This document shows positions 1-64,000 of a DNA stretch of 64,000 bases, piece by piece. Position 1 is the stretch's first letter, and every line of letters starts with the position of its first letter. The stretch spans positions 965,416 to 1,029,415 of the forward strand of contig KB235926.1 of the NCBI GenBank assembly GCA_000332255.1, read 5' to 3'. A program made the position numbers and the translations under genes. The stretch comes from a cyanobacterium PCC 7702. GTDB lineage: Bacteria; Cyanobacteriota; Cyanobacteriia; Cyanobacteriales; Nostocaceae. Below the pieces are notes generated by a model. That model worked only from the letters and a program-made list of their open reading frames with translations. It ran no database searches and had not been told where the DNA came from.

Positions 1-2
1 TT

Positions 3-301
3 TCTTTAAAAGGAGCAACCGATATCCACCATATTCACAGTCTTTTAGCAGCAAATTTTCCAAATATCAAACCAGTTAAAAAAGCTTGCTATTGGATTTG
101 GGAAAATTGAATATATTGTTGGATAATATCGAAGGTGTAACTTTAGGTTCTAAATTACCTGGCGGATACCGCTCGTTAATCCTCATTAGTGATAATAATT
201 TCAACTTTCTTCAACGTACGCAGATATTAGCCTTTCAACTGAAAAAAGAATCACCATTTTTGAGGTTATTGCGCCATCTCATTTTCGACGGAGAACGCTA
301 A
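3..301 (+). pseudogene. Phytase-like esterase, 3' end, frameshifted and cut by window start
   Basis: Only the C-terminus of this gene is inside the window. The frame ending at the TAA at 299-301 reads IEGVTLGSKLPGGYRSLIL then SDNNFNFLQRTQILAF, which matches the conserved C-terminal end of the 'esterase-like activity of phytase' family (family knowledge). The N-terminal part of the same domain (LKGATDIHHIHSLLAANF) is in a different frame from base 3 and runs into nonsense after the A6 run at 78-83. One extra A would rejoin the frames as VKK-S-LLLDL. So there is a one-base frameshift near 78-86: a real mutation, or a homopolymer error in the sequence. A 71-codon frame with TTG at 86 exists but is unlikely to be a gene by itself. 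Confidence 0.6.
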
Positions 302-552
302 TTAATTTCCGTAAATCCATAACATAAAAATTAATTTTATTTTTATATTTATTTTTGACAGCCTAGTATATCTACGGAACTAAAAACAAAATTCATATAT
401 TCATTGTGGAGTTTCCGTACAATTTCTCATACTTATTAATTCGCAAATATGTTAAATAAGGCTTAAAATCCTTTCTGTTTGTTGCTAGTAGTTAAAATCA
501 AGTATGAAAAATTTAAAAAATTTTTGTTCCTGTGGGGAGATGAAAAGTTTTT

Positions 553-2193
553 ATGTCAGAACGTGATACTAATCAGAACGAGCTGCAAAAAGAAGAAGAA
601 TTAGACAATTACGTTGGTAAACTTCTCAATAATCGCTACTTAATTAAAGACGTCATTGGCAAAGGAGGAATGGGTAAAGTATACCTAGCAGAAGATTCTG
701 TCAAAGGTGGCATGGCGGTGGCAGTAAAAATTTTGTCTTTAAATTTGGTAAATCAACAAATGTTGCAAAGATTTGCCAGAGAAGTTTTTATTGGTGCGCA
801 ATTAGGTCGTAAAAGTATACATATAGTTCGAGTATTTAGTTACGGCGTAACAGAGGGGAAAATTCCTTTTTATGTAATGGAATATCTGCAGGGAAAAAAT
901 CTTAAAAATATTCTCAAAGTCAAGCCATTAGATTTATCTATTTTCTTAAATTATTGTCATCAAATTTGTTTGGGTTTACAGTGTGCTCACCAAGGTGTCA
1001 ATATCAAGGGAGAAGTATATCCAGTTATTCATCGAGACATTAAACCAGAAAATATATTCATTAGTGAAGATGTCAAAAAAGAAAAAATTGTAAAAATTTT
1101 AGATTTTGGTATTGCTAAGTTTTTAACTGAGCGCTCTGGAATGACACTCACAAAGTCCTTTATAGGTAGTTTACCTTACTGTTCTCCCGAGCACATGGAA
1201 GGGCGGAAATTATTGGATGTGCGCTCTGATATTTATAGCTTGGGAGTACTAATGTTTGAAATGCTAACAGGTAAACATCCATTCCAAATTAAAAGTCATT
1301 CCTTTGGCGATTGGTATCAAGCTCATCGATTTGAAAGACCACCTGCACTTGAAGAAGTTGCTCCCCAGATTAAAATACCTCAGGAATTAAAAAAATTGGT
1401 AAATGATTGTTTAGCTAAAGAAGTCAGCGACCGTCCCCAAAATGTTAATCAAATCTTGGAAACTTTAGAGCATATTCAGCGTCAACATAATAAAGATACC
1501 ACCACTATTAATATTTCTGGTCGTGTTCCCGAACAGGTACAGTTAGTACCTATAACCTCCTTGTCTGAAAAGCTTTGTTTGCAAAAGACTTGGCCAAAAA
1601 ATAAACCTGTAGCTGCTATTTGTTTTCCACATTTGCTTTATACCCAACAAGGAACTGTACCTACTTTTTGGGCAATGTTGCCTCAAAAAGAAATAACCAG
1701 TTTTTTGGACAAGAATACTTGTATAGAATTTATTTTTCAAAAAAATCTATATCCAGTGGTCCTGTGGATAACTATGTTAACAGACGAAGAAATTAAAATC
1801 ACAAGATGGTTGTCTTATTTTTTAGATATTAAAGATAATCAAGGACAAAAAATCTTACATCTTTTAGCAGAAATTGGTTATTATCATTTGTTATTTTTTG
1901 CTTTAGAAGAACCGATTAATTGTGCCAAGGTAGTTACTTTGACGTTAACTCCGGTTCAGCGCCAGCAATTATCGGAGTTTTTAGAAATGAGTTATCATTT
2001 ACCAGACAAAGCTATTTCCTTGAGCGAAAGCAAAGCTATATTGAAGTCAGAATATGAGAATATGAAATTAGAAATTGTTCAAAATCTAGCCGAACAACAA
2101 AAACAAGATGGATTGACGGTCAAAGCAACTTGGTTTTCGAAGTTAGTGGAATTATTTCTAGACTTTTTACCAAATAATTCTCCTCATACTTAA
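553..2193 (+). CDS. Serine/threonine protein kinase, first of a tandem pair
   Basis: 546-aa Hanks-type kinase. The catalytic domain covers about residues 28-310: glycine loop GKGGMG (36-41), VAVK with Lys59, helix-C Glu77, HRDIKPEN (160-167), DFG (184-186) and an SPE motif (211-213). All catalytic residues are present, so it should be active. A stretch before the HRD motif (VNIKGEVYPVI) is slightly longer than in standard kinases and recurs in the next gene. Residues ~340-546 match no domain I recognise, but they resemble the same region of the neighbour, so this is a shared module. There is no obvious membrane segment, so it is probably cytosolic. The ATG follows GGGGAGATG, a good ribosome site. 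Kinase call firm; substrate unknown. Confidence 0.93.
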   Translation: MSERDTNQNELQKEEELDNYVGKLLNNRYLIKDVIGKGGMGKVYLAEDSVKGGMAVAVKILSLNLVNQQMLQRFAREVFIGAQLGRKSIHIVRVFSYGVTEGKIPFYVMEYLQGKNLKNILKVKPLDLSIFLNYCHQICLGLQCAHQGVNIKGEVYPVIHRDIKPENIFISEDVKKEKIVKILDFGIAKFLTERSGMTLTKSFIGSLPYCSPEHMEGRKLLDVRSDIYSLGVLMFEMLTGKHPFQIKSHSFGDWYQAHRFERPPALEEVAPQIKIPQELKKLVNDCLAKEVSDRPQNVNQILETLEHIQRQHNKDTTTINISGRVPEQVQLVPITSLSEKLCLQKTWPKNKPVAAICFPHLLYTQQGTVPTFWAMLPQKEITSFLDKNTCIEFIFQKNLYPVVLWITMLTDEEIKITRWLSYFLDIKDNQGQKILHLLAEIGYYHLLFFALEEPINCAKVVTLTLTPVQRQQLSEFLEMSYHLPDKAISLSESKAILKSEYENMKLEIVQNLAEQQKQDGLTVKATWFSKLVELFLDFLPNNSPHT

Positions 2194-2264
2194 TTTTTCA
2201 GTGAGAAATAGCGACATGAGAACAGAGATGACGCGACTATTTTTTTGTGGCTGAGGTTGTAATA

Positions 2265-3830
2265 ATGAATATTAATTCATTTGACTCTACAACCGCTCCG
2301 AAATTAATTGCCAATCGTTATCAATTAAAAAAAATAATTGGTAGAGGAGGCATGGGAGAGGTTTTTTTAGCAGATGATATGTTGTTAGGAGGAATACCAG
2401 TTGCTATCAAGTTTTTGTCTCAAACTGTTTTAGGAGACAAAATGCAAGAGGATTTTGCTCGTGAAGCTCGGATTTGTGCAGCTTTGAGCCAACAGAGCTT
2501 GCACATAGTGAGGGTAACAGATTACGGTGTGAGCGAAAAAGGCAAGCCTTTCTACGTAATGGAGTATCTGTGCGGCAAAAGTTTGAAAGACTTGATTCCT
2601 ACTCCTTTGCCAATGTTTGTTGCTATTTGCCGTCAAATTTGTCTGGGATTGCAGTGTGCTCATCAAGGTATTAATATGGACGGTAAGGTTTATCCGCTCA
2701 TACATAGAGATATTAAGCCAGCCAATATATTAGTTATTCCCGATCCTATACTTGGTCAGTTAGTAAAAATTTTAGATTTTGGAATTGCGAAATTTTTAAC
2801 AACGAAAACAACAACGGGTGGAAGCAGGACTTTTCACGGTACCTTACCTTATTGTTCTCCGGAACAATTAGACGGAAGTGAATTAGACGAGCGTTCTGAT
2901 ATTTATAGCTTGGGAGTGATGATGTATGAAATGCTCACCAATCAAAAGCCTTGGAAACCAGAAACGGATTTTTTTGGTGCTTGGTACAAAGCTCATCACT
3001 TTCAATCACCACGGAAGATAGCTGATGTCAATCCCTATTTAAAATTGCCTGAGAAGCTTAATGATTTAATCATGGCTTGTTTGGCAAAATCAGCTGGCGA
3101 TCGCCCTCAAAATTTAGGTGAAGTCCTGAAAGTTTTAGAAAGTTTAACACTGGAGACAACGTCTGTTTCCCAACCTGACTCAACTTTTTCCCGACAGGAA
3201 ATAACAACTTCTCCTCATGTATCTTCCGGTTCCTATTCTGGACTGGCTTTGCCAATACAACAAGCATGTCAAAAATTAACTTGGCCTGAAAATAAGCCGA
3301 TTCAAGAGATAGTTTTTCCCCAGCTTTTAGACATCGGGAACCATGGCTGTGTAACGGCACTTTTATTAATGATGTCTTTACAAGACATTAGCAAGTATAC
3401 TTCCTCAATGCGTTGCAACCAGTTTATTTTTGTTCCATCGCCGCATCCAACGCTATTGTGGGTTACTTTGCTTTACCATCGAGAATTTGGTCCGAAGTGG
3501 CTACCTTGTTACCTGAATATGCAAAATCCTCAAAAGCGTCGCTTGGTAAGTCATTTAGCCGAAAACGAACGCTATCCTTTAGTTTTCTTTACACTAGAAG
3601 CGCCTCATTTTTGCGTTAACGTGCAAAGTAGTTATATTGCCTTAGAACAGCGGCAAATATTAAAAAATTGGGTAGAGCAAAGTCAGACTCTACTGAGTTC
3701 ATCATCTTTGCAGCTGAGTAAAAATCTCCTCAAGCAGCAATATCAAAAACTGCAAGCTCGAATGCTAGAATACATAGCAACCGTGCCAGAGGGACAGCAG
3801 CATCCAAGTCTTTCGCTCAAGCATGTTTAA
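2265..3830 (+). CDS. Serine/threonine protein kinase, second of a tandem pair
   Basis: 521-aa paralogue of the kinase just upstream, 71 bp after its stop and on the same strand, so probably co-transcribed. Motifs: GRGGMG loop (26-31), VAIK with Lys49, HRDIKPAN (147-154), DFG (171-173), SPE in the activation segment. The C-terminal ~190 residues again hold the unassigned module (TWPENKP, LLWVTLLY and YPLVFFTLEAP align with TWPKNKP, VLWITML and YHLLFFALEEP in the first kinase). A GTG at 2247 gives a longer frame, but the ATG at 2265 has GAGG 8 bases upstream and begins MNINSFD, so it is preferred. Specificity cannot be read from the sequence. Confidence 0.92.
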   Translation: MNINSFDSTTAPKLIANRYQLKKIIGRGGMGEVFLADDMLLGGIPVAIKFLSQTVLGDKMQEDFAREARICAALSQQSLHIVRVTDYGVSEKGKPFYVMEYLCGKSLKDLIPTPLPMFVAICRQICLGLQCAHQGINMDGKVYPLIHRDIKPANILVIPDPILGQLVKILDFGIAKFLTTKTTTGGSRTFHGTLPYCSPEQLDGSELDERSDIYSLGVMMYEMLTNQKPWKPETDFFGAWYKAHHFQSPRKIADVNPYLKLPEKLNDLIMACLAKSAGDRPQNLGEVLKVLESLTLETTSVSQPDSTFSRQEITTSPHVSSGSYSGLALPIQQACQKLTWPENKPIQEIVFPQLLDIGNHGCVTALLLMMSLQDISKYTSSMRCNQFIFVPSPHPTLLWVTLLYHREFGPKWLPCYLNMQNPQKRRLVSHLAENERYPLVFFTLEAPHFCVNVQSSYIALEQRQILKNWVEQSQTLLSSSSLQLSKNLLKQQYQKLQARMLEYIATVPEGQQHPSLSLKHV

Positions 3831-3837
3831 GTTAAAC

Positions 3838-4713
3838 TTAGCCGAGAATCATTCCCACAAGAACAATAAAACCAATCCAGACATTTTGTCGGAAGAATTT
3901 TTCATATACGTAATTAGGTAAGTCTTTTGACATTAAGCTTAGAAATTGCCACAGCCAACCAACAAAAGCAAGTGCTAAAGTGAACCAGAAGGCTGGCTGA
4001 AGCTGTAGGGCAACTCCCAGCCAAGCTAGAAAAAAAACTGTACCGGTAAAGAAAATGCCCACAGCGACAAAAGCGTAATCACCAAAAAATAGAGCACTGG
4101 AATTAATACCTATACGCTTGTCGTCAGCGCGATCGCTCATGGCATAAATGGTATCAAATCCCAACGTCCAAAATATCGTTGCGCTCCACAACAGCCAAGT
4201 TGGGAAGGAAAGGTTGTGCGTTACAGCACTCCAACCGATCAACACTGCAAAACCCCAAGCAATGGAAAGTACCAGCTGCGGTATAGGAAAGACACGTTTG
4301 GCGGCTGGATAAAGCAAAATGAGGGGAACTGCTGCCACAGACAACCAAAACGATAGTGGGTTAAGATAAAAAGCAATAACTGCGGCACATGCAAAAGAAA
4401 CAAGCGCAACAACGATACCAACTTTGATCGAAAGGGTGCGGGAAGCAAGGGGGCGATCGCGGGTTCTTTCCACTTGCGAGTCTATATCTTTATCCCACAA
4501 ATCGTTTACTACACAGCCAGCTGCACTGATAGCTAGAGTTCCCACCACAATTGCTCCCACCAACGCTAAAGGTGGTTTTCCATCTGCTGCTAAAAATACA
4601 GCCCACAGTGCAGGAATCATTAATATCAATCGTCCTTCTGGTTTGTGCCATCGCAAAAGCTTGACGATCGCAAGCCACGTCGGTTCCTGTTTTGATTCTG
4701 GCATAGTTACCAT
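3838..4713 (-). CDS. ubiA: 4-hydroxybenzoate polyprenyltransferase, plastoquinone-type UbiA
   Basis: Integral membrane prenyltransferase that attaches the solanesyl chain to 4-hydroxybenzoate, an early step of cyanobacterial plastoquinone synthesis. The first Asp-rich motif is NDLWDKDIDSQVERT, followed by RPLASRTLS; the second is FDTIYAMSDRADDKR. Several hydrophobic helices span the rest. Length from the chosen ATG is 291 aa, normal for the family. The frame also has an ATG at 4779, adding 22 residues that cyanobacterial homologues lack (LLRWHKPEGRLILMIPALWA lies close to their N-terminus), so I start at 4713; 4704 is also possible. It is convergent with the kinase pair. Its substrate would come from the chorismate lyase at 18.8 kb. 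Confidence 0.92.
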   Translation of the reverse strand: MVTMPESKQEPTWLAIVKLLRWHKPEGRLILMIPALWAVFLAADGKPPLALVGAIVVGTLAISAAGCVVNDLWDKDIDSQVERTRDRPLASRTLSIKVGIVVALVSFACAAVIAFYLNPLSFWLSVAAVPLILLYPAAKRVFPIPQLVLSIAWGFAVLIGWSAVTHNLSFPTWLLWSATIFWTLGFDTIYAMSDRADDKRIGINSSALFFGDYAFVAVGIFFTGTVFFLAWLGVALQLQPAFWFTLALAFVGWLWQFLSLMSKDLPNYVYEKFFRQNVWIGFIVLVGMILG

Positions 4714-4934
4714 AGCAATTTCATTCAGATGAGAAACTAAAAATGCCGGGACTGGAAATAAACTTTGCCGTTCATACAACTTTACATAATCTAGAATAAT
4801 TTTATTTGATATTTGTTATTTGATATTTATAAAAGCAAAATCTCCAGTGGCAACTTGAAATCAGTATTACTAATCTTTTCAGTTGCTGTTGCAGCCGGGT
4901 GAACTATCCACAAATAGCGCTATGTGATTTCGTC

Positions 4935-4986
4935 TGCCGAACGCATAGCAATGCTATCCGACACGCTATGCGAACGACGTTATCGG
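4935..4986. repeat. Intergenic palindromic repeat, copy 1
   Basis: The region contains the inverted pair GCATAGC (4943-4949) and GCTATGC (4965-4971). The segment 4950-4986, read on the minus strand, matches 32766-32802 over 37 bases with six differences, all transitions. It lies in the 306-bp gap between ubiA and ppx, which otherwise shows no gene. Confidence 0.6.
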
Positions 4987-5019
4987 CTCCTACCATCCTA
5001 AACAGAGAGAACAACATAG

Positions 5020-6672
5020 ATGGTGAACGTAGTTTCTACTAACTGGGGGAGTGTCTCAGCTCCAACAGAAAAGCAACAGCGAATCATCGCTGCTATTGAT
5101 TTGGGAACAAATTCTCTGCACATGGTAATTGTGCGGATTGAACCAATGCTGCCAGCATTTACTATTATTGGCAGAGAAAAAGAAACAGTAAGACTAGGCG
5201 ATCGCGATTTAGTTACTGGATGCTTAAAACCAGAAGTAATGGAAAAAGCGATCGCTACTTTGCGGCGCTTTCAAGAAATAGCCAAAACTCTCAACGCCGA
5301 AACAATCATTGCTGTGGCAACTAGCGCTGTTCGAGAAGCTCCCAATGGCAAGGATTTTTTACAAAAGCTAGAAGTCGAGCTGGGTTTGAATGTTGACTTA
5401 ATTTCTGGACAAGAAGAAGCACGGCGAATTTACTTGGGTGTGCTCTCTGGAATGGAGTTCAACAACCAACCCCACGTCATCATCGATATTGGTGGTGGTT
5501 CCACAGAGTTAATTTTAGGTGATAGTTATCAAGAGCGAGCTTTAACCAGCACAAAAATTGGTGCAGTTCGACTGACTAACGAACTGATTACTACCGACCC
5601 GATTAGTAACGCTGAATTTCAATACTTGCAAGCATACGCGCGCGGAATACTGGAACGTTCCGTAGAAGAAATATTGGCAAACCTACGCTTCGGCGAACAT
5701 CCTCGTTTGGTGGGAACTTCCGGTACCATCGAAACGATGGCGACAATCCACGCTCGAGAAAAATTAGGTTTTGTTCCCAATACCCTCAACGGCTATCAAT
5801 TCAGTCTTAAAGATTTGCGAGAGTGGGTAAATCGCCTACGGAAAATGACGAATTCCGAACGGGCGGCAATACCTGGCATGCCAGAAAAAAGGTCTGAAGT
5901 TATACTGGCAGGAGCAGTAATATTACAGGAAGCCATGACCCTGTTGGGAGTAGAATCCCTGGTGGTGTGCGAGCGTTCTCTGCGAGAAGGAGTAATTGTA
6001 GACTGGATGCTCACCCATGGCTTGATAGAAGACCGCTGGCGCTACCAAAGTTCGGTGCGGCAGCGCAGCGTAATCAAGAGTGCTAAAAAATACCACGTCA
6101 ACTGGGAACACAGCGATCGCGTCGCTGGATTTGCTTTGAGTATATTTGACCAAACCCAAGGCATTCTCCACAACTGGAAAGCAGAAGAAAGGCAACTGTT
6201 ATGGGCTGCTGCCATATTACACAACTGCGGTCACTATGTCAGCCACGACTCTCACCACAAACACTCTTACTATCTCATTCGCAATGGCGAATTACTCGGT
6301 TATACCGAAACTGAAATAGAAATTATTGCCAACATAGCACGCTATCATCGCAAATCACCACCCAAGAAAAAACACGAAAATTTCCGCAATCTCGTGCACA
6401 AAGAGCACCGGCAAATTGTCAGCCAATTAAGTGCGATCTTAAGACTGGCAGTGGCTCTAGACCGACGACAAATTGGAGCAATAACGGAATTGCAATGTGA
6501 ATTCGATCCCCTATCGCGACAATTAAAAATGCGAATTTACCCGTCTCGCCCTGATGATGACTGTAGCTTGGAACTGTGGAGTTTAGATTACAAAAAAGCA
6601 GTGTTTGAGGCAGAATTCAATGTAAAATTAATAGCAACTTTGGAATCGCCTGTCGTTGGTTATCGCAACTAA
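5020..6672 (+). CDS. ppx: Exopolyphosphatase / guanosine pentaphosphate phosphatase (Ppx/GppA)
   Basis: 550-aa ASKHA-fold phosphatase that removes terminal phosphates from polyphosphate and/or the 5' phosphate of pppGpp. The first phosphate-binding motif is AAIDLGTNSLHMVIV (24-38), and the second is IIDIGGGSTELILG near residue 152. Residues from ~330 onward form a helical HD-like C-terminal domain (ILHNCGHYVSHDSHHKHSYY), as in full-length bacterial Ppx. ATG 5020 is preceded by AGAGAG and gives about 20 extra residues before the fold, as in homologues. The polyP versus pppGpp preference cannot be decided from sequence. Confidence 0.92.
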   Translation: MVNVVSTNWGSVSAPTEKQQRIIAAIDLGTNSLHMVIVRIEPMLPAFTIIGREKETVRLGDRDLVTGCLKPEVMEKAIATLRRFQEIAKTLNAETIIAVATSAVREAPNGKDFLQKLEVELGLNVDLISGQEEARRIYLGVLSGMEFNNQPHVIIDIGGGSTELILGDSYQERALTSTKIGAVRLTNELITTDPISNAEFQYLQAYARGILERSVEEILANLRFGEHPRLVGTSGTIETMATIHAREKLGFVPNTLNGYQFSLKDLREWVNRLRKMTNSERAAIPGMPEKRSEVILAGAVILQEAMTLLGVESLVVCERSLREGVIVDWMLTHGLIEDRWRYQSSVRQRSVIKSAKKYHVNWEHSDRVAGFALSIFDQTQGILHNWKAEERQLLWAAAILHNCGHYVSHDSHHKHSYYLIRNGELLGYTETEIEIIANIARYHRKSPPKKKHENFRNLVHKEHRQIVSQLSAILRLAVALDRRQIGAITELQCEFDPLSRQLKMRIYPSRPDDDCSLELWSLDYKKAVFEAEFNVKLIATLESPVVGYRN

Positions 6673-6759
6673 GCATTATTTGCTTTACAAAACGCAATGT
6701 TTAGGTAAAATTAGGTAAAGCATTTTTGCAGTTGTGAAAAAAAGGCGCGACTCCTATCC

Positions 6760-7884
6760 ATGCAGCTGAAAATCAGTGCATCTAGACTACCCCTTGCTCC
6801 CCTACTTTTAATCGCACCCTTTTTCCTGTGGGGTACAGCTATGGTGGCGATGAAGGGAGTTATTTCCCACACAACACCATTATTCATGGCGGGAGTGCGA
6901 ATCTTACCAGCCGGGGTACTGATTTTGATAGCAGCAGCATTCATGGGCAGACCCCAACCCAAAAGTCTGTTAGCCTGGTTGTGGATAGCTTTATTTGCTA
7001 TGGTAGATGGCACTTTCTTTCAAGGTTTTTTAGCGGAAGGATTGGTAAGAACAGGCGCAGGATTGGGTTCGGTAATGATAGATTCCCAACCGTTAGCCGT
7101 GGCCTTGATGTCTTCTTGGCTGTTTCAAGAAAACATAGGCTTGTGGGGATGGCTAGGACTTTTATTAGGCTTTATGGGTATTAGTTTAATTGGCTTACCC
7201 GATGAGTGGATTGTAAGTATTTTTTCCCATCATGCCATTATTTCACCAGTGGATTGGCAACAGCAGTTGCAAGACGCTGCTTTTACTATCCCGCGCATCC
7301 TCGACTCTTTGTTTCAAAGCGGCGAATGGTTAATGCTGTTAGCTGCTTTCAGCATGGCCGTGGGAACGGTTTTAATTCGATTTGTGAGTCGCCACGCCGA
7401 TCCTGTCACAGCCACTGGTTGGCATATGATATTAGGTGGTTTGCCTTTATGGGCAATTTCCTCGGTAACAGAATCGCAGCAATTATCGCATTTAACAGCA
7501 GCAGATGGAATAGCTTTAGCATACGCTACAGTCTTTGGTAGCGCGATCGCCTACGGATTGTTTTTCTATTTTGCTTCCAGTGGCAATCTGACCAGCCTTA
7601 GTTCCCTCACCTTCCTAACGCCGGTATTTGCTTTATTATTTAGCAGCTTGTTGCTCAAAGAAGTGCTCAGTCCCCTACAATGGCTGGGAGTTGGCTTAAC
7701 TTTAATTAGCATCTACCTCATCAACCAGCGCGATACCCTAGCAGGAGGAGGTGCAAGCAAGAACGTCATATCAGAACAAACAACTACCAAACAACAGCAA
7801 CCAGTTTTGCAAAGTAGTTACACCCAGAAACTCGATTGTTTGGTGGTTACCGTCAAAGAATCCGAACCAGAAAATCTATCCTAA
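6760..7884 (+). CDS. DMT-family (EamA) transporter
   Basis: 374-aa inner-membrane protein with two EamA repeats and about ten hydrophobic segments. The first repeat begins LLLIAPFFLWGTAMVAMKGV, the usual EamA opening, and the second follows a loop around residues 150-190 (FSMAVGTVLIRFVSRH). The end SLLLKEVLSPLQWLGVGLTLISIYL is typical of the family. The last ~45 residues are polar, Gln/Thr rich and presumably cytoplasmic. Substrates of this superfamily vary (amino acids, metabolites), and nothing nearby fixes this one. It starts 87 bp after ppx on the same strand. Confidence 0.88.
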   Translation: MQLKISASRLPLAPLLLIAPFFLWGTAMVAMKGVISHTTPLFMAGVRILPAGVLILIAAAFMGRPQPKSLLAWLWIALFAMVDGTFFQGFLAEGLVRTGAGLGSVMIDSQPLAVALMSSWLFQENIGLWGWLGLLLGFMGISLIGLPDEWIVSIFSHHAIISPVDWQQQLQDAAFTIPRILDSLFQSGEWLMLLAAFSMAVGTVLIRFVSRHADPVTATGWHMILGGLPLWAISSVTESQQLSHLTAADGIALAYATVFGSAIAYGLFFYFASSGNLTSLSSLTFLTPVFALLFSSLLLKEVLSPLQWLGVGLTLISIYLINQRDTLAGGGASKNVISEQTTTKQQQPVLQSSYTQKLDCLVVTVKESEPENLS

Positions 7885-7985
7885 AGTATTTGGCTGGCCC
7901 CTTTTCACCACCCCAAGCCTTATAAAAAAGGTAAAATCAAAACAGAAATTTTGTAAAAAAAATTTACCTTGAGTAGCTAAAATCT

Positions 7986-9668
7986 GTGTCTCCATCCAAG
8001 ACTACTTCAACCCAAGCCTTTGAATTTGATTCGATCGACACCGCTTTAGCAGAGTTAAAAGCTGGTCGCATCATTGTGGTAGTAGATGATGAAAATCGAG
8101 AGAATGAAGGCGACTTAATTTGTGCCGCCCAATTTGCTACCCCAGATATAATCAATTTTATGGCTGTAAAAGCGCGGGGGTTGATTTGTCTGGCAATGAC
8201 AGGCGATCGCTTGGACGAATTAGACTTACCATTGATGGTAAGCAACATCAAAGATACAAACCAAACTGCCTTTACTGTCAGTATCGACGCTGCCCCCCAC
8301 CTAGGTGTAACCACGGGTATTTCTGCAGAAGACCGAGCTCGCACTATCCAAGTGGCCATTAACCCCACCACAAAAGCCTCGGATTTGCGCCGTCCCGGTC
8401 ACATCTTCCCGATTCGAGCCAAGGAAGGAGGAGTGCTCAAACGAGCAGGACATACAGAAGCAGCAGTAGATTTAGCCCGACTTGCTGGATTGTACCCCGC
8501 AGGAGTAATTTGCGAAATCCAAAACCCCGATGGTTCCATGGCGCGCTTACCGCAGCTAATCGAGTACGCCAAACATTACAACCTCAAAATCATCAGCATC
8601 GCCGACTTAATTAGCTACCGTTTGCGACACGATCGCCTGGTCATCCGCGAAACCGTCGCCGATCTCCCCACCCAGTTCGGCCATTTCAAAATCTACGCCT
8701 ATCGCCATACTTTAGATAATTCCGAACACGTCGCTATAGTCAAAGGCGATCCCTCCCAATTTGGCGAGCGACCGATCATGGTGCGCATGCACTCGGAATG
8801 CTTGACAGGTGACGCCTTAGGTTCTCTGCGCTGTGATTGTCGGATGCAACTGCAAGCAGCTTTGAAAATGATAGAAAATGCAGGCGAAGGCGTAGTCGTC
8901 TACCTGCGCCAAGAAGGACGGGGAATAGGACTGATTAACAAACTCAAAGCCTATTCTTTACAAGATATGGGATTGGATACTGTAGAAGCAAACGAACGCT
9001 TGGGATTCCCTGCAGATTTGCGAGACTACGGTATGGGCGCTCAAATCCTCATGGACCTGGGCGTACACAAAATTCGCTTGATTACAAACAATCCCCGCAA
9101 AATTGCCGGTGTTAAAGGCTATAACATGGAAGTGGTAGACCGGGTACCATTGTTAATTGAAGCGAATAATTACAATTCCAACTATCTAGCCACAAAAGCG
9201 AAAAAGCTGGGTCACATGCTGTTGCAGACTTATCTGGTCACAGTCGCCATCCACTGGCAAGATGACCCGCAAGCAGTTACCGAACGCTACGAACGCTTGG
9301 AAAAATTGCGCCACCTAGCAAAAAGCCAGGAATTACTACTACAGGAAGAAGCACGTCCTTTAGCGATCGCCTTGTTTGATAAACCATCCCTCACCGTACA
9401 CTTAGGATTCGATCAACCACGATTGGCAACTCACGATTGGTACACGCAACAAGGTCATCCCTACGTTGAGGCGATTGGTAAAATTCTCGACAACCTCGTC
9501 ATTTTACCTTACGTTCAAAAGCTGGAATTTCTCATCTCCCCCGGCGTAGATCCCCTCAGCAACTTACAAGTACAATTAGACCGACAAACATTCCCCCCAG
9601 GAACCTTACCTTCGTCTATTTGTTACCAAAAGCTCAAAACCCAAACTATTTACAGCTTCAGCAAGTAG
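7986..9668 (+). CDS. ribBA: Bifunctional riboflavin synthesis enzyme RibBA
   Basis: 560 aa combining two riboflavin pathway entry enzymes. Residues ~15-210 are 3,4-dihydroxy-2-butanone-4-phosphate synthase ([17 protein letters not shown], then [13 protein letters not shown]). Residues ~215-405 are GTP cyclohydrolase II, with the zinc site [20 protein letters not shown] near 268-286 and the RQEGRGIGL active-site loop. About 155 further residues follow; cyanobacterial RibBA proteins often carry such a tail, whose role I do not know. The start is GTG at 7986; no upstream ATG is in frame. Its stop abuts the convergent amidase gene. Confidence 0.95.
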
Positions 9669-10580
9669 CTAGTTGACTGCAACCGGCTGGCGAAAAAGAC
9701 GTAATAAAAGTAAAAATTTCTCAAAATCAAAGCTCCTGGGGTCATTTTTTTGACCAGACCTATCTACCGCTTTGTGGGTAGTAATCCGCGCCTCTGGAAC
9801 TTGACTTTGAGCTATTAACCAAGCCAGAGAACGATACTGGGCATCAGTATATCCAACATGAATTGGTTTTTCATTACGACCTTCTGGTGGTGTTTCCAAA
9901 GACACGTGATAGGCAAAATTATTCACAGATGGTGGTAAATTGGGATTAGTTTGCACTGTTTCTGGACCATTCGGTCCATAGAAAACAGAATTGGCTGCAC
10001 CAAAAGCTCGCTTTTGCGGCGGGACTGTATAAACAACTGTCCCATCTAACTTGATAATGGCATGATAGCTAACTTGCTCGTCGCTATTTTCATGGGGCGT
10101 TTGAAAAGTACTAATGGCACTAGATGCAGAATCCCCCGTTTCATGCAATACTATAATGGCTTGATTGTGAACGGGTACGCCATTGATATCTGTGGTGTAA
10201 CGCTCTCCATAATTACTGGGATCTGCTAAGGCAATATCATCTGCGGGTCTTCTGTATTCTTTAAAAGCTTTGGTAAGTCGAAAAGAAGGCAGAGGCAAGT
10301 CTGGTACTTTAGCTGCTTGATTGTTTCTTAATGGCGGTTTTTCCTTAAAAGACTGAAGTTTTTCTGTTTGTTTCACCGCTTGCAACTTGACATTTGTTGG
10401 ACTCCAAATACCAGCTTCTCTAACGAGAAGTCGCGCTTGGCGCGCGTCTGTGGGAATGAAATTCGGCGTGCTGTTGCTGTCTGTTTGTAGTTTGAGTTTT
10501 TTACCTACAAGGATAAATACAAAGGTAATAAGCGTCAGAAAAATAATTAGCAATCTATTAACCCAGGCTCTAAAACTCAT
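9669..10580 (-). CDS. N-acetylmuramoyl-L-alanine amidase (Amidase_2/PGRP fold), membrane anchored
   Basis: 303-aa peptidoglycan amidase. An N-terminal hydrophobic helix (LLIIFLTLITFVFILVG, ~8-26) acts as a signal anchor. A Pro/Lys-rich linker leads to an Amidase_2 domain at ~135-300: IIVLHETGD supplies the first zinc His, AYHVSLETP the middle part, and THKAVDRSGQKNDPRSFDF the second His and the acidic/Lys end. The expected job is to cleave the amide between MurNAc and the stem peptide in the periplasm. It is convergent with ribBA with no spacer. Confidence 0.85.
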   Translation of the reverse strand: MSFRAWVNRLLIIFLTLITFVFILVGKKLKLQTDSNSTPNFIPTDARQARLLVREAGIWSPTNVKLQAVKQTEKLQSFKEKPPLRNNQAAKVPDLPLPSFRLTKAFKEYRRPADDIALADPSNYGERYTTDINGVPVHNQAIIVLHETGDSASSAISTFQTPHENSDEQVSYHAIIKLDGTVVYTVPPQKRAFGAANSVFYGPNGPETVQTNPNLPPSVNNFAYHVSLETPPEGRNEKPIHVGYTDAQYRSLAWLIAQSQVPEARITTHKAVDRSGQKNDPRSFDFEKFLLLLRLFRQPVAVN

Positions 10581-10683
10581 ATCTTGATGAAAGGATGATG
10601 AAAGGAGGGTTTTGTTTAAATTTATACTTTTATCTTATCTGCGGCTGATGGATACTAAAATCAAGCATAGCAGCAAAATTCTC

Positions 10684-10722
10684 ACCGCACCTAGATAAGC
10701 CCCACAGTTGATTTTGTGCGGT
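10684..10722. repeat. Hairpin between amidase and CPBP protease genes
   Basis: ACCGCAC (10684-10690) pairs with GTGCGGT (10716-10722) over a 25-base loop. It lies 3' of the CPBP gene on the minus strand but lacks a clear T-run, so it may be a weak terminator or just a repeat. Confidence 0.3.
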
Positions 10723-10770
10723 CTTGCTCAGTAGATTGTTAAAGGAAGCAAGCAAACTAAACTATACCTG

Positions 10771-11628
10771 CTAAGAACGGAGTGTTGGAAAAAAGGCGAT
10801 CGCCTGAAGCAAAATAACCCCGGTTAGCAGCAAACACAAAATTCCCACCACCCCAGCTAAGGGTTTTTGATTCTTACCTGTTAACCATGGGGAAACTTGC
10901 CCGCTATAATCAATTAGTTGCGCCGTATCTAAGGTGGCGATCGCCCACACCCAACCCGCGTGCAATCCCCAAGCTAAGCCTAAGTTTCCATTGTCAGCAA
11001 ATCTTGCTAGTACCAGCACCATTCCCATTAACCACAATCCGGGTAGTTGAGGTGCAGTTTCTCTTTGTTCCCATACCAGATGCAGTATGGCAAATATCAA
11101 GCTACAAATCGCTGCTGCTGTCCCTAGGGAATAATCCCGCTGTAGTTGCGTGAAGACAAAACCTCGAAACACTAATTCTTCCACTCCACCTACTACTACC
11201 GCCACCAAAAATGTAGGTAGCAAAAGGGATAATATTTGCTTGATATTACACTTATTAAATTTGCACCAACCCAACCATAACTGCGAAAAAAACATCAACG
11301 CCAAACTTAGCAGTGCCAAGCTTAAACCCAGGGCAAAAGAACCTAGTATAGAAATATTGCTAAGAACACCGTAATCTGAAAAAGATGTGTTGGTGAGCGC
11401 AGTAACTACCCAAAAAATTAACGGTGCTAATAGGTATAGCGGTATTAATAAAAACAGCTTTTGTTGTGGTTGTAAAGGTTGGTGGGGTCGCCAGTTTCTA
11501 GTTACAACTATTAATGCTGCTATTGGTAACCAGCATCCTACCCATATTATGAAAAAAACCATGACTGTAAACAGTCCTGGTAGGTTTCCCAATTTCAATG
11601 AGGTAATCGAAGAAATAGATAAAAACAC
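10771..11628 (-). CDS. CPBP-family intramembrane glutamic endopeptidase
   Basis: 285-aa multi-pass membrane protein of the Rce1/CAAX-protease-like family. Motif 1 is EELVFRGF (EExxxR), motif 2 lies around FAILHLVWE, and motif 3 is WGLHAGWVWA, giving the Glu/Glu/Arg and His residues of the active site. About eight hydrophobic segments are visible. In bacteria these proteins process or degrade membrane substrates or give bacteriocin self-immunity; nothing nearby indicates which. The start is GTG at 11628, and an in-frame ATG (MVFFIIW) 22 codons downstream is an alternative. Confidence 0.85.
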   Translation of the reverse strand: MFLSISSITSLKLGNLPGLFTVMVFFIIWVGCWLPIAALIVVTRNWRPHQPLQPQQKLFLLIPLYLLAPLIFWVVTALTNTSFSDYGVLSNISILGSFALGLSLALLSLALMFFSQLWLGWCKFNKCNIKQILSLLLPTFLVAVVVGGVEELVFRGFVFTQLQRDYSLGTAAAICSLIFAILHLVWEQRETAPQLPGLWLMGMVLVLARFADNGNLGLAWGLHAGWVWAIATLDTAQLIDYSGQVSPWLTGKNQKPLAGVVGILCLLLTGVILLQAIAFFPTLRS

Positions 11629-11925
11629 GACAGACTTCTTGTCATTGTAATTTTTGCTTGCAGAGAGAAAAGCTTTTTATCTTCCCAGCAAGTTTTCTGC
11701 GGTGTAGCGGTGCGATCGCTCCTTCAGCACCACCAACAATTGCTTTTGTTGTTAGCTTTTCTCCCTTTCTTCTTCCACCCTCTCTCAAAAGCAGTCTTTT
11801 TGGCAAGAGGTCTAATCGTATTTTTCAGGAGCAAGAAATTTTATAAACTAAAGCAGCCAATAAAGTTGGCTTTAGGGATAAGTTTTCTAGCATTAACTTT
11901 AACTTATCCTCACTATTAGAAAAAT

Positions 11926-12360
11926 TTACTCCTCTTCTTCTAAGTCTTCATCTTCAGAGTCAGCTTCTAAATCCGCTTGAGTTCCTTTTTTATCTGTGTC
12001 CACCTGAATTAAGTGAATATGCTTGTATCCCAGCTTAATTTCAAATTCATCACCAGGCTTTAATCCCATTGCTTTCGTATATGTTGCACCGATAACAATT
12101 TGACCGTTTTGATGGACACTAACCCGATAAGTAGGTTCGCGACCGCGGCCATCTTTGGGTGTTTCCGGACTTAAGGGAATTCCCCTTGCTGATAGCAAAG
12201 CATCATAAAAATCGGTCAAATTAACACGAACCTGGTTATTTTTTGTAACTGTGTAGTAGCCACACTGCTTCGCTCTTTCTCGTCGCGGTAAATGGGAAAG
12301 TTCTTTGACTTTAGCAAGCAGTGCTTTTCCAGTTAATGGTGCGGTTGCAGTTTCAGTCAT
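11926..12360 (-). CDS. AbrB-like transcriptional regulator, cyAbrB2 type
   Basis: 144-aa cyanobacterial AbrB protein. The N-terminal part (LTGKALLAKVKELSHLPRRE, then AKQCGYYTV) and the C-terminal swapped-hairpin DNA-binding domain (YRVSVHQNGQIVIGATYTKA, then GLKPGDEFEIKLGYKHIHL) closely follow Sll0822 of Synechocystis as I recall it, rather than CalA/cyAbrB1. Members of this family regulate carbon and nitrogen genes. An acidic Asp/Glu tail ends the protein. The open frame begins with TTG at 12369; the ATG at 12360 (MTETATAP) is the natural start. Confidence 0.88.
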   Translation of the reverse strand: MTETATAPLTGKALLAKVKELSHLPRRERAKQCGYYTVTKNNQVRVNLTDFYDALLSARGIPLSPETPKDGRGREPTYRVSVHQNGQIVIGATYTKAMGLKPGDEFEIKLGYKHIHLIQVDTDKKGTQADLEADSEDEDLEEEE

Positions 12361-12838
12361 TACGCTCAAATTATCCTTACTCTCTCCAAATTTTCAAAGA
12401 TAGTGTCTGTTGCCAATTATTTGGCTTTTCGACATTTTTACAATGCTAGTTGTTGACTAACATGCCAGGTAAAATTCCTGTTGTTCACAGAGAATTAACC
12501 TCTTTTGTGGTTAGGCGCCATTCATTAGAGACCATGACTGTCACAGGTATTAATTTCAGTGATTTTACGGCATTTTTAACCATCATTTGCCATCGAAAAT
12601 AAAGCATTTTTCTTGTTTGGCACTACTGTGACGGTTCATTGTCAGCAAACTTTGCAAAGCCGATACGTCCCACTACTATAATTTAGCCGCAGAACTGTAC
12701 ACTAACAGGCTTTTTATTTCAGTGCTTGCCTTTGTTTGTTAACCTTTAGTCCTCAGGTTTTCTCTATGCATACTCTCAAGCTTAGAACAGCATAGTTATT
12801 GACATTAGGTTCCAGACATACACTTTTTTATCCTGCTA

Positions 12839-12864
12839 AGAGAGACGAAACATTTTGTCTCTCT
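12839..12864. repeat. Perfect 8-bp inverted repeat
   Basis: AGAGAGAC (12839-12846) pairs exactly with GTCTCTCT (12857-12864) around a 10-base loop. There is no T-run on either side, so it is not a clear terminator. Confidence 0.55.
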
Positions 12865-12870
12865 ACACTC

Positions 12871-12932
12871 CGAAGAAACAAAGCTGCTTTCGCCGTACTC
12901 GTACGGCTATTTCTACTGGTTTTGTTGCTTCG
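12871..12932. repeat. 62-bp imperfect inverted repeat (cruciform or small-RNA-like)
   Basis: The tip pairs GCCGTAC (12892-12898) with GTACGGC (12901-12907) across two bases. The base pairs CGAAGAAACAAAGC (12871-12884) with GTTTTGTTGCTTCG (12919-12932), 12 of 14 matching plus one G-T. The middle is unpaired. Such nested structure suggests a structured RNA or a miniature mobile element. Confidence 0.5.
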
Positions 12933-13044
12933 TAATTTTATATTAAATAATAACATGCAATAATAATAGCAAACTTATTGTTTAAGTTTGAATTAATTTT
13001 ACTGCTACACTTTAATATTTTAATACCCGACCTTGGAAAAGCAA

Positions 13045-13072
13045 AAAGCGGTGAGGATTTTCCTCCCGCTTT
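13045..13072 (-). terminator. Hairpin with T-run on the minus strand
   Basis: AAAGCGG (13045-13051) pairs with CCGCTTT (13066-13072) and GAGGA (13053-13057) with TCCTC (13061-13065), with one bulge. On the minus strand the stem is followed by TTTTTGCTTTT, the form of an intrinsic terminator for a leftward transcript. No leftward gene lies just to the right of it. Confidence 0.5.
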
Positions 13073-13560
13073 ATTACCGTTGCTAAGTATTGGGACAAGG
13101 ATTTTATAAAAATTCATCCAATTCAGACGAGCAGTTTTGGCAGCTCAGTTGCGTTCTCAAGTGTTTTGATTGCCAACAGGCAAAAATCTATCATACTATT
13201 GTGCTGCTCATTCATTTCTCAAGATTTCGATCGAAAGCTTTAACAATTCTATATATTCAAAATAATGCCCTTGGCAGGGGATGGGAAGATTTTTCCCGAG
13301 ACAGGTTTACTTTTGTTAGCATCAACGTACAGTTATATCCTATAGGTAATAGGTGTGACGGTTGACAAAGCTGTGGCCAAACCCATCGAGGGCTTCTACA
13401 ACTAAGTTTTTAATGTCGATCTCCAAACAAAATTATCAGCATATTAACAGCTACTTTGGAAGCAAGGGCGACAAGAGTCTAACTTAGAGAGCAAGCAATC
13501 TGGCTATAGGAATTATTTTGCAGGGTAGATGTATTGGTTTCAAGACATAGGTTAATAGCG

Positions 13561-14562
13561 ATGGAAGTACTTTTTAAGGTGACCCGACAACAACACAATT
13601 CTTCTCCTGTGGTGCAGACTTACCGTCTGCAGGTAGAACCAGGCAATACTATTCTCGATTGCCTCAATCGTATTAAGTGGGAACAAGATGGAACTTTAGC
13701 ATTTCGGAAAAATTGTCGCAATACAATTTGCGGTAGCTGCGCCATGCGAATCAACGGACGTTCGGCTTTAGCTTGCAAGGAAAATGTCAGTAGTGAAATT
13801 GCAATAGCCAAACAGATCGCAGCTGTAAACAGCGTCAAGACGATTCCAGAAATCACCATTGCTCCCCTCGGAAACATGCCTGTAATTAAGGATTTAGTGG
13901 TGGATATGAAGGATTTTTGGAACAACCTAGAGGCTATCGCTCCCTATGTAAATACAGCAGCTCAAAAAGTACCAGAAAAAGAATTTTTACAAACACCACA
14001 ACAGCGATCGCGTCTCGAACAAACTAGCAATTGTATTATGTGTGGAGCTTGCTTCTCCGAGTGCAACGGTTTTGAAGTTAATCGCGATTTTGTTGGTCCC
14101 CACGCCCTTGCCAAAGCTTACCGGATGATAGCAGACTCCCGCGATAGCGACACAGAAAATCGCCTGCAAAAATACAACGAAGGGACTAAAGGAGTTTGGG
14201 GTTGCACCCGTTGTTGGTACTGCAATTTTGTTTGTCCAATGGGTGTCGCTCCCTTAGATCAAATTACTAAGATCAAACAAGAAATTCTCGCTCACAAACA
14301 AGTACCCGACAGCGTCCCCTTACGCCACCGCAAAGGATTGGTAAAGATGGTGGAACAAGGAGGTTGGATTAACGAACCTCAATTTGTGTTACAAGTGGTT
14401 GCTAACTACTTTAGAGACCTAAAAGGATTGCTGGCGATCGTACCCCTTGGTTTGCGAATGCTAGCTAAAAACAAATTCCCCTTCTCGTTTGAGCCTTCTG
14501 AAGGTACAAAGGAGATCAAAGCTTTAATTGCGGCAGTTAGGGAAGAAAACGCAAAAAATTAA
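13561..14562 (+). CDS. sdhB: Succinate dehydrogenase / fumarate reductase iron-sulfur subunit
   Basis: 333-aa Fe-S subunit carrying electrons from the flavoprotein SdhA to quinone. The N-terminal 2Fe-2S ferredoxin domain has CRNTICGSCAMRINGRSALAC. The C-terminal part has CIMCGACFSEC and CTRCWYCNFVCP for the 4Fe-4S and 3Fe-4S clusters. It is longer than E. coli SdhB (about 240 aa), with extra C-terminal sequence. The frame extends to a TTG at 13534, but the ATG at 13561 (MEVLFKV) fits the family. sdhA is not next to it; cyanobacterial sdh genes are often scattered. Confidence 0.93.
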   Translation: MEVLFKVTRQQHNSSPVVQTYRLQVEPGNTILDCLNRIKWEQDGTLAFRKNCRNTICGSCAMRINGRSALACKENVSSEIAIAKQIAAVNSVKTIPEITIAPLGNMPVIKDLVVDMKDFWNNLEAIAPYVNTAAQKVPEKEFLQTPQQRSRLEQTSNCIMCGACFSECNGFEVNRDFVGPHALAKAYRMIADSRDSDTENRLQKYNEGTKGVWGCTRCWYCNFVCPMGVAPLDQITKIKQEILAHKQVPDSVPLRHRKGLVKMVEQGGWINEPQFVLQVVANYFRDLKGLLAIVPLGLRMLAKNKFPFSFEPSEGTKEIKALIAAVREENAKN

Positions 14563-14831
14563 AATATAAGGGCACCAGGGAACCGAATTTCACTGCAGAC
14601 TCGGGGTAGGTTCAATGCTTTCCCCGAACTTTCCTCGATGACTCTAGGTGTTAATTAGCCACTCTAAACAGCGCCCGTCAGGATTAATACTGGGATTCCA
14701 CCACCCACCCCAATTCGCCAACGCAAAAATTAGACTCCAATAAACTTGTGCTTGGAGCCAATGCTTACGATCTAATTTTTTTTTACTTAGTACTGGGAGT
14801 TTTGAATTTCGTAGCCTCCACCGTAGTAAAT

Positions 14832-15749
14832 TTATACATCGTCAAACTTGACCGAATTATCTGACTCGTTTGGGGAGTTTTTCATCGGTCTGTACTCTAC
14901 ATAGTCGGTGGGAATGACATCATCGTCTGAACGCTCTCCTCGGGGTTCAGAACTGGTTGATGGGCGACGCCTTCTCGTCGGTCTGGATGTGGTCTCTATA
15001 ACTTCGTCACTTTGCTCTTCCAAATAAGAGGAGCTGTTATTGCTGCGCCGAGGAGGTCTTTTTTCTTCGCTAGCGGGACTATCCCAATCTTCTGTAATTC
15101 TGCTGGAAGAAGAACTGTCCCAGTCATCTTCTTCTAACCTGTCTGAAATACGGCTTGTCGGACGTGTAGCGCTACGGCGGCGTTCTGGTTTGTCGCTGAG
15201 ATTGCGACTTTCTGGGCGACGTGGAGGTTCTTCCTCGTAGTAAGAATTACGAGAGGAGCGGTTGTCTCCACTACCGCGAATCCGGGGACGAGGACGTTCT
15301 TCCTCGTATTCGTCGTCGTAAGGTAGCGGATCTAACTGCGCGTCCACTTGAGCTTGATAAGGAGATTTTCTGCGGGTGTACTGGTAACTTTCGCTTACTT
15401 CTCGTTCATCGTCTACTATTGGAGTATTGCGCTTGGCTTGTTGAGTAGCTATTCCTCGCAGACGAATACTCTCGATCGCAAAAAACACCGTCGATCCCAC
15501 TAAAAGTAATTGACCGAATTGCAGAATTGGGTCTAGTCGCCATCCCTGAAAAATAAGGATAAAGCCGCACAGCAAACCTACAGCTGCAAAAAAGATATCT
15601 TGATCTCGGGATAGTTCTGGACGTACCGTACGCAAAAAATACAGTGCTGCTCCAGCTACAGCCAAGAAGATTCCCAAAATGCTGGCTGAGTTTGCTCCAA
15701 AGTTTACTTGAGCCAGAACGCTGGCTGAGTTCAGCCAAAAAGTTATCAT
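14832..15749 (-). CDS. ycf66: Ycf66 family protein
   Basis: 305 aa. The N-terminal ~100 residues contain three hydrophobic segments (ILGIFLAVAGAALYFLRTV, DIFFAAVGLLCGFILIFQGW, LLLVGSTVFFAIESIRLRG), the Ycf66 domain found in cyanobacteria and some plastids. The remaining ~190 residues are a highly charged, Ser/Arg/Glu-rich, probably disordered tail, longer than the conserved part. Its function is not established. psbX lies 272 bp upstream on the same strand, an arrangement I recall from other cyanobacteria. Confidence 0.85.
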   Translation of the reverse strand: MITFWLNSASVLAQVNFGANSASILGIFLAVAGAALYFLRTVRPELSRDQDIFFAAVGLLCGFILIFQGWRLDPILQFGQLLLVGSTVFFAIESIRLRGIATQQAKRNTPIVDDEREVSESYQYTRRKSPYQAQVDAQLDPLPYDDEYEEERPRPRIRGSGDNRSSRNSYYEEEPPRRPESRNLSDKPERRRSATRPTSRISDRLEEDDWDSSSSSRITEDWDSPASEEKRPPRRSNNSSSYLEEQSDEVIETTSRPTRRRRPSTSSEPRGERSDDDVIPTDYVEYRPMKNSPNESDNSVKFDDV

Positions 15750-15825
15750 TTCTGTTTTCCCAATTTTAAAATCTATCTTATCCAGTCAGAATTTAAATCT
15801 CTACTCTAACAAGACATAAATGTAT

Positions 15826-15906
15826 TGTAGAGACGCAAGAAAGATAGTAGCGCCGTGCAGAAATTGGGTATTGCTCTGTCCGCGCAACTGGGATCGCGTC
15901 TCTACA
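15826..15906. repeat. 81-bp element with 11-bp terminal inverted repeats
   Basis: TGTAGAGACGC (15826-15836) is exactly inverted as GCGTCTCTACA (15896-15906). The interior shows no open frame. The TGTAGAGACG end resembles interspersed repeats common in filamentous cyanobacteria, so it may be a MITE. It lies between psbX and ycf66. Confidence 0.55.
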
Positions 15907-16021
15907 TTACCATCCAAACTTCAAAAGTCATTCTTTGCCAGCTTAGCATCAAAAATATCAGCACCACCAGCAACGAACTGACTTGCAGGCAGTTTGGAGA
16001 GTCAAATTGACTTCCGCGAGA

Positions 16022-16144
16022 TTATGAAGAACGCTGAATCTTATCTTTTTGGCTAACAAAAATCAAAGCTACGGTCACGGGAATAACAACTATAACAGTA
16101 CCCCAAACCAAGCTCCAAAGAAAATTTGCTAAAGAAGGCGTCAT
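16022..16144 (-). CDS. psbX: Photosystem II protein PsbX
   Basis: Forty-residue single-helix protein: [16 protein letters not shown], then a Val/Ile-rich membrane stretch, then [14 protein letters not shown] and a TAA stop. The MTPSL start, FLWSL and the FVSQKDK end are the hallmarks of PsbX, a peripheral low-mass subunit of photosystem II near the QB/plastoquinone channel. Length fits the family (~39-41 aa). AGG lies 10 bases before the ATG at 16144. It is too short for usual ORF cut-offs and easy to miss. It sits upstream of ycf66 on the same strand. Confidence 0.92.
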
Positions 16145-16438
16145 AGTTTTCAACCTTTTTTTACACTCTTCATCCTCATTTTAATAGTCTCTTACACCCT
16201 GCGAGCACAACCGTGCACAATACACATATCTTCTAATGTTAGTCGAGCCATGATGTTGTTTTTGTCAAACTGCAATTGCGCTCACCTACTTAACTCCAAC
16301 AGTTGGTCACTAGCAATAATTTTCCACAAATAAACTTGCTGGCCACCCATTTAGCTAAAATCATAAAAAATAGCTTTACAAAGCTTAAATTTTTGGCTTT
16401 GGTTTTTCTTTTTCATTCCAGAGTAACAAGCTCGAACA

Positions 16439-16726
16439 ATGACAGCTATTAACCTCACTGTTTGGATTCTCAGTCTAGTTTTGGGAACGCTGACACTTTT
16501 GTTTATTTTCCGGATTGTTTTAACTTGGTATCCCCAAGTCGATCTCAATCGCTTTCCCTTGAATTTAGTGGCCTGGCCTACGGAACCGTTTTTGGCACCA
16601 ACGCGAAAGTTAATACCGCCCTTGGGAGGAGTCGACATTACACCGATTGTTTGGGTTGGAATTTGCAGCTTGCTCAGAGAAATTTTTCTCGGCCAGCAAG
16701 GACTGCTAACGATGATGTCTAGGTAA
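16439..16726 (+). CDS. YggT family membrane protein (Ycf19/YlmG)
   Basis: 95-aa membrane protein with two hydrophobic helices (VWILSLVLGTLTLLFIFRIV and the TPIVWVGICSLLREIFLG end). The signature WYPQVDLN, then WPTEPFLAPTRKLIPPLGGVD, is diagnostic of YggT/Ycf19. Plastid YlmG homologues affect nucleoid distribution and cytochrome b6 maturation, and bacterial ones are linked to division-site genes; the role here is inferred only from family. ATG 16439 is the only sensible start. It is convergent with accC. Confidence 0.88.
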   Translation: MTAINLTVWILSLVLGTLTLLFIFRIVLTWYPQVDLNRFPLNLVAWPTEPFLAPTRKLIPPLGGVDITPIVWVGICSLLREIFLGQQGLLTMMSR

Positions 16727-16798
16727 ATCAGGAGTTTTGGGAGTGGTTAGTACCTAGGTTAACCGATAGGCTACACTAGCTCCCGGGAATTCCTGGCT

Positions 16799-18148
16799 TT
16801 AGCTAGCTAAAAGCAGTTCTTGGACGAAATTAGTATAGACATTTCCTTGCCAAAATTGGGGATTTTCCATAATTTTTTGATGAAAGCTAATAGTGGTAGG
16901 CAATCCGGTAATCGCACACTCTCGCAGCGCTCGTTTCATGCGGGTAATAGCTGTAGGGCGATCCGGTCCCCAAACAATTAACTTACCAATCAAAGAATCA
17001 TAATACGGGGGAATTTGATAATCAGTGTAGACGTGGGAATCTATTCGAACTCCGGGACCTCCAGGTGGAAGGTAACCGCTGATTCTACCAGGACACGGAC
17101 GAAAGTCACGCTCGGGATCTTCGGCGTTGATGCGACATTCAATTGCATGTCCTCGCAAAACTACCTGGTCTTGAGTCAGCTTTAATCTTTCTCCCTGAGC
17201 AATGCGGATTTGCTCTACCACCAAGTCTACCCCTGTAATCATTTCAGTAACGGGATGTTCGACTTGAATGCGGGTATTCATTTCCATAAAGTAAAAATTC
17301 CCAGACTTATCTAGAAGAAACTCAATAGTTCCTGCTCCCGTGTAGTTGATAAACTGAGCTGCTTTGACAGCTGCTTGTCCCATTTTTTCTCGCAACACGG
17401 AATCGACAGCAGGACTGGGAGCTTCTTCCAACAGCTTTTGATTGCGGCGTTGAATCGAACAATCCCGTTCGCCCAAGTGGATAACGTTACCGTAGTTATC
17501 CGCCAAAATTTGAAATTCTATATGGCGAGGACGTTCGATATATTTTTCCAAATATACTCCAGAATTTCCAAAGGCGGCGTGAGCTTCGCCCTGAGCAGCT
17601 TGAAATAATTTCACGAATTCGTTTTCCGAACGCACCAAGCGCATTCCCCGTCCACCACCGCCAGCGGTGGCTTTAATCATAATGGGATAGCCGATTTTTC
17701 TTGCGATCGCCAATCCTTCTTTTTCTGATTCCACCAAGCCTTCACTTCCTGGTATGGTTGGTATTCCTGCTTTTTGCATCGTCTCTTTAGCCGTGGATTT
17801 ATCGCCCATCAACCGGATCGCTTCCGGAGAAGGACCGATAAAAGCAATGTGATGATCGGCACAAATTTCCGCAAACCTAGCATTTTCCGCCAAAAATCCG
17901 TATCCGGGATGAATGGCGCTAGCATTGCGCGTCAAAGCCGCAGCAATAATGTTAGGAATATTCAAATAACTTTTACTACTGGCAGGATCGCCAATGCAAA
18001 CCGTTTCATCAGCAAGTTGAACGTGCAGCGCGTTGCGGTCAACGGTAGAGTGTACTGCTACAGTCGCAATTCCCATTTCTTCACAGGCCCGGAGAATGCG
18101 AAGCGCAATTTCTCCCCGATTAGCAATTAGTATCTTGTCAAACTTCAT
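16799..18148 (-). CDS. accC: Acetyl-CoA carboxylase, biotin carboxylase subunit
   Basis: 449-aa ATP-grasp enzyme that carboxylates biotin on AccB, the first half-reaction of malonyl-CoA synthesis for fatty acids. The start [19 protein letters not shown] is classic. The ATP-binding glycine loop is [12 protein letters not shown], and [14 protein letters not shown] plus the downstream RINAED are the catalytic and biotin-site motifs. Length is normal for the free-standing subunit. accB is not in the window. It is monocistronic here, with a 414-bp gap upstream. Confidence 0.97.
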
Positions 18149-18562
18149 CTTCTTGCTTCGATATCAGTTTAGTAAATTGACAATCTCTCCTGACACTTTT
18201 GAAACACTGCTTTCGCCTGATTTTACATTATGACAGGAGATAACCCAGCCCAAAGCTCGGACTTGACTGCTTTTACGAGTTTTCACCAGGCTACCAGCAC
18301 TTATTACTGCAGTGCCCGTTTTTGTTTGTCGCTCCAGATGAGGAAAGCGCCAACTTCTATCGGACAGCACAGCAGCCAAAAGACTCTAGGGCAAGTCTTT
18401 TTCTGTCTGCACCATCTCGCCATACTCCTTTTTAATATCACTTCTTGTGCGAGTAACCGTGGAAGAATTTTGCCCATGTGAACGGTGAAATTTTCGAAAT
18501 ATCTAAGTATTACTCCACTATAGATATTTTTTTGTGCTATATTTAATAGTCGGTGAAAGCTT
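18149..18562. other. Intergenic region between accC and tRNA-Leu
   Basis: 414 bp with only weak open frames on both strands that show no family features. It should contain the accC promoter and the tRNA promoter. No repeat or structured element stood out. Confidence 0.4.
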
Positions 18563-18643
18563 GCGGATGTGGCGGAATTGGTATACGCGCACGTTTGAGG
18601 GGCGTGTGGCTTTGCCATGCGAGTTCGAGTCTCGCCATCCGCA
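18563..18643 (+). tRNA. tRNA-Leu (GAG)
   Basis: 81-nt type II tRNA. The acceptor stem is GCGGATG / CATCCGC with discriminator A. The anticodon stem CACGT/GCGTG encloses the loop TTGAGGG, giving anticodon GAG (reads CUC/CUU). A long variable arm (TGGCTTTGCCA) and the T arm GCGAG-TTCGAGT-CTCGC confirm a leucine tRNA. No 3' CCA is encoded: CTC follows the discriminator. Confidence 0.95.
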
Positions 18644-18766
18644 CTCTATAAATGTTGAGTCCAGATATTTGGCAATTTCTCTATATATTTGCCTAGGCAG
18701 GGTAATTTTTACAGTTTTATGTGCTTTGATAGAAGTAGGAAAGTAGGTAAAGATTTGTAAAAGACC

Positions 18767-19381
18767 TTGACAACTGCTACTTTTACAGCCAAAGACAATT
18801 TAACACTGCCAGCACGGTGGCATCGCCTTACTCCCCTCTGGCAAGGTGGGGAGGAAGTCATTCAACAAGGTTTGCCTCACGCTCAACTAGCGCCAGCCTG
18901 GCAACTGCTACTTTTAGGAGACGGTTCTCCCACCAGACACTTGCAATTGCTAACGGGCGAGCCTACAGAAGTGGATGTTATCGACATGTCGTTCATTGGC
19001 ATGGACTTGGATAGCGCTCCCGATCTGATTGAAGTTGTACCGGGACCGCGGTTGCGGCGACAAGTCTGGCTGCGTACTGCTTCTGGTCAGAGATTGGCGT
19101 ACGCTACTTCCTGGTGGGAAGCTTCTCACGTAGACGAGTATTTGCAAAACCGTTCATTGCCTATCTGGGCTAGCTTGGCTCGTCTGCGCACCGAGTTGTA
19201 TCGAGACATTCAAGGAATTTACTACGGTCAGTGCAACCAATTAGAGTATGGTTTTGCTCAAAAAGGGCCCTTTTGGGGACGCCATTACTTGTTTTGGCAT
19301 CATGGAAAACCCTTAACTTTAATTTATGAAGTTTTTTCACCTTATTTAACAAAATATTTGGGACCAACCCAATCTGCTTAA
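18767..19381 (+). CDS. Chorismate lyase (cyanobacterial Ycf21/DUF98 type)
   Basis: 204-aa enzyme of the family that replaces UbiC in cyanobacteria. It converts chorismate to 4-hydroxybenzoate and pyruvate for plastoquinone. Features: WQLLLLGDGSPTRHLQLLTG, the central DVIDM stretch and RRQVWLRTASGQRLAYATSW, ending in LIYEVFSPYL. The start is TTG at 18767: an in-frame TAA lies two codons upstream and the first internal ATG would remove most of the fold, so TTG is well supported. The product is the substrate of the UbiA at 3.8 kb. Confidence 0.87.
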   Translation: MTTATFTAKDNLTLPARWHRLTPLWQGGEEVIQQGLPHAQLAPAWQLLLLGDGSPTRHLQLLTGEPTEVDVIDMSFIGMDLDSAPDLIEVVPGPRLRRQVWLRTASGQRLAYATSWWEASHVDEYLQNRSLPIWASLARLRTELYRDIQGIYYGQCNQLEYGFAQKGPFWGRHYLFWHHGKPLTLIYEVFSPYLTKYLGPTQSA

Positions 19382-20012
19382 AGTGTTTTCAGTGTTTTCT
19401 TGACTGTAAAAATACTTGTAGGCAGGGCGATCGCCCCTTGGGTGGTCGCTTTGTCATCTATTTGACCGCAGGCTTGATTTTTTGTTGCATTTATTAACAC
19501 TAGCTGCCAATAAAAATTGCTATTTAATAATCAAGTCTTTGCCGCTTTTTCAGAAAACCACAGAGAATTTCACTTTGTCAGTTATTGAATATTGAATAAA
19601 TTATATAAATAGTTGTTTGCTCGCCAGAAAATGGTAAATTTAGCTACTTGCCAAGAAAATAGTATTAATTCTATACCTAAGGCCTGGAACTTGTGAGCCT
19701 ATATATAATAGGGTAATTTCGGACAATTTCTTGTGACTTGTGCAGTAGAAATTTAGCTAAAAATTAGCGCAGTATGAGACGGGAAACAAAACAGTAAAAA
19801 AATCAACAGGATTGATGAAAGCAAGCAGCTTTTATCGATCTTAGGTAAAGGTAGTTCCCCAAAATTTCAAAAAGAAATGGTATTTTGTAGCCGAAGCATA
19901 ATTGCTCAACAGTCAATAAAATACAATTCCTCACGCCCCTTAGGGAGAAACCTGCGAGTTTACTTCGGCAACAAAGCAAGTAACAAATTCATTATGAAGA
20001 GGTATTTTACCA
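19382..20012. other. 631-bp intergenic region upstream of the DUF3352 gene
   Basis: AT-rich. A GGGCGATCGCCCC palindrome near 19427 contains a HIP1 site. A short frame at 19877-20059 overlaps the next gene's start in another frame and has no coding character. No promoter could be assigned. Confidence 0.4.
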
Positions 20013-21788
20013 ATGGCGCTGCCTGTTGTGTCTATTTCGTCAATGAAGAAGAAAAATAAACCATCTGCAGTACTCACCCTTTCATCCGCTGGATTGTTAA
20101 TCGGCGGTGGAATGATAGCAGCATATTGGTTATTTGCTCAAGGACAGATATTTTCTAGAGAATTGCCGATAGGTGCAAATATAATTCCTCAAGATGCCTT
20201 GTTTGCAGTTTCTCTGACTACCGATCCCGGACAGTGGCAAAAATTGCGAGAATTTGGTACCAAAGAAACTCAAGCAGAACTAGATAAAAACCTGGTGCAA
20301 TGGCGCGATCGCCTGCTAACCAACAACGGTTACGACTTTCAAAAAGATATCAGCCCTTGGGTGGGAAAGCAAGTAACAATTGCAATTGTTGCTCCCCAAG
20401 CAAGCAAAGAAGCACCTAAAAGCCTCACCAGCAATGAAAATACTGCTAGCAAGCAGCAGTCATTAGTGATAGTATTGCCCATTGCCGACCAACAAAAAGC
20501 TCAAAAAATCCTTGCACAACCAAAATCCCTCAAACAAGGAAAATGGGTTGACCGCACCTATGAGGGCATTGCGATTAAAGAAGCTAATTCTCCATACGGA
20601 GAAAATTTTTCAGCAGCACTAATAGATCGGCGTTTTTTAGTTATTACGGATAATCCTAAAACAACAGAACGAGTTATACAAGCTTATAAAAATAGAACAT
20701 CCCTAGCCAACAGTGCCGGTTTTGCCGAGAACGTATCCAAAATTACCAGTTCGCAACAGCCCTTTGCTCAATTTTACATCAATGTACCTGACTCTGCCAA
20801 AATAGCCGCTGCTTCTGGAAACCGACATTTACCCGCCCAAGTTTTAACACAGTTACAAAACAACCAAGGTCTAGCAGGGACAGTAACCCTAGAATCCCAA
20901 GGAATACGCATTAAGGGTATTTCCTGGCTCAATCCCAACAGCAGGCGGGTCTTAGCAGTCGAAAACACAGCTGCAAGGATGCAAAACCGAGTTCCGTCGG
21001 AAACATTAATGATGGTTTCTGGTGTTAACCTGCAGCGCGTGTGGACAGAATATGTTGCCACATCTCAAGGAAATCCGCTTGCGCCAATTGCTCCGGAACA
21101 ATTGCAAAAAGGGGTAAAATCTCTGACCAATCTGGATTTAGAGCGAGACTTGCTCAGCTGGATGGACGGAGAATTCTCCGTAGCAGTAATTCCTAACAAT
21201 CCCACCAGCTGGGCCGATAACTTTCGTGCTTCTTTATTGTTTATGGTAGAAACAAGCGATCGCCCTCGCGCAGAAGGTGCCTTCAAACAACTAGATGAAG
21301 TCATGAAAAATCAATACCAATTCCAGATCCAACAGACGATAGTTGCTGGAAAACCTGTTGTAAATTGGATTGGACCTTTGGGTACCCTAACCGCTACCCA
21401 CGGGTGGTTGGACGGAAACGTTGCTTTTTTGTCGGTAGGTGCTCCCATTGCCGATAAAATTATTCCCAGACCTAAAAACCCACTCGCTGCAAGTCCTGTA
21501 TTTCAAAAAACAGTTCCTTTAGGGTTAACTGCTACAAACAGTCAATTTTTCTTGGATCTAGAACATGCAGCGAAGAATTTTCCTCTACCAGCTCTACTAC
21601 CAAATCAACAAGCACTAATAGCAGCAACAAACTCCATAGGGATGGCAACCGCAGTCAAGGACAGTCACAGCAATCGTTACGAAATTTTTCTCGAACTCAA
21701 AAAAGGTGACCGAGTTGCTCCCCTACCAAGCCCAACATTTAATTCTACCTCCTTTGCAACACCACCTTCCTTGGAAAACCACCATTAG
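20013..21788 (+). CDS. DUF3352 domain protein
   Basis: 591-aa protein with one N-terminal membrane anchor ([20 protein letters not shown], ~20-40) and a large periplasmic or lumenal part. Family-like segments are [36 protein letters not shown] and [16 protein letters not shown]3352 proteins are widespread in cyanobacteria and have no established function. The start at 20013 has AGAGG about 13 bases upstream; an ATG at 20043 (MKKKNKPS) would remove ten residues and place positive charges right before the anchor, so it is a fair alternative. Confidence 0.82.
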
Positions 21789-21859
21789 CCCGAAACAGAT
21801 TAGGATCGAAACTGTCAGAAAAAACTCTTTTTATTCCATCCGCGGGGGAGAAAATCATT

Positions 21860-22939
21860 ATGAATCTGGTTGAACTCCAGAACTTGCTAGACAATACCTC
21901 GTTTGCAGTCTTGTTTGTGACGATGTTGGTTTATTGGTGTGGAGCAGCTTTCGAAAACTTACCCTTTTTACCAACTTTAGGAACAGCAGGAATGGCGATC
22001 GCCAACTTGTGTATAGCAACCTTATTAGGAGCACGATGGCTAGAAGCAGGTTACTTTCCTTTGAGCAATTTGTATGAATCTCTGTTGTTTCTAGCTTGGG
22101 GAATAACCACTATCCATCTGATCGCAGAAAACAGCAGTCGCAGTCGTTTGGTCGGAGTTGTCACCGCTCCCGTGGCGATGGGTGTAACCGCTTTTGCTAC
22201 CCTGACATTGCCTGCACAAATGCAACTAGCCGAACCATTAGTACCTGCATTGAAATCGAATTGGCTGATGATGCACGTCAGCGTTATGATGTTGAGTTAT
22301 GCAGCTTTAATGGTAGGCTCGCTGTTAGCGATCGCTTTTTTGGTGGTTACTCGCGGACAAGATATCCAACTCCAAGGTAGTTCCGTCGGTACAGGTGGCT
22401 ATCGCAGTAACGGTTTCCGCTTGCAAAAACCCACTCCACTAACTACTCAAACCTCCAAAACAGCAGCGGAAAACAACGGCTTTAAACGTTATGAAAGCAA
22501 TACTAACGGAAAAACAACAGCAGTTTTAGATTTGGTAACCGCTTCTGTTGGTACCAGCGAACAAAAAACTTCACCGCAAAACCTCACATCTGCTGACGAA
22601 CCTCTTTCACCCCAACGCCTGAGTCTGGCCGAAACTCTAGACAATATCAGCTATCGAGTCATTGGACTGGGATTTCCTTTACTAACAATCGGTATCATTG
22701 CTGGTGCTGTTTGGGCTAACGAAGCTTGGGGTTCATACTGGAGTTGGGATCCCAAAGAAACCTGGGCGTTAATCACTTGGTTAGTTTTTGCAGCATACCT
22801 CCACGCCCGCATTACCCGCGGTTGGCAAGGACGTCGTCCAGCAATTTTAGCAGCTAGCGGTTTTGTTGTCGTCTGGATTTGCTATTTGGGAGTAAATCTG
22901 TTGGGTAAGGGTTTACATTCTTATGGATGGTTCTTTTAG
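21860..22939 (+). CDS. ccsA: Cytochrome c biogenesis protein CcsA (ResC type)
   Basis: 359-aa multi-pass membrane component of the System II heme-attachment machinery, needed for cytochromes f, c6 and c550. The heme-handling motif [15 protein letters not shown] is intact near residues 293-307, followed by conserved His in [12 protein letters not shown]. Residues ~170-255 are a poorly conserved hydrophilic loop rich in Thr/Asn. Some pipelines call this protein CcsB. The downstream tilS frame could begin inside its 3' end, so the two may be translationally coupled. Confidence 0.92.
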
Positions 22940-23000
22940 AAACCTTACCCCCATCCCTAATAAGATAGCCAGCAAACTCGAAATTAACCTCAAACCTCAA

Positions 23001-23999
23001 ATGGTATGGACTGCTGTACATGCAAAAATCCATCGCACTATCCGCTGGCGCCACTTGTTTGAACGTCACCAGCATCTGTTAGTTGCGGTCTCTGGCGGAC
23101 AAGATTCCCTGTGCTTAATGAAATTACTGTTAGATTTACAGCCCAAATGGGGATGGAATTTAGGTGTAGCTCACTGCGATCACCGCTGGCGTCCTGATTC
23201 GCATTTCAATGCTCAACACGTTGCAAACATAGCTCAAAAGTGGAACCTCCCCTTTTATTTAGAAGTAGCCGCCCAGCCTTTAAAAAGTGAAGCAGCTGCA
23301 CGTAACTGGCGCTATCAAGCTTTGGGCGCCATCGCCAAGCAGCACAACTACAACTGCATCGTCACAGGCCATACAGCTAGCGATCGCGCCGAGACCCTAC
23401 TTTATAACTTAATTCGCGGTAGCGGCGCTGATGGCTTGCAAGCTTTGAGTTGGCGACGTTTGCTGGTCGATGACATTCTGCTTGTCCGTCCTTTGTTGGA
23501 ATTAACCCGCACAGAAACAGAAATATTTTGTCAGCAAAATCAATTACCAATTTGGCAAGATTCCACTAATCAAGATTGGAAGTACGCCCGCAATCGCATT
23601 CGCCAAGAACTAATACCCTATTTGCGCCAGCATTTCAATCCACAAATTGAATCGGTTTTAGCCCAAACCGCAGAACTGCTGCAAGCAGAAGTCGAGTATC
23701 TGGAAAAAGCCGCCCAGCAATTAAAACAAGAAGCATTGAGCAAACAAGACAAAACCACAGGACAATCTTGCTGTCTTCCCCTCAAACTCAATCGCCGCAT
23801 ACTGCAACAAGCACCAGTTGCTCTCCAACGTCGCGTCATGCGACAACTGCTACAAAACCTACTTCCAGATGCTCCCAATTTTGAACAAATTGAAAAACTC
23901 ACCGCTCTAATTACAGCACCCAACCGCTCCCAAACCGATCCCTTTCCTGGTGGCGCGATCGCACAAGTACAAGATGATTGGATCTGGATTAGGAAATAA
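23001..23999 (+). CDS. tilS: tRNA(Ile)-lysidine synthetase
   Basis: 332 aa from the chosen ATG. This essential N-type ATP pyrophosphatase makes lysidine at C34 of tRNA-Ile(CAU). The PP-loop is SGGQDS (31-36), followed by LGVAHCDHRWR and VTGHTASDRAETLLYNLIRG, typical of TilS. A helical C-terminal region follows, with no large extra domain, as in cyanobacteria. An earlier in-frame ATG at 22923 overlaps the ccsA end by 17 bases and would add 26 residues not usual in homologues; I prefer 23001, where the protein begins MVWTAVHAKIHRTIR. Confidence 0.9.
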   Translation: MVWTAVHAKIHRTIRWRHLFERHQHLLVAVSGGQDSLCLMKLLLDLQPKWGWNLGVAHCDHRWRPDSHFNAQHVANIAQKWNLPFYLEVAAQPLKSEAAARNWRYQALGAIAKQHNYNCIVTGHTASDRAETLLYNLIRGSGADGLQALSWRRLLVDDILLVRPLLELTRTETEIFCQQNQLPIWQDSTNQDWKYARNRIRQELIPYLRQHFNPQIESVLAQTAELLQAEVEYLEKAAQQLKQEALSKQDKTTGQSCCLPLKLNRRILQQAPVALQRRVMRQLLQNLLPDAPNFEQIEKLTALITAPNRSQTDPFPGGAIAQVQDDWIWIRK

Positions 24000-24104
24000 A
24001 AATTATTCCTGATGACTTACCCCATCTATCAATTTTTATTGAAATATTATAGAATAATTCATATCAATTTTTTTTGAAATATAAGGCATTGGTGTGGCAC
24101 AGTC

Positions 24105-24803
24105 ATGCACCTGGGTTTGAAAAAACTTCTACTACCCTCTTGGCAAGAAGAACTAGCAGAAGCAATTGGCACCTTTATTTTAGTGTTTGCAGGTACAGGT
24201 GCAGTAATGGTGAACGAAGTTACTAAAGGAGCTGTTACTCATGTAGGAATTAGTTTTGTATTCGGTGCAGTAGTAGCTGCCTTGATTTATTCTATCGGGC
24301 ATATTAGCAAAGCCCACTTCAATCCAGCGGTAACCTTGGCATTTTGGACAAGTGGCATATTTCCCAAAAATTTAGTATTGCCATACATTTTGGCGCAATT
24401 GCTAGGAGCGATCGCTGCATCGAGCTTGTTATCGCTCAGTCTGGGAAAAGTTGCAAATTTAGGAGCGACCCTACCATACAACGGTAACTGGTTGCAATCT
24501 TTGCTTTTAGAAACTATTCTCAGTTTCATTTTGATGTTTGTAATTTTTGGTTCCGGACTGGATCGCCGCGCTCACCTTGGCTTTGCAGGTCTGGCAATTG
24601 GTTTGACTGTCGGTTTAGAAGCTGCATTCATGGGACCAATTACCGGTGCAAGTATGAATCCAGCACGTTCCTTAGGTCCAGCATTGGTAGGAGGAATTTG
24701 GCAACATCACTGGATTTATTGGGTTGCACCCATATTAGGAGCGCAAGTAGCAGTGATAGTATACAGTCTCCTTTCCAACAAATTTCAAGACTTGAGAACG
24801 TAA
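24105..24803 (+). CDS. Aquaporin, NIP-like, possible metalloid channel
   Basis: 232-aa six-helix channel. NPA boxes are HFNPAV (N73-A75) and GASMNPARSLGP (N185-R188). The text around the second box resembles plant NIPs and bacterial NIP-like channels. Aligning by NPA spacing to E. coli AqpZ as I recall it, the selectivity filter is Phe53, Ala173, Ala182, Arg188. The AqpZ His and Thr are both Ala here, so the pore should be wider than a strict water channel and could pass small neutral solutes such as arsenous acid or glycerol (inference). An arsenate reductase gene follows 240 bp downstream, supporting a metalloid role. Confidence 0.88.
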   Translation: MHLGLKKLLLPSWQEELAEAIGTFILVFAGTGAVMVNEVTKGAVTHVGISFVFGAVVAALIYSIGHISKAHFNPAVTLAFWTSGIFPKNLVLPYILAQLLGAIAASSLLSLSLGKVANLGATLPYNGNWLQSLLLETILSFILMFVIFGSGLDRRAHLGFAGLAIGLTVGLEAAFMGPITGASMNPARSLGPALVGGIWQHHWIYWVAPILGAQVAVIVYSLLSNKFQDLRT

Positions 24804-24906
24804 AGGAATTAAATCAGTGAAAATATAAGGCGCGGTAGACGTGCGTAGCGCGGCTTCTCGTAGAGATCGTGTCAAACTAGACTTTGAATTTGACTACTAG
24901 CATGCC

Positions 24907-24925
24907 AAAAACGGCGCCCGTTTTT
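24907..24925. terminator. Bidirectional hairpin between aquaporin and arsC
   Basis: AAAAACGG (24907-24914) and CCGTTTTT (24918-24925) form a perfect 8-bp stem with a 3-base CGC loop and a T-run on either strand. It lies 104 bp after the aquaporin stop, consistent with transcript termination before arsC. Confidence 0.55.
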
Positions 24926-25043
24926 ACTCAAAAGTAGAGATGGAAAGTAGAGAATAAAAAATACTAATTGCTGTTAGCTTCTTGGTCAAAAAAAGTCTGA
25001 TTAACAGTTCCACAACAGCAAAGTAAATAATAGGTATAAAGTT

Positions 25044-25439
25044 ATGAAAAAAGTCATGTTTGTTTGTCAAAAGAATTCCCGACGCTCCCAAATGGCAGAA
25101 GGATTTGCTCGTACACTAGGCAAAGAAAAAATTGCTGTAACCAGCGCTGGTTTGGAAACAGAGCAAGTAGATCCGATGGCTGTGCAAGTAATGTCAGAAA
25201 TTGGAATAGATATCAGCCAGCAAACTTCTAAGCCGTTAAGTAATTTTCATCCCCAGGAATACGATGTTGTTATTTCTTTGTGTGGTTGTGGAGTTAATCT
25301 ACCAGCAGTCTGGCTAACAACAGAAGTATTTGAAGATTGGCAGATAGAAGATCCCCAAGGGAAATCAATAGAGACCTTTCGTCAGATTCGAGATCAAATT
25401 AAAGAACGAGTAGTGAAGTTAATCGCATCCCTCAGTTAG
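25044..25439 (+). CDS. arsC: Arsenate reductase, low-Mr phosphatase fold, glutaredoxin type
   Basis: 131 aa. It reduces arsenate to arsenite in the cytosol. The P-loop is C8-QKNSR-R (CX5R), and SLCGCGVNLP places Cys80 and Cys82; these three positions match the redox cysteines of Synechocystis Slr0946 as I know it, which uses glutathione/glutaredoxin rather than thioredoxin. The end EDPQGKSIETFRQIRDQIKERV is also typical. No arsR, arsB or acr3 is nearby; the upstream NIP-like channel may provide arsenite exit. ATG 25044 is clear. Confidence 0.93.
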   Translation: MKKVMFVCQKNSRRSQMAEGFARTLGKEKIAVTSAGLETEQVDPMAVQVMSEIGIDISQQTSKPLSNFHPQEYDVVISLCGCGVNLPAVWLTTEVFEDWQIEDPQGKSIETFRQIRDQIKERVVKLIASLS

Positions 25440-25519
25440 TTGGTTGAGTTGGTGTTTTCAGCTTTGCAGCGATCGCCCAGGCTAAAAACTTCTGCTTTCA
25501 TAAAACTAAAGCACAGATC

Positions 25520-25864
25520 TTAGTAAGCCAAGACATGCTTATAAATAAAGTGGAAATCTACTACTTTCTCCTCCACTGACAGCAAATACCAATCATTGGC
25601 AAGCACCCGAATAGCAAAAAAGCCAACACCGGACCAAAAGCCAAGAACATCATCGTTGTCGTAATCGTTATCGTAGGCGATCGTGGCTTCTTCAGGGTGA
25701 TTTGGGTCACAAGGTAATTCGTCAGCTCGCTCCGATAGCAGTACCCGTGCAGTTCCGGAGCAGACTGCTTGCAAACCAACCCCGTCCCGGAGAATTATTT
25801 GCAATGACGCATGTAGGAGCAAAATTGCCGCTTCCCCCTGGCTTTCCTGGTTTGAAATTGACAA
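25520..25864 (-). CDS. Hypothetical protein, 114 aa
   Basis: I do not recognise this frame. It is acidic, with an Asp/Asn-rich stretch (AYDNDYDNDDVLGFWSG), and has no signal peptide or clear membrane helix. Its start overlaps the WD40 remnant of the neighbouring pseudogene in a different frame. It could be a real small gene or an accidental frame left by decay of that gene. Confidence 0.35.
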   Translation of the reverse strand: MSISNQESQGEAAILLLHASLQIILRDGVGLQAVCSGTARVLLSERADELPCDPNHPEEATIAYDNDYDNDDVLGFWSGVGFFAIRVLANDWYLLSVEEKVVDFHFIYKHVLAY

Positions 25865-27110
25865 TGTTCAAGTTGGAAATTTTTATACTGTTGTCATAAC
25901 CACCGCTAGCAATTGTTTGTCCCTCATGACTGATAGCAATTGCATATATCCATACAGAATTAGCATCTAAAAAACGCTGAGTTTCAGGAGAGTGTTTTGG
26001 AGAGTTTAAAAAAATAGTAAATTTTAATAGCTACACCAAGAAAAAAGATAATTAATAATAAAATATAGACAGTTTATTTGTGGCCACAATGTTACTTTCT
26101 GGATTTGGTTTTATGAAGTTAGCAAGTATTCTTTTTGTTGTTTACCTAAGAGTTTTTGGGAAGTATTAACGAGATGTTGGTTTCCAAGCTGCTGTTGAAA
26201 ATTAAGACGATACAACTCACAGCTTGTGCGAGTTCATTCGCCATCTAGTTTTACCAATCCCATGCTTTCAAGTTTGTAAGCAACGATCGCCTCTAGTTGT
26301 ACTTTTTGATGAGCGGTGACGATTTGTTACATCGCTGCGAGTAATTGCTGTTCAGCTTGAAGACAGGATTTTTCCCCGACGCAAATGGTAAAGTGCTAGA
26401 TTTGCTAGATAGGGATGTCCTCCTATCATTGCTTGCAAGCAAGCAAGTTTTGCACTCCTTTTCGATCCCAGATTCCATCGATTCCGTAACATTGTGCTAA
26501 ATTTTGTACTTGTTCTAGGGTAAAAGGTGGAATCGAGACTGTTACACCTACCTTGAAGGTAGACTGGTTGGGTTTAATCGGTTGAGCAGCAAACTTTTTC
26601 CCATTTTTTTGGGTGCTTTAATCCGCAGCAAACAACCAGGCTGCATAATTTCGTTATATACAATTTCTTCTAGGGGAGGACGGTTGATATAAAAAGGAGA
26701 ATCCAGTGGTATGGGACCGCTGGAAAAGTCGATTTTACTTGCTAAGAAGGCTAGGTCTGGTGGAAATTCATTTTCTAAATTGCGCTCCATAATCGGATAT
26801 TCTCTTGGAGATAGATGGGTACTGTCTTGAAGTTTTTTGCTTAAGACTATGTGCAGGTTTTTTGGTTACTCTCGGAAAGGTCTTGCCACAGCTAGCTGAG
26901 AGTCAAATTCTTTTATATAGTCGATACGATAAGCCCTATACCTTAGCGATTGCACCGTAGGTTTTGCCCAATAGTGATTGATGAAGCACAAACCACTGAA
27001 TGGAGCTGAGAGGTTTATGTTGGAAAATTCTTTCTACAGCTTCCAGAAGTTCTTCCACGGTGGTTGTGAGGTTAAATGTTAAACAATGATCGGATTTACG
27101 TACGTATATA
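25862..27110 (-). pseudogene. Decayed HTH-AAA ATPase-WD40 gene
   Basis: Pieces of one large gene lie in order on the minus strand but in changing frames with stops. First (27100-26940) TVEELLEAVERIFQHKPLSS, then GKTYGAIA, matching the N-terminal helix-turn-helix of cyanobacterial vWA-MoxR-associated proteins. Next (26790-26180) an AAA_35-like ATPase: PIPLDSPFYINRPPLEEIVY, RIKAPKKMGKS (Walker A), IGGHPYLANLALYHLRRGK, MGLVKLDGE-stop, CELYRLNF. Last (26000-25865) one WD40 blade, AISHEGQTIASGGYDNSIKI. There are at least two frameshifts, in-frame stops and a missing stretch before the blade. Family assignment is from recalled consensus; the decay itself is plain. Confidence 0.75.
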
Positions 27111-27444
27111 TCTCTGCTGGATAATTCATAGTAATATATTTTTGATTTGATTTATTTATAGGTTAATTCATATAAAAAATTATTTATATCTTAATATTTA
27201 TATAAATCCCATATGAAGATTTGTTCGAATGCTTGCAAAGATTGTTTGCAGCAGCGGTAAAAATTTAGAATATAAATTGGCGAGCGATTCTGAGCTTAGA
27301 ATCGAAAGGACTTTTGCGCCTACTTGAAGTTGCCAAATCGGGACCTTGGCAATTGTACGGATATGATTATTTAAACTAGCAAAAAACACGCTGATTTTGC
27401 AACATTTCTTTGTGGAATTATCCGGAAATAATTAGTAAAAAAAG
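27111..27444. other. AT-rich spacer beside the pseudogene
   Basis: 334 bp, strongly AT-rich between 27120 and 27210. A 63-codon frame on the minus strand (27198-27389) has no recognisable content. It probably contains the decayed gene's old upstream region. Confidence 0.35.
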
Positions 27445-29373
27445 TTACTTTTTATGGAGACAAACTTGCCGTGGGAGCAAAGGAATTTTTTGACAAAGGT
27501 GCTGAAATCCTTGCGGTGAAAATTGTAATAAAGCTAACAGCACTAGCGTTATACTTGCCAGCAATACAGTCAACAAGGTTGTGAGTCTAAATTTGGGTGG
27601 GGATTGATGAGGTTTGTTGTTAATAACGCTTGTAGTTACCGTAGCAGGGAAAGTCTCAGATTTGCTGGCGGCAGGGGAAAGGTCTAAATCCAAAGGTGGT
27701 TGTGAGCTTTCTGCAAGTGTTTGTGTTTGCGGGGTTTCTGATTGTTGCGAGCGCTCACCAGTAGCCAAAACAAGTTCATTTGAGGAAACACGACAATGAA
27801 TCAGAACCAGGGAAATGTTGTCGTGACCGTTTTTCTCCTCAGCCAATTTCATCCAGGAGTAGAGAGCATCTTCCAAATATACTTTTCCTGTTAAAACTGG
27901 TAAGGCATAATCTCGCCAAGACTGTTCTACGAAATTGTTGTCACTAAAGCCATCAGAGCATAATAGCAATATACCATCTTCTTCCACCAGCAAGCGCTGA
28001 ATAAAAGGAAGAAGAAACTCTCCATCTTTTGTACCTAGTGCTTGGGTCAAAGCAGTTGCATCCGGGCGCTGTCGTGCTTGGTGATAAAAACTGCGAGCAT
28101 TGCTTAGTTCTCTTTTGACCACATCATCATCAACCGTCAGCAGCAAACAGTAATTGGCTGCGATCCAATAAGCACGGCTATCACCGACACTAGCTATGTA
28201 GAATTCGCGAGTCTTTTGTGGGTGCAAGTCAGCGATGGGGGGAATATTTTGTTGTATTTGCACGGCCGCAACAACAGTTGTAGCCATGCGTTGAGTACCT
28301 GTACGTTTTTGTTCGTTATTGCCATTGCAAATTATGTTATTTGCAACTCGCAAACAGGCCTGAAATTGCTTGTATAACACCTCGGGAGGTACAATTTCCG
28401 GTTGTGCGGCTACATCTTGCACTAAAGCGCGGATTTGCAACTTTAAAGATTGCATTGCTAAAAAACTTGCGACTTCGCCACCCTCATGTCCGCCGATACC
28501 GTCACAAATAATCGCCGCTTGCAGTAGTAGGGGATCGTCTATTGCATCATTGGCAGTGGGAAAACAAGCATCTTCGTTGTGGCTGAGCTGTTCCGAACCT
28601 ATGTCAGTTGCACCTGCCATTTTTAAGGTTAAGGGTAATTGGGCAGCAGATGCTAGCAACAAAGCATTGATTTGAGCAGAAATAGCCGCAATATCAGCTT
28701 CGGGGTTACTCATTTGCTGGACAATTTTCTGCAAGGTAGCGGCTACTTGGGTTTTGGCAACACTTATCCAGGGTTGCCAGCATTGAGCCAGATCCTGGAG
28801 GCTAGGTTCTTGTGCTTTTTCTGAGCGCAGCAACTGTAACAATCGCACGCACCAACCTTGCACTCGTATATTGTCTGGTTTGAGCAAACTGGTTGCAACT
28901 CCCAATTCTGATAAAGGAGTCCACAGTTGGAGAATTTGCCACAACCAGTAGATTTGTCTGGTTGGCGTTGCTTGCGGCCATGATTGGGCGATCGCAGGAT
29001 AGAGATTTCCTGTTTCGTCTACTGGTATGTTCTCTAGCAAGAGAATATCACTTGTTTGTAATTTTGGGGAACGAACAAATCCGTGGACTTGTGGTAGGTG
29101 CAATCGCTGTGGATACAAACGCAGGTAGGGGATAGTTTCCTCTGGTATTTTTTCTGGTAGATCTGGTAACTTTCCTGGTTGGGTGTCCAGCCAAATTTGC
29201 GCTGCAATCACCTGGTAGCGATCGCCCACCTTTTTTTCTGGGGAAATTTTGCCTACATCTCCAACCGCCCAAACATAACGTTTGATTAGTGGAGTTTGAC
29301 AATGCTCCACAGGATTAACGGGGTTATCGTACACAGGATTTGGACAGGAAATTAACTGCGGGGTAGAATTCAT
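27445..29373 (-). CDS. PP2C-type protein phosphatase with C-terminal membrane anchor
   Basis: 642 aa. The N-terminal ~250 residues start with a Cys-containing segment (LISCPNPVYDNPVNPVEHCQ) and then a region of unknown function. The PP2C (PPM) catalytic domain runs from ~255 to ~530: SHNEDACF, IICDGIGGHEGGEVAS (metal-binding Asp), YIASVGDSRAYW, LLCSDGFSDN and GHDNISLVLI. A Pro/Thr/Ser-rich linker leads to a hydrophobic helix (LLTVLLASITLVLLALLQF) near the end. It would reverse Ser/Thr phosphorylation, for example by kinases like those at 0.5-3.8 kb, though no direct link is shown. Metal ligands look complete. Confidence 0.88.
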   Translation of the reverse strand: MNSTPQLISCPNPVYDNPVNPVEHCQTPLIKRYVWAVGDVGKISPEKKVGDRYQVIAAQIWLDTQPGKLPDLPEKIPEETIPYLRLYPQRLHLPQVHGFVRSPKLQTSDILLLENIPVDETGNLYPAIAQSWPQATPTRQIYWLWQILQLWTPLSELGVATSLLKPDNIRVQGWCVRLLQLLRSEKAQEPSLQDLAQCWQPWISVAKTQVAATLQKIVQQMSNPEADIAAISAQINALLLASAAQLPLTLKMAGATDIGSEQLSHNEDACFPTANDAIDDPLLLQAAIICDGIGGHEGGEVASFLAMQSLKLQIRALVQDVAAQPEIVPPEVLYKQFQACLRVANNIICNGNNEQKRTGTQRMATTVVAAVQIQQNIPPIADLHPQKTREFYIASVGDSRAYWIAANYCLLLTVDDDVVKRELSNARSFYHQARQRPDATALTQALGTKDGEFLLPFIQRLLVEEDGILLLCSDGFSDNNFVEQSWRDYALPVLTGKVYLEDALYSWMKLAEEKNGHDNISLVLIHCRVSSNELVLATGERSQQSETPQTQTLAESSQPPLDLDLSPAASKSETFPATVTTSVINNKPHQSPPKFRLTTLLTVLLASITLVLLALLQFSPQGFQHLCQKIPLLPRQVCLHKK

Positions 29374-29605
29374 GCAGGTGTAGAAACGAGAACGAATTGG
29401 TTGGTGAAGTTCGATTACATCTTGCTGTCAAAGACTCAAAGGTTGGATTAAACTGAATTTACAAATTTTTGAGTTTGCCCGGGATATAGAAATTCACCAA
29501 AGCTGATGTCAAAATTTTAGCTTTCTATTTGAGAAACATGGGTATAGCTATCACATAACACCATAATTTTCGGAAAAATATTTAAGTAATATTTGGGATG
29601 GCAGT

Positions 29606-30064
29606 ATGCCAATTTATACTTTAACAGTGATATCCAGTTCTACCATAATCTGGCTCGGATTGGGAATAACTCTGTGTTTGATAGAACTATTTATACCCAC
29701 AGCTTTTGTTGCTTTGATGATGGGAATTAGCGCTTTGATAGTGGCGTTCCTGTCAGTGGGGATTTTAGGAAAGTTATGGCTGCAGGTAGCAGTTTGGCTG
29801 TTGCTTTCGATAATTTTCACGGGACTTTGTCGTCGGTTGCTCGCCAAAAAAAGGAGTAAATCAAAAATTGCGGATACAGTTTTTGCCGAAACGCTAACGG
29901 AAATTCCGGTAGGAAAAACAGGACGGGTATTGTACGAAGGTAACTCTTGGCAAGCACGATGTTTTGACGAACATTTAGCGATCGCCCCCCATCAACGAGT
30001 TTATGTAGTTGGGCGTGAAGGTACTACCTTAATTGTCATGCCAGAATACTCTTCTGTTCGATAA
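29606..30064 (+). CDS. NfeD family membrane protein
   Basis: 152 aa. Three N-terminal hydrophobic segments ([20 protein letters not shown], then [18 protein letters not shown] and [13 protein letters not shown]) are followed by a soluble C-terminal OB-fold ([33 protein letters not shown]). This is the short NfeD form without a protease domain. NfeD proteins pair with SPFH proteins in membrane-domain organisation. The paraslipin gene begins 56 bp downstream on the same strand, so the two are probably one operon. Confidence 0.9.
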
Positions 30065-30120
30065 CTTCCCGAGGAGCAATAAACACCTATCCCCAAACAG
30101 TAACTTATAGGAGACGAACA

Positions 30121-31128
30121 ATGGAAAATATTTTATTTTTAGTCGCTTTAGTACTGGGTGGTTCCGCCTTAGCTAGTTCTGTGAAAGTAGTCAATCAAGG
30201 AAACGAAGCTTTAGTAGAACGCTTGGGTAGCTTTGAGAAAAAATTAGAACCGGGACTAAACTTCGTTGTTCCGTTTATCGATCGAGTTGTCTTTCGCGAA
30301 ACTATCCGCGAGAAAGTTTTAGACATTCCTGCCCAGCAATGCATCACCCGCGACAATGTCAAAATCACAGTTGATGCGGTAGTTTACTGGCGCATCGTAG
30401 ATATGGAGAAAGCTTACTACAAAGTGGAAAATTTGCAAGCGGCAATGGTAAATTTAGTCATGACGCAAATTCGTGCGGAAATGGGCAAGCTGGAATTAGA
30501 TGAAACGTTTACAGCTCGCTCGGAAATAAACGAACTTTTGTTGCGAGATTTAGATATTGCCACGGATCCTTGGGGGGTAAAGGTAACACGGGTAGAATTG
30601 CGGGATATTATTCCATCCCAGGAAGTACAGCAATCGATGGAATTGCAAATGTCCGCAGAACGGCGCAAGCGAGCAGCAATTTTAACGTCGGAAGGAGAAC
30701 GAGAATCTGCTATTAACAGCGCCAGAGGAAAGGCGGAAGCGCAAGTTTTAGAAGCAGAAGCACGGCAAAAAGCAGTAATTTTAGAAGCAGAAGCCCAACA
30801 AAAGGCACTGGTGCTGAAAGCTCAAGCTGAACGCCAGCAGCAAGTTCTCAAAGCGCAAGCTATTGCGGAGTCTGCAGAGTTAATCGCGCAAAAAGTCAAA
30901 GGTAACCCCACCGCTCAGAAAGCATTAGAAGTATTACTTGCTTTGGGTTATTTGGATATGGGTGCAACCATTGGCAAGAGCGATAGCAGTAAAGTAATGT
31001 TTATGGACCCGCGCACTATTCCTGCCACTTGGGAAGGTATACGTTCTATTGTCTCCGATGTTTCTATGGAGTCTCAAAAAATTTCCGACAGCCAACACTT
31101 ACCAGAAAGTGACTACCGTCTTGGTTAA
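30121..31128 (+). CDS. SPFH/Band 7 protein, paraslipin (stomatin-like)
   Basis: 335 aa. An N-terminal hydrophobic hairpin precedes the SPFH domain ([50 protein letters not shown]). Long Ala/Glu-rich coiled coil covers ~175-265 ([20 protein letters not shown]). The end [19 protein letters not shown] is the paraslipin C-terminal motif. It forms membrane-bound oligomers thought to scaffold membrane microdomains. AGGAGA precedes the ATG by a few bases. It forms an NfeD-paraslipin pair, as in many bacteria. Confidence 0.92.
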
Positions 31129-31157
31129 AGGAGTTGGTGATCTTTTTACTTGCTTAA

Positions 31158-31565
31158 CTACTGCAAATGAGGAGTTTGTTGGGTCGCTTGCTGACACTGA
31201 CTGCACAAACCAAAAAACTCCAAGGTATGGTAAAAAATTTTAAAATTGTGGGTAGCTTGTAATTGAGCTTCGAGTTCGCGAACCGGACACTGATCGATGG
31301 TAATGGAGGTACCGCATTGCAAACAGGTGAGGTGGTGTTTGTCTTGTTGCACTAAACTGTAGAGAGCTTCACCGTTTCCTAGAGTCCGCACTTGCACCAA
31401 GCCTTCTAGCTTTAAGGCTTCCAAAGAACGATAAACAGTTGCTAAACCCATGCTTTGGTTGCGATTGCGTAATTCTACGTAAATATCTTGGGCGGAAATG
31501 CCTTGTTTGAGGGTTTTGAGAAGGTTAAGAATACGTTCTTGGGAGCGGGTGTGGGCGGATTTCAT
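31158..31565 (-). CDS. Fur-family transcriptional regulator, probably Zur-like
   Basis: 135 aa from the ATG at 31565 (MKSAHTRSQERILNLL); the frame continues upstream but adds an atypical N-terminus. A winged-helix domain (SMGLATVYRSLEALKLEGLV) is followed by a metal-binding dimerisation domain with HHLTCLQCG and FGLCSQCQ, the two CxxC pairs of a structural zinc site. Its short N-terminus without the GWRLTPQR-like opening points to the FurB/Zur branch rather than FurA, but this rests on memory. It lies divergent from purS, 145 bp apart. Confidence 0.85.
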   Translation of the reverse strand: MKSAHTRSQERILNLLKTLKQGISAQDIYVELRNRNQSMGLATVYRSLEALKLEGLVQVRTLGNGEALYSLVQQDKHHLTCLQCGTSITIDQCPVRELEAQLQATHNFKIFYHTLEFFGLCSQCQQATQQTPHLQ

Positions 31566-31710
31566 GGCAATTTCAGACCAAAGCCAGTTTTGTTGAAAAT
31601 GGGTATTTTGGCAACTAACAGCTAGCAAGCCAACAGCTTTTTGATTTTATTGTCGCTTAGCTGCAACAGAAAGATATAGTATAGCGATCGCAGTATTTAG
31701 GAAAAGCTCC

Positions 31711-31989
31711 GTGCAAAGGAAATATCGAGCCAAAATTTTTGTTACCCTTCGTCCCTCTGTTTTAGATCCTGCGGGAGTCGCAGTACAATCTGGATTAAAA
31801 CAATTGGGATACAATAACGTAGAACAAGTGCGCATTGGCAAATACATCGAGTTGAATGTCATCTCGCCAGATGAAACTTCAGCTCGAAAAGATTTAGATC
31901 GAATGTGTGACCAAATGCTAGCAAATCCAGTCATTGAAAATTATCGCTTTGAATTGATAGAAGTAGAATCGCAGACAGGAGTTTATTAA
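31711..31989 (+). CDS. purS: Phosphoribosylformylglycinamidine synthase subunit PurS
   Basis: 92-aa small subunit of the three-part FGAM synthase (PurL-PurQ-PurS) in purine synthesis; it bridges PurL and PurQ. The opening KYRAKIFVTLRPSVLDPAG and the VRIGKYIEL core are typical. The start is GTG at 31711 with GGAAA upstream. purQ follows 48 bp downstream on the same strand. Confidence 0.95.
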   Translation: MQRKYRAKIFVTLRPSVLDPAGVAVQSGLKQLGYNNVEQVRIGKYIELNVISPDETSARKDLDRMCDQMLANPVIENYRFELIEVESQTGVY

Positions 31990-32037
31990 AGGAGAGGGTT
32001 TTGTCACCGACCACTAACTATTAACTGTTAACTGAAG

Positions 32038-32712
32038 ATGAAATTTGGTGTAATTGTTTTTCCCGGTTCTAACTGCGATCGCGATGTTGCTTACGTCACC
32101 AGAGATTTGCTGGGACAGCCAACTCGCATGGTATGGCACCAAGAAACGGATATTGCCGATTTGGATGTTATCATTCTCCCTGGCGGTTTTAGCTACGGAG
32201 ATTATTTGCGTTGCGGTGCGATCGCCCGGTTCTCACCGGTAATGCAGCAGGTGCTCGCACACGCTCAAAAGGGCAAATTTGTTCTGGGTATTTGTAATGG
32301 CTTTCAAATTTTAACGGAAGCAGGACTCCTACCGGGAGTGTTGGTCAGAAATCGAGATTTGCACTTTATCTGCGATCGCGTTTCTTTGGTCGTCGAGCGC
32401 AACGATCTACCTTGGACGCAAGCTTATTCTCCTGGTGAAATTATCACCTTGCCCATTGCCCACGGAGAAGGACGATATTACGCAGATAAAGCTACCTTAG
32501 CAAAATTAGAAGATAACGGTCAAATTGTGTTTCGTTACCACGCAGAAAATCCCAATGGCTCTGTGAAAAACATTGCCGGAATTTGCAATCACGCAGGCAA
32601 CGTACTAGGAATGATGCCGCATCCAGAAAGAGCAGCAGATGCCATGCTCGGTAATACTGATGGCTTGAAGTTATTTGCCGGTTTGGTGGAAAAAGTCGCC
32701 GCTTTGGTATAG
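32038..32712 (+). CDS. purQ: Phosphoribosylformylglycinamidine synthase subunit PurQ
   Basis: 224-aa class I glutamine amidotransferase subunit that feeds ammonia to PurL. The start [16 protein letters not shown], the oxyanion segment [12 protein letters not shown], the nucleophile Cys in [10 protein letters not shown] and the His/Glu pair in MMPHPERA are all present. It is co-directional with purS and ends before a strong terminator at 32723. purL is outside the window. Confidence 0.97.
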
Positions 32713-32722
32713 CTTGGGAATG

Positions 32723-32754
32723 CACTGCTGTTGTCCAACCAACAGTAGTGTTTG
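32723..32754 (+). terminator. Intrinsic terminator after purQ
   Basis: CACTGCTGTTG (32723-32733) pairs with CAACAGTAGTG (32740-32750), 10 of 11 bases, followed by TTTG. It begins 11 bases after the purQ stop. Confidence 0.7.
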
Positions 32755-32765
32755 ACTGGACGTTA

Positions 32766-32802
32766 CCGATAACGCCGTTCGCGTAGCGTGCTGAATGGCA
32801 TT
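32766..32802. repeat. Intergenic repeat, copy 2
   Basis: CCGATAACGCCGTTCGCGTA, continuing GCGTGCTGAATGGCATT, matches 4950-4986 in the opposite orientation at 31 of 37 positions. It lies just outside the 3' end of the UDG gene. Confidence 0.6.
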
Positions 32803-32806
32803 AATT

Positions 32807-33490
32807 TTACGAACTACTTTGACATATTTCATCGTACTTGGCACGTACGGCGCGAATATCCTGCCACATTAGCCATTTGGGACTGCCGACTTCTCGAGAA
32901 GGATTGCGCAGCAGGTAAGAGGGATGAAAAATAGGCATGCACAAGCATTCTTGCCACTCTACCCAAGTACCGCGAATTTTGGTAATTCCTCGCTTATCGC
33001 CCAGTAAACCCTTAACTGCTGTTGCACCCGTCAAAAGAATAATCTTTGGAGCAACCAAGCGAATTTGTTCTAACAGATAAGGTTTACAAGCTTCGATTTC
33101 TTCGTTTGTGGGAACTCGATTCTGGGGTGGCCGGCATTTGATAACGTTGCAAATGTATACATCTTTTTCTATATCCAGCTTAACAGATGCCAAAATTTTT
33201 TCTAGAAGCTGTCCTGCTCGCCCCACAAATGGTAATCCGGTTTCGTCTTCGTTTTGTCCCGGCGCTTCTCCAATAACCATAATGGGTGCTTTGAGGTTAC
33301 CTCTACCAACCACAGCATGAGTACGAGTATTTGCTAATTCGCAGCGATGACATTGATTGCAATGCCGGGCCAGTTCAGTCATATTGGCATAGGTACCGGC
33401 AGGAATAGGAATTTTGCTGTCTTTTGGAATCAGTTCTTTGTGCTCGTTGCAAGAATCTTCAAAAAGACTGAGTTGATGTTCGCTACTCAT
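32807..33490 (-). CDS. Uracil-DNA glycosylase, family 4 (Fe-S type)
   Basis: 227 aa. It excises uracil from DNA. The Fe-S ligands start with Cys44-x2-Cys47 in RHCNQCHRCELANTRT. The active-site motif is VIGEAPGQNEDETGLPFVG, and VYICNVIKCRPPQNR with EACKPYL carries further cysteines. The C-terminal HPSYLL holds the conserved His. The family is a 4Fe-4S UDG found in bacteria and archaea. ATG 33490 is the natural start; the gene is convergent with purSQ. Confidence 0.92.
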   Translation of the reverse strand: MSSEHQLSLFEDSCNEHKELIPKDSKIPIPAGTYANMTELARHCNQCHRCELANTRTHAVVGRGNLKAPIMVIGEAPGQNEDETGLPFVGRAGQLLEKILASVKLDIEKDVYICNVIKCRPPQNRVPTNEEIEACKPYLLEQIRLVAPKIILLTGATAVKGLLGDKRGITKIRGTWVEWQECLCMPIFHPSYLLRNPSREVGSPKWLMWQDIRAVRAKYDEICQSSS

Positions 33491-33725
33491 AACATGAAAG
33501 TTGAAATGCTAAATGTGAAATAGGATTTATAAATTGTAAAGTTAAATGCTAAGCTTAACAGGAAGTATGTTAAAATTCGTCTGCTAGGGGTGATATTTGC
33601 CCAGTGCTGGTCGAAAGTTCTTTTCTGCTCCTTGGAAGCGGTGAGGCAAGATAGCTTCTAATTAATGCTTGCTTCTTGGTGCATGCTATATGGACATAGA
33701 TTTGATTGTTCCTTCATTTTCGCCG

Positions 33726-34709
33726 TCAAAGAAGTTTTGCTAACTGCTGTTGGTATTCCATGGCCTTGACGCAATCTCCGGCGGCGTAGCAAGCAATTTT
33801 TAGACTGGTAAGGGTTTGTTCTTCACTGCGACGGTGGTTAAGACTTCTTGCTAATTGCAAAAGCTGTTCGTAGTAAACGATCGCTTGAGCGTAATCTCCC
33901 AAAGTTTCCCAAGCAACTGCCAAACTTCTCAAACACTGTTGTTGAGCATACCAATCTTGAATTTGCCGCGCTAGCTGCAAACGTTGCTCGTGATAGGCGA
34001 TCGCTTGGCTGTATTCTCCCATAGCATGGCAAGCATTAGCTAAATTTTTGAGCAGCTGTATAGCAGTGCGAATGCAATGGCGCGAACGTACTTTTGTTAG
34101 ACACTGCTGGTAGTAATCGATCGCTTTGGCATAATATCCCAAAGCGTAACAAGAATTGCCCAGATTTTTCAGTACCTGTTCTTCACCCCAGCAGTCTTGC
34201 AGTTGTCGTATAATTTCTAAACTTTGCTGCTGCAGTTCGAGCGTTCGGGGTAGATCGTGCAAAGCTTTATAAACCAATCCCAAATTGTTGAGCGCAGCTA
34301 TTTGACTTCGCTTGTCTTGCAATTGTTGGGCAATTTGCAAGCATGCTTGTAAAGATTCTATAGCTTGATTGTATTCTTCTAGATGGCGATAAGCATTTCC
34401 CAAGTGGGACAGCGCTTGCAGCTGTAAATCTTGTCTGTCTTTGACTAAAGATAAACATTGCTGGGAGTAGGAAACTGCATTGACGTAGTCTCCGACAGTA
34501 TAAGCAAGCGATGCTAAATAACAAAGTACTTGGGCTTGTCTTTGACAATCTCCCCCAATCTGAAATAATGCTAATGACTGCTCTAGAGATTTGACGGCAG
34601 CAGATAATTCACCTGCTTGTTGCTGTTCAACTCCTTGGTGCAATAGCCTAGACGCTTGCAAAATATACTCTTGGCGCTGCTGCGGATCGGGAGTGCTGTT
34701 AGTAAACAT
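33726..34709 (-). CDS. Tetratricopeptide repeat protein
   Basis: 327 aa made almost entirely of about seven ~40-residue TPR units, e.g. ALSHLGNAYRHLEEYNQAIE and ALNNLGLVYKALHDLPRTLE, each with the W/L-G-Y-A-P spacing. The 40-residue period and the Gln-rich text are like cyanobacterial TPR_12 proteins. It has no signal peptide or other domain. It is a likely protein-interaction scaffold with unknown partner. Confidence 0.88.
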   Translation of the reverse strand: MFTNSTPDPQQRQEYILQASRLLHQGVEQQQAGELSAAVKSLEQSLALFQIGGDCQRQAQVLCYLASLAYTVGDYVNAVSYSQQCLSLVKDRQDLQLQALSHLGNAYRHLEEYNQAIESLQACLQIAQQLQDKRSQIAALNNLGLVYKALHDLPRTLELQQQSLEIIRQLQDCWGEEQVLKNLGNSCYALGYYAKAIDYYQQCLTKVRSRHCIRTAIQLLKNLANACHAMGEYSQAIAYHEQRLQLARQIQDWYAQQQCLRSLAVAWETLGDYAQAIVYYEQLLQLARSLNHRRSEEQTLTSLKIACYAAGDCVKAMEYQQQLAKLL

Positions 34710-34872
34710 TGATTAAAATTATCAATAATCGTACCGTTTTTATTTGGGTTTCAGTTAACTTTCTAATTTTCTTAATTTCTTTTGGTGATATATGTTTAGT
34801 CTTCCCTAAAAGTTGCATTTATCTTTCATGTATTCAAAAAAGCATGTTTGAGGAAAACATGAGGAGCGAACA

Positions 34873-35535
34873 ATGAAAAGAGTTTTAGAACCGGAAGTGA
34901 TGGACACTCCCTTAGAGGCCACCGATTATGATGCGATGGACTTAACTGAGGTAAATACTGATTTTGCAAAACAAGCAATCGCCCTTGGTCCTGCAGAAAA
35001 AGCTTTAGTATTAGATGCTGGTACTGGTCCCGGTCGCATTCCCGTCTTGATGTGTCAAATGCAACCACAATGGCAAATTATCGCCATCGATCTAGCAAAA
35101 AGTATGTTGCAAATAGCTTCTCAACACATTCAGCAAGCTAATTTGCAATCCCGAATACACTTGCAATTAGTTGATGCTAAATGCCTGCCCTACGAAGATG
35201 AAAAGTTTGATATGGTTGTGTCTAATAGCCTCGTCCACCATTTACCCGATCCCGCGTCTTTTTTTTCTGAAATTAAACGCGTTCTAAAACCAAACGGCGC
35301 TATTTTTCTTCGCGATTTATTTCGACCTGGGGATGAAGAAATCCTGAATGCTTTAGTTGAAAGTATCGGTAAAGAATACAACGAACACCAGAAAAAATTA
35401 TTTCGCAATTCTCTCCAGGCTGCATTAACTTTAGACGAAGTTAAACAGTTGATTTCTCAGGTAGGTTTGCAAAAAGTAGAAGTTTATCCATCAAGCAATC
35501 GCCATTGGACCGCTCAAAGACCTTGGAGCTGTTAG
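34873..35535 (+). CDS. Class I SAM-dependent methyltransferase
   Basis: 220 aa. SAM-binding motif I is VLDAGTGPGRIPV (47-59), the acidic residue after beta-2 is IIAIDLAKSML, and motif IV is MVVSNSLVHHLPDP. The VLKPNGAIFLRDLF stretch is the usual beta-5 region. The substrate is unknown. GAGGAGC lies 8 bases before the ATG. It is convergent with the DUF6464 gene, 33 bp apart. Confidence 0.9.
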   Translation: MKRVLEPEVMDTPLEATDYDAMDLTEVNTDFAKQAIALGPAEKALVLDAGTGPGRIPVLMCQMQPQWQIIAIDLAKSMLQIASQHIQQANLQSRIHLQLVDAKCLPYEDEKFDMVVSNSLVHHLPDPASFFSEIKRVLKPNGAIFLRDLFRPGDEEILNALVESIGKEYNEHQKKLFRNSLQAALTLDEVKQLISQVGLQKVEVYPSSNRHWTAQRPWSC

Positions 35536-35568
35536 TGCGTTGCAAACTTTCGGAAAAACTCAAAACTA

Positions 35569-35895
35569 TTAATATTTGTTTGCATTACTTCCAAACTCCT
35601 TCGGTTCAAAGTAACGGCAATTTTCACACGGTCCGCTGGGGTTGACAGCGCAGCGCAGGTAACCAGAACGAGCATTGTATTTGCAGCTAATATCGCCGAT
35701 TAAGTAACCCACTCCTTCTAAGTAATAGCGATCGCTAGCTTCTGTAATGGTAGAAATACGAATTTGTTCCCTCGGTATGCTCATTACAGCGCGTCTGAAC
35801 AGCAAGCGCGTTCTCGACTGCGTTTTCCGCATTAACCACAGAGACAATAAAGACGGTAAAAAACCAACTGCAATAACCAAAAGCGTCCTTAACAC
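35569..35895 (-). CDS. DUF6464 family protein
   Basis: 108 aa with an N-terminal membrane helix (LLVIAVGFLPSLLSLWLM) and a conserved soluble part: YYLEGVGYLIGDISCKYNAR, LRCAVNPSGPCENCRYFE. The four cysteines suggest a small metal or disulfide site. This is a cyanobacteria-specific family of unknown function as I recall it. Confidence 0.8.
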   Translation of the reverse strand: MLRTLLVIAVGFLPSLLSLWLMRKTQSRTRLLFRRAVMSIPREQIRISTITEASDRYYLEGVGYLIGDISCKYNARSGYLRCAVNPSGPCENCRYFEPKEFGSNANKY

Positions 35896-36340
35896 CTTGC
35901 GTTTACCTCTTTGTGCTGGAATATCTTGGTAGTTCTGCTACCGCACAATCAAGTCAAAGCAATTTGGGTATGCCCCTTACCACCTAGATTCAGCATAACC
36001 TTTACAATCCAAATGGTGCCTTTTTGGCAAATTTTTGCTAATTTAAGATTTGTTTACTACGGTTGCAGAATATACATCCTGCATCCGTATACCGATTTTT
36101 GTAAAGAAAAAGTTTAATTATCCCAGAGTAGATTGATACTCTTGCCTAGCAAAGCTAAGCTGTAAAAATGTTACTCTCCTGTTTTCGAAATTAGCAGTCT
36201 GTCAAAGTCGTTGTGATGAAGCAATTAATTTTTGATTTTCTTGTTTTTCTCTTTCTTTGCATTCTACCCCAAAAAGTCATCCTGGGGACATCTTGAGTGT
36301 GGCTTCTTTATACCTCTATTCTCACTTGACAACTAACAGA
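35896..36340. other. Intergenic region, no gene seen
   Basis: 445 bp. A 68-codon frame at 35911-36117 shows no recognisable domain. I see no repeat or RNA structure. Confidence 0.4.
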
Positions 36341-37642
36341 ATGACGGCTGACAGTTTTCCAAGTAATGAAAGCAAAAATTTAGATATACAGGTCGTACAA
36401 GACAAGATTTACTCTTTTTTGCTGGAAATCATCAAAAAATGGTCTCCAGAAGATGTTTTGCGGGAATTTAAGCGTTTGTTTCTAGACCACTTGGATGCTA
36501 TAAATTTAGATGCTACTTCAGTAATTTATCAGCTTAGAAATTTCATTGATAACGAGCAAGATTTTCATCATACTTTCAAACGTTGTTGTTATATTTTGGT
36601 TATCAATTGGGAAAATAGTAGAAAATATCAATACATCCAACAGTTAGTAGAAATATTAGTTGATTATCACCATCGCCATCTCGCTACAAATAAAATTAAA
36701 AATAATTTCCAAATTTGGCTAAAAAACTTTCTCACTAGTCCAGATTTTCAAGAGCTAAAATTATTTGCCATTCGCAGTGAAAATAGAGCTTCACTTCCCT
36801 GGATCAATCGTTATGCTACTTATTTACTCGCAGCTCAAGCTGTAGACAATAAAAATTCTCAAGAACAGCAAGAAGCAGCTCGAAAAGCTTACCGAAAACT
36901 CAAAAATAAATTTAAATTTGAACTAGCAATGTATATTGCTCATTCACAATTGAATACTTCTAGCCAGACGCGCTATAAAAACCCTAGTACGTTAGGAGAT
37001 GATGTCCTGCGTTTAATCAAGACAATTGTTGTTAAAAAAGGAGGATTTAGTTATAAAAATATTGCTAATATTTTTAAAAAACAAATCCAAAATCAAACCT
37101 TTTTAAAATTTAAAATCAGTTTGATTAAATACTTAATATACTCAATTTCTCAACCAGAAATTGTCAATATTTTACAGCAAAATTTATCAGAGAAACTATT
37201 GCCTTGGAAATCAAAATATGATGAAGAGATTATTAATCGAGACTTGTGTTTGAGGACTTGCAATCGAGTAATCGATTACTTGATAATAGATAAGACACGC
37301 GAGCCTTCACCTTTATTAATTTTATTGATTGTTCAGGGACATCCTCTCACTTTAGCCATTGTACTTTTGAAAATAATTCTTATTTCTCCCAACTCCCGTA
37401 GTCATCTAGAAGCTCGCATTGCAAGTTTAATTCATTACTATGAAAACTATTCGGAACAAGAGTGTAAGTGGCTAATCAATTTTTTAGAAATTTTTCAGAT
37501 CGCATTTACAATTTATGCCGAAAATGTGGAATATAACTTGATTAATCTTGAAGAAGACAAGTCAGTTGCCGAAGGAGAATTTAACCCAGATAATTACCAG
37601 GTATTTTCTCAGTCAAAAGCAGAGGAAAAAAAGACAAAGTAA
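36341..37642 (+). CDS. Uncharacterised 433-aa alpha-helical protein
   Basis: I do not recognise a named domain. It is largely helical, Lys/Asn/Ile-rich and lacks a signal peptide. Residues ~25-250 contain repeated Trp/Leu positions (IIKKWSPEDVLREFKRLFLD, FIDNEQDFHHTFKRCCYIL, LLPWKSKYDEEIINRDLCL later). The acidic end is EEDKSVAEGEFNPD. It resembles large hypothetical proteins of filamentous cyanobacteria. The frame opens with a TTG at 36257, but the ATG at 36341 (MTADSFPSNE) is the better start. AT content is higher than in its neighbours. Confidence 0.75.
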   Translation: MTADSFPSNESKNLDIQVVQDKIYSFLLEIIKKWSPEDVLREFKRLFLDHLDAINLDATSVIYQLRNFIDNEQDFHHTFKRCCYILVINWENSRKYQYIQQLVEILVDYHHRHLATNKIKNNFQIWLKNFLTSPDFQELKLFAIRSENRASLPWINRYATYLLAAQAVDNKNSQEQQEAARKAYRKLKNKFKFELAMYIAHSQLNTSSQTRYKNPSTLGDDVLRLIKTIVVKKGGFSYKNIANIFKKQIQNQTFLKFKISLIKYLIYSISQPEIVNILQQNLSEKLLPWKSKYDEEIINRDLCLRTCNRVIDYLIIDKTREPSPLLILLIVQGHPLTLAIVLLKIILISPNSRSHLEARIASLIHYYENYSEQECKWLINFLEIFQIAFTIYAENVEYNLINLEEDKSVAEGEFNPDNYQVFSQSKAEEKKTK

Positions 37643-37666
37643 AATGGTTGGTAATTGAGAATGGGT

Positions 37667-38590
37667 TTATCGCCAGCTTCTGGAGAAGCGTTCGCCTAAA
37701 AAGGCCAAAGCTGCACCACTGGTTTCAGCTAGAATACTGACCAAGCGATACACTGCTGTGGCGCTAATTACTACCGCCGCTGGAAAATAATTTTGCAAAA
37801 AAGCGATCGCTGTAGTTTCAAAAACACCTAAACCTCCCGGTGCTCCTGGAACAACCAATCCCAGCAACCAAGCCAAACTAAAACCCACCAACAACAAAGG
37901 AATTTGACTCCAACGTAATGGCTCCAATACATGTACTGTTAAAATAAATCCTATGGCGCGCAATCCCAAAAAACCTAATTCTCCTAACAAAGGTCGCAGG
38001 GGATAGCTTTTCATTCTCAAAGAGACATTAGTAGTAGTATCCTCATATTTTTTAGCTTTCCAACGACGTAGCAAGTTAATTAAGGGATTTAAAAAGCGAG
38101 GATGGATTGCACAAAGTACTAAAACTAAGCTAAGTATTTGTGCTGTTCGCAAAACCAAGCTAGTATGATTTGCAAGCGAAAAACTGCCTAGGAAGACAAT
38201 TATTAAAGCTGCTGCTACCATGAGTAACGGTTCTAGCAACACGCTCATAGTAGCTGCACTAGTAGGAACATTTGCAGTTTTTGCAGCGAGAATTCGCCCA
38301 TAATAATGCCAAACATTACCGGGTAAATACTTGGCAATATTAGTTTTTAAGTAAACATAGATGAAATCAAAAGAGTCTACCGATTGATTCAAATCTTTGA
38401 GAATCCAAGTCCATATCCAACCAGCCCACGTATGTGCTAGTAAAGTTATACCTGTGGCGATCGCTATTATTCCCCACCCTAGTGTATCAATTTCCATAAC
38501 GGAAATTTCTTGCCAATTGTTTTTGAAAGCTGTGGCTAAAAAAAATAGTGTTCCACCTAAAACTAGCCAGCGTGAAAAATTTTTGAGCAT
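37667..38590 (-). CDS. Lysylphosphatidylglycerol synthase TM-region / UPF0104 protein
   Basis: 307-aa membrane protein with about seven hydrophobic helices. Markers are YLKTNIAKYLPGNVWHYYGR and LVVPGAPGGLGVFETTA, the conserved segments of the flippase-like transmembrane domain of MprF. The aminoacyl-transfer domain is absent, so it is not a full LPG synthase; such stand-alone proteins may move lipids or polyprenyl-linked substrates (family inference). It is convergent with the unknown 433-aa gene. Confidence 0.85.
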   Translation of the reverse strand: MLKNFSRWLVLGGTLFFLATAFKNNWQEISVMEIDTLGWGIIAIATGITLLAHTWAGWIWTWILKDLNQSVDSFDFIYVYLKTNIAKYLPGNVWHYYGRILAAKTANVPTSAATMSVLLEPLLMVAAALIIVFLGSFSLANHTSLVLRTAQILSLVLVLCAIHPRFLNPLINLLRRWKAKKYEDTTTNVSLRMKSYPLRPLLGELGFLGLRAIGFILTVHVLEPLRWSQIPLLLVGFSLAWLLGLVVPGAPGGLGVFETTAIAFLQNYFPAAVVISATAVYRLVSILAETSGAALAFLGERFSRSWR

Positions 38591-39023
38591 TTATGGTATG
38601 ATGATTCAGATACAGCAACTATCTTGAGGATAGCCCCGGCTGTACTTAGAACACAATCGGTTTTTTCAGAAATATTCAGAACTAGAAATTAAGCTTTCTT
38701 TCCATTAGTACTGACTCGAATTGATTTGTTGAAATTCATAAGAAGTGTTGTAGGAAGATTTTGCTTTCATTGTGCTTGGTCGCCTCAATCAAATACGGCA
38801 GGAAATTTTCAAGTTTGTAATTATCGAAACTTATATCTTTCCTAAGTCAGAGAAAAAGAACAAACTTTTATGAAAAAGAATGTGACTTCGGCTAGAGGAA
38901 AGGATACCTTTTGACTGCGTACTCTTAAAAGGCGATTGATGATAAAAATCCCGCAATAAAAAGTAGCTGAGTGAAGAGTAAATCTCAGCGACCAATATTG
39001 TTTGGAATCAAAGGGAGGACTTA
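38591..39023. other. Intergenic region upstream of the lipoprotein pair
   Basis: 433 bp with no coding signal. It should contain divergent promoters for the UPF0104 gene and the first lipoprotein; boxes could not be assigned. Confidence 0.4.
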
Positions 39024-39536
39024 GTGAATAGTTTAACTACTTTGTTAAAAAAATGGCAATGGCACCAAATTTTAACTACCTTTGTGATTGGGTTATTATT
39101 GGTAGTTAGCACTGCTTGTGGTAGTCCCTACTCTCATGCAGCAAATCTTGATAATCCAGCAGTGCAAGCTGGTGGTCAAAATAATCCCTACAAAAATGGT
39201 GGAGATAAGTATACAAACCTAAAAATGTCCCAATCCGGACAAAAGCAAGCTAGTGTTCCACTTAACTTGCAAGGATTGGTTGCTAGCGGCTTTAATAGCG
39301 AGGAACTGCTTTATCCAGGTGCAGAAAGTCCTGAAGGAAGAGTCTATAAGGAAGGAGAATTTCCACTCAAAACTGAAAAAGATTTTCAAAGGGAACAACC
39401 GGGTGGACAAATTCAGTACGAACCCAATGTTGGGGAAAGAGTCAAAGCAAGACTCGAGACTGTTAAAGAAGCAGTAGAAGAAGCATCAGGATTTTTGAAA
39501 GAAAAAACAGACGCAGCGACTACCAGACCGGAATAA
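39024..39536 (+). CDS. Small lipoprotein, DUF6658-like, first of a pair
   Basis: 170 aa with a lipoprotein signal: ILTTFVIGLLLVVSTACGS, lipobox STAC with Cys ~32. The mature part is Gly/Asn/Gln rich and polar; the last ~40 residues (VGERVKARLETVKEAVEEAS) form an amphipathic helix with an 11-residue-like pattern reminiscent of LEA proteins. The start is GTG at 39024 with AGGGAGG 7 bases upstream. It would be anchored in the membrane facing the periplasm. The family name rests on memory; function unknown. Confidence 0.75.
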   Translation: MNSLTTLLKKWQWHQILTTFVIGLLLVVSTACGSPYSHAANLDNPAVQAGGQNNPYKNGGDKYTNLKMSQSGQKQASVPLNLQGLVASGFNSEELLYPGAESPEGRVYKEGEFPLKTEKDFQREQPGGQIQYEPNVGERVKARLETVKEAVEEASGFLKEKTDAATTRPE

Positions 39537-39689
39537 TAAAAATTTCACTCCAGACACAGATAAAATAAATTTTCTCTCTTAAGTAGAAGAGAGTTTGTAA
39601 TCCCTTCCAAATCTCAAGGAACAGCAAAATTTTGGGTTGGGTATTGCTTAAAATTTAGATCGGATTGAATAACTGCAAGGAGTTGTAGT

Positions 39690-40295
39690 ATGAACAAAGT
39701 AATTGCTTGGATTCAGAAAATTAATCTGCGCCAGATTTTAACTGTTTTTATGGCGGGGATTTTACTATTTTTTACTCAAGCTTGTACCGGTGCAAATGCT
39801 GTATCGCCGCGTCAGTCTTCCCAACCTGCTGTGAGACCGAATGCGGAAGTGTACGTTCCCAAAGGTGAGAATATTCTGAATCCTCCAGAAGGGGGAATGA
39901 ATAACTTTACTGATGTAGACCCCAGATCCAAAGAAGCAGCAAGCCAAGCAAAAACACAAGCTGAGTTTCTCAAGGAAAATGCTGCACAAAAGCAAGCAAC
40001 CAAGCAAACAAGCAATCCAGCAGAAGCTGTAGGTCGAGTTGGTGCAGATGCAGGAAAATTAGGTAAAAATATTCAACAGAAAGCCGCAGACTTAGGAGAA
40101 AAAGTTCAAGAAACTGCTGAAGATTTTGCTGGCGCCACCCAAAGAGGAATTGAAAATATCAAGGAAAACACCAAAGGTGGTGGTAGCTATCTGAAACAGA
40201 CTGCTGAAGAAACAACCGGCAATCCCAATCCGATTGATAGTATCAAGCAAGGTGCAAAAGAAGCAGCTGATGCAGTAAACAAAAACATCAGATAA
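39690..40295 (+). CDS. Small lipoprotein, DUF6658-like, second of a pair
   Basis: 201 aa. Signal ILTVFMAGILLFFTQACTG with lipobox TQAC. Its start (MNKVIAWIQKINLRQILT) matches the neighbour's layout (LLKKWQWHQILT), so the two are probably paralogues. The C-terminal half is a long Ala/Lys/Glu/Gln-rich amphipathic stretch (GKNIQQKAADLGEKVQETAE, ADAVNKNIR) like LEA-type stress proteins. AAGGAG precedes the ATG by 8 bases. A stress or envelope role is inference only. Confidence 0.75.
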   Translation: MNKVIAWIQKINLRQILTVFMAGILLFFTQACTGANAVSPRQSSQPAVRPNAEVYVPKGENILNPPEGGMNNFTDVDPRSKEAASQAKTQAEFLKENAAQKQATKQTSNPAEAVGRVGADAGKLGKNIQQKAADLGEKVQETAEDFAGATQRGIENIKENTKGGGSYLKQTAEETTGNPNPIDSIKQGAKEAADAVNKNIR

Positions 40296-40351
40296 ATTTC
40301 TGCCATAAATTTTCCTGGAGACCTCAGACTTCTAGTCTGAGGGCTTTAATT

Positions 40352-41776
40352 TTAACTACTAAAGTGCTTGATAATTGCTTGTGCAAATTCAGAGCACTTT
40401 AAAGGTGCAACAGGTGGTTCCATTAGCCGTGCTAAGTCGTAGGTAACTTGACGGTTGGCGATCGCATCTCCCAAACCTTTTTTGATCAAGTCTGCGGCTT
40501 GTTGCCATCCGAGATACTCTAACATCATCACCCCGGATAAAATTAACGAACCGGGGTTGACTCGATCTAGTCCTGCATATTTGGGTGCGGTACCGTGGGT
40601 TGCTTCAAAGATAGCACATTCATCACCGATATTTGCTCCCGGTCCCATTCCCAGTCCGCCCACAATCGCAGCTGCTGCATCCGACAGATAATCGCCATTC
40701 AAGTTCATGGTTGCTAAAATAGAATATTCATCCGGTCTAGTTTGGATTTGTTGGAAAATGCTGTCGGCGATGCGATCGTTGACCATTACCTTGTCTTTCC
40801 ACTTTCCATTTCCGTGGCTAGACCAAATCGAGTTAAGAACTGTTTCTACCTCCTTGACAATTTGAGCTTTTTTCTCTTCAGTGAAAGCATCAAACCCGGG
40901 CTCGATCGCTCTGGCATTTTCTTCGGGAGTGAGGTCGGGTTTATTTTCTTTATTGCTCAAAATCCAAGATTCCCGTTCGGTGACGCAGCAAGCGCGAAAC
41001 TCGGTGGTTGCCAATTCGTAACCCCAATCACGAAAAGCACCTTCGGTATACTTCATAATGTTGCCCTTGTGGACTAAAGTTACCAACTGCTTGTGTTTGG
41101 GTAGTTGCAAAGCATGTTTGATCGCGCGCCGTACCAAACGCTGGGAACCAGTTCTGCTAATAGGTTTAATACCAATACCAGAGTCCTGGGGAATTCGCTT
41201 TTTACCGTGTTCTGGCGTTGCAGGAATAAGTTCTTTATTGAGATACTCAATCAGGCGATCGCCTATTTCACTACCTTGTCGCCATTCAATTCCTAAATAA
41301 ATGTCTTCCGTATTTTCTCGATAAACGATCACATCAAGTTTTTCTGGACTTTTGTGGGGAGAAGGCGTTCCTGCATAGTAGCGACAGGGACGCACGCAGG
41401 CATAAAGGTCAAAAATTTGACGCAACGCTACATTCAGCGAACGAATGCCACCACCGACGGGAGTTGTTAAGGGTCCTTTGATGGCGACACCATACTCTTT
41501 AATCGCTGTCAGGGTATCCTCGGGTAAATACTGATACGTACCGTATACTTCGCAGGCTTCGTCTCCAGCGTAAACCTTGAACCAGCTAATTTTTCGCTTA
41601 CCCCCGTATGCTGTTTCCACAGCAGCATCGAGCACTCTTTGCGTAGCAGGCCAGATATCTATACCTGTACCGTCGCCGCGAATAAAGGGAATAATCGGAT
41701 TGTCGGGAACAACTGGTTCACCGTTTTGAAAAGTGATTTTTGCTCCAGTGGAGGGGGGGGTGATTTTTTCGTACAT
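40352..41776 (-). CDS. icd: Isocitrate dehydrogenase, NADP-dependent
   Basis: 474 aa. It oxidises isocitrate to 2-oxoglutarate, the carbon skeleton for ammonia assimilation and the NtcA signal in cyanobacteria. Markers are [17 protein letters not shown], the substrate loop [17 protein letters not shown] with the phosphorylatable Ser, [28 protein letters not shown] and the end [12 protein letters not shown]. The frame extends to 41833 but the ATG at 41776 (MYEKITPP) is the family start. I looked for an NtcA box (GTA-N8-TAC) just upstream and found no good one. Confidence 0.96.
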
Positions 41777-42319
41777 TTGCACACTCCTGATCGTAACGCA
41801 GCGACAATATAAGTTAATGGCGGTTAGTAGCACAAATAACTCCTATTACCTCCAGCTTGCAACTACTAACCAACTAGCCGTCTTGCTTGGAAGGCTAACA
41901 AATTTTGTCCTGTCCTGTTTTAATAAAGGTTAGAAGACAGAGTTTTTGTTCAGGAGTTAGCAGAGTCTCTGGATGCTATCTTATCGCTTGGAAGTGCAAT
42001 TGGTATACTCTGAAAACAGACAGCAAACACCAGCGATGAAGAACTATATACAACAAGATTACAGTCACAAACAACAAGCAACAGTTCCGCATGGGAGAAT
42101 ACTGCTACTAGCTAGCGCTAAACCACAGCCAAAAGTAAGACACAGAAAATGCCAGAGTTTTTTAACTCCACAGACGCTAAAAGCGATCGCCCCATTTCCA
42201 TCGGTGAAAGCATAAATATAAAAGGGTAGGTTTTGCGGGCAATTTCCTGTAAACTACTCTACGCTATCAGCATTGTCCGTAAATAGTTGTTCACCGCTCG
42301 CATTTGCAAAAGTAATGGC
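41777..42319. other. Intergenic region between icd and gun4
   Basis: 543 bp between divergent genes. An 80-codon ATG frame at 41973-42215 is basic and Gln-rich, with no recognisable motif; I regard it as doubtful. No repeat was found. Confidence 0.35.
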
Positions 42320-43036
42320 ATGACAGAACCAATGATTGTATCAGGCTCTTCTTTTGACATCGAATCCCTGCGCCGTCAGTTAATGGCTGGGTCAACCCAA
42401 GTCCAACAACAGTTGATCCCGCAGCTAGCTGCATTGGAAAGTAAAGGATTAGATATTCTCATGGAATTTTTGCTACAACGTCGCAACTGTACTCCAACTT
42501 GGATTGATGGCAAAGCATACCAAATTTTGTACAATTCTGATTCACCTCAAGTTCGAGAATTCTTGCAAATCCATTTTCCTGAAGGCGTCGTACCTCTGAA
42601 ATCAGAATGCGGTATTGATTACAGTCCCTTGCAAAAGTTACTCGTCACTCAAGATTTTCAAGGGGCCGATCGCATGACTTTACAAAAAATGTGCGAACTT
42701 GCAGGTGCTAACGCAGTCAAACGCAAATGGCTGTATTTCACTGAAGTAGATAACTTCCCCATTACGGATTTACAGACTATAAACAACCTGTGGTTGCTCC
42801 ACTCCGAAGGCAAATTTGGCTTTTCGGTACAACGAGAAATTTGGTTAGCTTTAGGTAAAAATTGGGAAAATCTATGGATAAAAATCGGTTGGAAAAAAGG
42901 CTACAATTGGACACGCTATCCCCATGAATTTATCTGGGATTTAACTGCTCCCAAAGGACACTTACCCCTTTCCAATCAATTGCGAGGCGTGCGAGTAATA
43001 GCCTCTTTATTCGCTCATCCAGCTTGGTCAAAATAA
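42320..43036 (+). CDS. gun4: GUN4 tetrapyrrole regulator
   Basis: 238 aa, the length of canonical cyanobacterial Gun4. The N-terminal helical bundle (~1-85; LESKGLDILMEFLLQRR) precedes the GUN4 core (~90-235): YSPLQKLLVTQDFQGADRMT, ITDLQTINNLWLLHSEGKFG, FSVQREIWLALGKNW and YPHEFIWDLTAPKGHLPL. It binds Mg-protoporphyrin IX and stimulates magnesium chelatase in chlorophyll synthesis. The frame opens with TTG at 42287; the ATG at 42320 (MTEPMIV) is the expected start. The end after FAHPAWSK is normal for the non-phosphorylated cyanobacterial form. Confidence 0.93.
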   Translation: MTEPMIVSGSSFDIESLRRQLMAGSTQVQQQLIPQLAALESKGLDILMEFLLQRRNCTPTWIDGKAYQILYNSDSPQVREFLQIHFPEGVVPLKSECGIDYSPLQKLLVTQDFQGADRMTLQKMCELAGANAVKRKWLYFTEVDNFPITDLQTINNLWLLHSEGKFGFSVQREIWLALGKNWENLWIKIGWKKGYNWTRYPHEFIWDLTAPKGHLPLSNQLRGVRVIASLFAHPAWSK

Positions 43037-43344
43037 CAAGCAACAAGCCCCAAACAAGAATCTCTCAGAATTTTCAAACAAATATCAATCCAGGTAATTA
43101 CAAATCCTAAATGCCAAATTCTACACCATCAAATCCAGTTGGGAAAAACCAAAGAATGCAAAGCTATCAACCCCAACCTATTTTCACCGCTACTCAACAA
43201 AATGAAACAGTAGTTAGGATTTTGTTTTTACTGGTATATTAGTAAAAAATTGCCGGGTGAATTACTTGAGAATGCAGAAGAATTCCACAGGGAAAAAACG
43301 CGATCGCTCTCACCCATCTCAAATCACAACTTCCACATCGAACA
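43037..43344. other. Intergenic region, no gene seen
   Basis: 308 bp between gun4 and the ABC ATPase, both on the plus strand. No open frame or structure of note. Confidence 0.4.
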
Positions 43345-44466
43345 ATGGCTAGCGTTCGTTTAGAAAATATCAAGCGCAAATTTCATAATGTTACCGCCAT
43401 AGAAGATATTAGCTTTGAGATCCCCGACGGTGAATTTTGGGTATTGGTAGGACCGTCTGGATGCGGTAAGTCCACAATCTTGCGCACCATAGCTGGTTTA
43501 GAAACTGCAACTTCCGGTCAGATCTACATAGGGAATGAGTTGATGAACGATGTCCCGGCCAGAAAACGAGACGTAGCTATGGTATTTCAAAATTACGCTT
43601 TGTATCCCCACATGACGGTAGCAGAAAATATCGCCTTTGGGTTACGAATGCGCAAAGTCGATCCCAAAATTATTAAAGAACGAATTTTAACTGTAGCGCG
43701 ATCGCTTTCAATCGAACACCTGTTAGAACGCAAACCAAAACAGCTTTCCGGCGGACAGCAACAACGAGTAGCATTGGGAAGAGCGATCGCCCGACAACCA
43801 CAAGTTTTTCTCCTCGACGAACCTTTGTCCAACTTAGACGCTCAATTGCGAGACGACACGCGAGCTGAACTCAAACAACTACATCACAATCTTGGTATTA
43901 CCACCATCTACGTCACCCACGACCAAGTAGAAGCCATGACTTTGGCTGATAAAATTGTAGTCCTGGAAAAAGGACGCATTCAACAAATTGGCGAACCGCT
44001 AAGCATTTACGCCAAGCCTGCTAACCGTATGGTAGCTACTTTTCTCGGTAGTCCACCCATGAATGTCTTACCAGCCAGATACACTGCCGCAGGCTTTGAT
44101 GTCACCGGTCAAATTATACCAGCCACCGCAAGCATAAAATATAAATTGCAAGCACGAGAAGGACAAGCAGTGGATTTGGGTATCCGTCCGGAACACATTT
44201 ACATAGCTGGCGAACCACAAATAACCCAAAGCACGCAAACACAAGAAACAGCACAGCTGGTAGTGGAAGTGAAAGTGGTGGAACCCCTGGGAAAGGAAAC
44301 TTTGATTCGCGCCGCTTTGCCAGATTCTGGAATTACGGTAAATTTACAAACAAATGCAGGCGTGCTTCCCTACCCAGGCGATCGCCTGTTGCTGGGATTA
44401 GATTTAAGTAAATTATTTGTGTTTGATAAAAACACCGGTAATAGACTATATCCACCACCAAGCTAA
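43345..44466 (+). CDS. ABC transporter ATP-binding protein, MalK/UgpC type
   Basis: 373 aa. Walker A is GPSGCGKST, the Q-loop is MVFQNYALYPHMTVAENIAF, the signature is LSGGQQQR, Walker B is VFLLDEPLSNLD and the switch His is VTHDQ. The C-terminal ~130 residues form the TOBE/OB regulatory domain of carbohydrate importers (DLGIRPEHIY). Such ATPases often serve several sugar or glycerol-3-phosphate importers. No permease or binding-protein gene is adjacent, so it may energise unlinked systems. Confidence 0.93.
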   Translation: MASVRLENIKRKFHNVTAIEDISFEIPDGEFWVLVGPSGCGKSTILRTIAGLETATSGQIYIGNELMNDVPARKRDVAMVFQNYALYPHMTVAENIAFGLRMRKVDPKIIKERILTVARSLSIEHLLERKPKQLSGGQQQRVALGRAIARQPQVFLLDEPLSNLDAQLRDDTRAELKQLHHNLGITTIYVTHDQVEAMTLADKIVVLEKGRIQQIGEPLSIYAKPANRMVATFLGSPPMNVLPARYTAAGFDVTGQIIPATASIKYKLQAREGQAVDLGIRPEHIYIAGEPQITQSTQTQETAQLVVEVKVVEPLGKETLIRAALPDSGITVNLQTNAGVLPYPGDRLLLGLDLSKLFVFDKNTGNRLYPPPS

Positions 44467-44710
44467 TTAGCCAGTTGCAAGCAGCATTTTCTTAACAGCA
44501 AAGCTAAACGTGTCTGTACTGCATCATCAAAACGACGGGGATCGAAACCACTCAGCAGGTGAATTTTATCTAATCAGTAACTGAGAGTATTTCAGTGGAT
44601 AGAAAGGCGATTCACTGCAGAAGAGGGACAACAATCCTCAGCAAAAAAAGCATCAAGGGTTAATAAGTAAATAAATAGCCAATTCAGCCTTTGTTCACTC
44701 ATCTCCAATA

Positions 44711-45115
44711 CCAATTATCAAATGGCTGAGCTTAAAGTTCGATGTTGGCGTCATTTTTACCGTACACAGCTAAAGTCCTTTACCATCAACATTTTTATAT
44801 TATCTGGCGGATATTCCTTTACGGTTATCTCACTGTCATGAAAATGTCTATCAATTACTAACAGATTGGGTAAAAGATCCAAAACTAGAAAAGCTTGTGC
44901 ACCATAAAATGCGCTGTCAACTAGATTTGGTGAGGACCATTGGTTGTTATAAACAACAAAAAAGATTATCTTTGCACGTTCCAGAAAAGCTTTGGCAGTG
45001 GTGGAAAATATTTTCTAAAACTGGCGTTGATTATACCTATGCTAGTTGTCACTACACTGACTCGTTTGTGGATGATGTTTCAGTGCAGGACTTTCGCAAA
45101 GTGTACCGTAGATAA
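44711..45115 (+). pseudogene. Unidentified gene remnant with frameshift
   Basis: A coding-looking stretch reads ADIPLRLSHCHENVYQLLTD, then WVKDPKLEKLVHHKMRCQLD and ends VDDVSVQDFRKVYRR before a TAA at 45113-45115. No good ATG starts it: the frame opens after a stop near 44776. A likely N-terminal piece (MAELKVRCWRHFYRTQLKS) sits in another frame from ~44721. One indel near 44775 would join them to ~130 residues. A 72-codon version from GTG at 44897 could be annotated as a gene. I do not recognise the family. Confidence 0.35.
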
Positions 45116-45141
45116 TCACGAATCACACAAAGTGTGGCGGA

Positions 45142-45492
45142 TTATTCTCGAGCTTGAAAATTACTACTTCGGTCGCTCAAACGATCCCAGTTGTGGTGAA
45201 GGTATTGATTGTTTTCGTTGGCAATCTGCACGCTTTGAGTAGTAGAAGTTTTAACAATTTCTGTCAGTTGCTCCAGACATTGCTGTAGTTTGTGAACCGC
45301 AGTGGCGTTGTAAAGAGATTGTTCTGCAAGGCGAGAAAGTATTTCGTCATGTCGGCTGACACTTTCAACGGTACTGGTGGCTATCTGCGCAACCTGAGTT
45401 AGTAGTGGAGACAGCTGATTTAGTATTTCCGCGTGCATTTGCAGCATCCGCTCAATTCGGTCAAGTTTGTCTGGTCGTCCGTTGTGGGTCAT
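45142..45492 (-). CDS. Small coiled-coil protein, unknown function
   Basis: 116 aa with a long heptad pattern from ~8 to ~90 (LDRIERMLQMHAEILNQLSP, DEILSRLAEQSLYNATAVHK, LQQCLEQLTEIVKTSTTQ). No signal peptide and no enzyme motif. It resembles the small coiled-coil hypothetical proteins common in Nostocales. ATG 45492 is preceded by AGGAGAC, a strong ribosome site, which supports a real gene. Confidence 0.7.
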   Translation of the reverse strand: MTHNGRPDKLDRIERMLQMHAEILNQLSPLLTQVAQIATSTVESVSRHDEILSRLAEQSLYNATAVHKLQQCLEQLTEIVKTSTTQSVQIANENNQYLHHNWDRLSDRSSNFQARE

Positions 45493-45637
45493 CGTCTCCT
45501 CTTGTTACCGTAATTGGCGGCACACAAAGCTGGCGATAAGTTTTTTTCCTCTTTTGCACATTTGTATTGTATAACGCGATCGCACCTACCGTAGATACTG
45601 AAGTTAGCAAGCACCTTACCGAGCCCAATTTTTCTGC

Positions 45638-46699
45638 TCACACCGTTTGTTTTTCTTGTAGGTGCTTCAATTCCCCAGGAGTAAATACACCTTTTTCTGT
45701 AATAATCGCCGTAATTAATTCTGCTGGAGTAATATCAAAAGCCGGATTGTAAAATTCTGCACCTGCTGGTGTCAAGATAGTATCGCCAATTTGGTATATC
45801 TCAGCAGGATCCCGTTCTTCTATGGGAATTTGACTGCCGTCAGCCAAAGAGAAATCAATTGTAGACAGGGGTGCGGCTACAAAAAAAGGAATGTTGTGTG
45901 CCTTAGACACTAGTGCTAAACTATACGTACCTATTTTATTTGCTGTATCTCCATTGGCAGCAATTCTGTCGGCACCCACAACAACTGCGTGGATCAAACC
46001 CTGCTTCATGCAATGGGCTGCCATACTATCAGTAATTACAGTTACAGGAATGCCTTCTTGCACGCATTCCCAAGCAGTAAGTCTTGCACCTTGCAGTCTG
46101 GGGCGAGTTTCGTCTGCAAACAATCTTGCCAATCGTCCGTGTTGCCAAGCGGAACGCACCACACCCAAAGCGGTGCCGTAACCTGCTGTTGCCAGTGCTC
46201 CGGCATTACAGTGGGTAAGCAGCGTCAGTTTTTCTGGATGGGAAGGCAGTGCCTTTAAACCGCGATCGCCTATTGCTTGACAAGTTTGTAAATCTTCTGC
46301 ATTAATTGCTTGAGCAGTTTGAAAAAGAGCCGTTCTGATTTCTTCTACCGTACCCAAAGTCTCGTAGGCTACTTTCATCATCCGTGATATTGCCCAAAAC
46401 AAGTTTACTGCTGTCGGGCGAGTAGAGCGTAGCATCTGCGCTACTTTCTCCAAATGGCTGAGAAATTCATCACGGTTATCTGTGCTAATTTCCCTCGCTC
46501 CAAGATAAATTCCATAGGCAGCAGCAACGCCAATAGCTGGAGCACCTCGAACAATCATTGTTTTAATTGCCACTGCCATGTCTTCGCTGCGACTGATCTC
46601 TACAAACGTATACTCATTTGGTATGCGGGTTTGGTCGAGCAGTAAAACGGCATTATCGTGCCAAATTACGGAATAAACTTGGTTTCTAAAGGAATTCAT
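45638..46699 (-). CDS. mtnA: S-methyl-5-thioribose-1-phosphate isomerase
   Basis: 353 aa. It converts methylthioribose-1-phosphate to methylthioribulose-1-phosphate in methionine salvage. Motifs: [18 protein letters not shown], the catalytic Cys in [12 protein letters not shown], and [20 protein letters not shown] with the catalytic Asp. The end [13 protein letters not shown] is standard. The frame opens with TTG at 46786; the ATG at 46699 ([13 protein letters not shown]) is the family start. No other salvage genes are adjacent. Confidence 0.95.
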
Positions 46700-46820
46700 T
46701 TGCTGTGTAAAGAGGATACTAGTATCTGCACCAAGATACCAACTTGCGATCGAGCAGGCAATACCCACCTTTTTTATTGTAGGCAATCCCAGTCAAAAAC
46801 TTCCGTAATTTTTTGCCTTC

Positions 46821-47168
46821 TCAGTCTGAGGAATCCGTTTCCAATAGTTGCAAAGACTTTTCCAACTCCATGCGCTGCTCGATATTGCGCAGTAGGTAAC
46901 CGTTCATCATTGCCGAGGCTAACAGTCTTCCCAAATTGTCCCTGCTAGTAGTAATTAGCACATTAAAGCTTTCGGAAGGCAAGCCTCCCAACATACTAAC
47001 AATTGTCTGTTCAATTGCTTGCAATACTTCCTTAGAAGTCGGCTTTGACAGTTGAGCAACTGTTTCCGGACTCATGGATTTAACGTATTGCCAAAGCAAG
47101 TTGTTGCTTAAAACTTCGTTACCAAAAGAATCAGGGCTGTTGCTGCTGTGACTAAATATATTGTTCAC
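46821..47168 (-). CDS. DUF760 domain protein
   Basis: 115 aa from the GTG at 47168. The DUF760 core is clear: LLWQYVKSMSPETVAQLSKP, VSMLGGLPSESFNVLITTSR, LGRLLASAMMNGYLLRN and EQRMELEKSL. The family occurs in cyanobacteria and plants; a related plant protein acts in chloroplast lipid or stress responses, but the function here is unknown. The frame extends upstream to a TTG at 47231, and an ATG at 47201 is another option; homologues usually open near MNNxF, matching the GTG. Confidence 0.83.
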   Translation of the reverse strand: MNNIFSHSSNSPDSFGNEVLSNNLLWQYVKSMSPETVAQLSKPTSKEVLQAIEQTIVSMLGGLPSESFNVLITTSRDNLGRLLASAMMNGYLLRNIEQRMELEKSLQLLETDSSD

Positions 47169-47645
47169 GGTACCACAAGCAAATTTTTGCAAGACTATCA
47201 TTACAAAATCTACCAATTTCTTGAGTTTCAACCAGTGAGCTTAACCGAACCAAAAATTGACGGTTTCTTCTACAAATTAATGGCATATACTGCTCAAGTC
47301 CACCACCGCAGAAATTAGAAACATTCAACTCCAAAACGAGAAAACCCAGTCAGCTATAAGTTGGTTTTGTAGCTTTCCAAAAGCGTACCGTTTATTTCAC
47401 TCTCTTTGTTTTTCGGGAAGAACTGCTTTTTCAGAGACAGTATTTTTTTTTTACTGAAGTTCAATAAAATGAACTGCCATCATCTTCATGCTGCTTTGTG
47501 CAAATCCTGCGTTGGAAAACTCGCGTCTTGTTCTTGCGACTTGGGATCAAGAACACGTTATTTAGCTGCTAACATTACTTAGTGCTTATTAACTCAGGTT
47601 AATAAACTTGAGCGGTGACTTTGGTATAGCTAATTTAAGTATGCT
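47169..47645. other. Intergenic region upstream of the WD40 gene
   Basis: 477 bp between divergent genes. A T9 run lies near 47450. No gene or structured RNA recognised. Confidence 0.4.
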
Positions 47646-47770
47646 ATGGCGTCCCGCAAGAACGTACTTGATGTACTCTTAGCTCAAATTCATGACAGTC
47701 TAACACTTTTTGACCGGGCCACAAGCGATCGCCTCTACGATCGAGTCGCAGTACCGTTGCGAGGTTTTCA

Positions 47771-49081
47771 ATGGATTGGACAAGCTTACTCAAAACTCAG
47801 CAAGCTGATTTCCTTCTACGGCTGAAAAAAACAAGAACGCCTGAGGTTTCCTTGTTAGAAAGTCAGGCTAAAGGATGTCACGCTGAAATCATCAATTTTT
47901 GGGGTGAAGCGTTGGAAAAACTGTTAGCAACTGCTTGTCGCCAAGGAGAGATTTTAGCTAAAAATCCGCCTCCTACACCACCCGATTATCCTGAATTTCC
48001 TGAGTGGTCTGTACCTTTTCCAACTTACTTCCAGCAGCAAGCACAGAATTATATTTTGCGAGAGCAGATTGTTGAACAAGTTATTGCTCAACTTCTGGGC
48101 AAAATTATCAAAAAATTGCCACAAGACCCAGTAAAAAATATGCTTTTAGATGATGAAGGCAATTTGCAACGTGAAAGTAAATTTTCTTACTTTTTACCAG
48201 AGTATCCCCAAGTTAAAATTCTTGTTTGCGTAGCGGATAAAGAGAGTTTTAACAGTCTCAAAAAAGACAAAATTAAATGGTCCGTGACTCCAGAAGATGG
48301 CAAAATTTATCAATTATTTATATTTTTATGTTTGTTGTATCCGATTAATGGCAAAAGAGGTTATGAAAAACAAGCTATAGTAGCCGGTTTTCTAACTCCA
48401 AATCAAATGGAATTGGGTGAGCCAAAAATTGACGTTACTCCTAGTCAGTTATTGTATGCAGGAGGATTAAGCTGGTATTTAGAAACAGCAATTACCAAGG
48501 GCAATCAACCACCTTGGGACGAAGTTACAGTAGCAGAAAATACTCAAACCGTACCGCCGGAGCATCCCCTCAAAAAGATAATAGGAGACTGGGAGTGCTG
48601 GCAAACTTTGAAAGGACACACAAAAGGAATTAACTGTCTGGCCTTTTGTCTGGAAAATCGCAACGGTCGAACCTCAGCTTTGCTAGCAAGCGGTAGTCGT
48701 GGAGAAACAAAGCTATGGGATTTACATAAAGGAGAGTTGATATGCACATTATCAGAACATCCTTGGATGCTGTCGGGTTTGGTAGATGAAATTAATGCTT
48801 TAGCCTTCAGTCCAGATGGTCAAAGTACTTTAGAAGGACATAGGGGTGAAGTATGTGCTATTACCCTCAGTCCTGACGGACAAACAATTGCTAGCGGTAG
48901 TGCAGATAAAACTATTAAGTTGTGGTATCTTCCCACTGGTGAACTTCTAGGTAGGTTCACGGGTCACGCGCATACGGTAACGGCTGTAGCGTTTACTGCT
49001 TGTGGGGAAATGTTGGTGAGCGGAAGTTTGGATAAGACGATTAAAATTTGGCAGCGCAGTGGAATGGAAGAATGCAGATAG
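47771..49081 (+). CDS. WD40 repeat protein with incomplete propeller
   Basis: 436 aa. Residues 1-270 are a non-WD40 region with a Pro-rich segment (KNPPPTPPDYPEFPEWSVPF) and a mixed alpha/beta part. From ~275 WD40 blades appear: WQTLKGHTKGINCLAF, GSRGETKLWDLHKGELICTL, TLEGHRGEVCAITLSPDGQT, SGSADKTIKLW and SGSLDKTIKIW. Only about three to four blades exist, fewer than the seven of a closed propeller. At ~48823 AFSPDGQ runs straight into STLEGHRGEV, so part of a blade is missing in frame. GAGG lies 8 bases before the ATG. It may still be expressed but could be a shortened derivative. Confidence 0.75.
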   Translation: MDWTSLLKTQQADFLLRLKKTRTPEVSLLESQAKGCHAEIINFWGEALEKLLATACRQGEILAKNPPPTPPDYPEFPEWSVPFPTYFQQQAQNYILREQIVEQVIAQLLGKIIKKLPQDPVKNMLLDDEGNLQRESKFSYFLPEYPQVKILVCVADKESFNSLKKDKIKWSVTPEDGKIYQLFIFLCLLYPINGKRGYEKQAIVAGFLTPNQMELGEPKIDVTPSQLLYAGGLSWYLETAITKGNQPPWDEVTVAENTQTVPPEHPLKKIIGDWECWQTLKGHTKGINCLAFCLENRNGRTSALLASGSRGETKLWDLHKGELICTLSEHPWMLSGLVDEINALAFSPDGQSTLEGHRGEVCAITLSPDGQTIASGSADKTIKLWYLPTGELLGRFTGHAHTVTAVAFTACGEMLVSGSLDKTIKIWQRSGMEECR

Positions 49082-49209
49082 CAGAAAGCATAAGGGACAC
49101 TCCCAGAATTTGCTCCAGTTTTGATGGAAATAGTTAGGAGCCATCCCTTTTTTAGGAGCTTTCTGCAGGTAGCTAGTGAGCTAAGTGCAATCGTGTTTGA
49201 CCTTTTGCG

Positions 49210-49845
49210 TTAGCCTTCTGGATTTGCAGTTGTTTGGGATTTTTTCTTTTTGAGGACAACACCAATACCGCCAGCTAGCAAGGTACCTGCTATGGTGAGA
49301 GGTTCGGGTACGTTTTCGCTGTTTTGGAGAGATATCTTGTATCCGAGGGGCTCGTCGCCTGTAGATTCCGATGCGTAGGAAGCAACAGCAATAGTGTAAA
49401 GACCGGAATTTGGTAGAGTAAAGGTTGCTTGGGAGTCGCCCCACAATCCGTTTGGCGTGGCTGGTGGTAGTTCGTCATCTCCATAGGCAACTAGGGGAGT
49501 GGTAGCGCCATCTGAAAAGATGTCAGTGTAGTTATCGGTATCTGTTTCAGTTCCAAACCATACACCAAAAACTGGGTCGAGGGCGTCTACGGTTCTTCTG
49601 AGCGTAACCGTGGCGCGATCGCCTGCTTGACCTGAAAAACTCCAGAATCTCCAGGCAGAGGGGTTTCCCGTATTGTCTCCTCCTGGAACTATGCCAGTTC
49701 GGGTACTACCGAAAGAAAGATTGCCTTCAAAGGTGACCGCTGCAGCTTGGGCGCGGTGGAGTGCTCCTAGAGTTAGGGCTGTTGCTGTTGCAGCTAGAAT
49801 AGAGAAATTTTTGACAACAGCGCTGGTCTTGTTCGCTAACTTCAT
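49210..49845 (-). CDS. PEP-CTERM sorting domain protein
   Basis: 211 aa. Signal peptide MKLANKTSAVVKNFSILAAT, then ALTLGALHRAQA with a predicted cut near AQA-AA. The body (~35-180) is beta-rich like pre-peptidase C-terminal domains (SGQAGDRATVTLRRTVDALD, LPNSGLYTIAVASYA). The end NVPEPLTIAGTLLAGGIGVV followed by LKKKK is the PEP-CTERM tripartite anchor. It would be exported and trimmed by an exosortase. The frame continues upstream to 49911, but the ATG at 49845 has GGAG 11 bases before it and begins the signal. Confidence 0.88.
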   Translation of the reverse strand: MKLANKTSAVVKNFSILAATATALTLGALHRAQAAAVTFEGNLSFGSTRTGIVPGGDNTGNPSAWRFWSFSGQAGDRATVTLRRTVDALDPVFGVWFGTETDTDNYTDIFSDGATTPLVAYGDDELPPATPNGLWGDSQATFTLPNSGLYTIAVASYASESTGDEPLGYKISLQNSENVPEPLTIAGTLLAGGIGVVLKKKKSQTTANPEG

Positions 49846-50014
49846 CACAAAAAATACTCCTGTTTCTGATTTTTGTGTAGGGGGAAAGTGAATTTCCCGA
49901 CTTTTTGTCAACTCAGTATTAATACTGAGAAAATTCTGGTTGGCTTTTCCAGGTTATACAGCCTGTTTCACAAAAAATTGACACGAAATAATATTTTTTT
50001 ATATCTTTGGAAAC

Positions 50015-50050
50015 AGTAAAAAAACGATCGCCCAGAGAGAGCGATCGTTT
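50015..50050 (-). terminator. Intrinsic terminator after ftsH
   Basis: AAACGATCGC (50022-50031) and GCGATCGTTT (50041-50050) form a perfect 10-bp stem around nine bases. On the minus strand it is followed by seven Ts. It lies 25 bases past the ftsH stop and incorporates HIP1-like cores. Confidence 0.8.
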
Positions 50051-50074
50051 GGTTGCACCGATCTATACTGACCG

Positions 50075-52012
50075 TTAAACCAGCAATGTCTGCATCAAAG
50101 GTTTATCTGGCGATAATTTTCCCGTGCGCAACCATTCTTCTAATTCAGCAGGTGCTTTGGCTTGGTTGAGTTTTTCCCGCAACTGGGGACCTTCTAGGAT
50201 TTCTTTTTGCAACAGTTCTTGGGCGATTTCCTCCAACAAGTCGCGGTTATCGTGCAGAATTGTCAAGGCAATGTGGTGAGCATCATCAACTATTTGCTTG
50301 ACCTCACGGTCGATTTCCTCAGCAACTTTTGGACTAATGGCTCGACGCGGGTTGGTGTAGCCTTCGAGAAATTGTTGTTGAATTTTCTCAAATGCTACAG
50401 GTCCGAGGCGATCGCTCATTCCGTAAAGGGTGACGTAGCGTTCGGCTAAGTCAGTAGCTTTTTGGATATCGTCGCTAGCACCGGTAGAAACCCGACCAAA
50501 AACAATTTCTTCTGCAGAACGTCCGCCTAACAAGGTAGCAATGCGACCGCGAATTTCGTCTTCTATCATCAAAAAGCGGTCTTCTTCGGGCATTTGGATG
50601 GTATAACCCAAAGCACCCACGCCTCTGGGAACCACGGAGATTTTTTCTACTTTGCCAGCACCAGGCATTAAAGCACCGACGATGGCGTGACCAACTTCAT
50701 GATAGGCGACAGTCTTTTTCTCTATTTCATTCAACACGCGAGAGCGTTTTTCCAAACCAGCGACCACGCGCTCGATGGCTTCATTAAAATCAGCCATTGT
50801 TACTGCTTGACGGTTTTGTCGCGCTGCTAGCAGTGCAGCTTCGTTGACCAGGTTAGCTAAATCGGCGCCAGCAAAACCGGGTGTACGAGCGGCTATTACC
50901 CCCAAATCAACATCTTCTGCGAGTTTAACGTTGCGGGCGTGAACTTTGAGAATTGCTTCTCTACCGGATTTATCGGGACGATCCACCACAACTTGACGGT
51001 CAAAGCGTCCAGGACGGCGTAATGCTGGGTCTAGAATTTCTGGACGGTTAGTGGCTGCAATGATAATTACACCCGTATTGGCATCAAACCCATCCATTTC
51101 CGTCAGTAATTGGTTGAGGGTTTGTTCTCGTTCGTCATTACCCCCTATGATTGGTCCCGGACCGCCGCGAGATTTACCCAACGCATCTAATTCGTCAATA
51201 AAGACGATACAGGGAGCTTGTTGTTTGGCTTGTTCAAACAAGTCACGAACGCGTGCAGCGCCTACACCTACAAATAATTCGATAAATTCCGAACCGGAGA
51301 TGCTGAAGAAGGGAACGCCAGCTTCGCCAGCGATCGCTTTTGCTAGTAAGGTTTTACCTGTTCCCGGAGGACCTACCAGCAAAACTCCTTTGGGAATTTT
51401 GGCGCCTAAACGAGTGTATTTAGGAGCATTTTTGAGAAAGTCGACAATTTCTTCCAGCTCTGCTTTTGCTTCATCGACACCAGCTACGTCACTAAATTTG
51501 ACACCAGTACTACCTTCCGAGTAGATGCGAGCTTTACTTTTGCCCACAGTTAATGCTGCAGGGCCACCACCACCCCGGTTGAGTAAAAATCCCCAAATCC
51601 CAAAGAAGATCAAAGGCGGTACAACCCAGCTTAGCAGAGTACCGATCCAACCGTTTTGGTTTGGTGGTGGTGCAGCAAATTTCACATTGTGCTCGCGCAG
51701 GATTTTGGGTAAATCCAGATCCACTGCTACTGGTGTCGTCTGGAAAATCTGTTCTATAGTTTGACCGTCGGGGGTTTGGGTTTTAACGGTGTATTCGATG
51801 CGATCGCTTCCCACAATGGCGCGATCAACTTTACCTGCTTGCACTTGGGCGATAAAGTCGCTGTAGGGAACTTGTGGCAATCTTGGTCCCAAAAAGCTGG
51901 GAACAATAAAGTTAAGCAGTAAAAGCAAAGTGAAAAAAATTAGCAAGCTACCGCCAAACTGGCGTAGTTTTGGTGGTTTGAATTGATTTTTGTTATTAGT
52001 TTCTACAGGCAT
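50075..52012 (-). CDS. ftsH: ATP-dependent zinc metalloprotease FtsH
   Basis: 645-aa membrane-bound AAA protease that degrades damaged membrane proteins; cyanobacterial paralogues act in photosystem II repair. Two N-terminal membrane helices ([15 protein letters not shown] and [18 protein letters not shown]) flank a periplasmic domain. Walker A is GPPGTGKT, Walker B is [10 protein letters not shown], the second region of homology is [20 protein letters not shown] and the zinc site is HEVGH. Several paralogues usually exist, and which one this is cannot be decided. The frame starts with TTG at 52030; the ATG at 52012 (MPVETNNK) is preferred. Confidence 0.96.
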
Positions 52013-52082
52013 TTTTAATTTCGTCTCCAAGGCAGAAGTTTTTATTTTTGGTTAGTAGTTAGTTATTTCCTCCTAACCACTA

Positions 52083-52751
52083 TCAACTTAATAACAGTGC
52101 AAATAAACCACACAAAGCAATACCGTCAAATACGCCAGCACCTCCGATACTCAAGACTCCTGAACTTTTGGCTTGAATATCCTTAAGGTGTAACAAGTCT
52201 GCACCGATTAAAGTTCCAAGAATACCGCCAGCAAAGGCAACTGGAGCAGCATGGGACGGCGCCAATAAAGTTGCAGATAGCGCAGCTGTTAAGGGTGCAA
52301 GCAAGGGATTCATTTGAATACCTATTCCCGGTACTACTCGCGATGCATAGTAGCTAACAACTGTAACAATGGCAGTAACTAATAAAATTGCAACGGCATT
52401 TCCTTGAGTAAATTGATACAGCGCCAATACCACAGGAATTAAACCACCGCCAACGTTGAGAGCAATTACGGTAGAGTGCTGGACTTTTCGCAGCGGAATT
52501 CCCCAAAATTCTCTCAGCCATAGATCGATAAAGTCATCTGCAACGGCAACGGTGGATTGAGTACGGTAGATGGGAATATTGATAGTGCTGCCTAAAATTA
52601 CTAATGTCAGTAGTATAAGGGCGACGTTGGGAGAAAAGCCCAACTTGGCTACTGCTATTTCTACTATATCTACTGCTACGCTCAACCACAAAAAGGGTAT
52701 AAGCAGCAGTAGCAGGATAAATAGCAGCAGCGAGACTGGTAAATAGATCAT
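52083..52751 (-). CDS. DUF1614 membrane protein
   Basis: 222 aa with about six hydrophobic segments. Conserved-looking parts are GSTINIPIYR, GLIPVVLALYQF, and the end AGGILGTLIGADLLHLKDIQ, then GGAGVFDGIALCG, typical of DUF1614. Function unknown. It lies 70 bp upstream of ftsH in the same direction and may share a transcript. Confidence 0.83.
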   Translation of the reverse strand: MIYLPVSLLLFILLLLLIPFLWLSVAVDIVEIAVAKLGFSPNVALILLTLVILGSTINIPIYRTQSTVAVADDFIDLWLREFWGIPLRKVQHSTVIALNVGGGLIPVVLALYQFTQGNAVAILLVTAIVTVVSYYASRVVPGIGIQMNPLLAPLTAALSATLLAPSHAAPVAFAGGILGTLIGADLLHLKDIQAKSSGVLSIGGAGVFDGIALCGLFALLLS

Positions 52752-52908
52752 GGCGGTGTACGAGCAGGACGCTAATAGAAGCTTAGATTCCCAATTGAGT
52801 TGAGGAACCGGTTGTGTTTTTAGTTCTGCTTGAGTTTATTGTAAAGATTGGGCGTTACAATTTGCTTTCGTAGATACCCTCCACAAAAATAGGAATTGCC
52901 GTACTGTG

Positions 52909-53103
52909 ATGAAAAGCCAACTGGGATTTGTTTTGGAAGTATTTTTACTGTCTGCCGTTATTTCTGTTTTGATTAAATACGCGGGTCCTTACCTACCTAT
53001 TGCCCAAACAACGACAAATGTCTTGATTATAGTATTTTCACCGACTGCATGCTTGGCGATCGCTTTGTTATGGAGAGCAAACAAAACTAAGAAAAATTGC
53101 TAA
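52909..53103 (+). CDS. Small membrane protein, unknown function
   Basis: 64 aa with two hydrophobic helices (LGFVLEVFLLSAVISVLIKY and VLIIVFSPTACLAIALLW) and a Lys-rich end. The ATG at 52909 is directly preceded by an in-frame GTG. Compact two-helix proteins like this recur in cyanobacteria. It precedes the AI-2E transporter gene by 62 bp. Confidence 0.6.
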   Translation: MKSQLGFVLEVFLLSAVISVLIKYAGPYLPIAQTTTNVLIIVFSPTACLAIALLWRANKTKKNC

Positions 53104-53165
53104 AATCAGCTAACTTAGCTGGTGTGCAAACAACAAGCAGTTTTTTAACTGCCAGGAGATAGGAT

Positions 53166-54317
53166 GTGAATCTAGGTCAGTGGATTGGCTTGATAGCGTT
53201 AATTGTCTGTTTGTATATTTTGTGGCAAATACGTGAAGTACTGTTATTGATATTTGCTGCAGTTGTCTTAGCTACAACTTTAAATCGTTTGGTAAGACGT
53301 TTCCAACGCTCGGGAATGAGTAGAGGATTTGCCGTATCTTTATCTGTAGGTATTTTTCTCGCTGCGATCGCGGGTTTTTTTTGCTTGATTGTACCGCCGT
53401 TTGTGCAGCAATTCCACGAATTAACTTATCGAGTTCCCAAAGGTTTTCAACTTTTAAATAGCTGGCTAGATCAGCTAGAAACTCGCATTCCCGGTCAACT
53501 TGCTCCCTACATTCCCGATATAAATAGTTTGAGCAAACAAGCACAACCTTTAATCAATCGTTTATTAGGAAGTTCTTTTGCTATTGTTTCTAGCTCATTA
53601 GAAATTATTTTGAAAATTTTACTGGTATTGGTGCTGACGGGAATGTTTTTAGCCAATCCCATCGCCTACCGCAAGTTATTCATACGCTTGTTTCCTTCGT
53701 TTTACCGACGCAGGGTAGATGGAATTTTAGATCTGTGTGAAGTTTCCTTGGAAGGATGGGTCATAGGTGCTGCGATCGCTATGACTTTTGTAGGAACCAT
53801 GAGTACGATCGGCTTATTCGTGCTGCGGATACCTTCAGCTTTGGCGTTGGGAGTCCTGGCGGGATTTATGAATTTAATACCCAATCTCGGACCTACCGTT
53901 AGTGTAGTTCCAGCCATGGCGATCGCGCTTTTGGATACTCCTTGGAAATCCCTGGCTGTTTTGGGTCTTTACTTTATCATCCAACAAACAGAGGGTAATT
54001 TCCTCACACCAATTGTTATGGCACATCAAGTGTCCCTGCTACCAGCAATTACGTTAATTTCCCAACTATTTTTCCTCACTTTTTTTGGTCCTTTAGGTTT
54101 ATTACTAGCGCTACCGTTGACAGTTGTAGCCAAAATTTGGGTCCAAGAAGTTTTGATCAAAGATGTTTTGGATCGATGGGAGAATCACAAGTCTTCCAGA
54201 GAAACGGAGTTTGTTGTTGTTGGTAGCAAACCACTTTTGCGCTGCTCGACAACGGATGCTATCACTGACCAAACTCAGCCAACCCAGGATGGTGGAATTG
54301 CAAATCCTGAAGACTAA
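53166..54317 (+). CDS. AI-2E family transporter
   Basis: 383-aa membrane protein with about eight helices in the AI-2E/PerM pattern: the opening IGLIALIVCLYILWQIREVL, the middle LLGSSFAIVSSSLEIILKIL and the signature GFMNLIPNLGPTVSVVPAMA with the following EGNFLTPIVMAHQVSLLPAI. Members include sodium/proton antiporters and autoinducer exporters; true AI-2 transport is not implied. The start is GTG at 53166 (AGGAG upstream); the overlapping ATG is out of frame. The C-terminal ~60 residues are polar. Confidence 0.88.
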   Translation: MNLGQWIGLIALIVCLYILWQIREVLLLIFAAVVLATTLNRLVRRFQRSGMSRGFAVSLSVGIFLAAIAGFFCLIVPPFVQQFHELTYRVPKGFQLLNSWLDQLETRIPGQLAPYIPDINSLSKQAQPLINRLLGSSFAIVSSSLEIILKILLVLVLTGMFLANPIAYRKLFIRLFPSFYRRRVDGILDLCEVSLEGWVIGAAIAMTFVGTMSTIGLFVLRIPSALALGVLAGFMNLIPNLGPTVSVVPAMAIALLDTPWKSLAVLGLYFIIQQTEGNFLTPIVMAHQVSLLPAITLISQLFFLTFFGPLGLLLALPLTVVAKIWVQEVLIKDVLDRWENHKSSRETEFVVVGSKPLLRCSTTDAITDQTQPTQDGGIANPED

Positions 54318-54402
54318 TGCTTCAAATCTTTCTCATGCCGGGTGCAAATTCTGTTCTCAACTCCTGTTAATAGAATCGCCAGTAGATTTGGCCTGTGGCT
54401 TC

Positions 54403-55071
54403 TCAAGCTACTTTTTGTTGCAGTTTTGCTACCATCTCAGCACGGGCGGAAACTTCTAATTTGCGAAACATCCGTTTTAAAGCTTGCTTGACGGAATTTT
54501 GAGTAATGAAAAGTTTTTTTCCTATCTCTGGGTTGGTTAACCCTTGCGCTACCAATTCAGCTATTTCTAACTCTCGTGGAGTTAGGCGGCTAACTAACGG
54601 AGAGTGAAATGTTTTTGGTTTTGCTCTTAAGGTAGCAATTTTTGCAGATAAATGCAAGCATAAAGCGCTCAGATCTGCCAGATCGTTAGCATCAAAAGCA
54701 GGACTACCGCAAGCACGGGCTAGATTTAGCGTTCCCACTACACGACCGTTGCAGATTACAGGACCGCTCATTACGTGAGCGTGATCGTGGCGCGGACAAA
54801 TTTCTTTCCAGTCTTCAGGAGCGAGTATCAATTGTTCGTGAGCGGGAGCGTGGCGTTCTACCACGTAGCGCCCCACGGGGTTACCTTGCAGACAAACTTG
54901 AGGAATGGTTTGCACGCTAATATCCCTTGTTGGCAAGTCTTCTAGCAAATACAAACCCCAACGTTCCACGCCAAAATGCTCGCCCACTGTATTTGTGAGA
55001 GCTAGGTACAGTTGTTGCTCGTTTTGGGCATTGGCGATCGCATCAAACAAAGCATGAAGAGAACGACTCAT
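54403..55071 (-). CDS. GAF-LuxR transcriptional regulator
   Basis: 222 aa. An N-terminal GAF-like sensor (~10-150; FGVERWGLYLLEDL, VICNGRVVGTLNLAR) precedes a LuxR/NarL helix-turn-helix (~160-220): LTPRELEIAELVAQGLTNPE, IGKKLFITQNSVKQALKRMF. No receiver domain. Redox- or ligand-sensing through GAF is plausible given several Cys/His, but no ligand can be named. A GTG three codons earlier (55080) is an alternative start. Confidence 0.87.
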   Translation of the reverse strand: MSRSLHALFDAIANAQNEQQLYLALTNTVGEHFGVERWGLYLLEDLPTRDISVQTIPQVCLQGNPVGRYVVERHAPAHEQLILAPEDWKEICPRHDHAHVMSGPVICNGRVVGTLNLARACGSPAFDANDLADLSALCLHLSAKIATLRAKPKTFHSPLVSRLTPRELEIAELVAQGLTNPEIGKKLFITQNSVKQALKRMFRKLEVSARAEMVAKLQQKVA

Positions 55072-55192
55072 ACAGCGCACTCAAAGGTGTACCCGATTGG
55101 GGACTAGGCAGAACTTCACAATTACCTCTATGCTAACTAATAGCAATAAATCTAGAAAGATAGCATAATTGACAAATATTTAGGAGAAAAGC

Positions 55193-55849
55193 GTGACTGC
55201 AACACAAGTTTCTGCCCAAGAACTTTTCCGGGCTGCTTACGAGAACCGTTACACTTGGGATCGTAATTTTCCTGGCTATACTGCAGATGTCACCTACAAA
55301 CTTAACGAAAAAGTATTTACAGGTAAACTACGCATTAATGCCGATCTCAAAGCAGAAGTTTTTGAGGTAGAAGATGAACAGGCAAAGCAAGCGATTCACA
55401 ACCAAGCTTGGGAAATAGCCATTCATCGCATTCGTCGCAGCTTTGAAGAAACTCATGGTGCCAATACGTTTAGTTATGGTACTACTGACGAGACAGGTGC
55501 AGTGGAAATTATTGTTGGCGGTAAGTCTGAAGGCGATAAATACAAAGTTCGCAATAATATAGTCAGCTTGGTTCATCGCCACATTCACGGTGTTGTTGTC
55601 ACCATTAATACCTTTACTACCCATGATACGGAGGAAGGATATCTTTCTCACACCTACGACTCCGTATATCAGGATCCCAAAACTGGCGAGCAAAAAGGCG
55701 GTAGAAGTGAATTCTTAGATGAGTACGAAAAAGTAGGTGGCTATTATATTCTCAAAAGACGGGTAATTCGCACGGAAACCCAAGGAAAATTATCAATTCA
55801 AGAATTTATTTTCTCTAACATTAAATTGTTAGAACCTGCAGCTAGCTGA
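55193..55849 (+). CDS. DUF3386 family protein
   Basis: 218 aa, soluble, no signal. The text AQELFRAAYENRYTWDRNFP, GYTADVTY and the end KVGGYYILKRRVIRTET, then FIFSNIKLLEP fit the cyanobacterial/plant DUF3386 family of unknown function. The start is GTG at 55193 with AGGAGA upstream. It is divergent from the GAF-LuxR gene (121 bp), so that regulator might control it (inference). Confidence 0.82.
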   Translation: MTATQVSAQELFRAAYENRYTWDRNFPGYTADVTYKLNEKVFTGKLRINADLKAEVFEVEDEQAKQAIHNQAWEIAIHRIRRSFEETHGANTFSYGTTDETGAVEIIVGGKSEGDKYKVRNNIVSLVHRHIHGVVVTINTFTTHDTEEGYLSHTYDSVYQDPKTGEQKGGRSEFLDEYEKVGGYYILKRRVIRTETQGKLSIQEFIFSNIKLLEPAAS

Positions 55850-56040
55850 CTAAATTTGCAATCAAGTCACACATAATAAAGCATGGCGTGGATTTCCTCC
55901 ACGCACAAGTTGTTTTTTACAAGTAAAGGAGCGCTAGGGAATAGCGTTGCTGGAATAAGTGCGATCTAAATGCGCGCATTCAGTAGTAAATTGATCGTGT
56001 GGTGATGCGATCGCCCTAGCAGCGCAAACTAATAGTAACT

Positions 56041-56649
56041 ATGACAAGAAAACTATACTATACCCAGCGCTCGCCCTACGCCCGCAAGGTTCGTATTGTT
56101 TTGGCAGAAAAACAACTTCCCTGCGAGTTAGTAGAAACGGATATCAAGCGAAAATCGCCAGAATTTTTAAGTCTAAATCCCATTGGCAAAATTCCCGTCT
56201 TGGTAGACGAAAACGGACTGACATTTTGGGATTCCACACTGATTGTCGAATATCTGGACGAAACCTACCCACACCCACCTTTTTATCCCCGCGATCGCCT
56301 CGAAAAGCTGCGCTGTCGCCAAGGAGAGGAATTAGCGGATTCCCTGATCGACCGGGTGGTTGCATTGTGGTACGAGACTGGTAAAGCTCCCAAAGCAGAC
56401 GAGCAACTACAAGCTTACTACCAACAAGAAATTGACCGATTGCTTTTTGTCTTGGAAAATAAATTGGACTTTAGCAGCTATCTTCTTAATGACCAGTTTA
56501 CGGCAGTGGATGTAGCAGCAGTCTCAGGATTAGGATACTACACTTTCAGATTTGGCAAGAATTGGCAGTTACGATACCCAAAGTTAACTAGGTGGTTTGA
56601 GCGCTTACACCAACGACCGTCGCTACAATCGACGCTACCAAAAGCGTAG
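56041..56649 (+). CDS. Glutathione S-transferase family protein
   Basis: 202 aa. The N-terminal thioredoxin-like domain (~1-80) has LYYTQRSPYARKVRIVLAEK, the cis-Pro segment GKIPVLVDENG and the GSH-binding DSTLIVEYLDE. The C-terminal helical domain follows. The catalytic residue is probably the Ser/Tyr near the start. It likely conjugates or reduces with glutathione; substrate unknown. Confidence 0.9.
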   Translation: MTRKLYYTQRSPYARKVRIVLAEKQLPCELVETDIKRKSPEFLSLNPIGKIPVLVDENGLTFWDSTLIVEYLDETYPHPPFYPRDRLEKLRCRQGEELADSLIDRVVALWYETGKAPKADEQLQAYYQQEIDRLLFVLENKLDFSSYLLNDQFTAVDVAAVSGLGYYTFRFGKNWQLRYPKLTRWFERLHQRPSLQSTLPKA

Positions 56650-56828
56650 TAATTTTGACCGTCAAAAACTGTGATTGAGCTTGTATATTATGGACTGCAA
56701 TTTTTCACCTTGACGAGTCCTAAATTGCAGATTTTGAATCTGCTGCAAACATCCTCAACTACGGTTTTTGATATTCTCTTTTCGAGTAAACCTTTCAAAA
56801 ATTCTCTCTGCTGCTATAAAAGGAATTA

Positions 56829-56854
56829 GGAGGGAGTGCAAACACCCTCCTTTT
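56829..56854 (+). terminator. Intrinsic terminator downstream of GST gene
   Basis: GGAGGG (56829-56834) pairs with CCCTCC (56845-56850), followed by TTTT. It lies 180 bp after the GST stop within a 336-bp geneless stretch; nothing else is visible there. Confidence 0.6.
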
Positions 56855-56985
56855 CGATCAGGCTAACGCTCTTACTGTATTATGTTCTTCTTTTTATAAG
56901 AACCGCGAGCTTGTGAAAACAGTAAATATACGGTTATTTTTCTCAGTAGGAACAAAAGTTCTGGAGTGTACTTAAGAGCTAGCTA

Positions 56986-57561
56986 TCATCTATTGCGTTC
57001 AATTTCTCTGGATTTATTCAAGGGTCGACACGGCGTTCCCCAACAAATTTGTCCGGAGGGTATATCATTAAAAACACTGCTGCGTGCACCAATAACAGCA
57101 TTTGCTCCAATTTTCACTCCTGGTGCAATGAAGCAATCTGCTGCAATCCACACTCCGTTATCGATATGGATGCTTGCTGTTGTCAAACCGAAAGCTGGAT
57201 CGTAGAGGTCGTGACTACCAGTACATAAATAACTTTTTTGGGAAATCACGCAGTGTTGTCCTATATAGATTTCGTCCAGACTGTACAGTACCACATCATC
57301 TCCTATCCAACTGTAGTCGCCGATGGTAATTTTCCAGGGATAGGTAAAACGAGCAGTAGGTCTAATGATAACTCCTTTGCCGATACGAGCACCAAATAAG
57401 CGCAGTAAGGTACAGCGCAAATTATTGAAAGGATGAAGAGTCAGAGGAAAGGCGATCGCCTGCACAAACCACCACAACAAAATATACCAGCCCGGACGGC
57501 CCCGGTCAAACCAGGATTGGTCATATTTGCGTAAATCTATCAAAGGTTGTTCGCTAGTCAT
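56986..57561 (-). CDS. WcaF-like acetyltransferase, polysaccharide biosynthesis
   Basis: 191 aa with left-handed hexapeptide repeats (~75-170): IGKGVIIRPTARFTYPWKIT, IGDYSWIGDDVVLYSLDEIY, PGVKIGANAVIGARSSVFND. The N-terminal segment (GRPGWYILLWWFVQAIAFPL) is membrane-associated. This is the WcaF/HpsU-like group that acetylates exopolysaccharide sugars. It lies downstream of two glycosyltransferase genes on the same strand, 27 bp from the first, so the three probably form one glycan operon. HpsU identity is possible but unproved. Confidence 0.85.
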   Translation of the reverse strand: MTSEQPLIDLRKYDQSWFDRGRPGWYILLWWFVQAIAFPLTLHPFNNLRCTLLRLFGARIGKGVIIRPTARFTYPWKITIGDYSWIGDDVVLYSLDEIYIGQHCVISQKSYLCTGSHDLYDPAFGLTTASIHIDNGVWIAADCFIAPGVKIGANAVIGARSSVFNDIPSGQICWGTPCRPLNKSREIERNR

Positions 57562-57588
57562 TACTGTTTCCCTGGTGTTTCCCCTGTT

Positions 57589-58494
57589 TTAACTCACACT
57601 TAAGGTTGATTTGGGATTGAGCTTACCGCCGCACTGACGTAATTCGTAAAGTTTGACACCAATTTGATATTCGTATTGACTTAAAAGTCTTGCATATATA
57701 TAACCTGCTCTGCCATCTAAAAAACCACCTTGGATTATGTAGAATAGTACGAATCGCAAAAATGGTTTAAATGGCAATCGCACCCAAATTTTTTTGAAAA
57801 AGCGCTTGCGTTGCACTGCATCTCCAAACAAATTAGCGCCGATGGTACCGCCATCATCTTGATTTGTAAGTAGATTTAAGTACACGCGCGCTTCCCAGTT
57901 AGAATAACGGTTGTGTCTTTCCAGCCAGTGATAAAGATCGCGGAAGTCTTGGTGGATGATGTCGTTTTTTAAATACCCTACCTTTCCCTCTAAAACTACG
58001 TGTTCGTGAACTTCGTTATCGCCGGTGTTAGGGATATCTTCTGTCTTGAGGTTTTCGTAACGACCTTTTTTATGCTTAAATAAACGCAAATTCCAGTCAG
58101 GATACTTACCACCGTGGCGAATCCATTTCCCTAAGAAAAATACACGACGGTTGAGATAGTAACCATTGTATTCTGGATTTTGAATTGCCTGAGCAATTTC
58201 TTCCCACAGTTGGGGGCTAATGCGTTCGTCGCAATCAACAATTAATACCCATTCATTTTGGAAGGGTAGATTTTCTAACGACCAATTTTTCTTTTTGGGC
58301 CAGTGTCCGTTAAAATAAAATTGTACAACTTTAGCGCCGTAAGTGAGGGCAATTTCTACGCTTTTATCGGTGCTTTGGGAATCTACGACAAATATTTCGT
58401 CAGCACTGTGCAAACTGGCTAGACAATCGGGTAAGTTTGCTTCTTCGTTTTTAGCCGGAACTAAGACAGAAACTGGTATTTTAGATAGTGACAT
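57589..58494 (-). CDS. Family 2 glycosyltransferase (WaaE-like)
   Basis: 301 aa. The GT-A nucleotide-sugar domain opens VSVLVPAKNEEANLPDCLAS, with FVVDSQSTDKSVEIA and the metal motif VDCDERIS. RLFKHKKGRYENLKTEDIPN and the conserved VHEHV are typical of the WaaE/KdtX-like GT2 branch acting on lipid-linked glycans. No membrane helices except perhaps one near the end (FVLFYIIQGGFLDG). It is second in a three-gene glycan group. Confidence 0.88.
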   Translation of the reverse strand: MSLSKIPVSVLVPAKNEEANLPDCLASLHSADEIFVVDSQSTDKSVEIALTYGAKVVQFYFNGHWPKKKNWSLENLPFQNEWVLIVDCDERISPQLWEEIAQAIQNPEYNGYYLNRRVFFLGKWIRHGGKYPDWNLRLFKHKKGRYENLKTEDIPNTGDNEVHEHVVLEGKVGYLKNDIIHQDFRDLYHWLERHNRYSNWEARVYLNLLTNQDDGGTIGANLFGDAVQRKRFFKKIWVRLPFKPFLRFVLFYIIQGGFLDGRAGYIYARLLSQYEYQIGVKLYELRQCGGKLNPKSTLSVS

Positions 58495-58513
58495 AATATC
58501 ATAACTTTGATAG

Positions 58514-59440
58514 TTATCTTGTTATTTTCAAACCCTGAATAGCAGCATTTAAATACCCTATTTGACCGTAGGCGTATACGAGTTTGTCAAATCGCTCTGC
58601 AGGATCGGAAATATGTTGTAAAGCTTGATATAAACCACGCAAAAATCGTTCGCTACCACGACGCAATTGTTCTACAGTAGTTGTAGAGCCAGCGATTTTT
58701 TCCCGATAACACTCGCTAATTCCTTGCCACCAACCCCGATTTAAAAACCAAGAGGGTTTGAGACGTTCGGGAGCAACATGATGAAACACGTGGGCAGAGG
58801 GAAGGTAGGCAACTTGCCAACCTTTTTGCAGAGCGATTTCAGTAATGTGCAGTTCTTCGTTGGATAATAGTTTTGTGCCGATGCGACCTAAATAAGGATG
58901 AAAACCGCCAATTTCTTCTAGAAAGCTGCGTCTGAGAGAATAGTTTAAGCCTCTGGGAGTTAAACTTGGCTTGTCTATGTAGACGATAGTGTCACCCAAA
59001 TCATAAGCACCCAGATTAACTGCTAAACCCGGGGATAACCAAGGTGGTGGTTGGGTGTGTTCGGGCCATAACAAGCTCACTTTCCCGCCAGCGATCGCTA
59101 GTTTGGGATGATTTTGATAGGCAAGGTACAGCGTTTGCAGCCAGGATTTGCAAGCTATGGCATCATCATCAAGGTATGCTAAAATCTCGCCTTTGGCAAC
59201 ACGAGCACCGGTATTGCGAGCTACGGATAGGCCGATAGTCGGTTCGAATACGTATCTAAGGCGAGGATGGTTGGCTCTTTGTTCTACAACCGAACGAGTG
59301 CGATCGCTCGAACCATTATCTACAACTATCACATCAAAGTCCATGGCAAATTCTTGGTACAAAAGACTATCTATAGCTGTACCTAAATAGCTATCTCGAT
59401 TGTGAGTACAGATAATGGCAGAAATTGTCGTTTCTGGCAT
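58514..59440 (-). CDS. Family 2 glycosyltransferase
   Basis: 308 aa. GT-A motifs are ISAIICTHNRDSYLGTAIDS, VIVVDNGSSDRT, RNTGARVAKGEILAYLDDDA (DxD) and the acceptor segment EIGGFHPYLGR, then SNEELHITEIALQKGW. It probably adds a sugar to a surface polysaccharide. It is first in the group of three minus-strand glycan genes (20 bp before the next). The frame opens with TTG at 59449; the ATG at 59440 (MPETTIS) is better. Confidence 0.88.
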   Translation of the reverse strand: MPETTISAIICTHNRDSYLGTAIDSLLYQEFAMDFDVIVVDNGSSDRTRSVVEQRANHPRLRYVFEPTIGLSVARNTGARVAKGEILAYLDDDAIACKSWLQTLYLAYQNHPKLAIAGGKVSLLWPEHTQPPPWLSPGLAVNLGAYDLGDTIVYIDKPSLTPRGLNYSLRRSFLEEIGGFHPYLGRIGTKLLSNEELHITEIALQKGWQVAYLPSAHVFHHVAPERLKPSWFLNRGWWQGISECYREKIAGSTTTVEQLRRGSERFLRGLYQALQHISDPAERFDKLVYAYGQIGYLNAAIQGLKITR

Positions 59441-59638
59441 AGACAACAAGCGATCGTCACGAGTGGGTAGAAATTGTCATTTGTTGTTTTAGCTAGTTAC
59501 TCTTTTTCAGCAATTCTTACGAACAAGAAAACGGTTGAGTTTGTTGCCAACTAATGACAAAATCCACTACTTTTGGCAATAATCTATACCAAAAACTCGA
59601 CATTGCCAACCGAATTTCTTCGGAGATATTCCTTGGGT

Positions 59639-60391
59639 TTACTGGTCTGAAATACTGCTGCGTACAACCACAAGACTTTCTGCAAGCTTTGTCAGCCGAG
59701 CTTCTATGTTTTGTTTGCGTCCTAAAAGTTGGCGCAATTTATGATACCTAGCAATTGCCATGCTAACACTGGCAACTTGTTCTGGAGGACAAGGACAGGA
59801 CCACAGGGTACCAGAAGCATCTAAACCACACAAATGGTAGCTGGTGCGGGGCGATTGAGAAGATACTTTTTTTTGTTGAGCACAAATTTCCTCTACATAA
59901 TCCATAAGACGGTCAACTTCCGCATGGCGGAAGGTAGCAGTTTGTACTTTTTTCCCTTCAGGAGTGCGGGACTCTAACCAACCGTTGATAATTGGTCCTT
60001 CCAAATAAACATCTTGTATTTGCCGCACAATTGTCTGTAACTCTGCTTGCCAGCGAGCGACAATTTCCTGTATTTCTTGCAACAGATTCGCAGCCAAGGC
60101 CGGATTGGCTGCATGGCGATGATTACTGAAGCTGGGAGTTTTAAATTTAGGTAGGACTGGCATTTGGCCACCTGAAAAAGTTTGTACTGGAGTTTGGCAA
60201 AACTGAGAATTTTCTTGGGGAGATTGCTGTTGAAGCTGATGGTGGGGTGGATTTTCTTTTGCTGGTTGTTGTGCAGTTCCAACACTGATCCGAAAAGATA
60301 AAGGTCGCTTGGCCGTATTTCCTGACTCAGTGGTGTGGCGATTGTCCAGGTCGTGCAGAGTTGCTTCAATACGCTTCAAACTTGCTTTCAT
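59639..60391 (-). CDS. Conserved hypothetical protein, 250 aa
   Basis: No named domain recognised. Residues ~40-90 are Gln/Pro/Ser-rich and look disordered. The C-terminal ~150 residues are ordered (LLQEIQEIVARWQAELQTIV, VYLEGPIINGWLESRTPEGK, YHLCGLDASGTLWSCPCPPE). Similar proteins occur in filamentous cyanobacteria as far as I recall. It lies upstream of the glycan group in the same direction, but with a 198-bp gap. Confidence 0.65.
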   Translation of the reverse strand: MKASLKRIEATLHDLDNRHTTESGNTAKRPLSFRISVGTAQQPAKENPPHHQLQQQSPQENSQFCQTPVQTFSGGQMPVLPKFKTPSFSNHRHAANPALAANLLQEIQEIVARWQAELQTIVRQIQDVYLEGPIINGWLESRTPEGKKVQTATFRHAEVDRLMDYVEEICAQQKKVSSQSPRTSYHLCGLDASGTLWSCPCPPEQVASVSMAIARYHKLRQLLGRKQNIEARLTKLAESLVVVRSSISDQ

Positions 60392-60607
60392 AAAAATCTC
60401 TAGCCTAGGTTGTAAGTTTTGGTGTTTAATAGTGCTGAATCAGATGTTTTGGATTTTTGACTAAATTTGTCAGTTCCTCAACTATGGTTGAGTATTAATT
60501 GTATCTAGTTATATTTGTTCGCTGTCAAAAATCCCATCAGTGAAATGGAAAGATTCTGAATGACAAATTGCAACCCTAGTTAATTAAAAGATACTAAGGA
60601 AATCGCA

Positions 60608-61165
60608 TTGAGTAAAGTTATTCTAGTTACGGGTCCTGCACGTTCTGGTAAAAGTGAATGGGCGGAAATAATAGCGATGCAGTCACAAAAAACAATAATT
60701 TATGTAGCAACAGCAACTTTCAATTCTAGCGATCGCGAGTGGCTGCAACGCATCGAACAACACCAAAAACGCCGTCCCCAAGATTGGGTAACATTGGAAG
60801 TACCTGTAGAATTAGCTGCTACCCTTGCCAAAAGCAAAGCAAATACTTGTCTGTTGATAGATTCTTTGGGTAGTTGGGTAGCTAATTTACTGTCTCTGGA
60901 AGAATCAACCTGGGAAAGCACCGTGCACAATTTATTAGAAACAGTGAAATTGGCAAAAGCAGATATGATTTTTGTAGCGGAAGAAACAGGATGGGGTGTA
61001 GTACCAGCTTATCCTGAAGGTCGAACTTTCCGCGATCGCTTGGGAAGTTTAGTACGCCAATTAGGTGTAATTGCCGAAGCTGTTTATCTGGTTACCGGCG
61101 GTCACGCACTTAATCTTCGCGTTATTGGTACTCCACTGCCGATGGGAAATCAAAAGGCAAGATAA
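60608..61165 (+). CDS. cobU: Adenosylcobinamide kinase / guanylyltransferase CobU
   Basis: 185 aa. It makes GDP-cobinamide in late cobalamin assembly. P-loop GPARSGKSEWAE, then WVTLEVPVE, LLIDSLGSWVANLL, FVAEETGWGVVPAYPEGRTF and the end YLVTGGHALNLRVIGTPLP. The start is TTG at 60608 with AGGAAAT upstream; there is no in-frame ATG before the P-loop. No cobalamin riboswitch was recognised upstream. The adjacent cob genes are not in the window. Confidence 0.93.
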   Translation: MSKVILVTGPARSGKSEWAEIIAMQSQKTIIYVATATFNSSDREWLQRIEQHQKRRPQDWVTLEVPVELAATLAKSKANTCLLIDSLGSWVANLLSLEESTWESTVHNLLETVKLAKADMIFVAEETGWGVVPAYPEGRTFRDRLGSLVRQLGVIAEAVYLVTGGHALNLRVIGTPLPMGNQKAR

Positions 61166-61256
61166 TGCCGCCAAGGGTGAATCAACAACCATTCTTTATT
61201 TTTTATTCCAAATTTGCCAGTTCCAAATTAGAAATTAAAAATTTAGGATTAGAATT

Positions 61257-61685
61257 ATGGCATCCCGACAAGAAGTAAAAAAATATCTAGCCTATTGGTT
61301 TCAACTAGGCAAAAGGGTGGTTATCGGTAACGGTAAAGATACCTTGCGGCCGAAATCAGTAATAGCAGGCGATCGTTACAGCGAAGAATTTGAAGAATGC
61401 TGGCAAAAAGTTACCTCACCCCAAGCAGGTAACTGCTATTTAGAAGGTACCCAAGAAACCATAGCCGAATTATTAACACCCGCCTGGGAAATGCACACCT
61501 GCGCGCGCTGCTGTATGCCAATACCAGTAAAAAGTTTAGGAATGCCACCCGAGCTTTGTCCCTGCAATGATTTACCAACCTGGCCCAATACAGAACTACC
61601 ACTTCCACGCAGTCCTGTTAACAGCCAACAAAAATTGAAGTCCATTCGCGATCGACTTTTAGATAATAACAGCTCATCCAAGTAG
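61257..61685 (+). CDS. Conserved hypothetical protein with Cys-rich end
   Basis: 142 aa. The first ~90 residues (KKYLAYWFQLGKRVVIGNGK, SEEFEECWQKVTSP) are followed by HTCARCCMPIPVKSLGMPPE, then LCPCNDLPTWPN, possibly a metal-binding cluster. It starts 91 bp after cobU on the same strand. I recall it as a cyanobacterial conserved protein of unknown function. Confidence 0.7.
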   Translation: MASRQEVKKYLAYWFQLGKRVVIGNGKDTLRPKSVIAGDRYSEEFEECWQKVTSPQAGNCYLEGTQETIAELLTPAWEMHTCARCCMPIPVKSLGMPPELCPCNDLPTWPNTELPLPRSPVNSQQKLKSIRDRLLDNNSSSK

Positions 61686-61710
61686 ATAGTGTGAATTAGG
61701 TTTTATCTCC

Positions 61711-61745
61711 AGACGCCAGAACATAATTTTTCTCGGCGTCTTTGC
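61711..61745 (+). terminator. Intrinsic terminator before the bacteriocin-like cluster
   Basis: AGACGCC (61711-61717) pairs with GGCGTCT (61735-61741), extended by AGAA/TTCT with one bulge, followed by a T-rich tail. It closes the transcript from cobU and the hypothetical gene, so the peptide genes are a separate transcription unit. Confidence 0.7.
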
Positions 61746-62117
61746 TTTATGGGTGTGGAAAAATTTTTGCTGTGTAATAGTGTATAGGTTAGGTTTTTAA
61801 ATACTACCTTCAGCACTGTACAATCAGGAAAGTATTCACTACAAACTTTAATTGCATTTAGTTTCTAAGCTGAAATTGCCATTTGATACAATCCTCCTAA
61901 AGGAAGATTTTTGAATGTATTTTTCGGAAATACTAATACCTTAAACCTGCAATGATATTTTCTCAAGCAGGCAATAAAGTTGGCAGAAATTGTTAATGCG
62001 AGAAATATTGTCTACCGTATATCGTAGAAATCAAGCAACAAGTTGAGCAAGCTAAATCAAAGTGGCAATAATAAAAGCTTAGTCAACTTGAATTCACGTC
62101 AGACAAAGGAGTCAACC
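61746..62117. other. Likely promoter region of the bacteriocin-like cluster
   Basis: 372 bp between a terminator and the first precursor gene. No gene is visible: an upstream in-frame TTG at 62043 lacks a ribosome site. AAGGAG at 62106-62111 sits 6 bases before the ATG at 62118. Exact promoter boxes cannot be assigned. Confidence 0.45.
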
Positions 62118-62348
62118 ATGGAATTTAATTTGTTTACAGATCTATCTGAAGAACAACAAGAACTGACCTCTGGTGGCGGTCAACTCATTAGCGCTAGCGA
62201 GTATGACGCTACTAAGTTTGAGTATCAACTAGTAAGTCTCAACAAGGCTATTGCTTCTGGTCCGGGAGGTTCTGCAGTTGTTAGCAACTTAGCAACTGCA
62301 TTCGTATACACATCTGCCGATCAATGGCTGTATCTGAAATTTAATTAA
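62118..62348 (+). CDS. Double-glycine leader peptide, bacteriocin-like precursor 1
   Basis: 76 aa. The leader MEFNLFTDLSEEQQELTSGG ends in a Gly-Gly site; the core (~56 aa) begins GQLISASEYDATKFEYQL and contains the conserved block NKAIASGPGGS. There is no cysteine anywhere. Length, LSEEQQE and SGG are those of cyanobacterial CTB-type bacteriocin-like peptides (family knowledge). It is 68% identical (52 of 76) to the next gene's product. The frame opens earlier, but this ATG alone has a good ribosome site (AAGGAG). Probably processed by the C39 transporter starting at 63569. Confidence 0.8.
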   Translation: MEFNLFTDLSEEQQELTSGGGQLISASEYDATKFEYQLVSLNKAIASGPGGSAVVSNLATAFVYTSADQWLYLKFN

Positions 62349-62461
62349 ACCCGGTAGTACAAATTTCTACTTTCTACTAAAAAGATTCTAGGGACTGATA
62401 CGGAAGTAGGGTCTCTGGATTTCTCCTAACTAATTTTTGCAGTTTATAAATCAGGTGACAA

Positions 62462-62692
62462 ATGGAAACTGGACTGTTTTTAGAGTTATCAGAAGAACAG
62501 CAAGAAATGACCTCTGGTGGCGGTCAACTCATTGGCGCTAGCGAGTATGACGTCACCAAATACGAGTTACAATTAGTTAATCTTAACAAGACAATCGCTT
62601 CTGGTCCCAACGGCTCTTTTATAACTAAGAGATTGTCAACCGCATTCCTTCTCACCTCTGCTCAACAATATCTAGATTTGGACTTCAACTAA
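62462..62692 (+). CDS. Double-glycine leader peptide, bacteriocin-like precursor 2
   Basis: 76 aa and a close paralogue of precursor 1. Leader METGLFLELSEEQQEMTSGG; core GQLIGASEYDVTKYELQLVN, then NKTIASGPNGS; no Cys. The leader/core junction is almost identical in DNA to that of precursor 1 (44 of 45 bases), while the C-terminal thirds differ, so the two arose by recent duplication or have been homogenised at the junction. AGGTGA precedes the ATG. The 113-bp gap from precursor 1 has no other feature. Confidence 0.8.
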   Translation: METGLFLELSEEQQEMTSGGGQLIGASEYDVTKYELQLVNLNKTIASGPNGSFITKRLSTAFLLTSAQQYLDLDFN

Positions 62693-62817
62693 ACTTCATC
62701 TGAGTACAGCGAATGGGTTGATGAATCAATCGAGTTTAGTAGTGTAAACAGATTCCAGAGTCTTATACTCTGGAGTCTTTACCAAATTAATTACCTGCAG
62801 AGCGCGACAATAGAAAA

Positions 62818-63057
62818 ATGAAACTACAAGATTCTTTTTTGACATTAGAAGAACTAAAAGACGAGTCTGCTGAAACTATATCAGGTGGTGTTTCAACACC
62901 ACAGCTACCAACGTTTCCGACTAACTTACCGTTCAATCCATTTGCAAATCAAGGAAGTACGGCAGCTGAAGAAAGTCCAGAACAAAGTATTACAAAAGCA
63001 AGTGGAGAAATACGGGAGGCAAAGAGTTTACTTAGACTTGTAAAAAGTGCCTTCTAA
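62818..63057 (+). CDS. Double-glycine leader peptide, bacteriocin-like precursor 3 (divergent)
   Basis: 79 aa. Leader LTLEELKDESAETISGG with Gly-Gly at 23-24, then a Pro-rich core (VSTPQLPTFPTNLPFNPFAN) and a charged helix-like end (SLLRLVKSAF). No Cys. It is unlike precursors 1 and 2 beyond the leader. The start ATG 62818 has only a weak ribosome site. It may be a second peptide of a multi-component system or another substrate of the same exporter. Confidence 0.7.
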   Translation: MKLQDSFLTLEELKDESAETISGGVSTPQLPTFPTNLPFNPFANQGSTAAEESPEQSITKASGEIREAKSLLRLVKSAF

Positions 63058-63158
63058 CAATCTCAAAATTTTTGAATGTAAAAAGAATTATTTTGGTGCT
63101 CAATTATCTACAACAGCTGTGTATTATATAGTGTGGTAGTAATTTTGAGGTATAAATA

Positions 63159-63494
63159 ATGTCAGTTTCCAAAACTCCATTCTCAAATTCTCAATCCTTA
63201 GAGCCAAAATTGTTTTTGGAGTTATCTGAGCAGGAACAAGAAGCTGTTGTGGGGGGATACAATTTTTTCATTCAAAAAACGGCGATAAATACTTTTGCAA
63301 TTAACGAAGAAAGTGTTTCTAACGGTAGCACTAGTGCTTCATTAAAGCAACAAACTGGCTATAGTTTCTCCCAACTCACTTTTGGCTTTGATTTGAGTAA
63401 TCTGTTTGGTGGAAACACTATAAGTAGAATGCGTCGATATGGTTACAGTCCTTTAAACATGATCTACAAATTGCTTTTGTATCTGTTTATGTAA
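63159..63494 (+). CDS. Double-glycine leader peptide, bacteriocin-like precursor 4
   Basis: 111 aa, the longest of the set. The leader LEPKLFLELSEQEQEAVVGG (Gly-Gly at 32-33) closely follows the LxLSExEQE pattern. The core (~78 aa) is Ser/Thr/Phe-rich (YNFFIQKTAINTF, FSQLTFGFDLSNLFGGN), ending in a short hydrophobic LLLYLFM. No Cys. GAGG lies 8 bases before the ATG. The C39 transporter begins 75 bp downstream. Confidence 0.75.
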   Translation: MSVSKTPFSNSQSLEPKLFLELSEQEQEAVVGGYNFFIQKTAINTFAINEESVSNGSTSASLKQQTGYSFSQLTFGFDLSNLFGGNTISRMRRYGYSPLNMIYKLLLYLFM

Positions 63495-63568
63495 GTTAGA
63501 CTCCAAAAGTATAGATTGAGAAAGAACTCTGGTGAGTTCTAGCTTCCAGTACCTTGGATGAGATACCA

Positions 63569-64000
63569 ATGAAGTATAAAGTTGTCAAACAGCATAGTGA
63601 AGAGGACTGCGGCGCTGCTTGTATTGCTTCTATTGCTAAATATTACGGGCGTACTTTCACTCTCAATCATATTCGTGAAGTAGTAGGTACTGGCCAGTTT
63701 GGGACTACTTTACTAGGGCTAAAACGAGGGGCAGAAGCACTAGGATTTAACGCCCGTCCAGTGAAAACTTCACCAGAGCTTTTAAACCGCATCAACGAAG
63801 CACCTCTACCAGCAATTATTCACTGGCGGGGAAATCACTGGGTAGTTTTATACGGAAAGAAAGGTAAAAAGTGTGTAATTGCAGATCCTGCTGTAGGCAT
63901 TCGTTATCTGACTAAAAAAGAATTAGCGGATAATTGGAATGATTGGTTAATGCTGTTATTGCAGCCAGACCCAATTCGCTTTTTTGCCCAAAAGGATGAC
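63569..64000 (+). CDS. Peptidase C39-containing ABC transporter, 5' part (cut by window end)
   Basis: Open frame with no stop before the window end: 144 residues of the N-terminal C39 peptidase. The residues expected in double-glycine peptidases are all present: Gln8 (oxyanion), Cys14 (EEDCGAACIASIAKYYG), His90 (IHWRGNHWVVLYG) and Asp106 (VIADPAVGIRYL). The rest should be the membrane and ATPase domains of a peptidase-containing ABC transporter, but they lie outside, so a free-standing C39 protein cannot be excluded. It would cut after Gly-Gly in the four upstream precursors and export the cores. Confidence 0.88.
   Translation, partial: MKYKVVKQHSEEDCGAACIASIAKYYGRTFTLNHIREVVGTGQFGTTLLGLKRGAEALGFNARPVKTSPELLNRINEAPLPAIIHWRGNHWVVLYGKKGKKCVIADPAVGIRYLTKKELADNWNDWLMLLLQPDPIRFFAQKDD

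What the first reader, a model, noticed from the sequence alone, without database searches (positions are those of the whole stretch)
62118..64000. Compact cluster of four double-glycine precursors feeding a C39 peptidase/exporter
Seen: four consecutive short frames each carry an LxLSExxQE-like or LTLEEL leader ending in Gly-Gly, directly upstream of an intact C39 catalytic domain (Gln8, Cys14, His90, Asp106). A terminator at 61711 isolates them from the upstream cobU unit. Known: C39 domains cut Gly-Gly leaders in bacteriocin and CTB-type systems. Inference: this is a single secreted-peptide locus. It is the most distinctive system in the window.
Basis: partly seen in the sequence, partly recalled or inferred. 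Interest (0 to 1): 0.75.

Follow-up and report, generated by a model that had tools for sequence, protein, structure and literature searches.

The report
Cyanobacterial peptide-export locus with built-in regulator
The window's end holds the start of a cyanobacterial gene cluster that makes, trims and exports four small peptides; the cluster type is known, but here it appears wired to its own sensor genes through related promoter elements, which makes its control testable.

Summary
Four short frames with Gly-Gly leaders (62118-63494) precede an intact C39 peptidase at 63569. Two precursors pass the NCBIfam "CTB family bacteriocin" cut-off, the fourth misses it, the third matches nothing. The cluster type (Wang 2011 group III) is known. 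Additions: (1) a kinase-like protein with Arg where the phospho-His is expected (34 of 35 loci), a response regulator and a CHASE2 kinase follow the adaptor; 34 of 80 named relatives keep this order. (2) The last precursor belongs to a second, basic family (19 of 35 loci, single copy, always nearest the exporter). (3) A ~170-nt noncoding element precedes the precursor array and a related one precedes the regulator genes; sequence models of each find the other across relatives, though only weakly in this genome. Best reading: a self-regulated secreted-peptide locus. Binding by the regulator is inferred, and what the peptides do (antagonism, matrix, signal) is not shown.

The parts
61711..61741 (+). 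hairpin (possible terminator) behind the cobU unit
   Evidence: RNA fold -14.3 kcal/mol, z -2.65; not listed by the consensus scan
61916..62087 (+). conserved noncoding element before the precursor array: TGTATTTTTCGGAAAT block, imperfect palindrome about 60 nt further, then the leader region
   Evidence: blastn in 29 of 36 other upstream regions; alignment A3; model R1 in 38 loci, 8 of them not used in training
62118..62348 (+). precursor P1, CTB family
   Evidence: NF038167 58.2 bits, cut-off 32
62462..62692 (+). precursor P2, CTB family, duplicate of P1
   Evidence: NF038167 52.0 bits; repeat of 146 nt, 80% identical to P1
62818..63057 (+). precursor P3, LTLEEL...SGG leader
   Evidence: no family match; tblastn relatives only in L043 and L045 of 80 loci
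63159..63494 (+). precursor P4, second family with basic core, nearest the exporter
   Evidence: 19 of 35 loci; alignment A2 of 16; NF038167 28.9 bits, below cut-off
63569..64000 (+). C39 peptidase domain of the exporter; the gene runs on to 65719 in extended coordinates. Beyond the window (window coordinate = L002 position + 60000): HlyD adaptor 65755-67173; element before the regulator genes 67249-67366; kinase-like ORF 67369-68094 (start codon uncertain); response regulator 68172-68864; CHASE2 kinase 68946-70841

Best explanation
A self-regulated secreted-peptide locus of a heterocyst-forming cyanobacterial lineage. Shown: precursors, complete exporter, adaptor, sensor/regulator genes, and related elements before both gene groups. 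Inferred from family knowledge: the C39 domain cuts each precursor after Gly-Gly while the exporter, with the HlyD adaptor and an unlinked TolC-type channel, moves the mature chains out, probably unmodified, since no modifying enzyme was seen among the genes scanned and the cores lack Cys. Inferred: the CHASE2 kinase phosphorylates the response regulator, which binds the element before the precursor array and the related one before its own genes, so that a signal raises both cargo and sensors; the kinase-like protein without the phospho-His tunes this.
For: Complete exporter and adaptor, full-length match to the peptidase-containing transporters PCAT1 and ComA, invariant catalytic residues; 2-5 pattern-defined precursors in each of 35 loci; exporter-HlyD-kinase-like-regulator-CHASE2 order in 34 of 80 loci, all inside one 40-row branch of the exporter tree with support 100; regulator beside an exporter in 18 of 22 and kinase-like gene in 17 of 19 genomes that have them; R1 and R2 find each other's sites across relatives; each has one strong copy in the own genome.
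Against: For the own locus the cross-match is weak: R2 on the array element E 0.12, and genome-wide at E<=10 neither model lists the other's site. A two-block matrix before the kinase-like gene passed the 99% shuffle level in only 3 of 35 loci. Four loci (L042, L057, L066, L081) show no R2 element before that gene. L068, L069, L072 and L073 have exporter and HlyD without the regulator genes in the stretch held, and L069 still has the element. The regulator's DNA-binding end matches Pfam only below cut-off and the CHASE2 protein's ATPase domain is below cut-off. No binding, expression or secretion data.
Confidence: 0.5

Rival explanations
1. Ordinary group III bacteriocin cluster: the peptides inhibit related cyanobacteria, and the neighbouring sensor genes are bystanders that regulate something else, for example the DUF928/CHAT genes next to them.
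For: CTB profile matches; variable cores; related regulator-CHASE2 sets occur near DUF928/CHAT genes without an exporter (L124) or about 9 kb from one (L125).
Against: The sensor unit stays with the exporter in 34 of 80 loci, while the DUF928 gene is found in only part of them; related elements precede both units. I saw no obvious immunity gene, but did not search for one beyond the family scans of the genes listed.
Confidence: 0.15
2. Matrix or aggregation peptides like EbfG1-4 of Synechococcus elongatus, exported by a C39 transporter and needed for biofilm. This concerns the function of the cargo and can be true together with the best explanation.
For: The tested function that I read of for cyanobacterial Gly-Gly proteins is biofilm formation (PMC4997328, parts 1-2 of 5; PMC9981879, passages); P4 is predicted as a long beta hairpin.
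Against: The published amyloid hot-spot motif, searched loosely as A[FILV]NI[GSA], is in none of 111 cores. P4 model confidence is modest (mean pLDDT 65). EbfG sequences were not fetched or compared.
Confidence: 0.3
3. The elements are real promoters but are bound by another regulator (global or from a paralogous system), not by the linked one.
For: Weak copies lie before other genes in relatives; L069 keeps the element without the linked regulator genes in the stretch held; regulator paralogues exist elsewhere in the own genome.
Against: One strong copy of each element in the own genome, next best E 0.028 and 0.048; 21 of 25 R1 hits under 1e-11 in 60 genomes lie within 8 kb of an exporter, and one of the other four lies near the regulator in G029.
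Confidence: 0.25

Closest known systems
Group III cyanobacterial bacteriocin clusters (Wang et al. 2011, PMC3140520; parts 1-3 of 5 read)
   Same: Gly-Gly precursors in an array, short C39 transporter, HlyD, no SurA or second ABC transporter among the genes scanned
   Different: The parts read do not mention a linked sensor/regulator unit, a shared promoter element or a second conserved precursor family; the supplementary tables were not seen
EbfG1-4 / PteB of Synechococcus elongatus (PMC4997328, PMC9981879)
   Same: four small Gly-Gly proteins upstream of a C39 peptidase transporter
   Different: published amyloid motif not found in these cores; no comparison of sequences made; no regulator unit mentioned in the parts read
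ComABCDE / Blp peptide-pheromone circuits of streptococci (architecture recalled; listings)
   Same: Gly-Gly peptide, C39 exporter (ComA matches over residues 8-705), accessory protein, kinase and regulator in one locus, related promoter elements for cargo and regulators
   Different: the sensor is a CHASE2 protein and the regulator shows no LytTR match; peptide sensing untested
HetC of Nostoc PCC 7120 (PMC10986499, passages)
   Same: cyanobacterial C39 ABC transporter
   Different: HetC has an N-terminal nucleotide-binding domain, and its authors found no Gly-Gly precursor near it

Membership tests
CTB family bacteriocin precursors (NF038167) | score above the curated cut-off of 32 bits | tested here: met
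   P1 58.2 and P2 52.0 met; P4 28.9 and P3 (no match) not met
Group III cyanobacterial cluster | short C39-membrane-ATPase transporter without N-terminal CAP_ED | tested here: met
   Pfam domains over 716 aa
Group III cyanobacterial cluster | HlyD-type adaptor | tested here: met
   HlyD_3 69.2 bits, cut-off 22.2; NCBIfam type_I_hlyD 167.8 is below its cut-off of 208.65
Group III cyanobacterial cluster | no SurA, LanM or second ABC transporter in the cluster | tested here: met
   none among the seven genes scanned from the exporter to the CHAT gene, nor among the upstream frames scanned
Group III cyanobacterial cluster | transporter falls in clade III of the published tree | not tested
   published sequences not fetched
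NHLM/NHLP export system | TIGR03796 above cut-off | tested here: not met
   440.1 bits, cut-off 853.3
EbfG biofilm proteins | published amyloid hot-spot motif | tested here: not met
   0 of 111 cores
EbfG biofilm proteins | needed for biofilm | not testable with these tools
   experiment needed
Peptide-pheromone circuit (Com/Blp type) | kinase and LytTR regulator of the Gram-positive type (recalled) | tested here: not met
   CHASE2 protein and receiver-domain regulator without a LytTR match
Peptide-pheromone circuit (Com/Blp type) | cargo and regulator units share a regulatory site | tested here: inconclusive
   related elements across relatives, weak in the own locus (E 0.12); binding untested
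Peptide-pheromone circuit (Com/Blp type) | kinase senses an exported peptide | not testable with these tools
   experiment needed
Active sensor histidine kinase (kinase-like ORF L002:7369-8094) | histidine-kinase fold | tested here: met
   model pLDDT 79; 176 PDB hits at E<=0.001, the 50 listed being kinases of this type by title; query TM-scores in the list 0.31-0.51
Active sensor histidine kinase (kinase-like ORF L002:7369-8094) | phosphoacceptor His | tested here: not met
   Arg at the motif position in 34 of 35, His in L042; the equivalence rests on the motif, hhalign was not significant

The most novel reading that the evidence does not exclude
A cyanobacterial, Gram-negative counterpart of the streptococcal peptide-pheromone circuit: one exported peptide (most likely the single-copy, conserved, basic P4) is sensed by the linked CHASE2 kinase, and the regulator drives both the peptide-exporter unit and its own unit through the related elements, with the kinase-like protein as a brake.
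Probability: 0.15. Interest if true: 0.8.

Novelty: new variant of a known kind. Interest (0 to 1): 0.5.

Why it matters
What cyanobacterial Gly-Gly peptides do is open apart from the biofilm case that I read of. A conserved sensor/regulator unit and defined promoter elements give a handle: find the signal, switch the locus on, then collect and assay the peptides. A conserved kinase fold that seems to have lost its phospho-His is of interest to signalling research as well.

Tried and rejected
NHLM/NHLP membership: below cut-off. Rfam search of L002:1600-11500: 0 matches at E<=1. RNA structure as the reason for the conserved element: RNAalifold gives 3 pairs at -0.95 kcal/mol with a covariation term of 0.01, so the elements were modelled as sequence only. 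A two-block matrix before the kinase-like gene passed the 99% shuffle level in 3 of 35 loci; before exporter, HlyD, regulator and CHASE2 genes in 1, 0, 0 and 0 of 34. The same kind of matrix on 81 loci, both strands, gave 125 hits at 10 bits or more against 2 on reversed sequence, but most are training sites and overlapping duplicates. hhalign of the kinase-like protein against the CHASE2 protein's C-terminal part was not significant (probability 0.1%). P4 fold search: 0 hits at E<=0.001. PADLOC: only generic or partial domain matches. No PDB sequence relative of P2 at E<=1. A LexA prediction names alr5147, numbered just before the published group III HlyD gene alr5148 (passages); not followed.

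Rows dropped and parts used. Of 118 leader-pattern hits in 35 loci I removed 8 as spurious or doubtful by eye (three protease-like frames in L051, L055, L060; one each in L056, L057, L067; two in L049), leaving 110; the pattern misses P3. Controls: 1 hit on the reverse strand of the same 194 kb; 5 hits in 543 kb of downstream sequence, both strands. R1 was trained on 30 sites, own included. R2 was trained on 28; the own locus and L040, L042, L052, L057, L066, L081 were left out. R1 was searched in 59 loci, R2 in 46. Structure input: 28 of 35 kinase-like homologues, 16 of 19 P4-type. L114 was left out of the tree as too short.

Full report
Location and extension. The window is C1:965416-1029415 of a 4.9-Mb genome. 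I took 20 kb across its end as L002, where L002 position = window position minus 60000.

What is there. Four short frames lie head to tail: P1 62118-62348, P2 62462-62692, P3 62818-63057, P4 63159-63494. The C39 frame at 63569 continues to L002:5719 as 716 residues with C39, ABC membrane and ATPase domains above Pfam cut-offs, although every full-length NCBIfam transporter model listed is below its own cut-off. It matches PCAT1 (4ry2) over residues 2-710 and ComA over 8-705. An HlyD-family adaptor follows (L002:5755-7173; above Pfam cut-offs, below the NCBIfam one). Then come a 241-residue protein without a Pfam match above cut-off, a receiver-domain regulator, a CHASE2 protein with a kinase-like end (L002:8946-10841), a DUF928 protein and, on the other strand, a CHAT/TPR protein. 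Outer-membrane OEP (TolC-type) matches lie elsewhere in the genome: 5 above cut-off, in 4 frames.

Precursors. P1 and P2 are CTB family by the NCBIfam cut-off; P4 is just below it; P3 has no match. P1 and P2 share a 146-nt repeat at 80% identity. In 34 named syntenic loci plus this one the cleaned pattern gives 110 precursors, 2 to 5 per locus. By a core pattern of mine they fall into two groups: 19 P4-type (cores of 71-85 residues, net charge +1 to +7, mean +4.0, none with Cys), single in 19 of 35 loci and always nearest the exporter; and 91 others, CTB-like in look but not tested against the profile (41-79 residues, -10 to +3, mean -3.3, 2 with Cys). Here the cores of P1 and P2 have charge -1 and that of P4 +3. 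In two genomes of the same genus the pattern finds one CTB-like and one P4-type precursor each, and tblastn finds no P3 relative. Presence of P4 needs 2 changes on the exporter tree. P4 is predicted as a beta hairpin (36-54, 59-77) plus a C-terminal helix, mean pLDDT 65, with no significant PDB match.

Conserved neighbourhood. One scan with the C39 domain gave 80 named loci, the best 80 of 163. Exporter, HlyD, 241-aa protein, regulator and CHASE2 gene are collinear in 34 of 80; exporter and HlyD are adjacent on one strand in 43 of 80. In a FastTree tree of 81 exporters the 35 syntenic rows (own included) all lie in one 40-row branch with support 100; the other five rows in it are L068, L069, L070, L072 and L073. 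The label needs 5 changes on the tree, at least 3 by starred branches, against 26.5 in shuffles, so one gain with several losses is possible but not shown. L070 has the 241-aa protein and the regulator, but its CHASE2 match is on the other strand. In 60 genomes, own included, the regulator (22 hits at 64% identity or more) lies within 8 kb of a listed exporter in 18, and the 241-aa protein in 17 of 19; the latter is next to such a regulator in 19 of 19.

The signalling proteins. The CHASE2 protein keeps IHNGPLQ in all 35 aligned rows and an EEALCNVGK-like stretch behind it, although its ATPase domain is below Pfam's cut-off. The regulator keeps its acidic pair, the VMDLS site and the ADKS lysine; its DNA-binding end is inferred from a sub-threshold match. 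The 241-aa protein is predicted with mean pLDDT 79 as a long helix, a second helix and a kinase-type ATPase fold; Foldseek gives 176 PDB hits at E<=0.001, and the 50 listed are by title kinases of this type or complexes with them, several of them DesK, with query TM-scores of 0.31-0.51. Where the motif puts the phosphoacceptor it has Arg in 34 of 35 homologues and His in L042. hhalign aligned the same residues but without significance. I read it as a conserved pseudokinase.

Shared elements. Comparing spacers showed a conserved noncoding stretch before the array, found by blastn at E<=0.05 in 29 of 36 other upstream regions. The 30-sequence alignment has a TGTATTTTTCGGAAAT block and an imperfect TTTRCA-N5-TGYAAA palindrome (arm positions matching: 6 of 6 in 5 rows, 5 in 14, 4 in 7 including the own row, 3 in 4) and 72% mean column identity. 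The two blocks score best at a spacing of 60 nt in 24 and 61 nt in 6 of the 30. Model R1 matches before the array in 38 loci: 33 of 34 syntenic named loci (in L045 the contig ends about 1.25 kb before the exporter), the own locus, both congeners, L069 and L070; 8 of the 38 were not in its training set. Its other 25 hits at E<=0.1 fall, by my sorting, before later precursors (11), before the 241-aa gene (6), before a gene downstream of CHASE2 in six Nostoc loci (6), before another Gly-Gly precursor (1, L125) and inside an exporter gene (1, L070). That downstream gene, tested in L062, resembles PspA/IM30 only weakly (E 0.0018, below cut-off).

Aligning the region before the 241-aa gene showed an element of the same kind. 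R2, trained on 28 such sites without this locus, finds the own site at L002:7249-7366 (E 2.4e-12) and those of L128, L129, L040 and L052, which were also not in training. It finds none before that gene in L042, L057, L066 and L081. Of its 60 hits at E<=1, 33 are before the 241-aa gene, 22 are array-side elements (best 2.1e-5 in L058; own 0.12) and 5 lie elsewhere. In the own genome each model has one strong hit, R1 1.2e-25 and R2 1.3e-11, with next-best 0.028 and 0.048; at E<=10 neither lists the other's site. So the relation between the two elements is clear across relatives and weak in this genome. The own element ends 3 nt before the TTG that I took as start of the 241-aa frame; the true start may lie further in. 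In 60 genomes R1 hits 32 and R2 20 at E<=0.01; of 25 R1 hits under 1e-11, 21 lie within 8 kb of a listed exporter. Weak copies in relatives precede Gly-Gly precursors and, by eye, two-partner-secretion-like genes. That the linked regulator binds these elements is inference.

Literature. Wang 2011 (parts 1-3 of 5) defines the cluster groups; this one fits group III by gene content. Mining of Subsection V cyanobacteria (PMC4558948, passages) counts 21 group III clusters in 13 genomes; 'response regulator' does not occur in its main text. Parnasa 2016 (PMC4997328, parts 1-2 of 5) and a 2023 paper on amyloid (PMC9981879, passages) report a tested function for such proteins, biofilm formation. One cluster of Nodularia CTB genes rises in phosphate limitation, a second does not (PMC9846622, passages). 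A search for CHASE2, bacteriocin and cyanobacteria gave 0 papers. The wider word sets gave listings in which I saw no title or abstract start describing the linked regulator unit. Only open-licence papers are held, so this is not proof of absence.

Verdict. The finding is real and rightly read. The cluster is a known kind; the linked, conserved regulator unit, the second precursor family and the related promoter elements make it a variant worth testing.

Noticed in passing
L124 (G000:C1:374001-394000): A paralogous regulator (59%) lies near CHAT-like, CHASE2-like and DUF928-like matches, with no exporter match in the stretch.
   Followed up: partly
L125 (G019:C1:946001-966000): A second set of 241-aa protein (32%), regulator (58%), CHASE2, DUF928 and CHAT lies about 9 kb upstream of another C39 exporter, with a weak R1 element (E 0.019) before a Gly-Gly precursor.
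   Followed up: partly
L141 (G019:C1:1215001-1229000): Weak R1 copies precede frames that look by eye like two-partner-secretion genes (FhaB-like and ShlB-like); no family scan was made.
   Followed up: no
L062:17851-18413: An R1-like element (E 1.4e-8) precedes a 127-aa coiled-coil-like frame downstream of the CHASE2 gene; hits at the same place in L044, L050, L053, L054 and L064.
   Followed up: partly
G000:C1:4853728-4855863 (L126): A second short-type C39 exporter (64% identical) with an HlyD match behind it; the pattern finds a possible Gly-Gly frame at L126:11135-11263.
   Followed up: no
G052:C128:59769-61517: An exporter relative (78%) matched only from residue 134 on, in a 585-aa frame, so the peptidase domain may be missing there.
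   Followed up: no
window 62693-62817: A strong hairpin in the P2-P3 spacer (spacer fold z -2.27, 5 of 200 shuffles as good) could lower transcription of the genes behind it.
   Followed up: no
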